This document shows positions 1-43,035 of a stretch of 43,035 nt of DNA, in pieces (position 1 is the stretch's first letter; each line of letters starts with the position of its first letter). The stretch is from Clostridia bacterium. Its GTDB lineage: Bacteria > Bacillota > Clostridia > Oscillospirales > Acutalibacteraceae. The stretch is taken from contig JAFXDE010000006.1 of NCBI GenBank assembly GCA_017516315.1, positions 1 through 43,035 on the forward strand, given 5' to 3'. The translations under genes and the position numbers were made by a program. Below the pieces are notes generated by a model that did no database searches, was not told the origin of the DNA, and saw only the letters and a program-made list of their open reading frames with translations.

Positions 1-9
1 ACATTGCGA

Positions 10-45
10 AAAACCACCGTAATACGCGAGTATTGCGGTGGTTTT
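10..45. terminator. Intrinsic terminator hairpin
   Basis: AAAACCACCG pairs with CGGTGGTTTT, with an inner AATAC/GTATT pairing, giving a long stem flanked by A-run and T-run. It can act in either direction and probably ends a gene lying outside the left edge. The rest of the first 337 bases holds no gene: a degenerate repeat (92-170) and the terminator of the leftward operon (266-300). Confidence 0.75.
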
Positions 46-91
46 GTCGCTTCCTCAAACCAAAAAATATCTCAATAAAAACTGCTTTGTA

Positions 92-170
92 CCTTAAAAT
101 TCAGATAATTTTGATGAAGAACAAGGCAAAAATAGTGAATTTTAAGGCTTAACTTCCTTATGAAGTGTCG
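92..170. repeat. Intergenic repeat-like segment with 12-bp inverted repeat
   Basis: CCTTAAAATTCA (92-103) and TGAATTTTAAGG (136-147) form a perfect 12-bp inverted repeat. Between and after them are ACAAGGCAAAAA (121-132) and TGAAGTGTCG (161-170). Very similar words in the same order occur at the right edge of the window (42956 and 43004), and TATGAAGTGTCG recurs near 30332, so this looks like a degenerate dispersed intergenic element. Its function is unknown. Confidence 0.4.
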
Positions 171-265
171 CCCTTGTGGGTGCTTTTTGCTTGGCAGAGA
201 AACTGAAAGATTATTTCCTTCTGTTTTATAAGTAAGTTTTTCGCTATCAGCAGCTAAAAGATAAA

Positions 266-300
266 AACACCGTAACTATCATTATAAGGGCTACGGTGTT
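266..300 (-). terminator. Terminator of the AOR/moaD operon
   Basis: AACACCGTA (266-274) pairs with TACGGTGTT (292-300), and an A-rich stretch on the plus strand gives the T-run on the minus strand. It lies about 40 bases beyond the stop codon of the MoaD-like gene, so it fits the end of the leftward tungsten-enzyme operon. Confidence 0.75.
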
Positions 301-337
301 TCTGTCATATATAAAACTTGTCTGTTATGAAATGAAA

Positions 338-667
338 TTATCCGCCTGCGGCAGGGGAGAGAAGCCATACCTCGTCACCGTCAGTAAGCTTCTTTCCTTT
401 TCTTAAACATCTTTCTCCGTTTACATAAACTACTGCATCCTTGAATTGGAGCTTTTCGTGATATTCGAGAGCAGGGTTTTTCGGCTTAATGAATTTGACA
501 TTAGGGTCATTTTTCATTCTTTCGAGCTCTTCCTTATCTTCCTTATAGCCTTGAGCCATTCTCCAGGAAATAGCTTCGAAAATATCATTTACGGTCTTTG
601 CTTCGGCTTCAAGATAGCTGAAACCGGTGGTTGTACGGATAACACCGAAAATTTTAACCTTTACCAT
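338..667 (-). CDS. MoaD/ThiS-family sulfur-carrier protein linked to aldehyde:ferredoxin oxidoreductase
   Basis: A 109-residue ubiquitin-like protein ending in Ala-Ala-Gly-Gly. The C-terminal Gly-Gly is the hallmark of MoaD/ThiS carriers, which are adenylated by an E1-like enzyme and then carry a thiocarboxylate. It is longer than classical MoaD (about 80 residues) because of a charged insertion near residues 40-65. The start at 667 is chosen because AGGAGG sits 7 bases upstream; an in-frame ATG further up has no such site. The start overlaps the end of the oxidoreductase gene by 14 bases, so the two are translationally coupled. It probably supplies dithiolene sulfur for the pterin cofactor. 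No MoaE partner is visible in this window, so a dedicated role with the oxidoreductase or another thiolation role remains possible. Confidence 0.85.
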   Translation of the reverse strand: MVKVKIFGVIRTTTGFSYLEAEAKTVNDIFEAISWRMAQGYKEDKEELERMKNDPNVKFIKPKNPALEYHEKLQFKDAVVYVNGERCLRKGKKLTDGDEVWLLSPAAGG

Positions 668-2588
668 AAGGATATACCTCCTTTGCACATTCGGGAAGCC
701 TGATGCCGAGCTTTTTGATCATTCTCATCGTGGGCGCGCCGTCTTTCCAGCCGCGTATGATGTAATAGCTCTTTTTCATTTTTTCGAGAGGTACCTTTGT
801 CTTTTTTACACCGGGTACCTGTTCTTCGTCTGTGAGACGCTTGGGAAGCGTGTCTGTATCCTTGCCTACAGGAAGACCAAGGATAATATTACACACTCTT
901 TCTACATTGTAGCCGTAAGATCCGGCCTTGATGAATGTACCCATAGTATAATTCGTGCCTGCAGCAGCATTGATTGCTCTCGGATACTGAATGAGAGGAA
1001 CATTCAGAGCGAGAATCTGAGGATACTGCATACCTATGTAGAGAATGGGTGTGATGAATTTGAAAACCTGCTGAACGATTCTTGTAAGCATACTTGTCGG
1101 CTTAGCTACGATGAACCAGGGAAGAATAGCGTAAGAGGTGAAGACACAGCAGCCTGCTGCCGAAGCGGCCTCCATAGTATTCTGGAACATGATGGCAAGA
1201 CTTGCCTTACCCTTGGGTGTATATGAGTTCATATTGAGTCCGAGACCCTCGAGAACAACCATATAGCCTGCGTTAAGATGACAGCCGCCACGGTTTGATG
1301 TGGCGTAGCCGAGACCCTGTCCTACAGCTCCTCTGGGTTCATAAGCGGCAAGCTCCATACCCTTGGCCTGGATGGCGAATTCCTTTCCGCCGAATTTTTC
1401 GCTCATTCTCTTTGTACCGTCCGCGAGAATATCACCTATGCCTTCTCTGTAGGCAATAAGCCTGAACACATCGCTGATATTATCGGTTTTTCCGAATTCG
1501 AGACCGCTGTCCCACATACCCTTTTCCTGTAATTCCATCGCAAAAGCAATAGATCCGGCACAGGAGATAGTGTCCATACCAAGCTCGTCAAGCTCGTAAT
1601 TCCAACGAAGAATTTTTTCTATGTCATCATTGAGAATGTTCGGACCGAAAAGACCGAGAGTTTCAAGCTCGGGACCCTTTACATTCTTTCCGTCTACCTT
1701 TACTCTTCTTTCGCATCTCATAGGACAAGAGTAGCAGTTTCCGTTACCGACGAGATATTTTTCCGTAAGCTCTTCACCGGATACCTTTTCGAAGGCATCA
1801 AATCTGCCGTCACTGAAATTTTTTGTAGCGAGTATTCTATGCGCTTGCATAGGTGCTACGAGACCTGCAGTACCGAGCTTTGAAAGCTGAGCGCCGGTAA
1901 TGGGGTGGCGGAGAAGCTGCATCTTCCATTCCTCGATGAGCTTATCAAGCTTTTCTTTATCGTGAATCTCGGGATCTTTGGTACCCTTTGCAGTTATGAG
2001 CTTGAGGTTTTTATCGCCGAAAACAGCACCAACACCGCCGCGGCCTGCAGTTCTTTCACCGCTGAATACACCAGCATAAAGAACTTTGTTTTCACCGGCA
2101 GGACCTATCGTAAGAGGGCTGACACCGCCCTTGAACTGCTTGTTCACTTCACCTGTAAGCATACCCTTCATTTCAGGTACATCGTGGAAGGTGATTTCGT
2201 CGTCAACTATTTCTATCCAGGTAAGCTCGCTTGCTCTGCCTGTGATAACCATTGCATCCCATCCTGCTTTTTTTAGTCTTCTTCCGAAGGGGCCGCCGCA
2301 GTTTGAGGATGTAAGAATACCTGTAAGGGGTGAAACGGTAGAAATATTGAAGCGAGTGGAGGAGGGTGTCTTGCATCGGGTGAGAGGACCTGTAGTGATA
2401 ACGAGCCAGTTATCTTCATCGAAGGCCTTCATACCGGGTCTGATGTGCTGAAGGAGAATATCGGCAGCCATAATTTTTCCGCCGATGGTTCTTTTTCTGT
2501 CTTTGTCTGTCCAAGGGAATTCGCTGTAAGTTTTTTTGGTAAGGTCAACGAAAAGCACCTTACCCATGTAAGCTTTTAAGTTTGTCAT
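654..2588 (-). CDS. aor: Aldehyde:ferredoxin oxidoreductase (tungsten-type, AOR family)
   Basis: A 644-residue cytoplasmic AOR-family enzyme, which oxidises aldehydes to acids with ferredoxin, or the reverse, using a tungsto-bispterin and one 4Fe-4S cluster. The N-terminal pterin domain shows the GGKIMAADIL motif and, near residues 180-205, the GRGGVGAVFGDKNLK motif. Cluster ligands are visible as C285-x2-C288-x3-C292, with the fourth Cys in a Gly-Cys-Cys near residues 480-481. The spacing closely matches the Pyrococcus enzyme (288/291/295/494). The family signature GLGYATSNRGG is present. Length is normal. It overlaps the E1-like gene by 4 bases upstream and the MoaD-like gene by 14 bases downstream. 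Tungsten rather than molybdenum is inferred from the family and the neighbouring tup transporter. The natural aldehyde substrate cannot be read from sequence. Confidence 0.95.
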   Translation of the reverse strand: MTNLKAYMGKVLFVDLTKKTYSEFPWTDKDRKRTIGGKIMAADILLQHIRPGMKAFDEDNWLVITTGPLTRCKTPSSTRFNISTVSPLTGILTSSNCGGPFGRRLKKAGWDAMVITGRASELTWIEIVDDEITFHDVPEMKGMLTGEVNKQFKGGVSPLTIGPAGENKVLYAGVFSGERTAGRGGVGAVFGDKNLKLITAKGTKDPEIHDKEKLDKLIEEWKMQLLRHPITGAQLSKLGTAGLVAPMQAHRILATKNFSDGRFDAFEKVSGEELTEKYLVGNGNCYSCPMRCERRVKVDGKNVKGPELETLGLFGPNILNDDIEKILRWNYELDELGMDTISCAGSIAFAMELQEKGMWDSGLEFGKTDNISDVFRLIAYREGIGDILADGTKRMSEKFGGKEFAIQAKGMELAAYEPRGAVGQGLGYATSNRGGCHLNAGYMVVLEGLGLNMNSYTPKGKASLAIMFQNTMEAASAAGCCVFTSYAILPWFIVAKPTSMLTRIVQQVFKFITPILYIGMQYPQILALNVPLIQYPRAINAAAGTNYTMGTFIKAGSYGYNVERVCNIILGLPVGKDTDTLPKRLTDEEQVPGVKKTKVPLEKMKKSYYIIRGWKDGAPTMRMIKKLGIRLPECAKEVYPYGKG

Positions 2589-3274
2589 ACTTTCACCTCA
2601 GGTGTTTTACATATTTTGCATTGAGAGCTTGGTCTTATAGGGAGAGTGTCCCATAAATTACCGTCAAAAATAAAGATTTTTCCCGATGAATCCACATCTC
2701 CCGTAAGGAGATATCTCAGGGCAAGATTTACTTCCATAGCTCCTATGATTCCGGCAGAAGAGGAAACGGAGCTTCTTACGGAAATATCGTTGATAATTCC
2801 TGCACATTCCGGACAGGGGGATTTGTCGGGAAGATAGAGATATGCCGTTCCGTAAAAGCCGTCAACTCCGCCGAAAACCGACGGAATTTTTTCTTTAGCG
2901 GAAAATTCTGCTACTGCTCTTCTTCCTACAGCATTATCTACACAGCAAAGAATAATGTCACATTCTTTGGCAAATGAAAGGTCATCGGGCGACATTATCT
3001 TTTTTACACAGGGAATATATTCCGTATCTACCGAATAATGGGCCAGCCTTTCCTTCAGCACCTTACATTTGAAGAATCCGCCATCGGTTTTCGTAAAAAG
3101 GAACTGGCGGTTAAGATTAGAAAGACTGACTGTATCGAAGTCGCAGAGCCAAAGCTTTTTTACTCCTGCTCCCGTAAGATGTACGGCGGCATTCGTTCCT
3201 AATGCACCGCATCCGATTATACATACTGTTTTATCGTCTATGCTGAAAAGCTGAGTCACATTTTTAAGGCTCAA
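2585..3274 (-). CDS. E1-like adenylyltransferase of the MoeB/ThiF/HesA family
   Basis: A 229-residue E1-like enzyme expected to adenylate the C-terminal Gly-Gly of a ubiquitin-like sulfur carrier, here most likely the MoaD-like protein two genes downstream. The Rossmann ATP site GCGALG is at residues 21-26, acidic residues D45 and D47 follow, and the conserved SNLNRQ with R56 is present. Two structural-zinc CxxC pairs lie at C154/C157 and C219/C222, as in MoeB. It is slightly shorter than E. coli MoeB (about 249) and has no rhodanese domain. It starts directly after the mog-type gene and ends with a 4-base overlap with the oxidoreductase. ThiF-like or HesA-like are alternative names; context favours a MoeB role. 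Confidence 0.88.
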   Translation of the reverse strand: MSLKNVTQLFSIDDKTVCIIGCGALGTNAAVHLTGAGVKKLWLCDFDTVSLSNLNRQFLFTKTDGGFFKCKVLKERLAHYSVDTEYIPCVKKIMSPDDLSFAKECDIILCCVDNAVGRRAVAEFSAKEKIPSVFGGVDGFYGTAYLYLPDKSPCPECAGIINDISVRSSVSSSAGIIGAMEVNLALRYLLTGDVDSSGKIFIFDGNLWDTLPIRPSSQCKICKTPEVKV

Positions 3275-3778
3275 TCAACCACCGCCTTTCTCATAGCTTC
3301 CGCCGCAGTTAAGCGTGTTACCGCTTAAAACCTCTACTGCGTGGGGTAGTACGGGAAGAATAAACTCGAGAGATTCTCTGACCGCCTTCGGACTTCCGGG
3401 AAGATTAATTATCAGAGTTTTATTTCTTATTACGGAAGCGGCTCTCGAAAGCATAGCCTTAGGAGTTATCTCCATACTTTTCTGTCTTATTCCTTCTGCT
3501 ATACCGGGGGCTTCTCTGTCCATTACGGATTTGGTAGCCTCCGGAGTGACATCCCTCGGTGCGAAGCCTGTGCCTCCTGTAGTTAAAACTATATCGGCGC
3601 ATACTTCATCGCACAGATAAATAAGTGCTTTTCGGATTTTCTCTGATTCGTCGGGTACTACAATGTAATCGACGGTTTTTCCGTAGGGAGAGACTATGTC
3701 AGTTATCAGCGGTCCGCTTTTGTCTTTACAGATGCCTTCATAGCACCTGTCACTGACACATAAGACAGCAAAATTCAT
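3275..3778 (-). CDS. mog: Molybdopterin adenylyltransferase (MogA/MoaB family)
   Basis: A 167-residue protein of the MogA/MoaB fold, which adenylates molybdopterin using ATP-Mg before metal insertion by MoeA. The family motif TTGGTG occupies residues 66-71, followed by RDVTPEAT with D76. The second signature, NLPGSPKAV, is near residues 123-133. Length matches single-domain MogA/MoaB. AGGAAG precedes the ATG by about 10 bases. It is the first gene of the leftward operon, abutting the E1-like gene, and its promoter overlaps that of the tup operon. Whether it is strictly MogA or MoaB type cannot be settled by eye, but both have the same activity. Confidence 0.9.
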   Translation of the reverse strand: MNFAVLCVSDRCYEGICKDKSGPLITDIVSPYGKTVDYIVVPDESEKIRKALIYLCDEVCADIVLTTGGTGFAPRDVTPEATKSVMDREAPGIAEGIRQKSMEITPKAMLSRAASVIRNKTLIINLPGSPKAVRESLEFILPVLPHAVEVLSGNTLNCGGSYEKGGG

Positions 3779-3795
3779 TTTTTATCACTTCCTAC

Positions 3796-3824
3796 TTGAA
3801 ATATTTGTTTCATTGATATATAAT
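3796..3824 (+). promoter_or_regulatory. Sigma-A promoter of the tupABC-moeA-moaCA operon
   Basis: TTGAAA (3796-3801) and TATAAT (3819-3824) are separated by exactly 17 bases. The element matches the queT promoter at 17332 in 23 of 31 positions, far beyond the two hexamers. Transcription would begin near 3831 and run through about 250 leader bases containing the riboswitch candidate. Confidence 0.75.
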
Positions 3825-3850
3825 ATATCACAAAGATACAAAAATTACAA
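3822..3850 (-). promoter_or_regulatory. Probable sigma-A promoter of the mog-E1-AOR-moaD operon
   Basis: On the minus strand TTGTAA (plus 3845-3850) and TATATT (plus 3822-3827) are 17 bases apart. Its -10 overlaps the -10 of the rightward tup promoter, so the two operons are divergent and may compete for polymerase. The leader is only about 35-40 bases, leaving no room for a riboswitch on this side. Confidence 0.5.
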
Positions 3851-3853
3851 CGA

Positions 3854-3887
3854 TTTATCAATATTTTTATCAATATTTATCAATTTA
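3854..3887. repeat. Three tandem TTTATCAAT-type direct repeats in the tup leader
   Basis: TTTATCAATATT occurs at 3854-3865 and 3866-3877, and a near copy TTTATCAATTTA at 3876-3887. They lie just downstream of the rightward promoter and upstream of the leftward -35. They could be an operator, but AT-rich leaders produce such words by chance. An inverted pair of the same word lies at 12291-12321. Confidence 0.35.
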
Positions 3888-3930
3888 ATATTTATATCGG
3901 AAGTTTGCGGCTTTTTCCGCATTAATTCAT

Positions 3931-4062
3931 ATTCCGACACGGCATTTTCTAAGGATTATATCTATGGAAGGCTGTGCGTGACCGAAAAAACACTGCCTGT
4001 CAGAAGAAAGAACAGGTACCGGTCAAGGGTATAGGAGGGAAACCTTTGTACCTTCCGTGATT
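3931..4062 (+). promoter_or_regulatory. Candidate Moco/Tuco-type riboswitch before tupA
   Basis: The leader folds by eye into the parts expected of the Moco RNA family. An arm CACGGC (3938-3943)/GCTGTG (3971-3976) contains an 11-nt tetraloop receptor, CTAAG (3949-3953) opposite TATGG (3963-3967). A nested arm pairs GACCG (3980-3984) with CGGTC (4020-4024) around CCTGT/ACAGG (3996-4000/4012-4016). A third arm pairs AAGG and TA (4025-4031) with TA and CCTT (4049-4054) and is capped by a GAAA tetraloop (4039-4042) on AGG/CCT. A GAAA loop plus its receptor is a known Moco RNA trait. The downstream operon carries tungstate uptake and pterin cofactor genes. Molybdenum versus tungsten cofactor as ligand, and ON or OFF action, are not decidable here. 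Confidence 0.72.
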
Positions 4063-4079
4063 GAAAAGGAGAATGAATT

Positions 4080-4916
4080 ATGAAAAAACTTCTCGCAGTA
4101 TTTCTCGCAGTATTTATGCTCTTCTCACTTGCAGCTTGCGGTGGCGGAGAGGAAGCAAAGACACCCGATAACCCCGTTATCCGTATGTCAACCACCACAT
4201 CAGTAAACGATTCGGGTCTTCTTCCTTACCTTCTTCCTGTTTTCGAAAAGGCTACAGGCTACACCGTAGAGGTACAGTCAGCAGGTACAGGTGCTGCTAT
4301 CCAGAAAGCAAAGGACGGTAATGCAGATCTTATCCTCGTTCATGCCAAGGCATCTGAAGAAGCTTTCATCGAAGAGGGCTACGGCGTAGAGAGACTTCCC
4401 TTTATGTATAATTTCTTTGTAATCGTAGGTCCTGCGGAAGATCCTGCTGGCATCAAGGACGGCGCTGAAAATGCTGCTGAAGCCTTCGCTAAAATTTCCG
4501 ATACAGAATCTACATTCATTTCCCGCGGTGACGAAAGCGGTACACATAAGGCTGAGCTTAAAATCTGGGGTGAAAATGTTCCCGATGCCGAAAAGGAAGC
4601 CTGGTACATAAATGCAGGTCAGGGTATGGGCGCATGTCTTACCATGGCAAGCGAAAAGGGTGCTTACTGCCTTACTGATAAAGCTACATTCCTTTCGAAT
4701 AAGGATTCTCTCAACCTTGAAATTCTTCTCGAGAAGAGTGACGATATGCAGAATGTATATTCTCTTATCGAGTGTAATCCTGAAAAGCTCGACGGTATTA
4801 ACACCGAGGGCGCAAAGGCTCTTATCGAATGGATGATGGGTTCCGAAGCATCTGAGCTTATTGCCGAATACGGCAAAGAGCAGTACGGTCAGGCACTCTT
4901 CTATCTCGAACAGTAA
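4080..4916 (+). CDS. tupA: Tungstate ABC transporter substrate-binding lipoprotein TupA
   Basis: A 278-residue extracellular lipoprotein that captures tungstate and hands it to TupB. The signal peptide ends in the lipobox LAAC with the lipidated Cys at 20. The oxyanion-binding TTTSVNDSGLL follows at residues 38-48, then the TupA-typical GTGAA, the ADLILVHA segment, and the later GDESGTH loop near residues 147-153. TupA proteins prefer tungstate over molybdate by a large factor; ModA-type molybdate binders lack this TTTS/GTG pattern. AAGGAG lies about 8 bases before the ATG. It is the first gene behind the riboswitch candidate and is followed directly by the permease and ATPase genes. Metal preference is inferred from family, not measured. 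Confidence 0.93.
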   Translation: MKKLLAVFLAVFMLFSLAACGGGEEAKTPDNPVIRMSTTTSVNDSGLLPYLLPVFEKATGYTVEVQSAGTGAAIQKAKDGNADLILVHAKASEEAFIEEGYGVERLPFMYNFFVIVGPAEDPAGIKDGAENAAEAFAKISDTESTFISRGDESGTHKAELKIWGENVPDAEKEAWYINAGQGMGACLTMASEKGAYCLTDKATFLSNKDSLNLEILLEKSDDMQNVYSLIECNPEKLDGINTEGAKALIEWMMGSEASELIAEYGKEQYGQALFYLEQ

Positions 4917-4921
4917 TCGTC

Positions 4922-5605
4922 TTGGAAAAGCTTAATGAAGCCTTTGAAATGCTTATGAATATGGACAGAGAGCTGTTGCAGATTATCGGTGTAACGCTTC
5001 GTATGTCATTTTTCAGCACTTTAATTTCATGCCTTGTCGGTATGCCGCTGGGCGTAGTTATGGCTAAAAGCACTTTTAAAGGCAAAAGGACAATCAGAAA
5101 AATTATCGGTACATTTATGGGCTTGCCACCTGTGGTGGCAGGCCTGATTGTCTATCTGCTTTTCACAAGGTACGGGCCCTTCGGCTCTCTCGGACTGCTT
5201 TTTACCGTAGAGATAATGGTAATCGCCCAATGTATGCTTATAATTCCCGTTGTGATAAATCTTACGGAATCTATCCTTTCCGTAAATGTAAAAGGTCTTA
5301 CGGAAACGGCTAAGGGACTTAATTTCTCTAAGAGTAAAACTGCTTTTCTGCTTCTGACGGAAAACAGATTTTCTCTTATGTCCGTGGTTCTTACTGCTTT
5401 CGGCAGATCTATAGCCGAGGTGGGTGCGGTAAGTCTCGTCGGCGGTAACATTCAGTGGAAAACAAGAGTTATGACAACAGCAATTATGCTCGAAACCAAT
5501 AAGGGTAATTTTACCTTTGCTCTGGCTCTGGGAATCGTACTTCTTCTTATTTCTTTAGCTGTTAATATTCTTGCATCAGTAATGACGAAGGAGGATATTA
5601 AGTGA
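4922..5605 (+). CDS. tupB: Tungstate ABC transporter permease TupB
   Basis: A 227-residue inner-membrane permease with about five to six hydrophobic segments, typical in length for TupB. It has the binding-protein-dependent transport fold, with VTLRMSFFSTLISCLVGMPLG opening the domain, MGLPPVVAGL near residues 67-76, and an EAA-like loop around GRSIAEVGAVSLVGGN. It forms the channel for oxyanion delivered by TupA and powered by TupC. The start is uncertain: TTG at 4922 gives the usual family length but lacks a clear ribosome site, while ATG codons at 4949, 4955 and 4961 would shorten it by 9 to 13 residues. Its stop overlaps the tupC start by 4 bases. Confidence 0.9.
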   Translation: MEKLNEAFEMLMNMDRELLQIIGVTLRMSFFSTLISCLVGMPLGVVMAKSTFKGKRTIRKIIGTFMGLPPVVAGLIVYLLFTRYGPFGSLGLLFTVEIMVIAQCMLIIPVVINLTESILSVNVKGLTETAKGLNFSKSKTAFLLLTENRFSLMSVVLTAFGRSIAEVGAVSLVGGNIQWKTRVMTTAIMLETNKGNFTFALALGIVLLLISLAVNILASVMTKEDIK

Positions 5606-6273
5606 TAGAAATTAAAAAGCTTACTAAAAAATACGGTGACAGAACCGTTCTGAATATAGAGTCACTCAGAGTAGAAAAGGGAGAAACGGTAGTAATCGTC
5701 GGACCTAACGGAAGCGGTAAAAGTACACTTCTTAAAATACTGTCCGGTACGCTGACGAAAACCTCAGGTGAAATTATTTCTCACGGTGATATATATTATC
5801 TTCCGCAGCAGTGTATACCCTTCAGAAAAACAGTAAGAAAAAATATTCTTTTTTCTGTAAAAAACGACAGCGAAAGGATAAAAAGAACCGACGAAATACT
5901 GTCTCTTCTCTCTCTTTCGGATTTTGCCGACAGAAGTGCAGCCGGTCTTTCTGGCGGTGAATGTCAGAGGCTTGCCCTGGGAAGAGTTCTTGTAAATGAC
6001 GGAGATTTCCTGTTTCTCGATGAGCCGTCAAGCGCTGCTGATATAGAGGGAACGGAAATTATCGAAAAGGCTATAACAGAGTACAAAAGAAGAACGGGAT
6101 GCGGTATTCTTATGACAACTCATTCTCCCGGCCAGGCGAAAAGACTCGCTGACAGAATAATTATTCTTCATAACGGAGAGATAGCCGAGGAAGGCTCTCC
6201 CGATGAGCTTTTAGCCTCACCGAAAAGCCTTTGGGGTAAAAGATTCATTGATTTCTGGAAATTTGTTAAATAA
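5602..6273 (+). CDS. tupC: Tungstate ABC transporter ATPase TupC
   Basis: A 223-residue ABC ATPase. Walker A GPNGSGKST lies at residues 34-42, the signature LSGGECQ near 116, Walker B FLFLDEP near 136-142 and the H-loop TTHSPG near 172. It hydrolyses ATP to drive TupB. It uses GTG as start, overlapping the tupB stop as GTGA, with a strong AAGGAGG site 8 bases upstream, so the two are coupled. No regulatory C-terminal (TOBE-like) extension is present, which fits TupC rather than ModC. Confidence 0.92.
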   Translation: MIEIKKLTKKYGDRTVLNIESLRVEKGETVVIVGPNGSGKSTLLKILSGTLTKTSGEIISHGDIYYLPQQCIPFRKTVRKNILFSVKNDSERIKRTDEILSLLSLSDFADRSAAGLSGGECQRLALGRVLVNDGDFLFLDEPSSAADIEGTEIIEKAITEYKRRTGCGILMTTHSPGQAKRLADRIIILHNGEIAEEGSPDELLASPKSLWGKRFIDFWKFVK

Positions 6274-6284
6274 GAGGTGTAAAA

Positions 6285-7487
6285 GTGCTTAAGGTAGTTT
6301 CGAGCGAAGAAGCATTTGAAATTATTAATAATAATCTTGACCTTTACGAATGTAACAGCGAAAGGGTAAGTCTTTATGATTCTTTGGGCAGAGTCCTTTC
6401 CGAAGACATTATTTCGGGAGAAAGCATACCTCCCTTCAACCGTTCCACGGTAGACGGTTATGCAGTAAGGTCATCGGATACCTACGGCTGCGGTGAAAGT
6501 ATGCCTGCTCAGCTTGATATAATCGGCGAAATACTTATGGGTGAAAATGCCGACAAGCCGATTAAAGACGGTCAGTGCATAAAGATTTCTACGGGCGGTA
6601 TGCTGCCCGCAGGTGCAGACAGTGTTGTTATGGTGGAGCATACGGATTGCAGCTTTGATTCCCTTTGCCTTGCCTATAAAGCAGTAAGTCCCTTCGAAAA
6701 TGTAACCCGTAAGGGCGACGATATAAAAGTGGGCGATACAGTCCTTCGTAAGGGTACCGTAATTACCTCCCGTGAGATAGGTATTCTCGCTTCGCTCGGC
6801 GTCAGTGAGGTATCAGCTTGCATTAAACCCCGTGTCGGTATAATATCAACGGGTGATGAAATTGTTCCTATTGACGGTGAAGCATCTCCCGGTAAAATCC
6901 GAGATATAAACAGTCATATTCTTTCTGCTCTTATGAGGGAAAAGGGCTGTGAATGTAAGCAATACGGCATAGTAAAGGATGATTATGATGAAATTTACGC
7001 TGCCGTAGTCAAGGCTGTAGAGGAAAACGATATAGTTCTCATTTCGGGAGGCTCATCTGCAGGCACAAGAGATATGACAGCGCAGATTATCGGCTCTCTT
7101 GGCGAGGTTTATGCCCACGGAATAGCCGTTAAACCGGGGAAGCCTACTATCATTGGTAAGATTGATGGCAAGGCAGTTTTCGGTCTTCCGGGCCATCCCG
7201 CGGCGAGCTATTTTGTATGCCTGCGTTTTATCGTTCCGCTTGTGAAAAGATTGCTTGGATGTATTGAAGATAACATAAGAGTTAAATCAAATATTTTACA
7301 AAATATTTCCTCAAATCACGGCAGAGAGGAAATCGTCTGTGTCAGAATTACCGACAGGGGTGCAGAGCCCGTTTTCGGTAAAAGCGGCGTAATATCTCTT
7401 CTTTCCGAAAGCGACGGCTATATCATAATCGACCGAAACCGTGAAGGCTTAAAAAGCGGAGAGACTGTAGAAATTCATTTGTTTTAA
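6285..7487 (+). CDS. moeA: Molybdopterin molybdotransferase MoeA (first copy)
   Basis: A 400-residue MoeA, which inserts molybdate or tungstate into adenylated pterin made by the mog product. The N-terminal PPFNRSTVDGYAV with catalytic-site Asp 57, the STGDEIV segment, SGGSSAG in the MogA-like domain and the HGIAVKPGKP motif are all recognisable; a C-terminal beta-barrel domain IV closes the protein. It starts at GTG with AAGAGGTG about 7 bases upstream, 11 bases after tupC. A second moeA gene follows; two copies are common in organisms using tungsten and may separate Mo and W insertion, which is inference here. Confidence 0.93.
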   Translation: MLKVVSSEEAFEIINNNLDLYECNSERVSLYDSLGRVLSEDIISGESIPPFNRSTVDGYAVRSSDTYGCGESMPAQLDIIGEILMGENADKPIKDGQCIKISTGGMLPAGADSVVMVEHTDCSFDSLCLAYKAVSPFENVTRKGDDIKVGDTVLRKGTVITSREIGILASLGVSEVSACIKPRVGIISTGDEIVPIDGEASPGKIRDINSHILSALMREKGCECKQYGIVKDDYDEIYAAVVKAVEENDIVLISGGSSAGTRDMTAQIIGSLGEVYAHGIAVKPGKPTIIGKIDGKAVFGLPGHPAASYFVCLRFIVPLVKRLLGCIEDNIRVKSNILQNISSNHGREEIVCVRITDRGAEPVFGKSGVISLLSESDGYIIIDRNREGLKSGETVEIHLF

Positions 7488-7498
7488 GAGGTAAAGCT

Positions 7499-9376
7499 AT
7501 GCGTCATAATTATCTTGATAATACACCGATAAATAAAGCTAAGGAAGAATACGGAAAATATCTTTCTTCGGTATCCTATACGGGAAAAACCGAAAAAATT
7601 CCTTCCTGCGAAAGCTCGGGGAGAATACTTGCCGGGGCTGTGTACGCTTCTATATGTTCACCTCATTATAATGCAAGTGCTATGGACGGCATAGCCGTAA
7701 GGGCGAAGGATACCTACGGCGCAAGCGAAAGCAATCCTGTTATTCTCGGCTCAGAACAGTATACTGTAGTAGATACGGGTGATCCGATACCCGACGGCTT
7801 CGATTCGGTTATAATGGTAGAGGATGTGACAGAGATTGGCGAGGGCAAAGTCAGTATCCTTTCAGCCTGTCATCCCTGGCAGAATATACGCCAGGTAGGT
7901 GAGGATATCTGTATGGGCGATATGATAGCGCCCTCATACACTAAAATCACACCGTCTCTCTGCGGCGCCTTTCTCGCAGGCGGAGTTTTAGAGGTTGAGG
8001 TAATTAAAAGGCCTGTAGTAGGCATTATACCTACCGGTGATGAAATTGTCTCACCTAAGGAAAATCCCGAAAAGGGTGAAATCATTGAGTTCAATTCTGC
8101 CATCTTTTCTTCAATGCTTCATGAATGGGGTGCAGAGACTGAAATATACGATATAGTAAAGGATAAAAAGGAGCTTTTAAGCTCAGCTGTGGAAAAGGGA
8201 GTAAGCAGATGTGACATTCTTCTTGTTCTGGCAGGCTCCTCTGCAGGCAGAGACGATTACACAAGTACAGTTTTATCTTCTCTGGGACAGGTTCTTTTCC
8301 ACGGAATAGCTGTTAAACCGGGCAAGCCTGCTGTTTTGGGAGCTGTGGGTAAAGTTCCCGTGGTAGGACTTCCCGGCTATCCGGTTTCCGCTATCGTTAT
8401 AATGAATGAGATAGTAAAAGATCTCGTTGATATGTGGTACGGCAGAGAAGGTGATGATGCTCCTAAGATAAAGGCTGTACTCGGTAAAAGAGTTGTTTCC
8501 TCTCTTAAGTATCAGGAATATGTCCGTGTTACACTCGGAAAGGTGGGGGATACTCTTGCGGCCATACCACTCGGAAGAGGTGCAGGCGTAATAACCAGCT
8601 TCACCAAGGCTGACGGTATTCTCGCAGTTCCGCAGAACAGCGAGGGCTTTGAGGCAGGGGAAGAGGTAGAAATAAGCCTTCTTAAGGATTTGTCGCAGAT
8701 TAATTCTTCACTTATCGTTACGGGAAGTCATGACCCGCTTATCGATGAGCTTTCCGATATGCTTAAAAGGAAGGATCCATCCTTCTCGTTAACCTCGAGT
8801 CATGTTGGAAGCATGGGTGCTGTTACTGCTCTGAAAAACGGTCAGGCACATCTCGGATGTATACATCTTCTTGACACGGAAACCGGTGAATATAACGAAA
8901 GCTATGTAAGAAAGTATTTCCCTGACGGAGGAGTGAAACTCGTCAAGGGTGTAGGAAGAGTGCAGGGTCTGATGGTGAAGAAGGGTAATCCTCTCGGCAT
9001 AGAATCCTTTGCGGACATAGTAAAGGGCAGATATGTAAACAGGCAGGCAGGCTCGGGAACGAGAATACTCTGCGATTACCTTATCGGTAAAAACGGTATG
9101 AATAAAGTCGACATTGACGGCTACCGTAACGAGGAATTTACCCATACGGCCGTAGCAGCCTTGATTTCGGCAGGTAATGCAGACTGCGGTCTCGGAATTT
9201 ATTCGGCTGCTAAAATGTATGACCTTGACTTTATAGAAATCTGTATCGAGGAATACGATGTTCTTATTGACGAAAAGGCTTATGGAACACCCCAGGTACA
9301 GAAATTTATCGAAGCTCTTAAGAGCGAGGAGTTTAAGGAAAGACTTTCAGATATGGGAGGTTATAAAATTGGCTGA
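7499..9376 (+). CDS. MoeA fused to a periplasmic-binding-protein-like domain (second moeA)
   Basis: A 625-residue two-part protein. Residues 1 to about 395 are a complete MoeA with NASAMDGIAV near the start, PTGDEIV, LAGSSAG, HGIAVKPGKP and GLPGYPVSA. Residues about 400-625 are a PBP-like domain starting near LIVTGSHDPLIDEL, with SSHVGSMGAVTAL and RQAGSGTR loops like those of TupA/ModA-type binders. There is no signal peptide, so the domain works in the cytoplasm. This fusion is known in Mo/W-using bacteria and archaea; a role in sensing or delivering oxyanion, substrate or cofactor to MoeA is plausible but unproven. It overlaps moaC by 8 bases. Confidence 0.92.
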   Translation: MRHNYLDNTPINKAKEEYGKYLSSVSYTGKTEKIPSCESSGRILAGAVYASICSPHYNASAMDGIAVRAKDTYGASESNPVILGSEQYTVVDTGDPIPDGFDSVIMVEDVTEIGEGKVSILSACHPWQNIRQVGEDICMGDMIAPSYTKITPSLCGAFLAGGVLEVEVIKRPVVGIIPTGDEIVSPKENPEKGEIIEFNSAIFSSMLHEWGAETEIYDIVKDKKELLSSAVEKGVSRCDILLVLAGSSAGRDDYTSTVLSSLGQVLFHGIAVKPGKPAVLGAVGKVPVVGLPGYPVSAIVIMNEIVKDLVDMWYGREGDDAPKIKAVLGKRVVSSLKYQEYVRVTLGKVGDTLAAIPLGRGAGVITSFTKADGILAVPQNSEGFEAGEEVEISLLKDLSQINSSLIVTGSHDPLIDELSDMLKRKDPSFSLTSSHVGSMGAVTALKNGQAHLGCIHLLDTETGEYNESYVRKYFPDGGVKLVKGVGRVQGLMVKKGNPLGIESFADIVKGRYVNRQAGSGTRILCDYLIGKNGMNKVDIDGYRNEEFTHTAVAALISAGNADCGLGIYSAAKMYDLDFIEICIEEYDVLIDEKAYGTPQVQKFIEALKSEEFKERLSDMGGYKIG

Positions 9377-9839
9377 TTTTACTCATCTTAATAAAAACGG
9401 CGAAGCGATTATGGTTGATGTCGGTGAAAAGACAGTTACTCAGAGACAGGCTAAGGCCTTCGCCAAGGTGAAAATGGAAAAGGAGACCCTACGCAAGCTT
9501 CTGAATTCTGAGCTGAAAAAGGGCGACGGACTTGCCGTGGCGAGAATAGCGGGGATTATGGCGGCGAAGCGTACATGGGAGCTTATCCCCCTTTGCCACA
9601 ATATTCCCATAGAAAGCGTCGAAATTACCTTCGGTAATAACGGTGAGGATGAATTATACATTTATTCTGCGGCCAAATGCTCTTATAAAACGGGTATAGA
9701 GATGGAGGCGCTTACGGCGGCCTCTGTAGCGGCACTTACCGTTTATGATATGTGTAAGGCTATTGACAGAAAAATGGAAATAAGAGAGGTCAAGCTTCTC
9801 GAAAAAACCGGCGGAAAGAGCGATTTTAAAAATGATTGA
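9369..9839 (+). CDS. moaC: Cyclic pyranopterin monophosphate synthase MoaC
   Basis: A 156-residue MoaC, which converts the MoaA product 3',8-cyclo-7,8-dihydro-GTP to cyclic pyranopterin monophosphate. The start is a TTG at 9369, preceded by GGGAGG, because the protein then begins ADFTHLNKNGEAIMVDV exactly like family members; an upstream in-frame ATG would add 37 unrelated residues inside moeA. Catalytic-region motifs LCHNIPIES and DMCKAIDRKME are intact. It overlaps the preceding gene by 8 bases and moaA by 8 bases, so translation of the three genes is coupled. Confidence 0.95.
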   Translation: MADFTHLNKNGEAIMVDVGEKTVTQRQAKAFAKVKMEKETLRKLLNSELKKGDGLAVARIAGIMAAKRTWELIPLCHNIPIESVEITFGNNGEDELYIYSAAKCSYKTGIEMEALTAASVAALTVYDMCKAIDRKMEIREVKLLEKTGGKSDFKND

Positions 9840-10782
9840 CAGTTATGGCAGAGAAATAAATTATCTGCGCGTTTCCGTAACAAAGAGATGTAATCTTAAC
9901 TGTACCTACTGCGGGGCGCAGAACGAAAAAGAGAATAATGAGCTTACGGCAGATGAAATCGAAAAAACAGTAAGAGCATTTGCTCTTTGCGGTATTGACA
10001 AGGTAAGACTTACGGGCGGTGAGCCTCTGGTAAGAAAGGATATATGTTATATCGCTGAGAGAATAAGCCGTATCGACGGAATTAAAAAGCTTGCTCTTAC
10101 CACTAACGGCATAAGACTTAAGGAGTGTGCAGGCGAGCTGAAAAAAGCGGGTGTCAGAGCAGTCAATATAAGTCTTGACACTACGGATAGGGAGCGTTTT
10201 AAGTCTATAACGGGCTATGACGGTCTGAATAAGGTTTATGATGGTATCGACGAGTGCGAGAGAGTAGGCCTGTCTCCCATCCGAATTAACGCTGTACTTA
10301 TCCGAGGACAGAATGATTCTGATGCGGAAAGCCTTATAAATATCGCCCGTGAAAGGAAAATAGATGTTCGTTTTATCGAGCTTATGCCCTTTTCCGATGA
10401 GGGAGATAATGACGAGCTTGTCATAAAGAGTGATGAAATACTGCAGAAATTTCCTTTCCTTAAGCCTGCGGCGCAGAAGGGTACCGCCTTCGAAAAAAGC
10501 GTAGCAAGATATTATGAAAGTGAAGGCTTTAAGGGAAGAATAGGCTTTATTACGCCTATCAGTGATAAGTTTTGCAGTGAGTGTAACAGAATAAGGCTCC
10601 TTTCTGACGGAAAGGTAAAGGTTTGTCTCGGGTCTGATGAGGTTATCGACCTGAAGCCCTATCTCTGTGATGAAAAATTATTGGAAGAAAAAGTGAGAGA
10701 TGCCATACTTTCGAAGCCTATGGAGCATAAGTTTTCCTGCGGCTACGGTGCATCGCACGGTCTTAATAAAATAGGAGGTTAA
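9832..10782 (+). CDS. moaA: GTP 3',8-cyclase MoaA (radical SAM)
   Basis: A 316-residue radical SAM enzyme that catalyses the first step of pterin cofactor synthesis from GTP. The SAM cluster motif is C20-x3-C24-x2-C27 (RCNLNCTYC). The second, C-terminal cluster is C248-x2-C251-x13-C265, the same spacing as in E. coli MoaA. The protein ends in Gly-Gly, also characteristic and needed for activity. It works with MoaC encoded just upstream. Length is near the usual 325-330 residues. Confidence 0.96.
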   Translation: MIDSYGREINYLRVSVTKRCNLNCTYCGAQNEKENNELTADEIEKTVRAFALCGIDKVRLTGGEPLVRKDICYIAERISRIDGIKKLALTTNGIRLKECAGELKKAGVRAVNISLDTTDRERFKSITGYDGLNKVYDGIDECERVGLSPIRINAVLIRGQNDSDAESLINIARERKIDVRFIELMPFSDEGDNDELVIKSDEILQKFPFLKPAAQKGTAFEKSVARYYESEGFKGRIGFITPISDKFCSECNRIRLLSDGKVKVCLGSDEVIDLKPYLCDEKLLEEKVRDAILSKPMEHKFSCGYGASHGLNKIGG

Positions 10783-10785
10783 GTT

Positions 10786-11220
10786 ATGAAGGGTAAGGTT
10801 TTATCAATTAACATAAGCGAAAAGAAGGGTACACCAAAAACAAAAATAAACCCGGGTGTTCTTATCGAGGATTTCGGATTCGAGGGTGACGCTCATGCAG
10901 GTAAATGGCACAGACAGGTAAGTCTTTTAGCCAAAGAAAGCATAGATAAATCGAAGGGACTTCCTACAGACGGTCTATGTCACGGTGTTTTCGCAGAGAA
11001 CATCACTACCGAGGGTATTGAGCTTTTCACTATCCCGGTCGGAACATGCCTTAAGGTAGGGGAGTGCATAATAGAAATCTCGCAGATAGGAAAAGAATGT
11101 CACGACGGCTGTGCCATTAAAAAGCTGGTGGGTCAGTGTGTAATGCCTCGTGAAGGAATTTTCGCCAAGGTTATAAAAGGCGGCAAGGTTTACGAGGGCG
11201 ATGATATTGAGATTTTGTAA
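10786..11220 (+). CDS. MOSC-domain protein
   Basis: A 144-residue single-domain MOSC protein. The domain family is shared by the C-terminus of Moco sulfurases and by YiiM/YuaD-type pterin-dependent proteins, and binds or handles Mo cofactor or sulfur. Visible are the GFEGDAHAG motif near residues 31-39 and a conserved Cys in GKECHDGC near residue 105. Small stand-alone MOSC genes next to moaC/moaA are common in Clostridia. AGGAGG is placed 9 bases before the ATG and the gene follows moaA by 3 bases. It is the last gene of the operon before a terminator. The exact reaction is unknown. Confidence 0.85.
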   Translation: MKGKVLSINISEKKGTPKTKINPGVLIEDFGFEGDAHAGKWHRQVSLLAKESIDKSKGLPTDGLCHGVFAENITTEGIELFTIPVGTCLKVGECIIEISQIGKECHDGCAIKKLVGQCVMPREGIFAKVIKGGKVYEGDDIEIL

Positions 11221-11242
11221 TTTATGTATCAACTTATAAGAA

Positions 11243-11272
11243 AACCCTTCCGGCAGAAATGCATGAAGGGTT
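11243..11272. terminator. Bidirectional terminator between convergent genes
   Basis: AACCCTTC (11243-11250) pairs with GAAGGGTT (11265-11272), with A-rich and T-rich flanks on both sides. It ends the tup-moa operon on the plus strand and lies just past the leftward acyltransferase gene. Confidence 0.75.
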
Positions 11273-11280
11273 AAAGCTTT

Positions 11281-12258
11281 TTAAGCAGTAAAATCTGAAG
11301 TGTTTTCTATAGTTTCGAGATGTATGTTTTGTTCCTTGGTCCAGGAATGTATTATTTCCGGGTTTTCGAAAATTTCATCGAGCTTTTTGGTGAAGGGAAC
11401 TATATCTCCGAAATCAAGAGCTCTGTGGTCAAAGGCTATGCAGATAGGAAGAATCTTTCCGGGAACTACCTCGTCCTTGCCGTGGCTGTTCTGCTTTACG
11501 ACAGGCTTTTTCTGCACGGCACCTATACCGATTGCACATACCTGAGGCGGAATAATCTCCAAAAGAGCTACCGCGCCTCTTTGTCCGAGGTCGAGAGAAC
11601 CGATGTTTGAAATCGTAATCGTACCCTGTTCTATATCCTTATCGCCCAGTCGTTCTGTTTCAGGAATGGCAAAATAAGCCTTTTTTGCCTTGCCCTTTAG
11701 TGTTTTAACTTTGTTCTTACCAGTTTTAGCACCTATAATTCTGAACAAGGCCTCTATAATACGGCCTTCCTTGATAGTTTTAAGAGTTCTGTTAAAGGAA
11801 ACACTGTATAATGCTTCGTTCAGGTCAGATTTTTCTGCGCGTCTGCGGAGATCCTTGATATAAGCGGTCATTTCGTCGAGATCCTTTTTATCAAAGTCAC
11901 GGCAGTTTGTAGTCATCATTTCGCCTGAGGGTAAAATCGTAGCCATTGAAATATTAATGTTTTCGTATGTTTTTACGGTGCCTCTTACGAGAGCAGAATT
12001 ATATTCTATATGTGAATTCATAACAGGAGCTTCCTTTATGCCCTCGGTGATAGCTTTAATCATAAGGGTATTAAAGGTTATTTTTTCTTCTGCGCTTCTT
12101 CCAAGATTAATTTTTTTGTATTCATTAAAAAAACGGCTGACTTCCGGCTCATAAATAAAAGTGACGTGAGGGATGTTTTTCCAGGATTCTTCTGTCATAG
12201 CAGCTACCATTTTTCTCTGTATGCCGAAATGCTCTTCCTTTAAAAGTCTTTTTTTCAT
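11281..12258 (-). CDS. Stand-alone 2-oxoacid dehydrogenase E2-type acyltransferase domain
   Basis: A 325-residue protein made only of the chloramphenicol-acetyltransferase-like catalytic domain of E2 subunits. It has no lipoyl or peripheral-subunit-binding domain and no E1/E3 genes nearby. The family segment IGSLDLGQRGA and the C-terminal FDHRALDFGD are visible. The catalytic His would be H278 and the Asp D282, but the usual Gly after that Asp (DHRxxDG) is Phe 283. The start at 12258 has AGAGGT about 10 bases upstream; a farther in-frame ATG would add 17 residues of poor quality. Such solo E2 proteins are common in Clostridia and their substrate is unknown; a free acyl-CoA-dependent transferase is a reasonable guess. 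Confidence 0.8.
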   Translation of the reverse strand: MKKRLLKEEHFGIQRKMVAAMTEESWKNIPHVTFIYEPEVSRFFNEYKKINLGRSAEEKITFNTLMIKAITEGIKEAPVMNSHIEYNSALVRGTVKTYENINISMATILPSGEMMTTNCRDFDKKDLDEMTAYIKDLRRRAEKSDLNEALYSVSFNRTLKTIKEGRIIEALFRIIGAKTGKNKVKTLKGKAKKAYFAIPETERLGDKDIEQGTITISNIGSLDLGQRGAVALLEIIPPQVCAIGIGAVQKKPVVKQNSHGKDEVVPGKILPICIAFDHRALDFGDIVPFTKKLDEIFENPEIIHSWTKEQNIHLETIENTSDFTA

Positions 12259-12290
12259 TTTTTCTGATACCTCTTTTCTTTTTCTTAGTA

Positions 12291-12321
12291 TTGATAAACA
12301 AATTCCCAATCAATTTATCAA
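12291..12321. repeat. TTGATAAA/TTTATCAA inverted repeat upstream of the acyltransferase
   Basis: TTGATAAA (12291-12298) and TTTATCAA (12314-12321) form a perfect 8-bp inverted repeat in the leader of the leftward E2-type gene, and the half-site resembles the three direct repeats at 3854-3887. It may be an operator or chance in AT-rich sequence. No convincing promoter was recognised in the rest of this intergenic stretch. Confidence 0.3.
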
Positions 12322-12464
12322 TTTTGCCCATATTCTACAGTATGTTTTTTGGCATAACGCTGTAAGAATGTAAACAAACTGTAAAGAATATAAATGAATT
12401 ATAAACTGCTTTGTAACATTTCGGTAATATTTTATACGGAAAAAGTGGTAAAGAATCTTATATT

Positions 12465-12497
12465 AAAAAAGAGGCTGAAAAAATCAGCCTCTTTTTT
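12465..12497. terminator. Terminator after the BMP lipoprotein gene
   Basis: AAAAAAGAGGCTGA (12465-12478) pairs with TCAGCCTCTTTTTT (12484-12497), a 14-bp stem with a 5-base loop. The A- and T-runs allow it to work in both directions; on the minus strand it follows the BMP-family gene by a few bases. Confidence 0.85.
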
Positions 12498-12501
12498 TTG
12501 T

Positions 12502-13704
12502 TTATATGATATTAAGATTTACATTAGGAAAGTTATCGTTTTTTAAACCTTTTTCGTAATCTCTGTCAACCTTAACCGTACCGTCCTTCAGTTTTTCGAA
12601 AAGCTCTTCATATTCCTCTACAGAAAAACTCTCCATTTTCCAGGTATCCGTAGGAAGTGATACCGCATCATCCTTTGCGCCTAAGGTAGTCTGAACGCCA
12701 CCGATATCATTCCACGAATCTGTGTATACCTTTTCGAGAACAAGCTCCACAGATTCCCGTATTCCCTTTGTTGCTGATGTGATAACCGTTTCAGATTCCT
12801 CTGACTGGTCTATATCTACGCCTATTACTGCTCCTTCATTTGCTGATGCAGCAGCGAAAACTGACTGACACATTGCGCCTCCGCATACAAAAACAACCTC
12901 CGTACCCTTTGAGTACCAGCCGTTAATCATAGTCTGAAGCTCGGCAGAAGCACCGAAGGAAGAGCCGTATTCCCAGCTGAAATTCATATCAACGGTAATA
13001 TCCTTTTCTTTGGCCGCATCCTGAGCACCCTGAACATATCCGTAGCCGAAGCGACAGCAGGCGGCGTTGGTTCCTCCGCCTCCACCGCTGAAGCCTAATT
13101 TGGTATAGCCTTCCTTTACGGCGGCATATCCTGCGAGATATCCGGACTGTTCTTCGTTATAATCAATCGAGGCCACATTTTTCAGCGGCTCACCGTTTTT
13201 GTCCTTAAGAACCCATCCGTCGATGAATATGAACTTTGTATCTTTTATCTCCTGCGCGGCTCTCTGAAGGGCCGTACCCTGTAAAAAGCCTGCACATACG
13301 ACTACCTTTGCTCCTGCATCTGAGGCAGCCTTCATGGCGTCATATCTGTCTTCGTCCGTAGCACTGTCTCCGCCTGCAGGCTGGTAATATTTGTAGGATT
13401 TTCCGTTATCGTAGGCATAGCGCTTGATGCCCTCCCAGGTGCCCTGATTAAAGGATTTATCCTTTAGCTGTCCTACATCGGTCACAAATGCAATTTCATA
13501 TTTGCCGTCCTTAGATGTCATATTATCGGGAATGGCATCATAGTCGTAGTCAGTGTTAGTGTTTTCAGTTGTTTCCTTTTCCTGGGTTGAAGCGGTCGGT
13601 GAAGAGGGCGTGTTTGTGGTTTCAGACGGTGTTTTTTCGCCGCCGCAGGCAGTTAAGGTAAATAAAATTACTGCTGCCGTAAGAATAGCAATAAATTTTT
13701 TCAT
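12502..13704 (-). CDS. BMP-family (PnrA-like) substrate-binding lipoprotein
   Basis: A 400-residue extracellular lipoprotein of the basic membrane protein family, which binds nucleosides or related ligands for an ABC importer. The signal peptide ends in LTAC with the lipid-carrying Cys at 20, followed by a Thr/Ser-rich linker to about residue 60. The mature domain starts with YEIAFVTDVGQLKDKSFNQG, the usual BMP opening, and has the later FSGGGGG and VCGGAMCQSVFAAA regions. AAGGAGG precedes the ATG by 9 bases but is buried in a long hairpin (13709-13756). No permease or ATPase genes are in the window, so it is an orphan binding protein here or serves a transporter elsewhere. Ligand is inferred only at family level. 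Confidence 0.88.
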   Translation of the reverse strand: MKKFIAILTAAVILFTLTACGGEKTPSETTNTPSSPTASTQEKETTENTNTDYDYDAIPDNMTSKDGKYEIAFVTDVGQLKDKSFNQGTWEGIKRYAYDNGKSYKYYQPAGGDSATDEDRYDAMKAASDAGAKVVVCAGFLQGTALQRAAQEIKDTKFIFIDGWVLKDKNGEPLKNVASIDYNEEQSGYLAGYAAVKEGYTKLGFSGGGGGTNAACCRFGYGYVQGAQDAAKEKDITVDMNFSWEYGSSFGASAELQTMINGWYSKGTEVVFVCGGAMCQSVFAAASANEGAVIGVDIDQSEESETVITSATKGIRESVELVLEKVYTDSWNDIGGVQTTLGAKDDAVSLPTDTWKMESFSVEEYEELFEKLKDGTVKVDRDYEKGLKNDNFPNVNLNII

Positions 13705-13708
13705 AATA

Positions 13709-13756
13709 AAAATCCTCCTTTGAATACTTATAGTATTATCTTCAAAGAAGGATTTT
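13709..13756 (-). promoter_or_regulatory. Long hairpin covering the BMP gene ribosome-binding site
   Basis: On the minus strand the arm at 13741-13756 pairs with the arm at 13709-13724 over 16 positions, all Watson-Crick except one U-G. Inside it ATACT (13724-13728) pairs with AGTAT (13732-13736). The 3' arm contains the AAGGAGG of the BMP lipoprotein gene, so the folded RNA would hide the start. It could equally be the terminator after ung. No known ligand-binding riboswitch is recognised. Confidence 0.6.
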
Positions 13757-13773
13757 ATATCATATTTTTTCTT

Positions 13774-14442
13774 TTATTCTAATGACCAGTCTATCGGCTC
13801 GAGACCTGCCTCGGTAAGAAGCTCATTACATCTGGAAAAATGTCTGCAGCCGAAAAAGCCGCCGTAGGCTGAAAGGGGACTGGGATGTACGCTTATAAGC
13901 TTCTTATGTATCGGATTTGTAATCTTTTCGCATTTTTTTCTTGCGTTTGCTCCCCAAAGAATGAAAACCACAGGAGTGTCTTTTTCGTTGAGCTTCTCTA
14001 TTACTGCATCCGTAAACTGTTCCCATCCCTTGTCTTTATGACTGTTTGCGTTTGCTCTTCTCACCGTAAGTACATTGTTCAGCATAAGAACACCGCTTTT
14101 TGCCCATTTTTCGAGATAACCGTTTTGGGCAGGAGGTATACCGAGGTCGCTTTCCATTTCTTTATAAATATTTTTAAGGGAAGGCGGAAGTGGTACACCC
14201 GGCTTGACGGAAAAGCATAATCCGTGAGCCTGCCCCGGCTCGTGATATGGATCCTGGCCTATAATTACTGCTTTGCAGTCAGCGAAGGATGTATATTTAA
14301 GCGCATTAAAAATATCGTGCATATCGGGATAAATTTCATAGGAGTAGTATTCTTTTTTCAGAAACTGTCGGAGCTGCTTGTAATAAGGCTTTTCCCATTC
14401 ATCCTTTAGTATCTCATCCCAATCATTACCGAGCTTTACCAT
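13774..14442 (-). CDS. ung: Uracil-DNA glycosylase, family 1
   Basis: A 222-residue family 1 uracil-DNA glycosylase that removes uracil from DNA to start base excision repair. The water-activating motif GQDPYH has the catalytic Asp at 64, and the second motif HPSPLSAYGG has His 186; both positions match E. coli Ung (64 and 187). The start at 14442 is preferred because AAGGAG lies 8 bases upstream. A GTG at 14451 overlapping the glmM stop would place that site directly against the start codon. It follows glmM by 5 bases in the same operon. Confidence 0.95.
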   Translation of the reverse strand: MVKLGNDWDEILKDEWEKPYYKQLRQFLKKEYYSYEIYPDMHDIFNALKYTSFADCKAVIIGQDPYHEPGQAHGLCFSVKPGVPLPPSLKNIYKEMESDLGIPPAQNGYLEKWAKSGVLMLNNVLTVRRANANSHKDKGWEQFTDAVIEKLNEKDTPVVFILWGANARKKCEKITNPIHKKLISVHPSPLSAYGGFFGCRHFSRCNELLTEAGLEPIDWSLE

Positions 14443-14447
14443 TTTTA

Positions 14448-15824
14448 TCACTCCTTGACTTCGTATCCTTTACCTTTTATTACATCTATAATCGAATAAA
14501 CACATTCATCACAAAGCTCTTTATCTTTTGCTTCAGCCATAACTCGGATTACAGGCTCTGTACCGGACTCTCTTACGAGAATTCGCCCCTCAGTGCCCAG
14601 TCTTGCCTCTGCCATTTCTATGGCGGCGACTACATCGGTATCGTTTCTTACGAGCTTTTTATCCATAACGCGGATATTAACGAGAAGCTGGGGGTAGGGG
14701 GTAAAGCCTTCAGTAAGCTCGCTGAACTTCTTCTTTCTCGAAAGCATAACCTCCATCATCTTAAGGCTCGTAAGAATACCGTCGCCTGTGGTATCGTATT
14801 TAGAGAAGATAATGTGGCCTGACTGCTCACCGCCGAGCTTGCAGCCGTTTTTTGACATATATTCGTAAACGAATCTGTCGCCTACATCGGTCTTAGCGTA
14901 ATCAATACCGAGGCTTTCAAAGGCCTTGTACAGACCAAAATTTGACATAACTGTGGTTACGACTGTGGTATTGCTGAAAAAGCCCTTTTCTTTCATATAC
15001 TTTCCGAAAATGTAAAGTATTCCGTCACCATCTACTATATTTCCCTTTTCGTCTACGCACAGACATCTGTCGGCATCGCCGTCGAATGCGAAGCCTACAT
15101 CAAGACCCTTTTCCGTTACGAGCTTCTGCAGACCTTCGATGTGTGTAGAACCTGCATTTCTGTTAATGTTTGTTCCGTCGGGCTCTGCATTGATGACATA
15201 GGTTGCAGCACCGAGAGCATCGAAAACCGACTTGGCTATATTCCAGGAGCTTCCGTTTGCGCAGTCAAGACCAACCTTAATCCCTCTGAAGGAATAGAGA
15301 CCGAGAGAAATAAGATATCCGATATATCTGTTTCTACCCGAAACATAGTCTACAGTCTTTCCTATCTTGTCCTTAAGAGCGTAGGGGAGAGCCTTCAGCT
15401 CGAATTCACCGTCGATATACTGCTCTATAATATCGGTGATGCTTTCGTCCATTTTTTCGCCCTTGGAGTTGATGAGCTTAATTCCGTTATCATAATAGGG
15501 GTTGTGGCTTGCAGAAATCATAATACCGCAGTCAAAGGAATCGACCTTGGTTATATATGATACGCAGGGGGTAGTGGTAACATGGAGAAGATATGCGTCA
15601 GCTCCCGAGGCCACCAAGCCGCCTACAAGTGCATATTCAAACATATAGCTCGAGCGACGGGTGTCCTTTCCTATTATAATCCTTGCAGATTCTTCACTAT
15701 CGGACTCTGCTTTGATTTTACTGTAATACCAGCCTAAAAATCTTCCTATTTTGTATGCGTGGTCAGCGGTCAGATTTACATTGGCTTCTCCTCTGAAGCC
15801 GTCAGTTCCGAAATATTTACCCAT
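14448..15824 (-). CDS. glmM: Phosphoglucosamine mutase-type phosphohexomutase
   Basis: A 458-residue alpha-D-phosphohexomutase that interconverts glucosamine-6-phosphate and glucosamine-1-phosphate for cell-wall UDP-GlcNAc. It begins KYFGTDGFRG, has the phosphoserine loop SASHNPYYDNG (active Ser about 106), the metal loop FDGDADRC, the sugar loop GGEQSGH and the phosphate loop RESGTEPVIRVM. All are GlmM-like. A beta-helix acyltransferase gene lies 3 bases upstream, which fits the next pathway step, and ung follows. Length is normal. Confidence 0.93.
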   Translation of the reverse strand: MGKYFGTDGFRGEANVNLTADHAYKIGRFLGWYYSKIKAESDSEESARIIIGKDTRRSSYMFEYALVGGLVASGADAYLLHVTTTPCVSYITKVDSFDCGIMISASHNPYYDNGIKLINSKGEKMDESITDIIEQYIDGEFELKALPYALKDKIGKTVDYVSGRNRYIGYLISLGLYSFRGIKVGLDCANGSSWNIAKSVFDALGAATYVINAEPDGTNINRNAGSTHIEGLQKLVTEKGLDVGFAFDGDADRCLCVDEKGNIVDGDGILYIFGKYMKEKGFFSNTTVVTTVMSNFGLYKAFESLGIDYAKTDVGDRFVYEYMSKNGCKLGGEQSGHIIFSKYDTTGDGILTSLKMMEVMLSRKKKFSELTEGFTPYPQLLVNIRVMDKKLVRNDTDVVAAIEMAEARLGTEGRILVRESGTEPVIRVMAEAKDKELCDECVYSIIDVIKGKGYEVKE

Positions 15825-15827
15825 AGC

Positions 15828-16487
15828 TTACCTCTTTTCTGTTATATTATCTTCATCCTTATATATGGAGTTTTCCTTTATAACTCCTCTTACCCGTGAG
15901 AGAGGGTATATATTCGTATTTTTTCCTATTACGGTACCGGGATTGAGAACGCTGTTACATCCTACTTCTACCCCGTCACCGATCATAGCTCCGAATTTTT
16001 TAAGACCCGTTTCTATTACTTCGTTACCATTTTTTACCTTAACTAAAGTTTTATCGGATTTTACATTTGATGTCACGGCACCTGCACCGAGATGCGCCTT
16101 GTAGCCTAAGATGCTGTCACCTACGTAATTGTAATGGGGCACCTGTACATTATCGAATATTATAGCGTTTTTAACCTCGGTGGAATTACCGATAACGCAG
16201 TTTTCTCCTATGAGCGCAGAGCCTCTGATAAAAGCACAGTGTCTTACCTCGGTGCCTTTTCCGATAATACAGGGGGCGCTGACGGAGGCTGTCGGAGCGA
16301 TAACTGCTTCCTTATGAACCCAGACTCGGGGAGAGATCTCATCAAACTGATTTTTATCGATCTGCTTTCCGGCTTCTGTTATAAAGTCTTTGATTTCCTT
16401 CAGAGCGAGCCAGGGAAATTCGTATGAAGCAAGAAAATCTCCGGCGATTGTTTTATCAAGAGAGAAAAGCTCCTGTGTTTTAATCAT
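15828..16487 (-). CDS. Left-handed beta-helix acyltransferase, GlmU C-terminal-like
   Basis: A 219-residue protein with an N-terminal part of about 65 residues and then hexapeptide repeats (for example VIAPTASVSAPCIIGKGTEV and IGDGVEVGCNSVLNPGTVIG) that form a left-handed beta-helix, the acetyltransferase fold of GlmU and related sugar-phosphate enzymes. It lacks a nucleotidyltransferase domain, so it is not a full GlmU. Lying directly upstream of glmM, it is likely to act on glucosamine-1-phosphate or a similar sugar phosphate; this is inference. AGAGGTG is 7 bases before the ATG, and a palindrome (16532-16548) lies 45 bases upstream. Confidence 0.75.
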   Translation of the reverse strand: MIKTQELFSLDKTIAGDFLASYEFPWLALKEIKDFITEAGKQIDKNQFDEISPRVWVHKEAVIAPTASVSAPCIIGKGTEVRHCAFIRGSALIGENCVIGNSTEVKNAIIFDNVQVPHYNYVGDSILGYKAHLGAGAVTSNVKSDKTLVKVKNGNEVIETGLKKFGAMIGDGVEVGCNSVLNPGTVIGKNTNIYPLSRVRGVIKENSIYKDEDNITEKR

Positions 16488-16531
16488 ATAATCACCTCTG
16501 TATAAATTATACTGTTTAATTGATTTGTTAT

Positions 16532-16548
16532 ATTAACAAAGTGTTAAT
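16532..16548. promoter_or_regulatory. Palindrome ATTAACA-N3-TGTTAAT, possible operator
   Basis: ATTAACA (16532-16538) and TGTTAAT (16542-16548) are a perfect inverted repeat with a 3-base spacer, upstream of the beta-helix/glmM/ung operon. The same core and spacer recur at 39408-39428 before the ligase/condensation operon. The protein that would bind it is not identified; it is not the Rex or GlnR arrangement. Between here and the large RNA promoter the sequence is AT-rich with nothing else recognised. Confidence 0.4.
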
Positions 16549-16690
16549 TAACTTGGGCGGTTTTATTTATTTTATACAAAAATTATATATTTTAAAATAC
16601 TATGATAATGTTTTTAGCGGTAAATTTTTAATTTTTTCTCGTAATTTATAGTGCATATTCAACAAAATAAAATAAATATGTTAAAAACTA

Positions 16691-16719
16691 TTGACAGTAA
16701 AATATAATTTGTGTATAAT
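16691..16719 (+). promoter_or_regulatory. Strong sigma-A promoter of the large structured RNA
   Basis: A consensus TTGACA (16691-16696) and a consensus TATAAT (16714-16719) are separated by exactly 17 bases, the best promoter in the window. Transcription should start near 16727, where the first hairpin of the RNA begins. No open reading frame of note follows, so the product is RNA. Confidence 0.85.
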
Positions 16720-16726
16720 TAAGTCA

Positions 16727-17289
16727 CAATCAAACAAGAGATTGAATCTTAAGAAAAGGGGTGTTACCGATGTACTGTTTAATGTAAACTGTACAGTTTG
16801 ATAAGAAATCTTAAAATGTGAAGCAAAGGGAACTGACTTAATCAAAATATTTAATGAATACCTTAAATAATATAATTTTACAAAAACAGTCAGATGCTCC
16901 CGTATAAAATAAATAATTACTTTTCTGCAGACAGTATATGCAGAAGAATTGAAGATATATTATCGGATTGTCCAGTAAAAAATCATCTTAAAGATAATGT
17001 GCAGAGGAATATAACTTTAAGACAGGAGAAAGGTCTTTGTATAAAGCAAAGACGATGAAGAAAATTAAGTATCTCTCAGTATTATATATTTTCAGTTATT
17101 CGGATTTTTATTTACATAATAAAAGTAAAAAGTGGGATAAGTAAAGGCGCAGAGGAGCCCTTATCCGAAAATAATTTAGTTAAAGCTTTGAATGTGAATA
17201 AGAGATACTTGGTGGTTAAGAAGAAAACTTAATAAATAATATGAGTTAATGATTATCTCCGACGAGGAAAACCTTGTCGGAGATTTTTT
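16727..17289 (+). ncRNA. Large structured non-coding RNA of about 560 nt, possibly ROOL class
   Basis: A complete transcription unit without a protein gene. Stems seen directly include CAATC/GATTG (16727/16740), CTGACT/AGTCAG (16833/16888) extended by GGGA/TCCC (16828/16898), ATTTAA/TTAAAT (16849/16863), TTCTGCA/TGCAGAA (16923/16939), ATTATC/GATAAT (16959/16993), GTCTTTG/CAAAGAC (17033/17047), a 10-bp closing stem AAGTATCTCT/AGAGATACTT (17067/17201), and inside it GGATAAG/CTTATCC (17135/17160). Length, isolation from protein genes and a clostridial host fit ROOL RNA, a family of roughly 580 nt first found in rumen bacteria. Motifs of tmRNA, RNase P and SRP RNA are absent. The class name is a guess from size and context; that it is a structured RNA is well supported. 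Confidence 0.8.
17255..17289 (+). terminator. Terminator of the large RNA
   Basis: ATCTCCGACGAGG (17255-17267) pairs with CCTTGTCGGAGAT (17272-17284) over 13 positions with one G-U pair and a 4-base A loop, followed by a run of six T. It is a textbook intrinsic terminator and sets the 3' end of the RNA. Confidence 0.92.
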
Positions 17290-17331
17290 CGTTTAAGTTT
17301 GTAACTAAAGAATAAATTTATTCTCTTTCAC

Positions 17332-17360
17332 TTGAAATATCCTTTCTGTTGATATATAAT
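17332..17360 (+). promoter_or_regulatory. Sigma-A promoter of queT
   Basis: TTGAAA (17332-17337) and TATAAT (17355-17360) with a 17-base spacer. The surrounding bases repeat those of the tup promoter at 3796. Transcription would start around 17367, just before the riboswitch hairpin. Confidence 0.8.
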
Positions 17361-17377
17361 ACTTATTGCATTTATGC

Positions 17378-17416
17378 GGTCAGTTCGAGACCTTCCTGAC
17401 CTAAACCGAACAAGGT
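17378..17416 (+). promoter_or_regulatory. Candidate preQ1 class I riboswitch before queT
   Basis: A perfect 6-bp stem GGTCAG/CTGACC (17378/17396) has a 12-base loop TTCGAGACCTTC. The loop bases ACCTT (17390-17394) can pair with AAGGT (17412-17416) across the A-rich linker TAAACCGAAC, giving the H-type pseudoknot of preQ1-I switches; the linker end AACAAGG is identical to that of the Thermoanaerobacter aptamer as I recall it. An alternative hairpin AAACCGA/TCGGTTT (17403/17420) uses the linker and could be the competing fold. The downstream gene is a queuosine-precursor transporter, which fits. Confidence 0.62.
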
Positions 17417-17453
17417 ATGTCGGTTTTAAATCAAAACTAAAGGAGTATTAAAA

Positions 17454-17987
17454 ATGAATATGTCTAAAAAGATCCACCGTATTGTTCTGTCAGCGGTAAT
17501 TGCTGCATTGTATGTAGCCTTGACCTTTGTACAGGAAATGATTTTACCCGCCAGCGCCACTATGGCTGTGCAGTTCCGTGTTTCGGAGGCGCTTACCGTT
17601 CTGTCTCTTTTTACGCCTGCTGCGATACCCGGACTTACAGTCGGATGCTTTATAGCGAATTTTTCCGTTTTAGGTGCCTTGCCGACGGATATTATTCTCG
17701 GCTCTCTCGCATCCTTTCTTGCCTGCTTCTTTATGAATAAGCTGAGGAATGTTACGGTTAAAGGCTTCCCTCTTCTTTCTCTGAGTATGCCGGCACTTTT
17801 TAACGGTCTGTTTATCGGTGCTGAAATCGAAATCTTTTTTATCGACGGACCTTTTAATTTCCTGAGCTTTCTCATTCAGGCCGGTCTTGTTGCCTTAGGG
17901 GAATTAGGTGTGCTTTATACTCTCGGTGCGCTTCTCGTTAAAGCCATCAAGGATAGGAGACTGGGAAAGTATCTTAAGGGTGTTTAA
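17454..17987 (+). CDS. queT: QueT-family queuosine-precursor transporter (ECF S component)
   Basis: A 177-residue integral membrane protein with five or six hydrophobic segments, of the QueT family. These act as substrate-binding S components of energy-coupling-factor transporters for preQ1 or a related queuosine precursor. The N-terminal IHRIVLSAVIAALYVALTF and the VQFRVSEALTVLSLFTP segment are typical. AAAGGAG precedes the ATG by 8 bases. A preQ1-type riboswitch candidate in its leader supports the substrate. The ECF ATPase and T component must be encoded elsewhere. The next gene starts 36 bases on with no terminator between, so the two are probably co-transcribed. Confidence 0.88.
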   Translation: MNMSKKIHRIVLSAVIAALYVALTFVQEMILPASATMAVQFRVSEALTVLSLFTPAAIPGLTVGCFIANFSVLGALPTDIILGSLASFLACFFMNKLRNVTVKGFPLLSLSMPALFNGLFIGAEIEIFFIDGPFNFLSFLIQAGLVALGELGVLYTLGALLVKAIKDRRLGKYLKGV

Positions 17988-18023
17988 AATTAAATTTAAT
18001 ATAAAATCCAAGGAGGAAAAACA

Positions 18024-19376
18024 ATGGAAAACAAACTTACCAAAAGAACCTGGCTGAATATCATTCTTTTCAGTCTTATAGGCGGTGTTGCATGGAATCT
18101 CGAAAATATGTATTTCAATACCTTCCTTTACGGTTCTATTTATGAAGGTGTGTCTGCAGAGGCTCTCGCAGGTGTTATGGCTCCCACTACAGCTATCAGC
18201 CGTATGGTTGCTCTTTCTGCTGTTACCGCTGTCGTTACCACGTTTATTATGGGTACTCTCAGTGAAAAGATGAAAAAGCGTAAGGTATTTATCTCCGTCG
18301 GTTACATAGTATGGGGTATTATTACTGCTGCCTTCGGCTTTATTTCCAGAGAAAATGTATCTGCTGTTTTCGGACTTTCAGATGAAGTAAAAATTCTCGC
18401 CTTCAGCGTATGGGCTGTCATTATTATGGATATGGTTATGACCTTTATGGGTTCAACCAGTAATGACTCTGCATTTAATGCATGGGTAACTGACGTAACC
18501 AATCCCGTTGTAAGACCTCAGGTAGAAACAGTTCTTATGTTTGTCGGCTTCTTTGCTATGATAGCCGTTATGGGTGTCGGAAGTCTCGCTCAGGCAGGTG
18601 TGGTAACCTATAAGGTGTTCTTCCTCGGCCTCGGTCTCATTGTTACCTTCTGTGGTATCACAGGTCTGTTTACACTCGAGGAGCCTCAGATAAAGGGTGA
18701 AAAGACTAATTCAAATTATTGGAGTGACCTTTTCTACGGCTTCAGACCTTCTGTTATCAAGGAAAACGGTAAGCTTTATCTTGCTCTCGCAGCTGTATGT
18801 ATTTACAACATCGCTGTTCAGGTATTCTTCCCTTATCTTTTCGTTTACCTCGAAAAGGTAATTCTTGCCGATGCTGTTTTTGATGCCAAGGCTATCGTAA
18901 CGGCTGTGGTTGCTGTGGCAGGTCTTATAGCAGGTATAGTAATCCTCCTTAAGGTTGCAAATAAAAATAAGCTTAAGGCTTACATTCCCACAATAGTTCT
19001 CTTTATTGTCGGTCTGTTTATTCTTTCTACTTCTACTAACATTGCAGTAGTTCTTATCGGTATCGCTCCCACTCTTATCGGTTATGTAGTTCTCCAGATT
19101 CAGCTCAGCGCTTCTGTTCGAGATTTCATTCCCGAGGACAAGGTAGGCCTTTTCCAGGGCATCAGAATGATTTTCTCCGTTCTCATTCCTATGGTTGTAG
19201 GTCCCGCTATCGGTGATATTGCCTGCCGTACATCAAATCTTACCATTATTGAATACGGTGTAGAAAAGCTTGTTCCCTCGACAAGCATGTTCCTTTATGC
19301 GGCAGTAGTTTCAGTTTTCGTATTCGTTCCTATTTTACTTCTGGCTAAAAAGGGCGTATTTAAAAAAGAACAGTAA
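18024..19376 (+). CDS. Major facilitator superfamily transporter
   Basis: A 450-residue membrane protein with about 12 hydrophobic segments. The cytoplasmic loop GTLSEKMKKRKVFISVGY between segments 2 and 3 matches the MFS loop 2-3 motif. The substrate is not identifiable; the N-terminal region resembles sugar or oligosaccharide carriers of gut Clostridia more than drug exporters. AAGGAGG lies 9 bases before the ATG. It shares a transcript with queT, so the preQ1-type switch may control it; a role with queuosine-related compounds or simple read-through are both possible. Confidence 0.8.
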   Translation: MENKLTKRTWLNIILFSLIGGVAWNLENMYFNTFLYGSIYEGVSAEALAGVMAPTTAISRMVALSAVTAVVTTFIMGTLSEKMKKRKVFISVGYIVWGIITAAFGFISRENVSAVFGLSDEVKILAFSVWAVIIMDMVMTFMGSTSNDSAFNAWVTDVTNPVVRPQVETVLMFVGFFAMIAVMGVGSLAQAGVVTYKVFFLGLGLIVTFCGITGLFTLEEPQIKGEKTNSNYWSDLFYGFRPSVIKENGKLYLALAAVCIYNIAVQVFFPYLFVYLEKVILADAVFDAKAIVTAVVAVAGLIAGIVILLKVANKNKLKAYIPTIVLFIVGLFILSTSTNIAVVLIGIAPTLIGYVVLQIQLSASVRDFIPEDKVGLFQGIRMIFSVLIPMVVGPAIGDIACRTSNLTIIEYGVEKLVPSTSMFLYAAVVSVFVFVPILLLAKKGVFKKEQ

Positions 19377-19393
19377 AAGTGATAATTAATAAC

Positions 19394-19427
19394 AAAAGCA
19401 GTTAAGTGTAAGAGCTTAACTGCTTTT
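19394..19427. terminator. Bidirectional terminator between MFS gene and small membrane protein gene
   Basis: AAAAGCAGTTAAG (19394-19406) pairs perfectly with CTTAACTGCTTTT (19415-19427), 13 bp with an 8-base loop. It ends the queT-MFS unit and, on the minus strand, the 81-residue gene. Confidence 0.85.
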
Positions 19428-19460
19428 GCTTATATATTGGGGAGAAAGGAAAAATCTTAA

Positions 19461-19706
19461 TCAAGCGGCGTTGTTAGGGATTTTGCGTACAGTAGCCATG
19501 TTTCTGTTTTTTCTTACATTGTTAACATTGTTCTTATATGCGGGCTTCACTGCTTTGCCGGGAACAGATGTGTTCTTTCTTTTTGCTCTGTTTGACTTTA
19601 TTTTATCTTCAAGTCTTATGAAATGCTTTTCAAAAAGAATGAGAATGAAAAGCACCGCTGCGAGTGTGAAATATACTGCTGAAAAATTTCCTAATGTATT
19701 AAACAT
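19461..19706 (-). CDS. Small LexA-controlled membrane protein (81 residues)
   Basis: A single-pass membrane protein with a hydrophobic segment near residues 9-26 (SAVYFTLAAVLFILILF) and a strongly basic, Asn-rich tail of about 55 residues. AAGGAGG lies 10 bases before the ATG, and the gene has its own promoter with two LexA-type sites, so it is a real gene although it matches no family I recognise. By the positive-inside rule the tail should be cytoplasmic. SOS-induced small membrane proteins in other bacteria include division inhibitors (YneA, SosA) and membrane toxins (TisB). A function of that kind is a hypothesis only; no LysM domain, as in YneA, is present. Confidence 0.75.
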   Translation of the reverse strand: MFNTLGNFSAVYFTLAAVLFILILFEKHFIRLEDKIKSNRAKRKNTSVPGKAVKPAYKNNVNNVRKNRNMATVRKIPNNAA

Positions 19707-19726
19707 AATAAATATCCTCCTTAAAC

Positions 19727-19792
19727 GAACATTCGTTCTGTATTTACAAGTAAATTATAGCATATTTTATCGAAAAGTCAATACAAATGTTC
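19727..19792 (-). promoter_or_regulatory. SOS promoter with two LexA-type boxes
   Basis: On the minus strand the promoter is TTGACT (plus 19776-19781), a 16-base spacer and TATAAT (plus 19754-19759). A perfect GAAC-N4-GTTC LexA box lies at 19727-19738, between the start point and the ribosome site. A second, degenerate one (GAAC-N4-GTAT) at 19781-19792 overlaps the -35. The perfect box has the same form as the box before the Y-family polymerase gene at 33447. Confidence 0.78.
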
Positions 19793-19856
19793 GATAAATT
19801 TAATTTTTGAGTACACATAATCGGACTTTGGTTAAAAAATTCCTTTTTTTTGATGT

Positions 19857-19893
19857 TGTCAAAAAAAATACTGTATTTTTGTGACTTTTGACA
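19857..19893. repeat. TGTCAAAA/TTTTGACA inverted repeat upstream of the hydrolase
   Basis: TGTCAAAA (19857-19864) and TTTTGACA (19886-19893) are a perfect 8-bp inverted repeat about 85-120 bases before the alpha/beta hydrolase start. It may be an operator or part of promoter sequence. Nothing else is recognised in this AT-rich gap. Confidence 0.3.
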
Positions 19894-19976
19894 GCTGAAT
19901 ATTTTTTCAAAATAAATGAAAAAATCTTTATATTATGGTATACTTAGTAAAATTATATAATTTCGGAGGCGTTATT

Positions 19977-20903
19977 ATGATAAAAAAAGAGTTTACATTC
20001 CCGTCAGTTTCAGCACTTGCTGATATCCACGCTGCATCATATTTACCTGAAAACGGCGAAATCAAAGCAGTTATTCAGGTAGCACACGGTATGGCAGAGC
20101 ATCTCGAAAGATACGAAAAGTTTGCAGCAGCGTTATGCGAAAAGGGCTTTGCTCTTTATATCAATGACCATCTCGGTCACGGTTCCAGCGTAAAGAATAA
20201 GGATGAGCTCGGTTATTTCGGCGAAAATGACGGCTGGAAGAATTTCGTAGAAGACTGTCATAAGCTTACAGAAATAATCAAAGAAGAAAATCCCTCTGTT
20301 CCCGTAATTTTCTTCGGTCATTCTATGGGTTCCTTTGTTGCCAGAGCATACAGCGTAAAATACGGTGATGAAATAGCCGGTGCTGTTTACTGCGGTACTG
20401 CCGGACCTAATCCCGCTGCAGGTGCTGGAATTATGATTACCAAGATAATAGCTAAGGTAAAGGGCACTCATCACAGAAGTAAGCTTATTGATAAGGTGGG
20501 CTTCGGTACATATAACAGTAAGTTTGAGGGCAGAACAGCCTTTGACTGGCTTTCAAGAGACAATGAAGAGGTTGACAAGTATATTGCCGATGAGCTTTGC
20601 GGTTATCTTTTCACGGCTTACGGTTATCGTGATCTGTTCTCTCTTCTCAGTTATGTTTCCTCTCCCGAATGGTTTTCTTCTCTTCCAAAGGAGCTTCCCG
20701 TGCTTCTCATAGCAGGTGCCATGGACCCTGTAGGCGAATACGGTAAGGGTGTAGAGAAGGTGTATAAATCTATATGCGATTCGGGCAAGACAAACGCTCA
20801 GAGAATCCTCTATCCCGATGCGAGACACGAAATTCTCAATGAAAAAGCCTGCTTTAACGATGTTTGTAAGGATGTCATCGGCTGGATAGAAGAAATTTTA
20901 TAA
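19977..20903 (+). CDS. Alpha/beta hydrolase, monoacylglycerol lipase-like
   Basis: A 308-residue cytoplasmic serine hydrolase of the lysophospholipase/monoacylglycerol lipase type. The early HGMAEH oxyanion region is near residues 41-46 and the nucleophile elbow GHSMGS near 112-117, giving the catalytic Ser. The acid Asp is probably in AGAMDPVG, and the His is in DARHEILNE near the C-terminus. The start at 19977 is chosen because CGGAGGC lies just upstream; an in-frame ATG 42 bases earlier has no such site. The glycosidase gene follows by 20 bases. The ester substrate is unknown; deacylation of a lipid or of a decorated glycan are both possible. Confidence 0.88.
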   Translation: MIKKEFTFPSVSALADIHAASYLPENGEIKAVIQVAHGMAEHLERYEKFAAALCEKGFALYINDHLGHGSSVKNKDELGYFGENDGWKNFVEDCHKLTEIIKEENPSVPVIFFGHSMGSFVARAYSVKYGDEIAGAVYCGTAGPNPAAGAGIMITKIIAKVKGTHHRSKLIDKVGFGTYNSKFEGRTAFDWLSRDNEEVDKYIADELCGYLFTAYGYRDLFSLLSYVSSPEWFSSLPKELPVLLIAGAMDPVGEYGKGVEKVYKSICDSGKTNAQRILYPDARHEILNEKACFNDVCKDVIGWIEEIL

Positions 20904-20923
20904 ATATAAACAAGGAAGACACT

Positions 20924-23539
20924 ATGAAAAATATCATTATAGAAAATGAACTGATTAAAAAAGAGCTTCATTTAAAATCTGACAGGATAATCGGTTGGAG
21001 TCTCACTAATTTAACCTCCGGAAAAGCTCTGAAAAATCTTGATGGTTGTGAAGAGTTTATTCTTACCTTTAAATACGGCTTGAGAAAGGTTAAAATCAGA
21101 GCATCACAGCTCAAGGTCTCAGACGTTTCTTCTTTATGTGAAGACGGCGTAAATAAGTATAAAGTATCATTTGAAGCCTTTGACCTGAGAGACAGTAAAA
21201 TTAAGGTCAGTCTCATATATATCCTTAATGATTTCAGATGCTATATCAGAAAATTTATCGAACTCCGTTATGATAAAAAAGGTACTAAAGATGTAATACT
21301 TGACAGTATTTCTTTTGAAAGCTTTACTATTGACAATAAGTATAAATACTGGACAATACCTAAACAGAAGGACGCTGAAACCAAGGCTTTTGCACTTTCC
21401 TTGGGCCAGCCTGTTTATGTTGACTGCTTTTATTTCGGATGTGAGTTTCCCGTAGCGATTAACAAAATTAAAAAGCTAAAAGCGGAAAGCACTTACTACA
21501 GCGGAAAAAAGCTCTCTGAGCTTATCGGGTCAGATGCTTACATTTCGCATAAAAGCGTAGCCGGCGGTGCAGCAAGTGATATTTACGAGGATGTTCAGAA
21601 GAGCTTCTTCGAATATATTAAGGATATATCCAAGCCTGTATATTTCCGCCGCCAGTATAATTCCTGGTATGATAATATGCTTAATATCACCAAGGAAAAC
21701 ATAACATCATCATTCCTTGAAATAGAAAAGCAGATGACAAAAACGGGAGAGCCTGTGCTCGACTCTTATGTAGCTGATGACGGATGGAATGATTATGCGG
21801 GCGGATTCTGGGGCTTTAATAAAAATTTCCCTGATGAGCTTTATCCGTTCAAAAATCTCGCTGAAAGTCTCGGTTCAAAATTCGGACTTTGGCTCGGACC
21901 TCGCGGAGGTTACACTAACGATACTATTAAATTTGCACGCAAAATACAGGCGGCAGGTAACGGATTTGTTAATAAGCAGGCTGCTGATATATGTGTAGGA
22001 AGTAAAAAGTATACTGAAAAAACTACAGATTTACTTCTCGATTTTCAGAAAAGATTCAATATCAATTACTTTAAACTCGATGGCTTTGCACAGCATCCTT
22101 GTAAAAACAAAAAGCATGACCATCTCACGGGAGGGTATAAAGAAATATATTTCTTTACCGATACATGGGAGAGATGGATTAAATCCTTTGAAAAGTTTGC
22201 TCAGACAGGCGGAAAGGATTTCTGGATTAATCTTACCTGTTATGCCTGGCCGTCAGCGTGGTTCTTACAGTGGGTAAACAGCGTATGGATGCAGATAAGC
22301 CTCGATGTGGGCTTCATCGGAAAAAAAGGTGAGGTTTCCGATAAGGATCGTATGCTCAGCTATCGTGACGAGCTATATTGTGATTTCAGCCGTGTCCGTC
22401 AGTTTCAGTTCCCACAGAGAGCCCTTTACAACCATGATCCTATCTACGGTAAAGAGGCTAAGGTCTCTATGACTGATGATGAGTTCAGAGAGTATCTGTT
22501 CACTATGGCTACGAGAGGTACACAGTTTTGGGAGCTTTATTACAGCCATTCGTTGATGAATGAAGCTAAATGGAGAATTAACTACTCCTGTCTGAGATTC
22601 ATCGAGGAAAATATGGGTATTCTTGCTAATTCCGTTGTGTTCGGCGGAAGACCTTCGAAATCAGAGGTTTACGGATTTAGCTGTTTCGGCGATCACGAGG
22701 GTATAGTTTCTCTCCGTAACAGCAGTAATATTGAGAAGAGGTACACATTAAAGCTCGATGAGATTATCGGTGTCAAGAAAAGCTTTGCTTTCGGTGAAAT
22801 GTATACGTTGTTACCTTATAATACGTTCGAAGCAGACGGAGCATACTCCTACGGAGACAGCATAGAGTTTATTCTCGCGCCTTATCAGACTAAAATCGTG
22901 CATTTCGGTAAAAGGAACAAAGAGCTTGAAATCACATACTGTAAGGCTTTATCCGAAAAAAAGCTTCTTGTTACTTTTAATCAGTTCGTTAATATTGAAA
23001 GTATTTCGTCGGATAATAACACCATCTCAGAAAAAGAGCTTCTCGAAGATTATATGTCGGTTATACTTACCTTTGATAAGCCATTCTGTAAAGATAATAC
23101 AGTTAACATCTGTTCGGTAAAAGGCGATACAGGCATCGAAAGCGATGTGAAGGCAAGCTTTACATATTATGAGAATGATATTATTGATGATGGCGGAATT
23201 AAAGGAAGGTATGATTTCAGCGTAGAAATCAACCTTACAAAGATAAAAGAAGGTACTGTTTACCGTCAGGGCGATGAGCTCGAAATATATATCGGCGAGG
23301 ATGGATTTGTCCGTTTTAAGGTCGGTCTATGTGTGCTTAAATCTATTTCAACGGTTTCTGATGCGGTACAGATTACGGCGGTAAGAGAAAGAAATAATGT
23401 GCTTAAGCTTTATATTGACAAAAATCTTGATGCAGGTATGCCTTGCGTAGCTTATGAGCTTTCGGGTGCTTTGTCGGAAAAAAGCGAGGGCGTAAATGTT
23501 AAAGTTTTCGACAAAGCTTTGGCCTATGATGAAGTTTAA
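20924..23539 (+). CDS. Clan GH-D glycoside hydrolase (GH36-like, alpha-galactosidase superfamily)
   Basis: An 871-residue protein without a signal peptide, so cytoplasmic. An N-terminal beta-rich domain of about 230 residues is followed by a TIM barrel. The barrel shows VADDGWNDY near residues 284-292, FGLWLGPRGGY near 325-335 and NYFKLDGF with D386 as the likely nucleophile, the pattern of GH36/GH27-type retaining enzymes. A beta-rich C-terminal region from about 600 onward lacks obvious motifs. The classical GH36 acid/base motif is not evident; SYRDELYCDFSR lies in the corresponding region. It sits between a hydrolase and a GPH sugar transporter, which suggests intracellular breakdown of an imported alpha-linked oligosaccharide. 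Exact family and sugar are uncertain. Confidence 0.75.
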   Translation: MKNIIIENELIKKELHLKSDRIIGWSLTNLTSGKALKNLDGCEEFILTFKYGLRKVKIRASQLKVSDVSSLCEDGVNKYKVSFEAFDLRDSKIKVSLIYILNDFRCYIRKFIELRYDKKGTKDVILDSISFESFTIDNKYKYWTIPKQKDAETKAFALSLGQPVYVDCFYFGCEFPVAINKIKKLKAESTYYSGKKLSELIGSDAYISHKSVAGGAASDIYEDVQKSFFEYIKDISKPVYFRRQYNSWYDNMLNITKENITSSFLEIEKQMTKTGEPVLDSYVADDGWNDYAGGFWGFNKNFPDELYPFKNLAESLGSKFGLWLGPRGGYTNDTIKFARKIQAAGNGFVNKQAADICVGSKKYTEKTTDLLLDFQKRFNINYFKLDGFAQHPCKNKKHDHLTGGYKEIYFFTDTWERWIKSFEKFAQTGGKDFWINLTCYAWPSAWFLQWVNSVWMQISLDVGFIGKKGEVSDKDRMLSYRDELYCDFSRVRQFQFPQRALYNHDPIYGKEAKVSMTDDEFREYLFTMATRGTQFWELYYSHSLMNEAKWRINYSCLRFIEENMGILANSVVFGGRPSKSEVYGFSCFGDHEGIVSLRNSSNIEKRYTLKLDEIIGVKKSFAFGEMYTLLPYNTFEADGAYSYGDSIEFILAPYQTKIVHFGKRNKELEITYCKALSEKKLLVTFNQFVNIESISSDNNTISEKELLEDYMSVILTFDKPFCKDNTVNICSVKGDTGIESDVKASFTYYENDIIDDGGIKGRYDFSVEINLTKIKEGTVYRQGDELEIYIGEDGFVRFKVGLCVLKSISTVSDAVQITAVRERNNVLKLYIDKNLDAGMPCVAYELSGALSEKSEGVNVKVFDKALAYDEV

Positions 23540-23561
23540 TCAGAAAAAAACAATATTTATA

Positions 23562-23591
23562 TTGACATTTATTATTCTTATATATTAAAAT
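23562..23591 (+). promoter_or_regulatory. Probable promoter of the zinc-ribbon membrane protein gene
   Basis: TTGACA (23562-23567) and TAAAAT (23586-23591) are 18 bases apart, upstream of the zinc-ribbon gene. The -10 is imperfect. Confidence 0.5.
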
Positions 23592-23626
23592 AGCATACGC
23601 TAATAAAAAACAGAAAGGGTGTTCAG

Positions 23627-24409
23627 ATGGCATCTAAATGTCCGAATTGCGGCAAGGTTCTTAAATTTTATAATATTAAAGCTGAATGTCCTCAATGCGG
23701 TGTAAGTATCCCTAATTTTAACTGGGAGGCCCGTCTTGAAGAGGATAACAGAGTAGCTGAAGAAAAATTCGCCGCCTTGTACAGAACCTTAAACAGATTA
23801 AAATTTTCTGTAATAGGTAACAGACTCCGTGTGGCAAGACTGATTATGTCTTTGATTCCTGCTGTCGGTTTTATCCTTCCCTGGGCTACCGTAGTGAGTC
23901 AGAAAAGCACACTGAGCTTTGATCTTTTAGGCCTTTTTACCGATGGCGAGTCCACGATAAGCTTTTTCGGTATTCTCTTTAAAAACATCGGCTCTGTCAT
24001 AAGCGCAATGGGCGCTGAAGGCTTCTCGGGTCCCGTAAGCTTCATAATGCTTGGATTTGTTTTCGTTCTTTTAAGTGTTGTTGCGATTGTTGTCGCATTC
24101 TTCCTTCCCTTTATCCGATTTAAAAAATCCGATACAAATGCAGGTTGGATTGTTGATATTGTAAGTATTCTTTTTGCAGGAACGGGTGCTGTTATGTTTA
24201 TTCTTTCCGCTTCTGAGGTAAGCGGTGCGGAATTTACTATCGGTACACTGGAATTTGCTGATGCATCATCAAAGGCGCTTTGGGGTGTATTTGTGTATAT
24301 CCTTTTACTTGCCGTGGCTATGGTGGGAAATATTCTCGTTTCTAAATCCTTCGTTGAGACCGATGAGGCTCTCGAAAAAGTCAGAGCTGAAAAGGTAAGA
24401 CTTAAGTAA
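23627..24409 (+). CDS. Zinc-ribbon multi-pass membrane protein, stopped before its coiled-coil tail
   Basis: A 260-residue protein with an N-terminal zinc ribbon (C5-x2-C8 and C21-x2-C24), a helical linker, then four or five hydrophobic segments between residues 66 and 235 and a charged end. AAAGGG lies about 8 bases before the ATG. The same frame continues after the TAA for another 43 codons of a highly charged Glu/Lys/Ala coiled-coil (24410-24541). The gene seems to have lost its last part to a single stop codon, or the stop is a sequence error. No function is known for this arrangement; similar zinc-ribbon membrane proteins are widespread in Clostridia. Confidence 0.75.
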   Translation: MASKCPNCGKVLKFYNIKAECPQCGVSIPNFNWEARLEEDNRVAEEKFAALYRTLNRLKFSVIGNRLRVARLIMSLIPAVGFILPWATVVSQKSTLSFDLLGLFTDGESTISFFGILFKNIGSVISAMGAEGFSGPVSFIMLGFVFVLLSVVAIVVAFFLPFIRFKKSDTNAGWIVDIVSILFAGTGAVMFILSASEVSGAEFTIGTLEFADASSKALWGVFVYILLLAVAMVGNILVSKSFVETDEALEKVRAEKVRLK

Positions 24410-24541
24410 GAAAAAGAGGAAGCTGAACGCCTCAGAAAAGAAGCTGCATGGGCTGAGGCGAAAAAGAAAGCTGAGGAAGAGCAGGCCGAAAAGGTTCGTA
24501 AGGCCAGAGAAGCTCTTGCTGCAAAAGAGAAGAATAAATAA
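24410..24541 (+). pseudogene. Open coiled-coil tail in frame after the stop of the zinc-ribbon gene
   Basis: Reading on in the same frame gives EKEEAERLRKEAAWAEAKKK and continues with a second charged stretch ending in AAKEKNK and TAA. The composition matches the end of the preceding protein (EKVRAEKVRLK), so this is almost surely coding sequence cut off by one TAA. No separate start with a ribosome site is present. Confidence 0.65.
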
Positions 24542-24563
24542 GAATCTGAAAATATAAATTGAA

Positions 24564-26093
24564 ATGAGTGATAAAATGTCAGAGAATCTCGTAAATGAGA
24601 ATACTGTTTCACAGCAGGAGGAATCGGGCGACGTACTCGATAAGCTGGCTTATACTAAAAAGAGATATTTAAGACCGAAGGAGTTTGCCTCATATATTCT
24701 CGTTAATTTCGGTCAGAAAAACCTTTCAGAGTTTGTAAGTGCCAACCGTCAGGTTTTTATGATGCAGTACGCAGGACTCAGTGGTAAGGCCTATGCTGCC
24801 ATTACTGCCTTTGCTACTATATATGATGCCCTTGATGATACATTATCGGGACTTATTATTGACAGAACCCGTACCCGTTGGGGAAGAATCCGTCCCTTCT
24901 TTATTCTGCCTCTTCCCTTATGGCTTATCGGCGGATTTATGCTCTTTGCTACTCCGAATTTAGGCGACAAAGGACTTAGCTGGTTCTTTTGCGCGGCTAC
25001 TATTATTTACGGTTTAGGTATGAGCTATTTCGGTGCATGGAATCTTATGATTTATAACCTTACGCCGAATATGAATGAGCGAAATAATCTTATTTATACT
25101 AATAAATTTTTCGAGAATTTCGGTGTATGGCTTCCGAGTCTTCTTCCGTTTATTCTCACCTTTGTACCTAAATTAGTGCCTTCGGTTTCACAGACCGGTA
25201 TTTTCAAAGGCTTTGCAGGCTTTATGCTTGTATTTTCAGCATTCTTTGCTGTATACGGCTTCTTTACCATGAGAGAAAGAATTCCTCTCCAGAGCCGTGA
25301 AGAAATGAACAAGACCTCTGTATGGGGTTCACTTAAGAACATACTTACAAACAGACCTCTTCTTGCCATTATTCTCGCTGACTTTTTCAGTAACTTCAAG
25401 GCAGTCGGAGGCGCTACAGAGAAGTTCTTCTGGCTTAATAATACAGGCTCTTATGCAAACGGCGGCGTAGCAGGTATTTTCACCGGTATTCCTAATTTCT
25501 TTATGATACCTATCGGTGCGAAGCTTATCAAAAAGTTCGGCGCCCGTACAGCAGCTATCATTGCCGGTGTATTCGGCTTTGCGGCATATATGTTAATGTT
25601 TGCTCTCGGCTTCCCCTTCGGTAATGTGGTAGGCGACAGCTTCGAGAGTAACCACGCATTAAACCTTGTTTGCATAACTGTTCTTTTAACTATTGCAGGC
25701 TTACCGAATAAGATTATCCAGGTTTGTAATCCCATTCTTACAGCTGATGCTCTCGATTATATGGAATGGAAGCACGGACTTCGTAATGAGGCACTTGTTA
25801 CCACTGTTCAGGGATACTTTACAAAGCTTGCAGGTACTGTAACAGGCGCACTTTCAGGTCTTGTTTTCGAATGGATTAACTATGAAGCGCTCGTTGACGA
25901 AGCAGGTAACGCCATTCCTAACAAAGAACCGGGTATAATGCGCGGTATATGGATAGTGTTCTGTATTCTTCCTGCCTTGGCAAGAGGTCTTTACGGTATA
26001 TCCTTCTTCCTTTATCCCATTCACGGTGAGCTTCAGCAGAGAATGCTCGTCGAGCTTACTGATAAAAGAGCTAACACACTTATCGAAAAATAA
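24564..26093 (+). CDS. GPH-family (glycoside-pentoside-hexuronide) sugar:cation symporter
   Basis: A 509-residue membrane protein with about 12 hydrophobic segments and a 45-residue charged N-terminal tail. The GPH signature is clear: DALDDTLSGLIIDRTRTRWG near residues 89-108, followed by RIRPFFI. Family members import sugars such as melibiose, xylosides or glucuronides with a cation. With the clan GH-D glycosidase upstream, an alpha-galactoside or similar oligosaccharide is a plausible substrate. The start could be the ATG at 24564 or at 24576; neither has a strong ribosome site. It is followed by a terminator. Confidence 0.85.
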   Translation: MSDKMSENLVNENTVSQQEESGDVLDKLAYTKKRYLRPKEFASYILVNFGQKNLSEFVSANRQVFMMQYAGLSGKAYAAITAFATIYDALDDTLSGLIIDRTRTRWGRIRPFFILPLPLWLIGGFMLFATPNLGDKGLSWFFCAATIIYGLGMSYFGAWNLMIYNLTPNMNERNNLIYTNKFFENFGVWLPSLLPFILTFVPKLVPSVSQTGIFKGFAGFMLVFSAFFAVYGFFTMRERIPLQSREEMNKTSVWGSLKNILTNRPLLAIILADFFSNFKAVGGATEKFFWLNNTGSYANGGVAGIFTGIPNFFMIPIGAKLIKKFGARTAAIIAGVFGFAAYMLMFALGFPFGNVVGDSFESNHALNLVCITVLLTIAGLPNKIIQVCNPILTADALDYMEWKHGLRNEALVTTVQGYFTKLAGTVTGALSGLVFEWINYEALVDEAGNAIPNKEPGIMRGIWIVFCILPALARGLYGISFFLYPIHGELQQRMLVELTDKRANTLIEK

Positions 26094-26099
26094 TATTTT

Positions 26100-26128
26100 A
26101 GCCTGTGCATATCTGTGCAGGCTTTTTT
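26100..26128 (+). terminator. Terminator after the GPH transporter gene
   Basis: AGCCTG (26100-26105) pairs with CAGGCT (26118-26123), followed by a run of six T. Confidence 0.7.
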
Positions 26129-26152
26129 GTATACGGTAAAAGCACGGTAATA

Positions 26153-26182
26153 TTGACATTCACTGTGCTTTGAAGGTATAAT
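26153..26182 (+). promoter_or_regulatory. Promoter of the Cys-rich surface protein gene
   Basis: TTGACA (26153-26158) and TATAAT (26177-26182) are 18 bases apart. The -10 abuts an in-frame ATG at 26183, which therefore cannot be the translation start; this fixes the start at 26201. Confidence 0.75.
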
Positions 26183-26200
26183 ATGCAACAGGGTGATAAT

Positions 26201-27412
26201 ATGAAACGGATTAAAAGCGTCTTTTCATTTTTATTTTTATCTTTTATTTTTATTTTTGTTACAGCTGCTATTTTCGGCGCTGCAGACCATGAGCATAAAT
26301 ATACAGAGCTTTACACTGTGAAGCCTGTCTGCACTGAAAAGGGTTATACTGTTTTCAGCTGTGTCTGCGGTGATTCCTATGAGGGCAACCTTACGGATGA
26401 GCTCGGTCACGATTTCAGCAGTGAAGTAATTTATTATAAAAAAGCAACCTGTCTCGAAAAAGGCGAAGCCGGAAGATATTGCAAGCGCTGTTATGCCAAA
26501 AGTGATATAACATATTATGATAAAACTCCCCACAAGCCGGTTGAAGTAATGGTAAAGGCTACATCGAAAAAAGACGGAGAAGCCCGTAAGGAGTGCAGTG
26601 TTTGTAAAAAGCTTTACAGCAGAGAGACAATCAGTAAAATTGCTTCCGTGAAGCTTGAAAGTAAGACATATACTTATGACGGAAAGGTGAAAACTCCGTC
26701 TGTGGCTGTTAAGGATTCAAAGGGTAATAAGCTGAAAAACAAAAGAGATTACACTGTTAAATATCAGAAAGGCAGAAAGAAAACGGGGACATACAGTGTA
26801 AAAATAACCTTTAAGGGTAATTATGAGGGCGAAAAGACTCTGTATTTTAAAATAAGACCCGTTGTTGTCAGAAATCTTTCAGCTACGCCGTCGATTTCTT
26901 CCGTTTATTTGTCATGGGATAAATCAAAGGGAGCTGACGGCTATGAAATTTATCTTAAAACAGACAAGCTGAAGCTCGTCAAGGATACGGATAAGCTTTA
27001 TTACAGAGTTAACAAGATTAACGGCAAAAAGCTAAAAAGCGGTACGGATTATACTTTCTTAGTAAAAAGCTATAAGAAAGCAGGGGACAAAAAATTATAC
27101 TCTGCATCAAAGAAAATCAAAGTCACCACCAAGCCGCAAAAATGCCGCATAAAGAAAGTCAGCACATCCTCGGGAGGTATCACAGTTTCTGCGGTTAAGC
27201 AGAATTGTCATGGCTATGAGTTTCTTTTAAGCACCAATAAAAGCTTCAGCAATCCTGTATCTGTCAGATTAAAGGGTAAAAGTAAACGCTCTTATACCTT
27301 CAAAAATACTATTAAAGGTAAAACATATTATGTCAAAGTCAGAGCTTACATAACCTCAGGCGGAGAAAGCTATAAGGGCTATTACAGTGAGATTAAGAAA
27401 ATCAAAGGTTAA
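26201..27412 (+). CDS. Secreted Cys-rich, Ig-like and fibronectin III-like surface protein
   Basis: A 403-residue secreted protein. Residues 1-26 form a signal peptide (basic start, long hydrophobic core). Residues about 28-150 hold clostridial Cys-rich repeats of the form CTEKGYTVFSCVCG, CLEKGEAGRYCKRC and ECSVCKKLY, with GHDF-type ends. Residues about 150-225 match the bacterial Ig-like unit (YTYDGKVKTPSVAVKDSKGN then GTYSVKITFKGNYEG). The rest resembles one or two fibronectin III-like domains, the first starting near SATPSISSVYLSWDKSKGAD. No LPXTG anchor or dockerin is visible. The ribosome site AGGGTGAT lies 4 to 6 bases before the ATG. A role in surface attachment or the cell envelope is inferred. 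Its stop codon touches the left end of an inverted-repeat element. Confidence 0.8.
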   Translation: MKRIKSVFSFLFLSFIFIFVTAAIFGAADHEHKYTELYTVKPVCTEKGYTVFSCVCGDSYEGNLTDELGHDFSSEVIYYKKATCLEKGEAGRYCKRCYAKSDITYYDKTPHKPVEVMVKATSKKDGEARKECSVCKKLYSRETISKIASVKLESKTYTYDGKVKTPSVAVKDSKGNKLKNKRDYTVKYQKGRKKTGTYSVKITFKGNYEGEKTLYFKIRPVVVRNLSATPSISSVYLSWDKSKGADGYEIYLKTDKLKLVKDTDKLYYRVNKINGKKLKSGTDYTFLVKSYKKAGDKKLYSASKKIKVTTKPQKCRIKKVSTSSGGITVSAVKQNCHGYEFLLSTNKSFSNPVSVRLKGKSKRSYTFKNTIKGKTYYVKVRAYITSGGESYKGYYSEIKKIKG

Positions 27413-27630
27413 GGTGCTGTTGCACTAAGTGCAGACCAAAAAGCAAAACAAAAGCAGGTGTGTTTAAGTTGCTTCTGACTTAAAACACATCTGTTTTAAG
27501 TTTATAGGGAATAATACGGTGTTGCATATAATAAATTTTGCTTTTTCAGACGTTTTTTCATCCTCTCGGAGTATAATCATAGGCCTTTGGATGAAAAAAC
27601 GTCTTCTGCATCTTACTGCGACAGCACCTT
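27411..27630. mobile_element. MITE-like 220-bp inverted-repeat element
   Basis: The ends are imperfect terminal inverted repeats of about 25 bases (27411-27435 and 27605-27630) that both begin AAGGTGCTGT when read inward, with two mismatches and one insertion. Inside are a perfect 15-bp inverted repeat (27549-27563 with 27589-27603) and a 9-bp one, CTTAAAACA/TGTTTTAAG (27479/27492). It has no coding capacity of its own. The nested fold-back fits a miniature inverted-repeat element; a structured RNA or complex terminator is the alternative. No clear target-site duplication is seen. It fills most of the gap between the surface protein and the penicillin-binding protein gene. Confidence 0.5.
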
Positions 27631-27707
27631 TATATTTGTGTTTAGGCAGAAAAAGGCAAAACAATAATAAAAATAAGAGAAAAAATAATTAATTTTATAA
27701 ATTAATG

Positions 27708-27736
27708 TTGATTTAATTATTCAGATTTATTATAAT
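27708..27736 (+). promoter_or_regulatory. Promoter of the penicillin-binding protein gene
   Basis: TTGATT (27708-27713) and TATAAT (27731-27736) with a 17-base spacer. A start near 27743 gives a leader of about 59 bases before the chosen ATG. Confidence 0.65.
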
Positions 27737-27801
27737 GTTAATTATGTATGGACAAATTTAATCTACTTCATATAAATTCTCTGAACGGAGGAATATCTTT
27801 A

Positions 27802-29883
27802 ATGGATAACAGTAAAGAAAGAAGATCTGCGTCAAAGACACAGGGCGCTGTCAGAACTTCACCTCAGAAGGCTAAAAAAGCAAAAAAGAAGAAAAAGAAG
27901 CATTCTGCCCTTTATACGGTTTTTCTGTTCTGCTTCTGTATTTTCGTAGCAGGTATGCTCACAGTTATGATTGTCGGCGGTTCAGTCGCTTCCTATATGG
28001 ATAACTTCGTTAACGGAGATATTGCCGTTAATCTCGAGAATTATAAGGATTCACAGAATCAGACATCCATAATGTATGCTTACGATGAAGATGAAAAGCT
28101 TGTAGAGCTTACTCGTCTTCACGGTGAAGAAAACCGTATATGGGTTGACTATGAGGATATGCCCGAAAATCTTCTCTGGGCTTTTATATGTCTGGAGGAT
28201 TTCCGTTTCTATAATCATAACGGTGTGGACTGGATAAGAACAATAGCTGTTATTATCAAGCCTGAATATGAGGGACAGGGTGCTTCCACCATAACTCAGC
28301 AGCTAATCAAAAACCTTACTGATGAAAATTCAGCTACTTATTTCAGAAAGTTCCACGAAATTACCAGAGCGCTTAATCTGGAAAAGAATTATTCTAAGAA
28401 GGATATTATCGAAGCATATCTTAATACCGTTGCTCTCGGTGCGGGCTGTTACGGTGTAAAAACGGCTGCCGAAACCTATTTCGGTAAAGAGGTAAGCGAT
28501 CTTAATCTCGCCGAATGTGCTATGCTTGCAGGTATTACCAAAGCACCGTACACCACTAATCCTTATGTAAATATGGAGAAATGCAAGGAAAGACAGAAGC
28601 GTTGCCTTAAGGCTATGGTTGAAGAGGAGAAGATTACCCAGGAGCAGGCTGACAAGGCTTACGCCAAAAAGGTTAAAATCAAAAGTAAAAGTTCAGCTTC
28701 GGAAAATAATGAAACTACAGATAAATCCGAAATTATGTCCTGGTATGAGGAATATGTAGTACAGCAGGTTATTGCTGATCTTCAGGAAAAATATGAGTAC
28801 GATTATAATGAAGCTCAGAGAATGATTTATTACGGAGGTCTTAAAATTTATGCCGCAGTAGACCTTCGCGTTCAGAGCATTATGGAAAAATCCTTTGAGA
28901 CCCGCGGAGGCTTCCCTCGTTCACATTATGACTCACGCGGCGAGCTTCCCGAAGCATCGATGGTTGTAATGGACTATGAGGGCAGAATCGTAGGTATAGT
29001 AGGCGGTACAGGTAAGAAGACGGCTAACCGCGCATATAACCGTGCTACTGACAGCCGTGCAAAAAGACAGCCCGGTTCATCAATCAAGCCTCTTTCCGTA
29101 TACGCTCCTGCAGTAGATATGGGTCGCGTTACCTCTCAGTCGGTTATTCTCGAGGAGGCTATAATGCTTAAGGGCGAAAAGTGGCCCCGTAACTTCAACG
29201 GTGACCATGGCTCGGGTGAATATGTAACCGTAGAGAATGCTCTTGCGCGCTCGCTCAACACCGTTCCCGTCCGTATTCTCAGTGAAATGATAGGTGTAGA
29301 AAACAGCTTAAGATACTGTAACGAGGCCTTCCACTTAAACCTCAGTGAGGGTGATAAGGATCTCAGTCCTCTCGGTGTTGGCGGTACACAGACAGGTGTT
29401 ACTACTCTCGAAATGGCTGCGGCATTCGCAACCTTCGGCAACGGAGGCAGATATTACGAGCCCTACAGCTATTACAAGGTAACAGACAGAAACGGTAATG
29501 TTCTTCTCGATAATACAGATAACAAGCCTCAGCAGGCTATATCCCGAAATACAGCCTATGAGCTTCTTACGATGATGACTAAGGCCGTAACCGAAGGCTA
29601 CGGTACAGCTTACGGCTCTAAAATCAGCGGCTTCCAGACCTTCGCAAAAACAGGTACCACCTCTGATAACTGCGATAAATGGTACTGCGGCGGTACTCCT
29701 CAGTATGTAACTGCTGTATGGTATGGCTTCGACTACCGTGCCGACCTCCGTACAGGCTCATCTAACCCGTCAAAGACTATTTTCAGGCATATATTCAGTC
29801 AGATTCATTCGGGCCTTTCCGGAAAAACCTTCAGTCAGGTAAGGGAAGCTGTCGATAATAAGCTGGCGGATGTAGAGCAGTAA
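27802..29883 (+). CDS. Class A penicillin-binding protein (transglycosylase/transpeptidase)
   Basis: A 693-residue bifunctional peptidoglycan synthase. A basic cytoplasmic tail of about 35 residues is followed by one membrane segment near 37-62. The GT51 glycosyltransferase domain has EDFRFYNHNGVDW with catalytic Glu 132, GASTITQQL and the YLNTVALGAGCYGV region. The transpeptidase domain has the active-site Ser 426 in SSIK (K429), SLN at 484-486 and KTG at 616-618. The start at 27802 has CGGAGG about 10 bases upstream; an in-frame ATG at 27748 would be almost leaderless. It is PBP1A/PBP1-like in layout. The ruvX gene follows by 9 bases, so they share a transcript. Confidence 0.92.
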   Translation: MDNSKERRSASKTQGAVRTSPQKAKKAKKKKKKHSALYTVFLFCFCIFVAGMLTVMIVGGSVASYMDNFVNGDIAVNLENYKDSQNQTSIMYAYDEDEKLVELTRLHGEENRIWVDYEDMPENLLWAFICLEDFRFYNHNGVDWIRTIAVIIKPEYEGQGASTITQQLIKNLTDENSATYFRKFHEITRALNLEKNYSKKDIIEAYLNTVALGAGCYGVKTAAETYFGKEVSDLNLAECAMLAGITKAPYTTNPYVNMEKCKERQKRCLKAMVEEEKITQEQADKAYAKKVKIKSKSSASENNETTDKSEIMSWYEEYVVQQVIADLQEKYEYDYNEAQRMIYYGGLKIYAAVDLRVQSIMEKSFETRGGFPRSHYDSRGELPEASMVVMDYEGRIVGIVGGTGKKTANRAYNRATDSRAKRQPGSSIKPLSVYAPAVDMGRVTSQSVILEEAIMLKGEKWPRNFNGDHGSGEYVTVENALARSLNTVPVRILSEMIGVENSLRYCNEAFHLNLSEGDKDLSPLGVGGTQTGVTTLEMAAAFATFGNGGRYYEPYSYYKVTDRNGNVLLDNTDNKPQQAISRNTAYELLTMMTKAVTEGYGTAYGSKISGFQTFAKTGTTSDNCDKWYCGGTPQYVTAVWYGFDYRADLRTGSSNPSKTIFRHIFSQIHSGLSGKTFSQVREAVDNKLADVEQ

Positions 29884-29892
29884 GGAGAAGCT

Positions 29893-30300
29893 ATGGTTAT
29901 TCTTTCGGTCGATTACGGCGATGTGAGAACAGGTATAGCCGTATGTGATAAAATGGAAATATTGGCCTCTCCCGTTACGGTAATAACCCAGTCTTATGAG
30001 CCTAAGCTCATTGCCGAGATTGAAAAGATTATAAGTAAATATAAGCCTGAGCTTATTGTAGTAGGTCTTCCTAAAAATATGGACGGCTCAAGCGGAGAAA
30101 GAGCAGAAAAGTGTAAAATTTTCGCTGACAGGCTTTCCGAGAAAACAGGCATAAAGACCTGTATGGTAGATGAAAGGCTTACTACCGTATCGGCACATAA
30201 GGCACTTAATGCTACGAATGTAAGAGGCAATAAAAGAAAAGAGGTAGTTGATGCAGTTTCGGCTGTTATGATTCTGGAAAGCTATCTTGCTTCGAAATAA
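29893..30300 (+). CDS. ruvX: RuvX/YqgF-family RNase H-like nuclease
   Basis: A 135-residue protein of the YqgF family, an RNase H-like fold linked to Holliday junction resolution and 16S rRNA 5' processing. The opening SVDYGDVRTGIAV carries the first catalytic Asp (7), VVGLPKNMDGS lies near residue 56, the DERLTT motif near 95-100 and EVVDAVSAVMIL with the last Asp near 120. Length is normal (about 138). TAAGGAGAAG precedes the ATG. This gene is usually essential. Confidence 0.93.
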   Translation: MVILSVDYGDVRTGIAVCDKMEILASPVTVITQSYEPKLIAEIEKIISKYKPELIVVGLPKNMDGSSGERAEKCKIFADRLSEKTGIKTCMVDERLTTVSAHKALNATNVRGNKRKEVVDAVSAVMILESYLASK

Positions 30301-30357
30301 AAAAGACGCAGGGACAGTTGTGCGCATTTCCTATGAAGTGTCGTTCTTCTGTTCCTC

Positions 30358-30711
30358 TTACTTTTTTGAAAATAAATCCTTTGTCCCCATAATGAGAAGA
30401 AACACTCCGAAAACACTTCTAAGATATTCAGCAGAAATAAGATTTACTATACCGTATCCTATTGCTACGCCTAATAAACCGAATGGTATGAAGGATTTCA
30501 GCATTTTTTTATCGATAAGGTTTTGACTTTTATATTTAAATACAGAATAAACAGCGCAGGGAATAAAGAAAAACAGATTAATTCCCTGTGCTTCCTTTTG
30601 TCCGATACTCATAAAGGAAGTAAGAAATATTATAAGGACAGACCCTCCGCCGAAGCCCATTGAGCAGAGCAGTCCCGAAATAAAGGATGCAGCGACAGTA
30701 AATAAATTCAT
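30358..30711 (-). CDS. Half-size TauE/SafE-family membrane permease (second of a pair)
   Basis: A 117-residue hydrophobic protein with about four membrane segments. The N-terminal AASFISGLLCSMGFGGGSVLI matches the TauE/SafE repeat (Gly-rich GxGGG). Full-size members have two such repeats and 7-8 segments, so this is half-length. The other half-size gene lies 4 bases upstream, suggesting the pair forms a heterodimeric exporter of sulfite, organosulfonate or another anion; substrate unknown. It converges on ruvX; the 57 bases between their stop codons contain only a weak 7-bp hairpin (30311/30349). Confidence 0.8.
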   Translation of the reverse strand: MNLFTVAASFISGLLCSMGFGGGSVLIIFLTSFMSIGQKEAQGINLFFFIPCAVYSVFKYKSQNLIDKKMLKSFIPFGLLGVAIGYGIVNLISAEYLRSVFGVFLLIMGTKDLFSKK

Positions 30712-30715
30712 AAAA

Positions 30716-31063
30716 TCACCCGAAAAGCATACGTATTCCCGACCATATCATAAACAGAGCAAAGATTTTTTTAAGAAGCTTGTTTTTCATTTTTTCTGTT
30801 AATTTAACGCCTGTTACAGCACCGAAAAAACCGAAAGGAATATATATTAAAGCGTCGCCGGGAGAATAAAAACCCTTGAAGGCATAAATAACGGCACTGA
30901 TTACGGTGAGAGGGAGAATCAGAGCAAGGGTTGTGGCTTGCGCTTTTTTTTGATTGAGACCGAATTTTTTCATAGCCGGAACACTTATCATTCCGCCTCC
31001 GGCTCCGATGGCTGAGTTAATAATTCCTGTAAGCACGGCATAAAGATAGATATATATTTTCAT
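30716..31063 (-). CDS. Half-size TauE/SafE-family membrane permease (first of a pair)
   Basis: A 115-residue hydrophobic protein with about four membrane segments; AVLTGIINSAIGAGGGMISV carries the TauE/SafE Gly-rich motif. The start at 31063 follows AAGAG by 6 to 7 bases; an in-frame ATG further up would add 34 residues of Phe/Ser/Lys-rich sequence unlike the family. It partners with the gene immediately downstream. The pair are paralogous repeats rather than one broken gene, since each has its own start region and Gly-rich motif. Confidence 0.8.
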   Translation of the reverse strand: MKIYIYLYAVLTGIINSAIGAGGGMISVPAMKKFGLNQKKAQATTLALILPLTVISAVIYAFKGFYSPGDALIYIPFGFFGAVTGVKLTEKMKNKLLKKIFALFMIWSGIRMLFG

Positions 31064-31165
31064 TTTATCACTCTTAAAATTTTGATTTTTGTAGTATTTT
31101 TTCGAAAAATGACTAAAAATATGTATAAAGAACTGAAAAATCGAATATTTTGTTTCTGTAAACAC

Positions 31166-31194
31166 TTGTAAATATAGTTTTTTAGTGATATAAT
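31166..31194 (+). promoter_or_regulatory. Promoter of the zinc-ribbon/Pro-Ala-rich protein gene
   Basis: TTGTAA (31166-31171) and TATAAT (31189-31194) with a 17-base spacer, followed by TAGGAGG about 9 bases before the ATG. Confidence 0.65.
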
Positions 31195-31222
31195 CTCTTT
31201 ATAAATCTTAGGAGGATTAATT

Positions 31223-31774
31223 ATGGTTTGTAAATTTTGTGGCAATGTAATTGACGACAATTCAGATTTTTGCTTTATCTGCGGTCAGAAAAATCCCGCA
31301 GAAGAAACTCCTGCTCCCGTAGAGGAGAAGAACGATATTTTCTCACAGGCTCCCGTAGCTGAAGAGGTTGCTCCTCAGGCTCCTGCTTTTGTTGCTCAGC
31401 AGACAGTACCCGTAGCTCCCGAGGCTCCCGTATATGACGAAGCTGCAGCTCCCATCTATGCTCAGTCTGCACCTATCTATGCTCAGTCAGCTCCCGTATA
31501 TGCACAGCAGGCTATTATCCAGCAGGTTGCTCCCGCACAGATCGTTAAAACAAAGACAAGCGATTCCAGTGTTGCTTCTAAGGGTAAAAAGTTCTTCGCA
31601 GCACTTCTTTCTGCACTCTTTATTTTACAGTTTATCCCCTGGATGTGGTACAGCAAGGCTAAAAAGGACGGCTATGAGCAAAAGTCTATCGACCTTCTTA
31701 ACTCCATTATGATCGGTCTTTGCATCTTTATGGCAGCTCTCGGCTTATTCTTCATAAAGAGTTTTATGCTTTGA
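31223..31774 (+). CDS. Zinc-ribbon membrane protein with Pro/Ala/Gln-rich repeat linker
   Basis: A 183-residue protein. The N-terminal zinc ribbon has C3-x2-C6 and C17-x2-C20. A low-complexity Pro/Ala/Gln/Val-rich linker runs from about residue 27 to 110 and contains tandem PIYAQSA-type repeats near 75-93. Two hydrophobic segments near 122-142 and 160-182 place the C-terminus in the membrane. Many Clostridia encode proteins of this layout with no known function. It has its own promoter and terminator, so it is a single-gene unit. Confidence 0.78.
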   Translation: MVCKFCGNVIDDNSDFCFICGQKNPAEETPAPVEEKNDIFSQAPVAEEVAPQAPAFVAQQTVPVAPEAPVYDEAAAPIYAQSAPIYAQSAPVYAQQAIIQQVAPAQIVKTKTSDSSVASKGKKFFAALLSALFILQFIPWMWYSKAKKDGYEQKSIDLLNSIMIGLCIFMAALGLFFIKSFML

Positions 31775-31788
31775 TTTTAAAGTCAATT

Positions 31789-31817
31789 TCCCTCCTCGTT
31801 GCAGGAGGGATTTTTTT
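31789..31817 (+). terminator. Terminator after the zinc-ribbon gene
   Basis: TCCCTCCT (31789-31796) pairs with AGGAGGGA (31803-31810), followed by seven T. Confidence 0.85.
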
Positions 31818-31834
31818 CTTATAAAACCTTATGA

Positions 31835-31862
31835 CATATAGTGTAGCTTCTCTGCATAGTAT
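31835..31862 (+). promoter_or_regulatory. Sigma-E-like promoter of spoIVA
   Basis: CATATAG (31835-31841) and CATAGTAT (31855-31862) with a 13-base spacer resemble the mother-cell sigma-E consensus (ATATT-type -35, CATACAAT-type -10). No good sigma-A promoter lies here. In known spore formers spoIVA is sigma-E-dependent, which supports the call. Confidence 0.6.
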
Positions 31863-31896
31863 TTCAATGAAGAATTATTGAAAAGAGGATTTGCAG

Positions 31897-33375
31897 ATGA
31901 CGAACACAAGTATTTATGAATCCATAGCGAAAAGAACGGGCGGAGATATTTACATAGGTGTGGTAGGTCCTGTGCGTACAGGTAAGTCTACCTTTATAAA
32001 AGGCTTTATGGATGAGTTCGTTTTGCCCAATATAGAAGATGATGCTAAAAAAGAAAGAGCTATGGATGAGCTTCCGCAGTCTTCATCGGGAAGAACTATT
32101 ATGACTACTGAGCCGAAATTCATCCCCGAGGAAGCGGCACAGGTGAAGCTCGGAGATTCAATGAAGCTTAAGGTGAGAATGATCGACTGTGTGGGTTATG
32201 TGGTCCCTTCGTCACTCGGTTACATCGAAAATGAGATGCCCAGGATGGTAAAAACTCCTTGGTTTGAGGAAGAGATACCGTTTAATATGGCTGCTGAGGT
32301 AGGCACAAATAAGGTGATTACCGAGCATTCTACGGTAGGTCTTGTAGTTACCACAGACGGAAGCATAAGTGATATTCCGAGAGACGAGTATGCTGCCGCA
32401 GAGGAAAGAGTAATAAGTGAGCTTAAAAGTATAGATAAGCCTTTTATTATAGTTCTTAACAGCAGGAATCCCGAATCACAGGAATGTAAAGAGCTTGCAA
32501 AAGAGCTCAGAAAAAAATATTCAGCGAGTGTAGTTCCTGTTAACTGTCTGAAAATGACCGGTGAGGAGATAAATAAAATCTTTACCGAGCTTCTTTATGA
32601 ATTTCCCATCAAGGAAATGCTTATTGATTTTCCGCGCTGGATTACAGGACTGGAAAGGGAGCACGACATCAGAAAGAAAATGTACGCATCTGTTTCGGCT
32701 TCTGCCGGAATCGTAAAAAAAGTAAAGGATTCCGATGCATTCGGAAAAGAGATGATGAAAGCATCTTTCGTTACTGACTGCCGTGTGTGCGGTATCGAGC
32801 TGTCTACCGGTTCGGTGCGGATAAAAATCGAAATATCTCCCGAGTTGTTTTATAAGGTGCTAAGTGAAAAGACAGGTCTTGACATAAAAAATGAACAGCA
32901 ACTGATGAGTTCGCTTTTAGAGCTTTCGTCGGTAAAAAAGGACTGGGAAAGATTTCGTGTGGCTTTGGATGAGGTGGAGGCTACAGGCTACGGTATAGTT
33001 ATGCCGACCATGAGCGAGCTTTCTTTGGAAGATCCCGAAATAATGAAGCAGGGCGGAAGATACGGAGTAAGGCTTAAGGCTTCCGCACCGTCTATTCACA
33101 TGCTCAAAGCAAACATAAACACAGAGGTAGCACCTATTGTAGGAACAGAAAGTCAGTCAGAGGAGCTTATTATGTATCTTCTTAAGGAATTTGAGGAGGA
33201 TCCGTCGAAAATCTGGCAGTCGAACATTTTCGGTAAAACTCTGGACAGTCTGGTTAACGAAGGTCTTCATAATAAGCTTTACCGAATGCCTGCCGATGCT
33301 CGCATAAAGCTTCAGGAAACTCTCGAAAGAGTGATAAATGAAGGTTGTAGCGGACTTATATGTATTATACTTTAA
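31897..33375 (+). CDS. spoIVA: Stage IV sporulation protein A
   Basis: A 492-residue SpoIVA, the ATPase that polymerises on the mother-cell face of the forespore and is the base layer of the spore coat, also needed for cortex formation. The P-loop GPVRTGKST is at residues 24-32, and IDCVGYVVPSSLGY follows near 98-111. The C-terminal part is helical and ends in CSGLICIIL. With the ATG at 31897 (AGAGGAT upstream) the length is exactly that of the Bacillus protein; a TTG two codons earlier is less likely. It is strong evidence that the organism makes endospores. Confidence 0.96.
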   Translation: MTNTSIYESIAKRTGGDIYIGVVGPVRTGKSTFIKGFMDEFVLPNIEDDAKKERAMDELPQSSSGRTIMTTEPKFIPEEAAQVKLGDSMKLKVRMIDCVGYVVPSSLGYIENEMPRMVKTPWFEEEIPFNMAAEVGTNKVITEHSTVGLVVTTDGSISDIPRDEYAAAEERVISELKSIDKPFIIVLNSRNPESQECKELAKELRKKYSASVVPVNCLKMTGEEINKIFTELLYEFPIKEMLIDFPRWITGLEREHDIRKKMYASVSASAGIVKKVKDSDAFGKEMMKASFVTDCRVCGIELSTGSVRIKIEISPELFYKVLSEKTGLDIKNEQQLMSSLLELSSVKKDWERFRVALDEVEATGYGIVMPTMSELSLEDPEIMKQGGRYGVRLKASAPSIHMLKANINTEVAPIVGTESQSEELIMYLLKEFEEDPSKIWQSNIFGKTLDSLVNEGLHNKLYRMPADARIKLQETLERVINEGCSGLICIIL

Positions 33376-33381
33376 CTTTTC

Positions 33382-33408
33382 AACCCGTCGGTTTTCGACG
33401 GGTTTTTC
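33382..33408 (+). terminator. Terminator after spoIVA
   Basis: AACCCGTCG (33382-33390) pairs with CGACGGGTT (33396-33404), followed by T. It lies directly after the spoIVA stop and before the SOS promoter. Confidence 0.85.
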
Positions 33409-33410
33409 TA

Positions 33411-33458
33411 TTGACAAATTAATATTTATATTATATAATTTAGATCGAACAAATGTTC
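33411..33458 (+). promoter_or_regulatory. SOS promoter with LexA box before the Y-family polymerase
   Basis: TTGACA (33411-33416), a 17-base spacer and TATAAT (33434-33439) make a consensus promoter. A perfect LexA box GAAC-AAAT-GTTC lies at 33447-33458 over the expected start point, so bound LexA would block initiation. Confidence 0.88.
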
Positions 33459-33477
33459 TGTTGTGAGGCGGATATGG

Positions 33478-34716
33478 ATGGAAAGAGTGATAATACATTC
33501 GGATATGAACTCCTGCTATGCTTCCATAGAGTGCAGTCTTAATCCCGAGCTTAAGGGAAAGGCTGTAGCTGTAGGCGGAAGTGTAGAGGACAGGCACGGG
33601 ATAATTCTCGCTAAAACCGAGCAGGCTAAAGCCTTCGGAGTAAAGACTGGTGAGCCTATATGGCAGGCGAAGAATAAATGCGCTGATCTTATCGTGGTCA
33701 GACCTCATTTCGAAAGCTACCTTAAATATTTTTCTCTCGCTCATGATATATATGCCCGTTATACGGATAAAATAGAGCCTATGGGATTAGATGAAGCCTG
33801 GTGCGACCTTACAGGAAGCCTTACACTTTTCGGCTCAGCAGAAAGAATAGTCGATGAAATACGCGAAAGCTTCAAAAAGGAGCTCGGACTTACCGTTTCG
33901 ATAGGTATATCTTATAATAAAATTTTCGCTAAACTCGGAAGTGATCTTGCCTCAAATGACAGCGTATATAAAATCTCGAGGGATGATTTCCGCGAAAAGG
34001 TCTGGCCGTTATCTGCAGGAGATATGATGGGGGTAGGAAGAAGAACGGCGGCGAGGCTCGCATCCTACGGCATAAAAACCATAGGTGATATTGCTTCGAC
34101 GGCTCCTGAATGGCTAAGCAAGGTTTTCGGTGTGGCCGGAAGAGAAATGTGGATTTTCGCAAACGGTATGGATTCTTCGAGAGTGATGCCTGATGGCTAC
34201 AGTCCGCCTGTAAAAAGTATAGGACACGGTATAACCTGTACGGCAGATCTCGTAAATACGGATGAGGTGTGGAAGGTTTTTCTTGCACTCAGCCAGGATG
34301 TTTCAAAAAGGCTCCGTAAGGCCTCTTTAGCTGCTTCGTCGGTACAGATCGCAGTAAAAGATAATAAGCTTGTTACGAGGCAATTTCAGTGTGATTTACC
34401 CTATCTTACTCAGTCTGCTACAGAGATAGCCGACACGGCAGTAAAGCTTTTTATGAAGAATTATAACTGGAATTATGATGTTCGGGCAGTAAGTGTCAGA
34501 GCTATTAATCTTAAGGACGAAAACGCTCCTGAGCAATTAAGTCTTTATACAGATTACCGAAAGCATGAGAGACAGAAAAAAATAGATGATACGGTTATGG
34601 ATTTAAGACGGCGCTTTGGTGAAAAATCTATTTTCAATTGCTGTCTTTTAACTGAAAATAAAATTCCCGGTCATAATAAGGATAAAATACCTTTGCCTAA
34701 AAGGATGTACAGATAG
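33478..34716 (+). CDS. dinB: Y-family DNA polymerase (DinB/UmuC-like, translesion)
   Basis: A 412-residue error-prone polymerase that copies past DNA damage. The first catalytic Asp is D9 in IHSDMNSCYASIE, and the second metal site is D105-E106 in GLDEAWCD. The GVGRRTAARL helix-hairpin-helix, little-finger domain and a C-terminal beta-clamp-binding-like QLSLY are present. The ATG at 33478 is preferred (GAGG about 9 bases upstream) over a GTG 15 bases earlier. An SOS promoter with a LexA box controls it. A small gene follows by 11 bases, an arrangement like the UvrX/YolD and similar pairs of Firmicutes. Confidence 0.92.
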   Translation: MERVIIHSDMNSCYASIECSLNPELKGKAVAVGGSVEDRHGIILAKTEQAKAFGVKTGEPIWQAKNKCADLIVVRPHFESYLKYFSLAHDIYARYTDKIEPMGLDEAWCDLTGSLTLFGSAERIVDEIRESFKKELGLTVSIGISYNKIFAKLGSDLASNDSVYKISRDDFREKVWPLSAGDMMGVGRRTAARLASYGIKTIGDIASTAPEWLSKVFGVAGREMWIFANGMDSSRVMPDGYSPPVKSIGHGITCTADLVNTDEVWKVFLALSQDVSKRLRKASLAASSVQIAVKDNKLVTRQFQCDLPYLTQSATEIADTAVKLFMKNYNWNYDVRAVSVRAINLKDENAPEQLSLYTDYRKHERQKKIDDTVMDLRRRFGEKSIFNCCLLTENKIPGHNKDKIPLPKRMYR

Positions 34717-34727
34717 AAGGGGATAAT

Positions 34728-34970
34728 ATGTGCAGTAAAAAGGTTTATGTGGATGTGGTTGCCCGTATAGACAGTGACGGGACAGTCACTCCTCTTACGG
34801 TTATATGGGAAAACGGTAAAAAATTTGAAATCGACAGGGTCTACAGCGTTCAGAGAGCTTATGCTACCAAGGTGGGCGGTACGGGAATAAGATACGAAAT
34901 TTCTGTTTACGGGAAAAGAACCTACCTTTTTGAGGATGAGGGAAAATGGTTTGTTGAGGCTAAGACTTGA
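34728..34970 (+). CDS. Small conserved-looking partner of the Y-family polymerase
   Basis: An 80-residue soluble protein, beta-rich by appearance, with WENGKKFEIDRVY in the middle and YLFEDEGKWFVE near the end. AGAAGGGGAT lies directly before the ATG and the gene follows the polymerase by 11 bases, so it is part of the SOS operon. I do not recognise a named function. Small proteins after dinB/uvrX genes are frequent in Firmicutes and may regulate the polymerase; that is inference. Confidence 0.7.
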   Translation: MCSKKVYVDVVARIDSDGTVTPLTVIWENGKKFEIDRVYSVQRAYATKVGGTGIRYEISVYGKRTYLFEDEGKWFVEAKT

Positions 34971-35078
34971 TTTTTTCGTAAAAATAGTGTAAATTATAAC
35001 TGTTGTGTTTATTTTTAGAAAGTTATACAATATTTGGTGTATAATTCAGAGTTTCAGATGAAAGGATTAAGATAAATA

Positions 35079-37058
35079 ATGGCTAAAAAATCCGATTATT
35101 CAAATGACGACATTTTAATGCTTGAGGGTGCCGACAGAGTAAGAAAGAGACCTGCGGTTATTTTCGGCTCTAACGGTATAGCCGGCTGTGAGCACTCTAT
35201 TTTTGAAATTCTGTCGAACTCCATTGACGAGGCGAGAGAAGGTCACGGTGACAAAATTATCGTTACAAAATTTTCTGACGGCTCTGTCGAGGTACAGGAC
35301 TTCGGCCGAGGTATCCCCGTAGGCTATAACGAAAAGTATGACCGCTATAACTGGGAGCTTGTTTTCTGCGAGCTTTATGCCGGAGGTAAATACAAAACCA
35401 ATTCCGGCGGCAGCTACGAATATTCTCTCGGTCTTAACGGTCTCGGTCTTTGTGCCACTCAGTTTGCCAGCGAATATATGGAAGCAGAAATCAAAAGCGG
35501 CGGTGAAAGACACACTCTCCGTTTCGAAAAGGGTAATAACATCGGCGGCCTCGTAAGTGAGCCTTATTCTAAAAAGGACACGGGTACCCGTATTAAGTGG
35601 AAGCCCGACACTGAGGTTTTCACTGACATAGATGTCTCCCTTGAATATTTTCAGCAGGTAATGCAGAGACAGGCTATCGTTAATCCTAAGGTCAGATTCG
35701 AGCTTAAAAATCAGATTAAGGGCGGCTTCGAAACCTTCTCTTACTATTATGAAAACGGTATAAGCGATTATGTCAAAGAAATAGCAGGGGAGGATGCCAT
35801 TTCCTCCGTGCAGTTCTGGCAGGCCGACAGACAGGGCAAGGACAGAGAGGATTTACCCGAATATAAGGTTAAGCTCAATGTCGCACTTACATTCTCAAAT
35901 AAAAAACAGCTTATCGAATACTACCATAACTCAAGCTTTCTTGAGTTCGGCGGCTCACCCGACAAGGCCGTAACCAATGCTCTCGTAGCACAGATAGACG
36001 CCTATCTTAAGCAGACGGGCAAATATTCAAAGAGCGACAGCAAGATAAAATTCCAGGATATTTCCGACTGTCTTATTCTCGTTTCCTCTTCCTTCTCTAC
36101 AGAAACCTCTTATCTCAATCAGACTAAGAAGGCTATCACAAATAAGTTCATTCAGGAGGCTATGACGGAATTCCTCCGCCATCAGATAGAGGTTTACTTT
36201 ATCGAGAATAAGCTTGAGGCAGACAAGATTGCCGACCAGGTGCTTATAAATATGAGAAGCCGTGTAAAGGCTGAAGCGGCGAGAATAAATATAAAAAAGA
36301 CTCTGGCAACCTCTAACGATATGGCAAACCGTGTGCAGAAATTCGTTGACTGCCGAAGCAAGGATATAGACAAAAGAGAGCTCTTTATAGTGGAGGGTGA
36401 CTCTGCTCTCGGTGCCTGTAAGCAGGCCAGAGATTCGGAGTTTCAGGCTATTATTCCCGTAAGAGGTAAAATTCTTAACTGTCTTAAATCCGAATATGAC
36501 AAGATTTTCAAAAGTGAAATCATTACCGACCTTCTTAAGGTTTTAGGCTGCGGTGTGGAGGTTCACTCCAAGGCGATGAAAAATATGTCTACCTTCAGCC
36601 TGGATAATCTTCGCTGGAGCAAAATCATCATTTGTACCGACGCCGACGTGGACGGCTATCAGATACGAACACTCATTCTCACGATGATTTACCGTCTCGT
36701 TCCCACTCTTATCAAAGAGGGAAAGGTCTTTATCGCGGAATCACCTCTTTACGAGATTACCTGCGGTAATGAGACATGGTTCGCTTACACAGAAAAAGAA
36801 AAATCCGATGCCATCGAGGAAATCGGAAACCGTAAGTACACCATTCAGCGTTCAAAGGGTCTCGGTGAAAACGATGCGGATATGATGAATCTTACTACTA
36901 TGAATCCGAACACACGCAGACTTATAAAAATTGATCCCACCGATGCGGCGCTTACAGCAGAAAAATTTGATCTTCTTTTGGGTGATAACCTTACAGGCAG
37001 AAAAGATTATATTGCTAATTACGGACATCTTTACATTGATATGACCGATGTCAGCTGA
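35079..37058 (+). CDS. Divergent type IIA topoisomerase subunit B (ParE/GyrB-like)
   Basis: A 659-residue ATPase subunit. The GHKL ATP site has EILSNSIDEA (Asn 47, Asp 50) and GLNGLGL. The TOPRIM region has LFIVEGDSALGACKQARD, PVRGKILN, then CTDADVDGYQIRTL and QRSKGLGEND. These are clear type IIA motifs but differ from standard GyrB at several usually fixed places (EGDSAGG, DGxHIRTL and QRYKGLGEMN are usual). It pairs with the A subunit gene 18 bases downstream. Genomes of this group normally keep a separate gyrAB near dnaA, so a topoisomerase IV-like decatenase is the likely role; this is inference because no other copy is visible. Confidence 0.85.
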   Translation: MAKKSDYSNDDILMLEGADRVRKRPAVIFGSNGIAGCEHSIFEILSNSIDEAREGHGDKIIVTKFSDGSVEVQDFGRGIPVGYNEKYDRYNWELVFCELYAGGKYKTNSGGSYEYSLGLNGLGLCATQFASEYMEAEIKSGGERHTLRFEKGNNIGGLVSEPYSKKDTGTRIKWKPDTEVFTDIDVSLEYFQQVMQRQAIVNPKVRFELKNQIKGGFETFSYYYENGISDYVKEIAGEDAISSVQFWQADRQGKDREDLPEYKVKLNVALTFSNKKQLIEYYHNSSFLEFGGSPDKAVTNALVAQIDAYLKQTGKYSKSDSKIKFQDISDCLILVSSSFSTETSYLNQTKKAITNKFIQEAMTEFLRHQIEVYFIENKLEADKIADQVLINMRSRVKAEAARINIKKTLATSNDMANRVQKFVDCRSKDIDKRELFIVEGDSALGACKQARDSEFQAIIPVRGKILNCLKSEYDKIFKSEIITDLLKVLGCGVEVHSKAMKNMSTFSLDNLRWSKIIICTDADVDGYQIRTLILTMIYRLVPTLIKEGKVFIAESPLYEITCGNETWFAYTEKEKSDAIEEIGNRKYTIQRSKGLGENDADMMNLTTMNPNTRRLIKIDPTDAALTAEKFDLLLGDNLTGRKDYIANYGHLYIDMTDVS

Positions 37059-37076
37059 TGATAGTGAGGTAAAGAA

Positions 37077-39332
37077 ATGGCACGAAAAAAAGTAACTAAA
37101 AACCAGGACGACGGTGATCTTCTCAAAAATACCCACATAGCAAATGCTGGTGAAATGATTGAGCAGCATATCACAGATACTCTTGAAATTAACTATATGC
37201 CCTATGCTATGAGTGTTATTCTTTCAAGAGCTATTCCCGAAATCGACGGCTTCAAGCCTTCTCACAGAAAGCTTCTTTACACTATGTATAAGATGGGGCT
37301 TCTCACAGGCGGCAGAACAAAATCTGCAAACATCGTAGGTCAGACTATGCGTCTTAATCCTCACGGCGATGCTGCTATTTATGAAACTATGGTACGTTTA
37401 TCGAGGGGTAATGAGGCTCTTCTTAATCCCTTCGTAGACTCTAAGGGTAACTTCGGTAAGGCATATTCCCGTGATATGCACTATGCTGCTGCCCGTTATA
37501 CTGAGGCAAAGCTCGACGGAATCTGTAACGAGCTGTTCCGTGAAATTGACAAGGATACTATCGATTTCGTAGACAACTATGACAGCACCATGAAGGAGCC
37601 TACACTTCTTCCCGTAACCTTCCCGTCTATTTTAGCCAATACCAATCTCGGTATTGCCGTAGGTATGGCTTCGTCTATCTGCTCCTTTAACCTTAAGGAA
37701 CTTTGTGAGACTACCATCGAGCTCATAAAAAATCTCGAGCATAACTGTATAGAGACTATGCCTGCTCCCGATTTCGTCGGTGGCGGCACTATCGTATATA
37801 ACCGTGAGGAAATGGAGGAGATTTACCGTACGGGACGTGGCGGCATAAAGGTGCGTGCGAAGTATGTCTATGACAAAGAGTTCAACTGTATCGATATCAA
37901 GGAGATTCCTCCTACGACTACAGCCGAAGCTATTATCGATAAAATAATCGAAAGAGTTAAGGCAGGCTCTATAAAGGAAATTACCGATGTCCGTGATGAA
38001 ACTGACAAAAACGGTCTGAAAATTACTATTGACCTTAAGCGTGGCACAGATGCTGACAAGCTTATGCAGAAGCTTTACAAGCTTACACCTTTAGAGGATT
38101 CCTTCTCCTGCAATTTCAATGTTCTCGTAGACGGATATCCGAGAGTTATGGGCGTAAAGGACATTCTTATCGAGTGGATACGCTTCAGAGGCAGATGTGT
38201 GAGAAGAAGAGTTATGTTTGACCTTAATAAGGCTGAGGCAAGGCTTCATCTTTTAAGAGGTCTCGAAAAAATTCTTCTCGACATAGATAAGGCTATTGCC
38301 ATCATCAGAAAGACTGAGGAGGAGGCAGAGGTTGTTCCTAATCTTATGATAGGCTTCGGCATCGACGAAATTCAGGCTGAATATGTAGCCGAAATCAAGC
38401 TCCGTCATCTTAACAGAGAGTATATTCTTAAGCGTCTTAAGGATATAGAAAATCTCGAAAGCACTATCAAGGATATGAAGGAAATTCTTGATTCCAAGGC
38501 AAAAATTAAAAAGATTATTATAGCTGAGTTGAGCGATGTTATTAAAAAATACAGCAAGGAAAGAAAGACTGACCTTTACTATGTAACGGATGAGGACAGC
38601 AGTGAATATGTGGAAGAAATTCCCGATTATGCCGTAAATCTCTTCCTTACCAAGGGCGGTTATTTCAAAAAAATCACACCTCTGTCGCTTCGTATGGGCG
38701 GTGAGCATAAGTTCAAGGAAAACGATGAAATTTTCCAGAGCTTTGAAACAACGAATAATAATGACATTCTTTTCTTTACGGATAAGTGTCAGGTTTATAA
38801 GGCAAAGGTTTCCGATTTTGCTGACTCAAAGGCAAGCGTTTTAGGTGAATATATTCCCTCAAAGCTCGAGATGGAGGAGGGCGAAAATGTAATCTTTATG
38901 GTGGTTACTAACGATTATAAGGGCTATATGATGTTCTTCTTTGATAACGGAAAAACAGCAAAGGTTACTCTTTCGTCCTATGCCACTAAAACAAACAGAA
39001 AGAAGCTTATCAAAGCCTACAGCGACAAATCACCCCTGGCTGCGATTATGTATCTTTCCGAGGATAAGGAAATTGTTCTCGAAACTACGGGCGGAAGATG
39101 TCTTCTTATCGATACCTCCGTTATCTCTCCGAAAGCAATGAAGGATACCCAGGGTGTTGGCTGTATTACTCTTAAGAAAAATCAGAAGCTTTCACTGGTC
39201 CGTGATTATGTGCAGGGAGAATTTGTGAAGCCCTCAAGATATAAGGCTAAGAATCTTCCCTCGGCAGGCGCTGTAATCAGTAACGAGGATGTTATGAAAA
39301 AGAACAATATTACTTTTGAAGGCTTCGAATAA
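37077..39332 (+). CDS. Divergent type IIA topoisomerase subunit A (ParC/GyrA-like)
   Basis: A 751-residue DNA-cleaving subunit. The N-terminal IPEIDGFKPSHRKLLYTM and the active-site Tyr 141 in AARYTEAKL are visible. The quinolone-determining stretch reads NPHGDAAIYE, with Ala 99 and Glu 103 where gyrase usually has Ser and Asp. A long coiled-coil (about 385-480) precedes a C-terminal pinwheel-like region. The gyrase-specific GyrA box (QRRGGKG type) is not seen, which favours a ParC role of relaxing and decatenating without supercoiling. It is co-transcribed with the B subunit and followed by a terminator. Confidence 0.86.
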   Translation: MARKKVTKNQDDGDLLKNTHIANAGEMIEQHITDTLEINYMPYAMSVILSRAIPEIDGFKPSHRKLLYTMYKMGLLTGGRTKSANIVGQTMRLNPHGDAAIYETMVRLSRGNEALLNPFVDSKGNFGKAYSRDMHYAAARYTEAKLDGICNELFREIDKDTIDFVDNYDSTMKEPTLLPVTFPSILANTNLGIAVGMASSICSFNLKELCETTIELIKNLEHNCIETMPAPDFVGGGTIVYNREEMEEIYRTGRGGIKVRAKYVYDKEFNCIDIKEIPPTTTAEAIIDKIIERVKAGSIKEITDVRDETDKNGLKITIDLKRGTDADKLMQKLYKLTPLEDSFSCNFNVLVDGYPRVMGVKDILIEWIRFRGRCVRRRVMFDLNKAEARLHLLRGLEKILLDIDKAIAIIRKTEEEAEVVPNLMIGFGIDEIQAEYVAEIKLRHLNREYILKRLKDIENLESTIKDMKEILDSKAKIKKIIIAELSDVIKKYSKERKTDLYYVTDEDSSEYVEEIPDYAVNLFLTKGGYFKKITPLSLRMGGEHKFKENDEIFQSFETTNNNDILFFTDKCQVYKAKVSDFADSKASVLGEYIPSKLEMEEGENVIFMVVTNDYKGYMMFFFDNGKTAKVTLSSYATKTNRKKLIKAYSDKSPLAAIMYLSEDKEIVLETTGGRCLLIDTSVISPKAMKDTQGVGCITLKKNQKLSLVRDYVQGEFVKPSRYKAKNLPSAGAVISNEDVMKKNNITFEGFE

Positions 39333-39355
39333 TAACAACTCAGAATATAATTTGT

Positions 39356-39390
39356 AACTCTCCGATTTTTACGAGTCGGAGAGTTATTTT
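39356..39390 (+). terminator. Terminator after the topoisomerase genes
   Basis: AACTCTCCGA (39356-39365) pairs perfectly with TCGGAGAGTT (39376-39385), followed by a T-run. Confidence 0.88.
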
Positions 39391-39407
39391 TGCACACTTG
39401 TGTTGCA

Positions 39408-39428
39408 ATATTAACAGCTTGTTAATAT
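39408..39428. promoter_or_regulatory. Palindrome ATATTAACA-N3-TGTTAATAT before the ligase operon
   Basis: A perfect 9-bp inverted repeat with a 3-base spacer (39408-39416 and 39420-39428), upstream of the ligase/condensation/carrier operon. Its core is the same as the palindrome at 16532-16548. A TATAAT lies downstream at 39456-39461. It is a likely operator; the regulator is unknown. Confidence 0.5.
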
Positions 39429-39498
39429 TTATGCTATATAAATATTTATTTTAATAGTATAATTATTGAAGATGATTAAAAATACGGAGAGTTATAAA

Positions 39499-41040
39499 AT
39501 GGCGAATGAGTTAGTTACGGTAAGAAAGCTTATCGAAAATTCAGTTGAAAGGTACGGTAATAAGGATTTCTGCAGATATATACAAAAGGGTGAAATCAAG
39601 GTTAAAAGCTACAGGCAGTTCCTTGATGATTGCTTATCTGTATGCAGATATATAAACAGTATCGCTTCTGAAAAGATGAATATCGCTTTCATAGGAAAAA
39701 CAAGCTATGAATATGTGACGAGTCTTACGGGAATGATTTTCAGCGGAAATACCGTAGTACCCTTTTCGCCTGATATAACGCCGGAGGAGGCTGCACGGTT
39801 ATTTGATGATGCTGATATCCGGATGCTCTTCTGCGAGGATGAATTTATCGGTAAGGCGAAAGAAATATCCGATCTTTACGGCGGTATAAAGGAAACGGTA
39901 TCCTTAGGTGATGCTGAATGGTTTGACGGAATTTTTAAAAAATATTCTGATATAAGCTATGAATATCTTTCTGAGAAAGACTGTAAACCTGATGACTGTG
40001 CGTTGATTATTTACACCTCAGGCACTACGGGAAAGAGAAAGGGTGTTATGCTTTCAAACAGAAATCTTGCTGCTAATTCTTCTTACGAAGCCTACAGTAT
40101 GGATAATGACGATGTCAGCTTTTCTGTTCTGCCTATGCACCATGTTTTTTGTTACGCATGTGATGTGCTGAAAACAGTATATGACGGCGGTACACTCTGT
40201 CTCAACGGTGAAATGGTTAATCTATATAAAAATATTCTTATCTTTGAGCCTACGATAATGCGCATAGTTCCGTCTCTTTGCAAATCAATACTGACTAAAA
40301 TAAAAATAAGTGAAAAGCGACATCCCGAGCTTTCTAAAAGACAGGCGGCAGAGTTGGTTGTGGGTAAAAATTTCAGAAGAATGATTGCCGGAAGTGCCTT
40401 TCTCAGCGGAGCCGTCATAGATGATTTCGAAAAATACGGGATTATAGCCAGGCAGGGCTACGGAATGAGTGAATGTAGTCCTCGTATCACTACATCGGAT
40501 TTTTCCGATAATATGAAATATTCAAACGGTGTTCTTCTCGGTACTGACGATGTTCGCGTCGTTGACGGTGAAATACAGGTAAAAGGCCCCAGCGTAATGC
40601 TCGGTTATTATAAGAGACCCGATGAAACTGCGGAAGCATTTACCGTAGACGGATACTTACGGACAGGGGACCTGGGTTACATAAAGGGCAGACACGTTTT
40701 TCTGACAGGAAGAAAGAAAAATTTGGTTATCCTTTCTAACGGCGAAAATATTTCTCCTGAGGAAATCGAAAATAAATTTGCCGATGAAGCGATTGTCAAG
40801 GATGTTATCGTCAAGGCAGAAGGTGACAGTCTCGTAGCAGAAATTTATCCCGACTGCCTCTATGCGAAAAGCGTAGGCATAAAGGATATTGATGCCGTTC
40901 TTTCCGATATTATTGACAGTGTCAACGGCAGACTTAGTTCTGACAGACAGATACATTATTACATAATTCGGGAAACACCTTTCTTACGGACATCTACAGG
41001 AAAAATAATCAGAGAAAACTTCTATTATAAGGAGAATTGA
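39499..41040 (+). CDS. Stand-alone adenylate-forming ligase (AMP-binding; acyl-CoA/acyl-ACP synthetase-like)
   Basis: A 513-residue ANL-superfamily enzyme that activates a carboxylic acid as acyl-AMP and loads it on a thiol. Core motifs: YTSGTTGKRKG near residues 171-181, PMHHVF, GYGMSEC near 320, TGDLGY near 388, RKKNLVILSNGENISPEE, and the C-terminal catalytic Lys in TSTGKI near 498. The PMHHVF region looks like acyl-CoA or fatty acyl ligases rather than amino acid A domains of NRPS. The start at 39499 has CGGAGAG 8 bases upstream. The next genes encode a condensation protein and a carrier protein, so the acyl group is probably loaded on that carrier. Substrate unknown. Confidence 0.85.
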   Translation: MANELVTVRKLIENSVERYGNKDFCRYIQKGEIKVKSYRQFLDDCLSVCRYINSIASEKMNIAFIGKTSYEYVTSLTGMIFSGNTVVPFSPDITPEEAARLFDDADIRMLFCEDEFIGKAKEISDLYGGIKETVSLGDAEWFDGIFKKYSDISYEYLSEKDCKPDDCALIIYTSGTTGKRKGVMLSNRNLAANSSYEAYSMDNDDVSFSVLPMHHVFCYACDVLKTVYDGGTLCLNGEMVNLYKNILIFEPTIMRIVPSLCKSILTKIKISEKRHPELSKRQAAELVVGKNFRRMIAGSAFLSGAVIDDFEKYGIIARQGYGMSECSPRITTSDFSDNMKYSNGVLLGTDDVRVVDGEIQVKGPSVMLGYYKRPDETAEAFTVDGYLRTGDLGYIKGRHVFLTGRKKNLVILSNGENISPEEIENKFADEAIVKDVIVKAEGDSLVAEIYPDCLYAKSVGIKDIDAVLSDIIDSVNGRLSSDRQIHYYIIRETPFLRTSTGKIIRENFYYKEN

Positions 41041-41041
41041 T

Positions 41042-42586
41042 ATGGTGGAAATAAACTTAGCTGACGGTACATCAGTAAAAGCATATCCTATTTCAGCCTC
41101 TCAGCAGATGATGTATCTTATGTCCTTGAAATACGGCTCGGGCTACCCTGTAAACAATATAGGTATGGGGTACTACTGGAAGGGTGAAATGGACAAGGAT
41201 ATAATGAAAGAGGCTGTTTATGAAGCTGTTTCACGCTGTGATACGATGAGATTAAGATTTACTATGGGAAAAAAGCTTAAGCTTTTACAGTATGTCACGG
41301 AAAAAAGTGAGCTTAAGGTCGAAGAATGGAATTACACTCATCTAACCGTCGAAAAGGCGCAAGGACAGCTTACGGCTTTTTCCAGGACGAATATTCCTAT
41401 GTTTAACTGCGAGCTTCATCGGATAGCTCTGATTGATTTCGCCGAAGGATACACGGGTATTTTTATGAGAATACATCACCTTGCTATGGATGCTTATTCT
41501 CTGAAGATATTTCTTAACGATATTTTCGAAATTTATCTTCACAAGACAAAGGGTACACCTTATCCGAAGCCTATGCGGCCTTATATTCCTGCTTTGGAAA
41601 AAGATCTGTCTTATGAAACGAGTGAGCATAATAAAATCGACAGAGAATATTGGTTTGATTCTCTCGCCAAATACTCTGAACCGATTTTTACTGATTTTAT
41701 GCTCGAGAATCGCCTTAAGGCACAGCAACAGAAAAATCCTTCACAAAGATACGCTGACATTCATTCGGGACTTCCCGATGCTTCAGCTGTTAAATTCAGT
41801 ATGAGTGCAGAGAGAAGTGAAGCATTTCTCGAAATGTGTTCTAAAAACGATCTTTCTGTTTTTTCTGCTGTATCTATGGCAGTACGCACGGGTCTTTCCT
41901 GCTTAAATGATAATCAGCAGGATGTTTCGTTCAAGATGATAATTAACTGCAGAGGAACTGTTGAAGAGAAAAAATCGGGCGGCCTAAGAATTAATTTTCT
42001 TCCGATGCGAAGTATAATTACGCCTGACGAAAGCTTTAAGGAAGGCGTGAATAAAATTTCTGAGATACAGAGTGAAATGTATCTCCATTCGAAGCTCGCC
42101 TTTCTGGATGTTCTGAAAGAAAGACATAAATCTATGCCGAAAAAGGCTAAATTCGACTCTACCTATGACAGCTTCGGTCTTTCTTATCAGCCGCCTTTAA
42201 AGATTACAGCTATAGCTTCTGAAGCGGAAAGCACCGTCAAAAGCATCTGGTACAACAACGGTGCGACTATGATACCTCTGTATGTCACGGTATTACACAG
42301 AGCTTATGACGGCGGTCTTGATTTTATCTTTGAGTACAGAAAAGAGCCCGAATGTGAATATGACCTTCGCATTCTTTATTCAAAGATAGAAAAGATTATG
42401 ATTATCGGTACGGAAAATCCCGATATAACTGTAGGAGAGATTTTAAACAATATATCATTAACTGATGAAGAAAGGCGGGGAAAACCTGAATGTGTACAAT
42501 CGAAAAATTTACTGAAATCCTTGAAAACTTCGTGGAAGCTGACGAAATCAAGAGCGAAGACAATTTTAAGCTTGATCTCGGCATGA
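41042..42586 (+). CDS. Stand-alone condensation-domain (NRPS C/PapA-like) acyltransferase
   Basis: A 514-residue protein of the condensation-domain fold. The catalytic motif HHLAMDA (HHxxxDx) is at residues 144-150. The first half starts with YPISASQQMMYL, the usual opening of such domains, and INFLPMRS sits where NxxxxR-type motifs occur. It would join a carrier-bound acyl group to an amine or alcohol. AAGGAG lies 6 to 7 bases before the ATG, and the gene follows the ligase by one base. Its last 32 residues (basic, Ser/Lys-rich) overlap the carrier-protein gene by 97 bases in another frame and look non-conserved, so the end may reflect a lost stop or a frameshift. Confidence 0.82.
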   Translation: MVEINLADGTSVKAYPISASQQMMYLMSLKYGSGYPVNNIGMGYYWKGEMDKDIMKEAVYEAVSRCDTMRLRFTMGKKLKLLQYVTEKSELKVEEWNYTHLTVEKAQGQLTAFSRTNIPMFNCELHRIALIDFAEGYTGIFMRIHHLAMDAYSLKIFLNDIFEIYLHKTKGTPYPKPMRPYIPALEKDLSYETSEHNKIDREYWFDSLAKYSEPIFTDFMLENRLKAQQQKNPSQRYADIHSGLPDASAVKFSMSAERSEAFLEMCSKNDLSVFSAVSMAVRTGLSCLNDNQQDVSFKMIINCRGTVEEKKSGGLRINFLPMRSIITPDESFKEGVNKISEIQSEMYLHSKLAFLDVLKERHKSMPKKAKFDSTYDSFGLSYQPPLKITAIASEAESTVKSIWYNNGATMIPLYVTVLHRAYDGGLDFIFEYRKEPECEYDLRILYSKIEKIMIIGTENPDITVGEILNNISLTDEERRGKPECVQSKNLLKSLKTSWKLTKSRAKTILSLISA

Positions 42587-42714
42587 GTTCATTCGATACG
42601 GTTTGTCTTGTTTCTGAAATGAACGCAGGATTCGGCATAGAGGTCAAGCCTACTGATTTCATAAAATACAAAACAGTAGGGGAAATGTTTGAATACATAA
42701 GCAAGCTTAAATAA
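42490..42714 (+). CDS. Acyl/peptidyl carrier protein
   Basis: A 74-residue four-helix carrier protein. DLGMSSFDT holds Ser 34 as the phosphopantetheine site. It is most probably the partner that receives the acyl group from the ligase and presents it to the condensation enzyme. It overlaps the end of the condensation gene by 97 bases; the ribosome site is weak (AGGCGGGG about 10 bases upstream), so translational coupling is likely. No thioesterase, reductase or phosphopantetheinyl transferase follows before the operon terminator. Confidence 0.85.
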   Translation: MCTIEKFTEILENFVEADEIKSEDNFKLDLGMSSFDTVCLVSEMNAGFGIEVKPTDFIKYKTVGEMFEYISKLK

Positions 42715-42723
42715 TTAAAAAAC

Positions 42724-42765
42724 AACCGACAGCAGAGAAATTAAAATCTCGACTGTCGGTTTTTA
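42724..42765 (+). terminator. Terminator after the carrier-protein gene
   Basis: AACCGACAG (42724-42732) pairs with CTGTCGGTT (42753-42761), with inner GAGA/TCTC pairing, followed by T. It closes the three-gene operon. Confidence 0.85.
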
Positions 42766-42767
42766 CT

Positions 42768-43035
42768 TTAGGCTTGACTCGTCGCACTAGGGTGACGAGT
42801 ATAATCCGAACCCGCCCAAAAGCGTGAATTTTCGCAGCTTTTCGGCATTTCGGTTTTGAAAGGCGTCAGCCTGTCGGCACCCTCAATATCCAACAATCCT
42901 GCAAAAATTCGCACTTTTGGGTCTGCGATTTTTTGCGGAGCGGATTTTTGGCAAGACAAGGCACAAAACGCAGTAAATCCTATCGGATTTACGAGTATTT
43001 TAACGAAGTGTTGGCGGAAATCCGCCCGTAAAAAA
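42768..43035. repeat. Structured intergenic repeat-like sequence at the right edge
   Basis: No credible gene is present. Small stems are dense: ACTCGTC/GACGAGT near 42778-42800, GTAAATCC-TATC-GGATTTAC (42973-42992) and the palindrome GGCGGAAATCCGCC (43013-43026). ACAAGGCACAAAA (42956) and CGAAGTGTTGG (43004) echo the words near 121 and 161 at the left edge. The look is that of a dispersed intergenic element of this genome; copy number cannot be seen from one window. Confidence 0.45.

What the first reader, a model, noticed from the sequence alone, without database searches (positions are those of the whole stretch)
16691..17289. Complete transcription unit for a ~560-nt structured RNA, ROOL-like in size and setting
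A consensus promoter (TTGACA-17-TATAAT) and a 13-bp terminator bracket 560 bases with no gene but at least eight stems, including a 10-bp stem closing a subdomain (17067/17201). Known large Clostridia RNAs of this size are few, and ROOL (about 580 nt, first found in rumen bacteria, reported to assemble into multimers) fits best. If it does not match ROOL it would be a new large RNA class.
Basis: partly seen in the sequence, partly recalled or inferred. Interest (0 to 1): 0.78.

Follow-up and report, generated by a model that had tools for sequence, protein, structure and literature searches.

The report
New large RNA with micro-ORF start
The sequence holds a complete gene for a roughly 565-base folded RNA that makes no ordinary protein, matches no catalogued RNA family (it is not ROOL), recurs in related ruminant-gut bacteria, and starts with a ribosome site followed by a five-codon reading frame, a start it shares with a second, more widespread unrecognised RNA.

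Summary
In detail: a 12/12 promoter (16691-16719) and a 13-bp terminator (17255-17284) bracket ~565 nt without a gene. The ROOL reading fails: no Rfam large RNA matches the window copy at E<=10 or the other 14 complete copies at E<=1, and ROOL is over cut-off in 0 of 34 genomes of the genus. It is a real RNA family: 16 copies in 14 of 34 genomes of the genus, 15 complete, 496-599 nt, diverged but sharing promoter, leader, terminator and covarying stems. New point: every copy opens with a strong Shine-Dalgarno and a five-codon ORF (MYCLM, MYCLV, MYRLV or MHCVA, then stop). The same kind of start (mostly MYR-stop) heads a second unrecognised RNA, "type B", whose 3' end occurs in 67 of 394 genomes of the order. 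Likeliest mechanism: a ribosome loaded at the 5' end shields a long-lived structured RNA, as in ermC, hbs and minigene precedents; the body's task is only inferred. It is not a queT leader. No expression data.

The parts
16691..16719 (+). Promoter TTGACA-17-TATAAT
   Evidence: 12 of 12 matches; TATAAT at this place in 16 of 16 type A copies, with a TTGACN-type -35 box before it by eye
16726..17290 (+). Predicted RNA, about 565 nt (type A)
   Evidence: Between promoter and terminator; 15 complete copies of 496-599 nt; z -4.7
16727..16744 (+). 5' end hairpin CAATC...GATTG, only in the L001-L004 subgroup
   Evidence: Invariant in 4 of 4, so no covariation for or against; absent in the other copies
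16752..16768 (+). Extended Shine-Dalgarno AGAAAAGGGGTGTTACC
   Evidence: Among the most conserved columns of A1; its complement, the 16S rRNA tail, is recalled, and the tail pattern was not found in any of 34 genomes
16770..16787 (+). Micro-ORF ATG TAC TGT TTA ATG TAA (MYCLM-stop)
   Evidence: Start and in-frame stop kept in 16 of 16 copies: MYCLM 10, MYCLV 4, MYRLV 1, MHCVA 1
16772..16794 (+). Possible H1 hairpin GTACTGTTTA-ATG-TAAACTGTAC over the micro-ORF
   Evidence: 96% of cells paired but nearly invariant; drawn by RNAalifold in three other subgroups, but none of its pairs is drawn for L001-L004 or in the minimum-energy fold of the window copy
16794..16804 (+). P1 5' strand CAGTTTGATAA
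   Evidence: Pairs 16960-16970; 90.7% of cells paired over its ten counted pairs, one pair with double changes, seven one-sided
16960..16970 (+). P1 3' strand TTATCGGATTG
   Evidence: As above
16828..16901 (+). Subdomain stem 16828-16839 with 16887-16901
   Evidence: Three double-change pairs among L001-L004
16921..16947 (+). Hairpin TTTTCTGCA...TGCAGAAGA
   Evidence: Consensus fold, no double change
16987..17021 (+). Hairpin CTTAAAG...CTTTAAG
   Evidence: Three double-change pairs
17033..17053 (+). Variable hairpin; in L002 and L003 capped by the GURAAGAA loop, in the window copy by another loop
   Evidence: Two double-change pairs
17067..17076 (+). P2 5' strand AAGTATCTCT
   Evidence: Pairs 17201-17210; UA to CG double change in L009 and L012
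17134..17166 (+). Inner hairpin GGGATAAG...CTTATCC
   Evidence: Consensus fold, no double change
17201..17210 (+). P2 3' strand AGAGATACTT
   Evidence: As P2 5' strand
17255..17290 (+). Intrinsic terminator
   Evidence: 13 pairs, 7 G-C, T run; in all 15 complete copies I placed the end by eye at a hairpin with a T-rich tail, weak in L018

Best explanation
16726-17290 encodes a large, structured, untranslated RNA of a family not in Rfam, here called type A, found only in the window's genus (ruminant-gut Oscillospiraceae/Clostridia MAGs) in the searches made. Its first ~80 nt are a module: a strong Shine-Dalgarno, AUG and a five-codon ORF ending in stop, then a long-range stem (P1) that starts a few bases after the stop. 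Proposed mechanism: a ribosome keeps initiating and terminating on this micro-ORF, occupies the 5' end and blocks 5'-to-3' decay; the terminator hairpin guards the 3' end, so the RNA is long-lived and can accumulate. The body, with covarying stems in two domains, is the working part, most likely a scaffold that binds a protein or itself, or a trans-acting regulator. Shown: the unit, its conservation, covarying stems, the micro-ORF in all 16 copies. Inferred: expression, ribosome loading, stabilisation, and the body's task.
For: 16 copies in 14 of 34 genomes of the genus, with promoter and leader in 16 and a terminator in the 15 that do not run off a contig. Alignments fold far better than 60 column shuffles each, terminator removed: z -8.5, -8.8, -7.1 and -5.6. 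In a composite of 15 copies 89.9% of cells pair against 31-43% when slid, 8 pairs with double changes against 3.3 shuffled (2 of 500 as high), 12 cells against 3.7 (0 of 500); H2 uses AU, CG, UA, GC and GU at one pair. Micro-ORF start and stop kept in 16 of 16, also in L019 where codons and hairpin changed. Type B shares the leader with other codons (MYR 14, MNR 4, MYS 1, MKR 1 of 20; one TGA stop). Subgroups are syntenic, as vertical inheritance would give. Precedents: stability of gsiB and ermC tied to ribosome binding (text of PMC7509114; hbs, aprE and STAB-SD seen there as reference titles); hbs has a ribosome-protected 5' product (PMC5419742 passages); a two-codon minigene raises txe expression in cis, possibly through mRNA stability (PMC8708949 abstract).
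Against: No transcript, ribosome-profiling or half-life data. The leader is nearly invariant, so its conservation could reflect RNA or DNA sequence rather than translation. H2 and P1 share three bases and cannot both form fully. P2 could not be placed in 4 of 15 copies, P3 in 9, H2 in 4. Further pair types are not above shuffles, nor is the number of double-change pairs in H2 or in the L007/L008 pair (11 of 60 shuffles). The 16S tail was not found in any of 34 genomes. 20 of 34 genomes of the genus show no clear copy (several are incomplete). The GURAAGAA loop shared with type B is missing from the window copy.
Confidence: 0.5

Rival explanations
1. It is a divergent ROOL (or OLE, GOLLD, raiA) RNA.
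For: Similar size (565 nt against a 574-position ROOL model) and a ruminant-gut source.
Against: No match at E<=10, no large-RNA match at E<=1 in the other 14 complete copies, 0 of 34 genomes over the ROOL cut-off; setting differs.
Confidence: 0.03
2. It is a long cis-regulatory leader: the micro-ORF is an attenuator leader peptide whose translation decides readthrough into the next gene.
For: Leader-peptide-like micro-ORF, hairpins and terminator; in L001-L003 the next gene is queT. Similar micro-ORF starts stand roughly 50-105 nt upstream of protein genes in L095, L096, L098, L100 and L106.
Against: In G016 the RNA is on contig C25 and queT with its own leader on C21; downstream genes differ between subgroups, and in L006, L010, L013 and L018 the next ORF is on the other strand; queT has its own promoter-like site after the terminator (17332-17360).
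Confidence: 0.1
3. The micro-ORF is the active part: a minigene that ties up ribosomes or tRNA (peptidyl-tRNA drop-off), or makes a short formyl peptide; the body only carries it.
For: Start and stop kept in 16 of 16; type B peptides MYR and MLDxK recur across genera. Drop-off papers exist (search listing only).
Against: The peptide differs between A and B and within each; covarying structure over the remaining 500 nt would be unexplained.
Confidence: 0.12
4. A ribosome-tethered regulator: the loaded ribosome is the purpose, bringing the structured body to ribosomes to modulate translation, for example in slow growth.
For: Strong initiation site at the 5' end of two RNAs; type B has a second Shine-Dalgarno and micro-ORF at its 3' end.
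Against: By eye type A shows no second micro-ORF near its terminator; no abundance data.
Confidence: 0.15

Closest known systems
ROOL RNA (RF03087)
   Same: Large structured RNA of similar length, gut source, no protein gene
   Different: No covariance-model match; chromosomal, no tRNAs found nearby; carries a micro-ORF leader
raiA motif / ModT, OLE, GOLLD
   Same: Large structured bacterial RNAs
   Different: No match at E<=10; the ModT paper was seen in a search listing only
STAB-SD, hbs and ermC type 5' stabilisers
   Same: Shine-Dalgarno close to the 5' end
   Different: Those protect mRNAs; here the rest of the molecule is untranslated structured RNA (PMC7509114, PMC5419742 passages)
axe-txe two-codon minigene
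   Same: Very short ORF in a leader, acting in cis (PMC8708949 abstract)
   Different: There it serves a downstream toxin gene; here no gene follows in the transcript
Type B RNA (this work)
   Same: Promoter-proximal CACA, Shine-Dalgarno, micro-ORF, long-range stem just after it (by eye), GURAAGAA-capped hairpin
   Different: Three-codon micro-ORF, different body, second micro-ORF with MLDxK or (M/K)LDxK at the terminator; spread over the order

Membership tests
ROOL | Scores over the Rfam cut-off of 99.1 bits | tested here: not met
   No match at E<=10 in the locus; 0 of 34 genomes over cut-off
ROOL | Length near the 574-position model (659 nt for env-120) | tested here: met
   565 nt here, 496-599 in homologues; size alone is not diagnostic
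ROOL | Found in phages or prophages, often near tRNA islands | tested here: not met
   No tRNA in 43 kb; neighbours look ordinary; no convincing phage or plasmid relative; the four viral pattern hits look like coding sequence by eye
ROOL | Octameric RNA cage | not testable with these tools
   Needs cryo-EM or mass photometry
OLE, GOLLD, raiA | Covariance-model match | tested here: not met
   None among the four matches at E<=10
Cis-regulatory leader of the downstream gene | Constant association with one downstream gene | tested here: not met
   queT apart from the RNA in G016; varied neighbours
5' stabiliser / minigene leader | Strong Shine-Dalgarno and very short ORF near the 5' end | tested here: met
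   16 of 16 copies
5' stabiliser / minigene leader | Ribosome binding lengthens RNA half-life | not testable with these tools
   Needs mutants and rifampicin chase
Structured RNA family | Compensatory changes in predicted stems | tested here: met
   some measures not above control, as told in the report

The most novel reading that the evidence does not exclude
Types A and B are the first two members of an unrecognised superfamily of chromosomal structured RNAs in this order in which a 3-5 codon ORF with a strong anti-Shine-Dalgarno match is a built-in part: the RNA is capped, timed or delivered by a ribosome at its 5' end (in type B at both ends), and the GURAAGAA hairpin is a shared docking site.
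Probability: 0.3. Interest if true: 0.82.

Novelty: new variant of a known kind. Interest (0 to 1): 0.64.

Why it matters
Large structured bacterial RNAs are few and mostly without known function. A further family that lies among ordinary chromosomal genes and starts with a conserved micro-ORF offers a testable handle: mutate one start codon and measure half-life and ribosome association. Type B, with the same start, is spread over the order and had no Rfam match in the copies searched, so the principle may be common and overlooked because the ORFs are far below annotation limits.

Tried and rejected
ROOL, OLE, GOLLD, raiA: no covariance match. A protein gene: no ORF of 20 aa or more is shared beyond the sister pair L007/L008 and an 11-residue piece of L001/L003. 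Phage or plasmid origin: viral pattern hits L034-L037 look like coding sequence and L033 like chance, by eye; phage BLAST gives 36-37 nt pieces in 5 Prevotella phage records, taken as chance; plasmids none. Cis-leader of queT: rejected. One alignment of all 15 copies was judged too diverged and not folded; subgroups and a hand-picked composite were used instead. BLAST hits L015-L017 look like chance. Weak Rfam hits (snoRNA, miRNA, psRNA14, SQ1002 and others) are taken as chance; the SQ1002 hit at L111 is not on the type B strand. The 16S tail pattern gave no match in 34 genomes, so the Shine-Dalgarno complement rests on recalled sequence. The bare loop pattern TGTRAAGAAAC is not enriched in the genus: 132 matches against 113 for its reversed control; its link to A and B is only in hairpin context, on loci largely fetched because of A and B, so it is descriptive. 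A first regular expression for type B 3' ends was too strict (4 hits) and was replaced (20 hits); the second still misses at least L085 and L114. In one search the script failed to find L009 and L011 in the loci used; their neighbours were redone.

Full report
What is there. In 16691-17289 there is a perfect sigma-70 type promoter, about 565 nt without a gene, and a strong intrinsic terminator. The RNA folds well below shuffles (z -4.7).

Known families. cmscan of the whole window at gathering scores finds only a molybdenum cofactor riboswitch at 3920-4087. With E<=10 and relaxed filters on 16600-17460 there are four matches, far under their gathering scores, none a large bacterial RNA. The loci of the 15 other type A copies (14 complete) and one type B copy, searched at E<=1, give one weak snoRNA match, outside the RNA. 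ROOL searched in 34 genomes of the genus: 0 over cut-off, two matches at E<=1 in other genomes, best 17.4 bits.

Homologues. BLAST of the RNA in 98 relatives gives 17 genomes with a match, the own genome included: three other full-length copies at 76-83% identity (L002-L004) and matches to a leader of about 50 nt. Reading on from that leader shows a noncoding stretch of similar length with a terminator each time, except L014, which runs off its contig. A sequence-only leader model (R1, 14 sequences, one of them type B) finds 16 type A copies in 14 of 34 genomes of the genus with E from 4e-23 to 5e-15; 32 of 34 genomes have some match at E<=1, the weaker ones being type B copies, other leaders or chance. 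Outside the genus R1 at E<=1e-4 matches 5 genomes of a 250-genome sample of the family (4 type B copies and one other long noncoding stretch, L113) and 12 genomes of a 394-genome sample of the order besides the own one (8 with type B copies; 4 with gene starts or leader-like sites, L165, L167, L169, L171). No type A copy was seen there; these two searches used stricter filters. Named records behind 13 of the copies are Clostridia and Oscillospiraceae MAGs, many from buffalo, yak, sheep, goat and roe deer gut.

Anatomy. 15 complete copies are 496-599 nt, 29-37% GC. All 16 share AGAAAGGGGTGTTACC (with small variation), ATG, five codons and TAA: MYCLM 10, MYCLV 4, MYRLV 1, MHCVA 1. L019 changed the codons and the hairpin arms yet kept start and stop. 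A few bases after the micro-ORF lies the 5' strand of P1; its partner follows after 58-167 nt. A second stem, P2, closes a 3' domain in 11 of 15 copies. In six copies outside the L001-L004 subgroup a stem P3 is followed by GAAAC or AAAA; in five of these P2 is placed and encloses it.

Covariation. Column-shuffle controls on four subgroups (60 shuffles each, last 45 nt with the terminator removed): energies z -8.5 (L001-L004), -8.8 (L005, L009, L012), -7.1 (L010, L011, L013), -5.6 (L007, L008). Double-change pairs 11 against 3.1, 18 against 7.3, 24 against 11.1 (0 of 60 shuffles each) and 5 against 2.6 (11 of 60, not significant). A fifth pair (L006, L018) was folded but not shuffled and folds poorly. 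L019 was in no subgroup. These shuffles do not keep dinucleotides or phylogeny. In the 15-copy composite (14 distinct rows) I placed segments by flanking sequence and by eye, and left P2 blank in L010, L011, L013 and L019, P3 blank in nine copies, and H2 blank in L001-L004. On what remained 89.9% of 396 cells pair (shuffled 86.5, slid 31-43); 8 of 34 pairs have double changes (shuffled mean 3.3, 2 of 500 as high); 21 further pair types are not above shuffles (100 of 500). H2 pairs in 95.5% of 44 cells, covariation 0.275 against 0.137 (0 of 500), but its number of double-change pairs (1) is not above shuffles. RNAalifold on L001-L004 gives 119 pairs, 12 with double changes, and draws none of the H1 pairs; three other subgroups do show H1.

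Surroundings. Upstream genes are a hexapeptide transferase and a phosphoglucomutase, downstream QueT and an MFS transporter. L001-L004 share the upstream pair, only L001-L003 have queT downstream. L005, L009 and L012 share the genes on both sides; L006, L007, L008 and L011 share an upstream FAD-oxidoreductase-like gene; further copies lie beside other genes (names are by reading, not by a search). In G016 queT and its leader lie on another contig than the RNA, so the RNA is not a queT leader.

A second RNA with the same start. The own genome has a second locus (L042, G000:C31) with TATATT, CACAGAAAGGGAAAGGTGATACC, ATGTACAGGTAA (MYR-stop) and then no + strand ORF of 40 aa or more up to its terminator, a span of 358 nt (- strand ORFs of 43, 51 and 60 aa overlap it). 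20 distinct such type B 3' ends matched one pattern in the loci held at that point; all 20 have the 5' micro-ORF (MYR 14, MNR 4, MYS 1, MKR 1; stop TAA 19, TGA 1) and a second micro-ORF, MLDxKxxxx or M(M/K)LDxKxxxx, with its own Shine-Dalgarno, ending inside the terminator stem; the pattern misses at least two more copies. A model of that 3' end (R2, 13 sequences) matches 67 of 394 genomes of the order, 35 of 169 genera, the own genome included (E<=1e-4, stricter filters). Rfam shows no convincing match in 12 loci searched, 11 with a type B copy and one with L113, nor for L042. The leader pattern RGGTGWTACCRATG occurs 63 times in 34 genomes of the genus against 2 for its reversed control; besides A and B these include 2-3 codon ORFs before secreted-protein-like genes (L095, L098, L100) and sites within or at the start of ordinary genes. 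A hairpin loop GURAAGAA is found in 5 of 15 complete type A copies and in most type B terminators; of 135 occurrences in all fetched DNA 25 cap a stem of five pairs or more: 4 in type A, 19 in type B, one in L113, one elsewhere (L185). The window copy lacks it.

How it most likely works. A 5'-proximal initiation site is a known way to protect RNA: ribosome binding is tied to gsiB and ermC stability (text of PMC7509114; hbs, aprE and STAB-SD seen as reference titles), hbs has a ribosome-protected 5' product (PMC5419742 passages), and the two-codon axe-txe minigene acts in cis, possibly through mRNA stability (PMC8708949 abstract). I propose the same for type A, with the structured body as the product. 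The protective role, the expression level and the body's function are inferred.

Literature. In the listings of searches I saw no paper describing this RNA; the library holds open-access PMC papers only, and no search was made for type B by sequence motif. Kretsch et al. 2025 (PMC12286853: abstract, sections 6 and 8 read) describes ROOL as a phage and prophage RNA that forms an octamer, and raiA as a monomer.

Verdict. A real large structured RNA family, not ROOL, and not matched in Rfam; its new feature is the conserved micro-ORF start shared with a wider RNA family.

Noticed in passing
L042; G000:C31:8529-8911: Type B RNA: MYR-stop micro-ORF at the 5' end, MLDxK micro-ORF at the 3' end, long hairpin terminator; 67 of 394 genomes of the order match its 3' end; no Rfam match.
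   Followed up: partly
17332-17453: Leader of queT with its own promoter-like site (TTGAAA-17-TATAAT) and a conserved block GTCAGTTCGNNACCTTCCTGACCTAAACCG, a variable hairpin and a Shine-Dalgarno; before queT in G000, G032 and G016 and in L002; the block was exact in 3 of 300 family genomes; no Rfam preQ1 match. Candidate unrecognised preQ1-type riboswitch.
   Followed up: partly
3920-4087: Molybdenum/tungsten cofactor riboswitch RF01055, 60.5 bits.
   Followed up: no
L095, L096, L098, L100, L106: Short leaders with a similar Shine-Dalgarno and 2-3 codon ORFs roughly 50-105 nt before secreted-protein-like genes, by eye.
   Followed up: no
L113 around 1500-2200: Another long noncoding-looking stretch (about 680 nt) in a different genus with the same Shine-Dalgarno, a 19-codon ORF and a GURAAGAA-capped terminator; a 6S RNA lies upstream at 734-923.
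   Followed up: no
L002, L003, L007, L008, L013 and type B terminators: Recurrent hairpin loop GURAAGAA closed by U-A shared by types A and B, absent in the window copy.
   Followed up: partly
26153-26182 and 33411-33439: Two further exact TTGACA/TATAAT promoters in the window; three found in all against 0.05 expected.
   Followed up: no
L174: A type B copy with two micro-ORF starts in tandem (MYR-stop, then MYN-stop).
   Followed up: no
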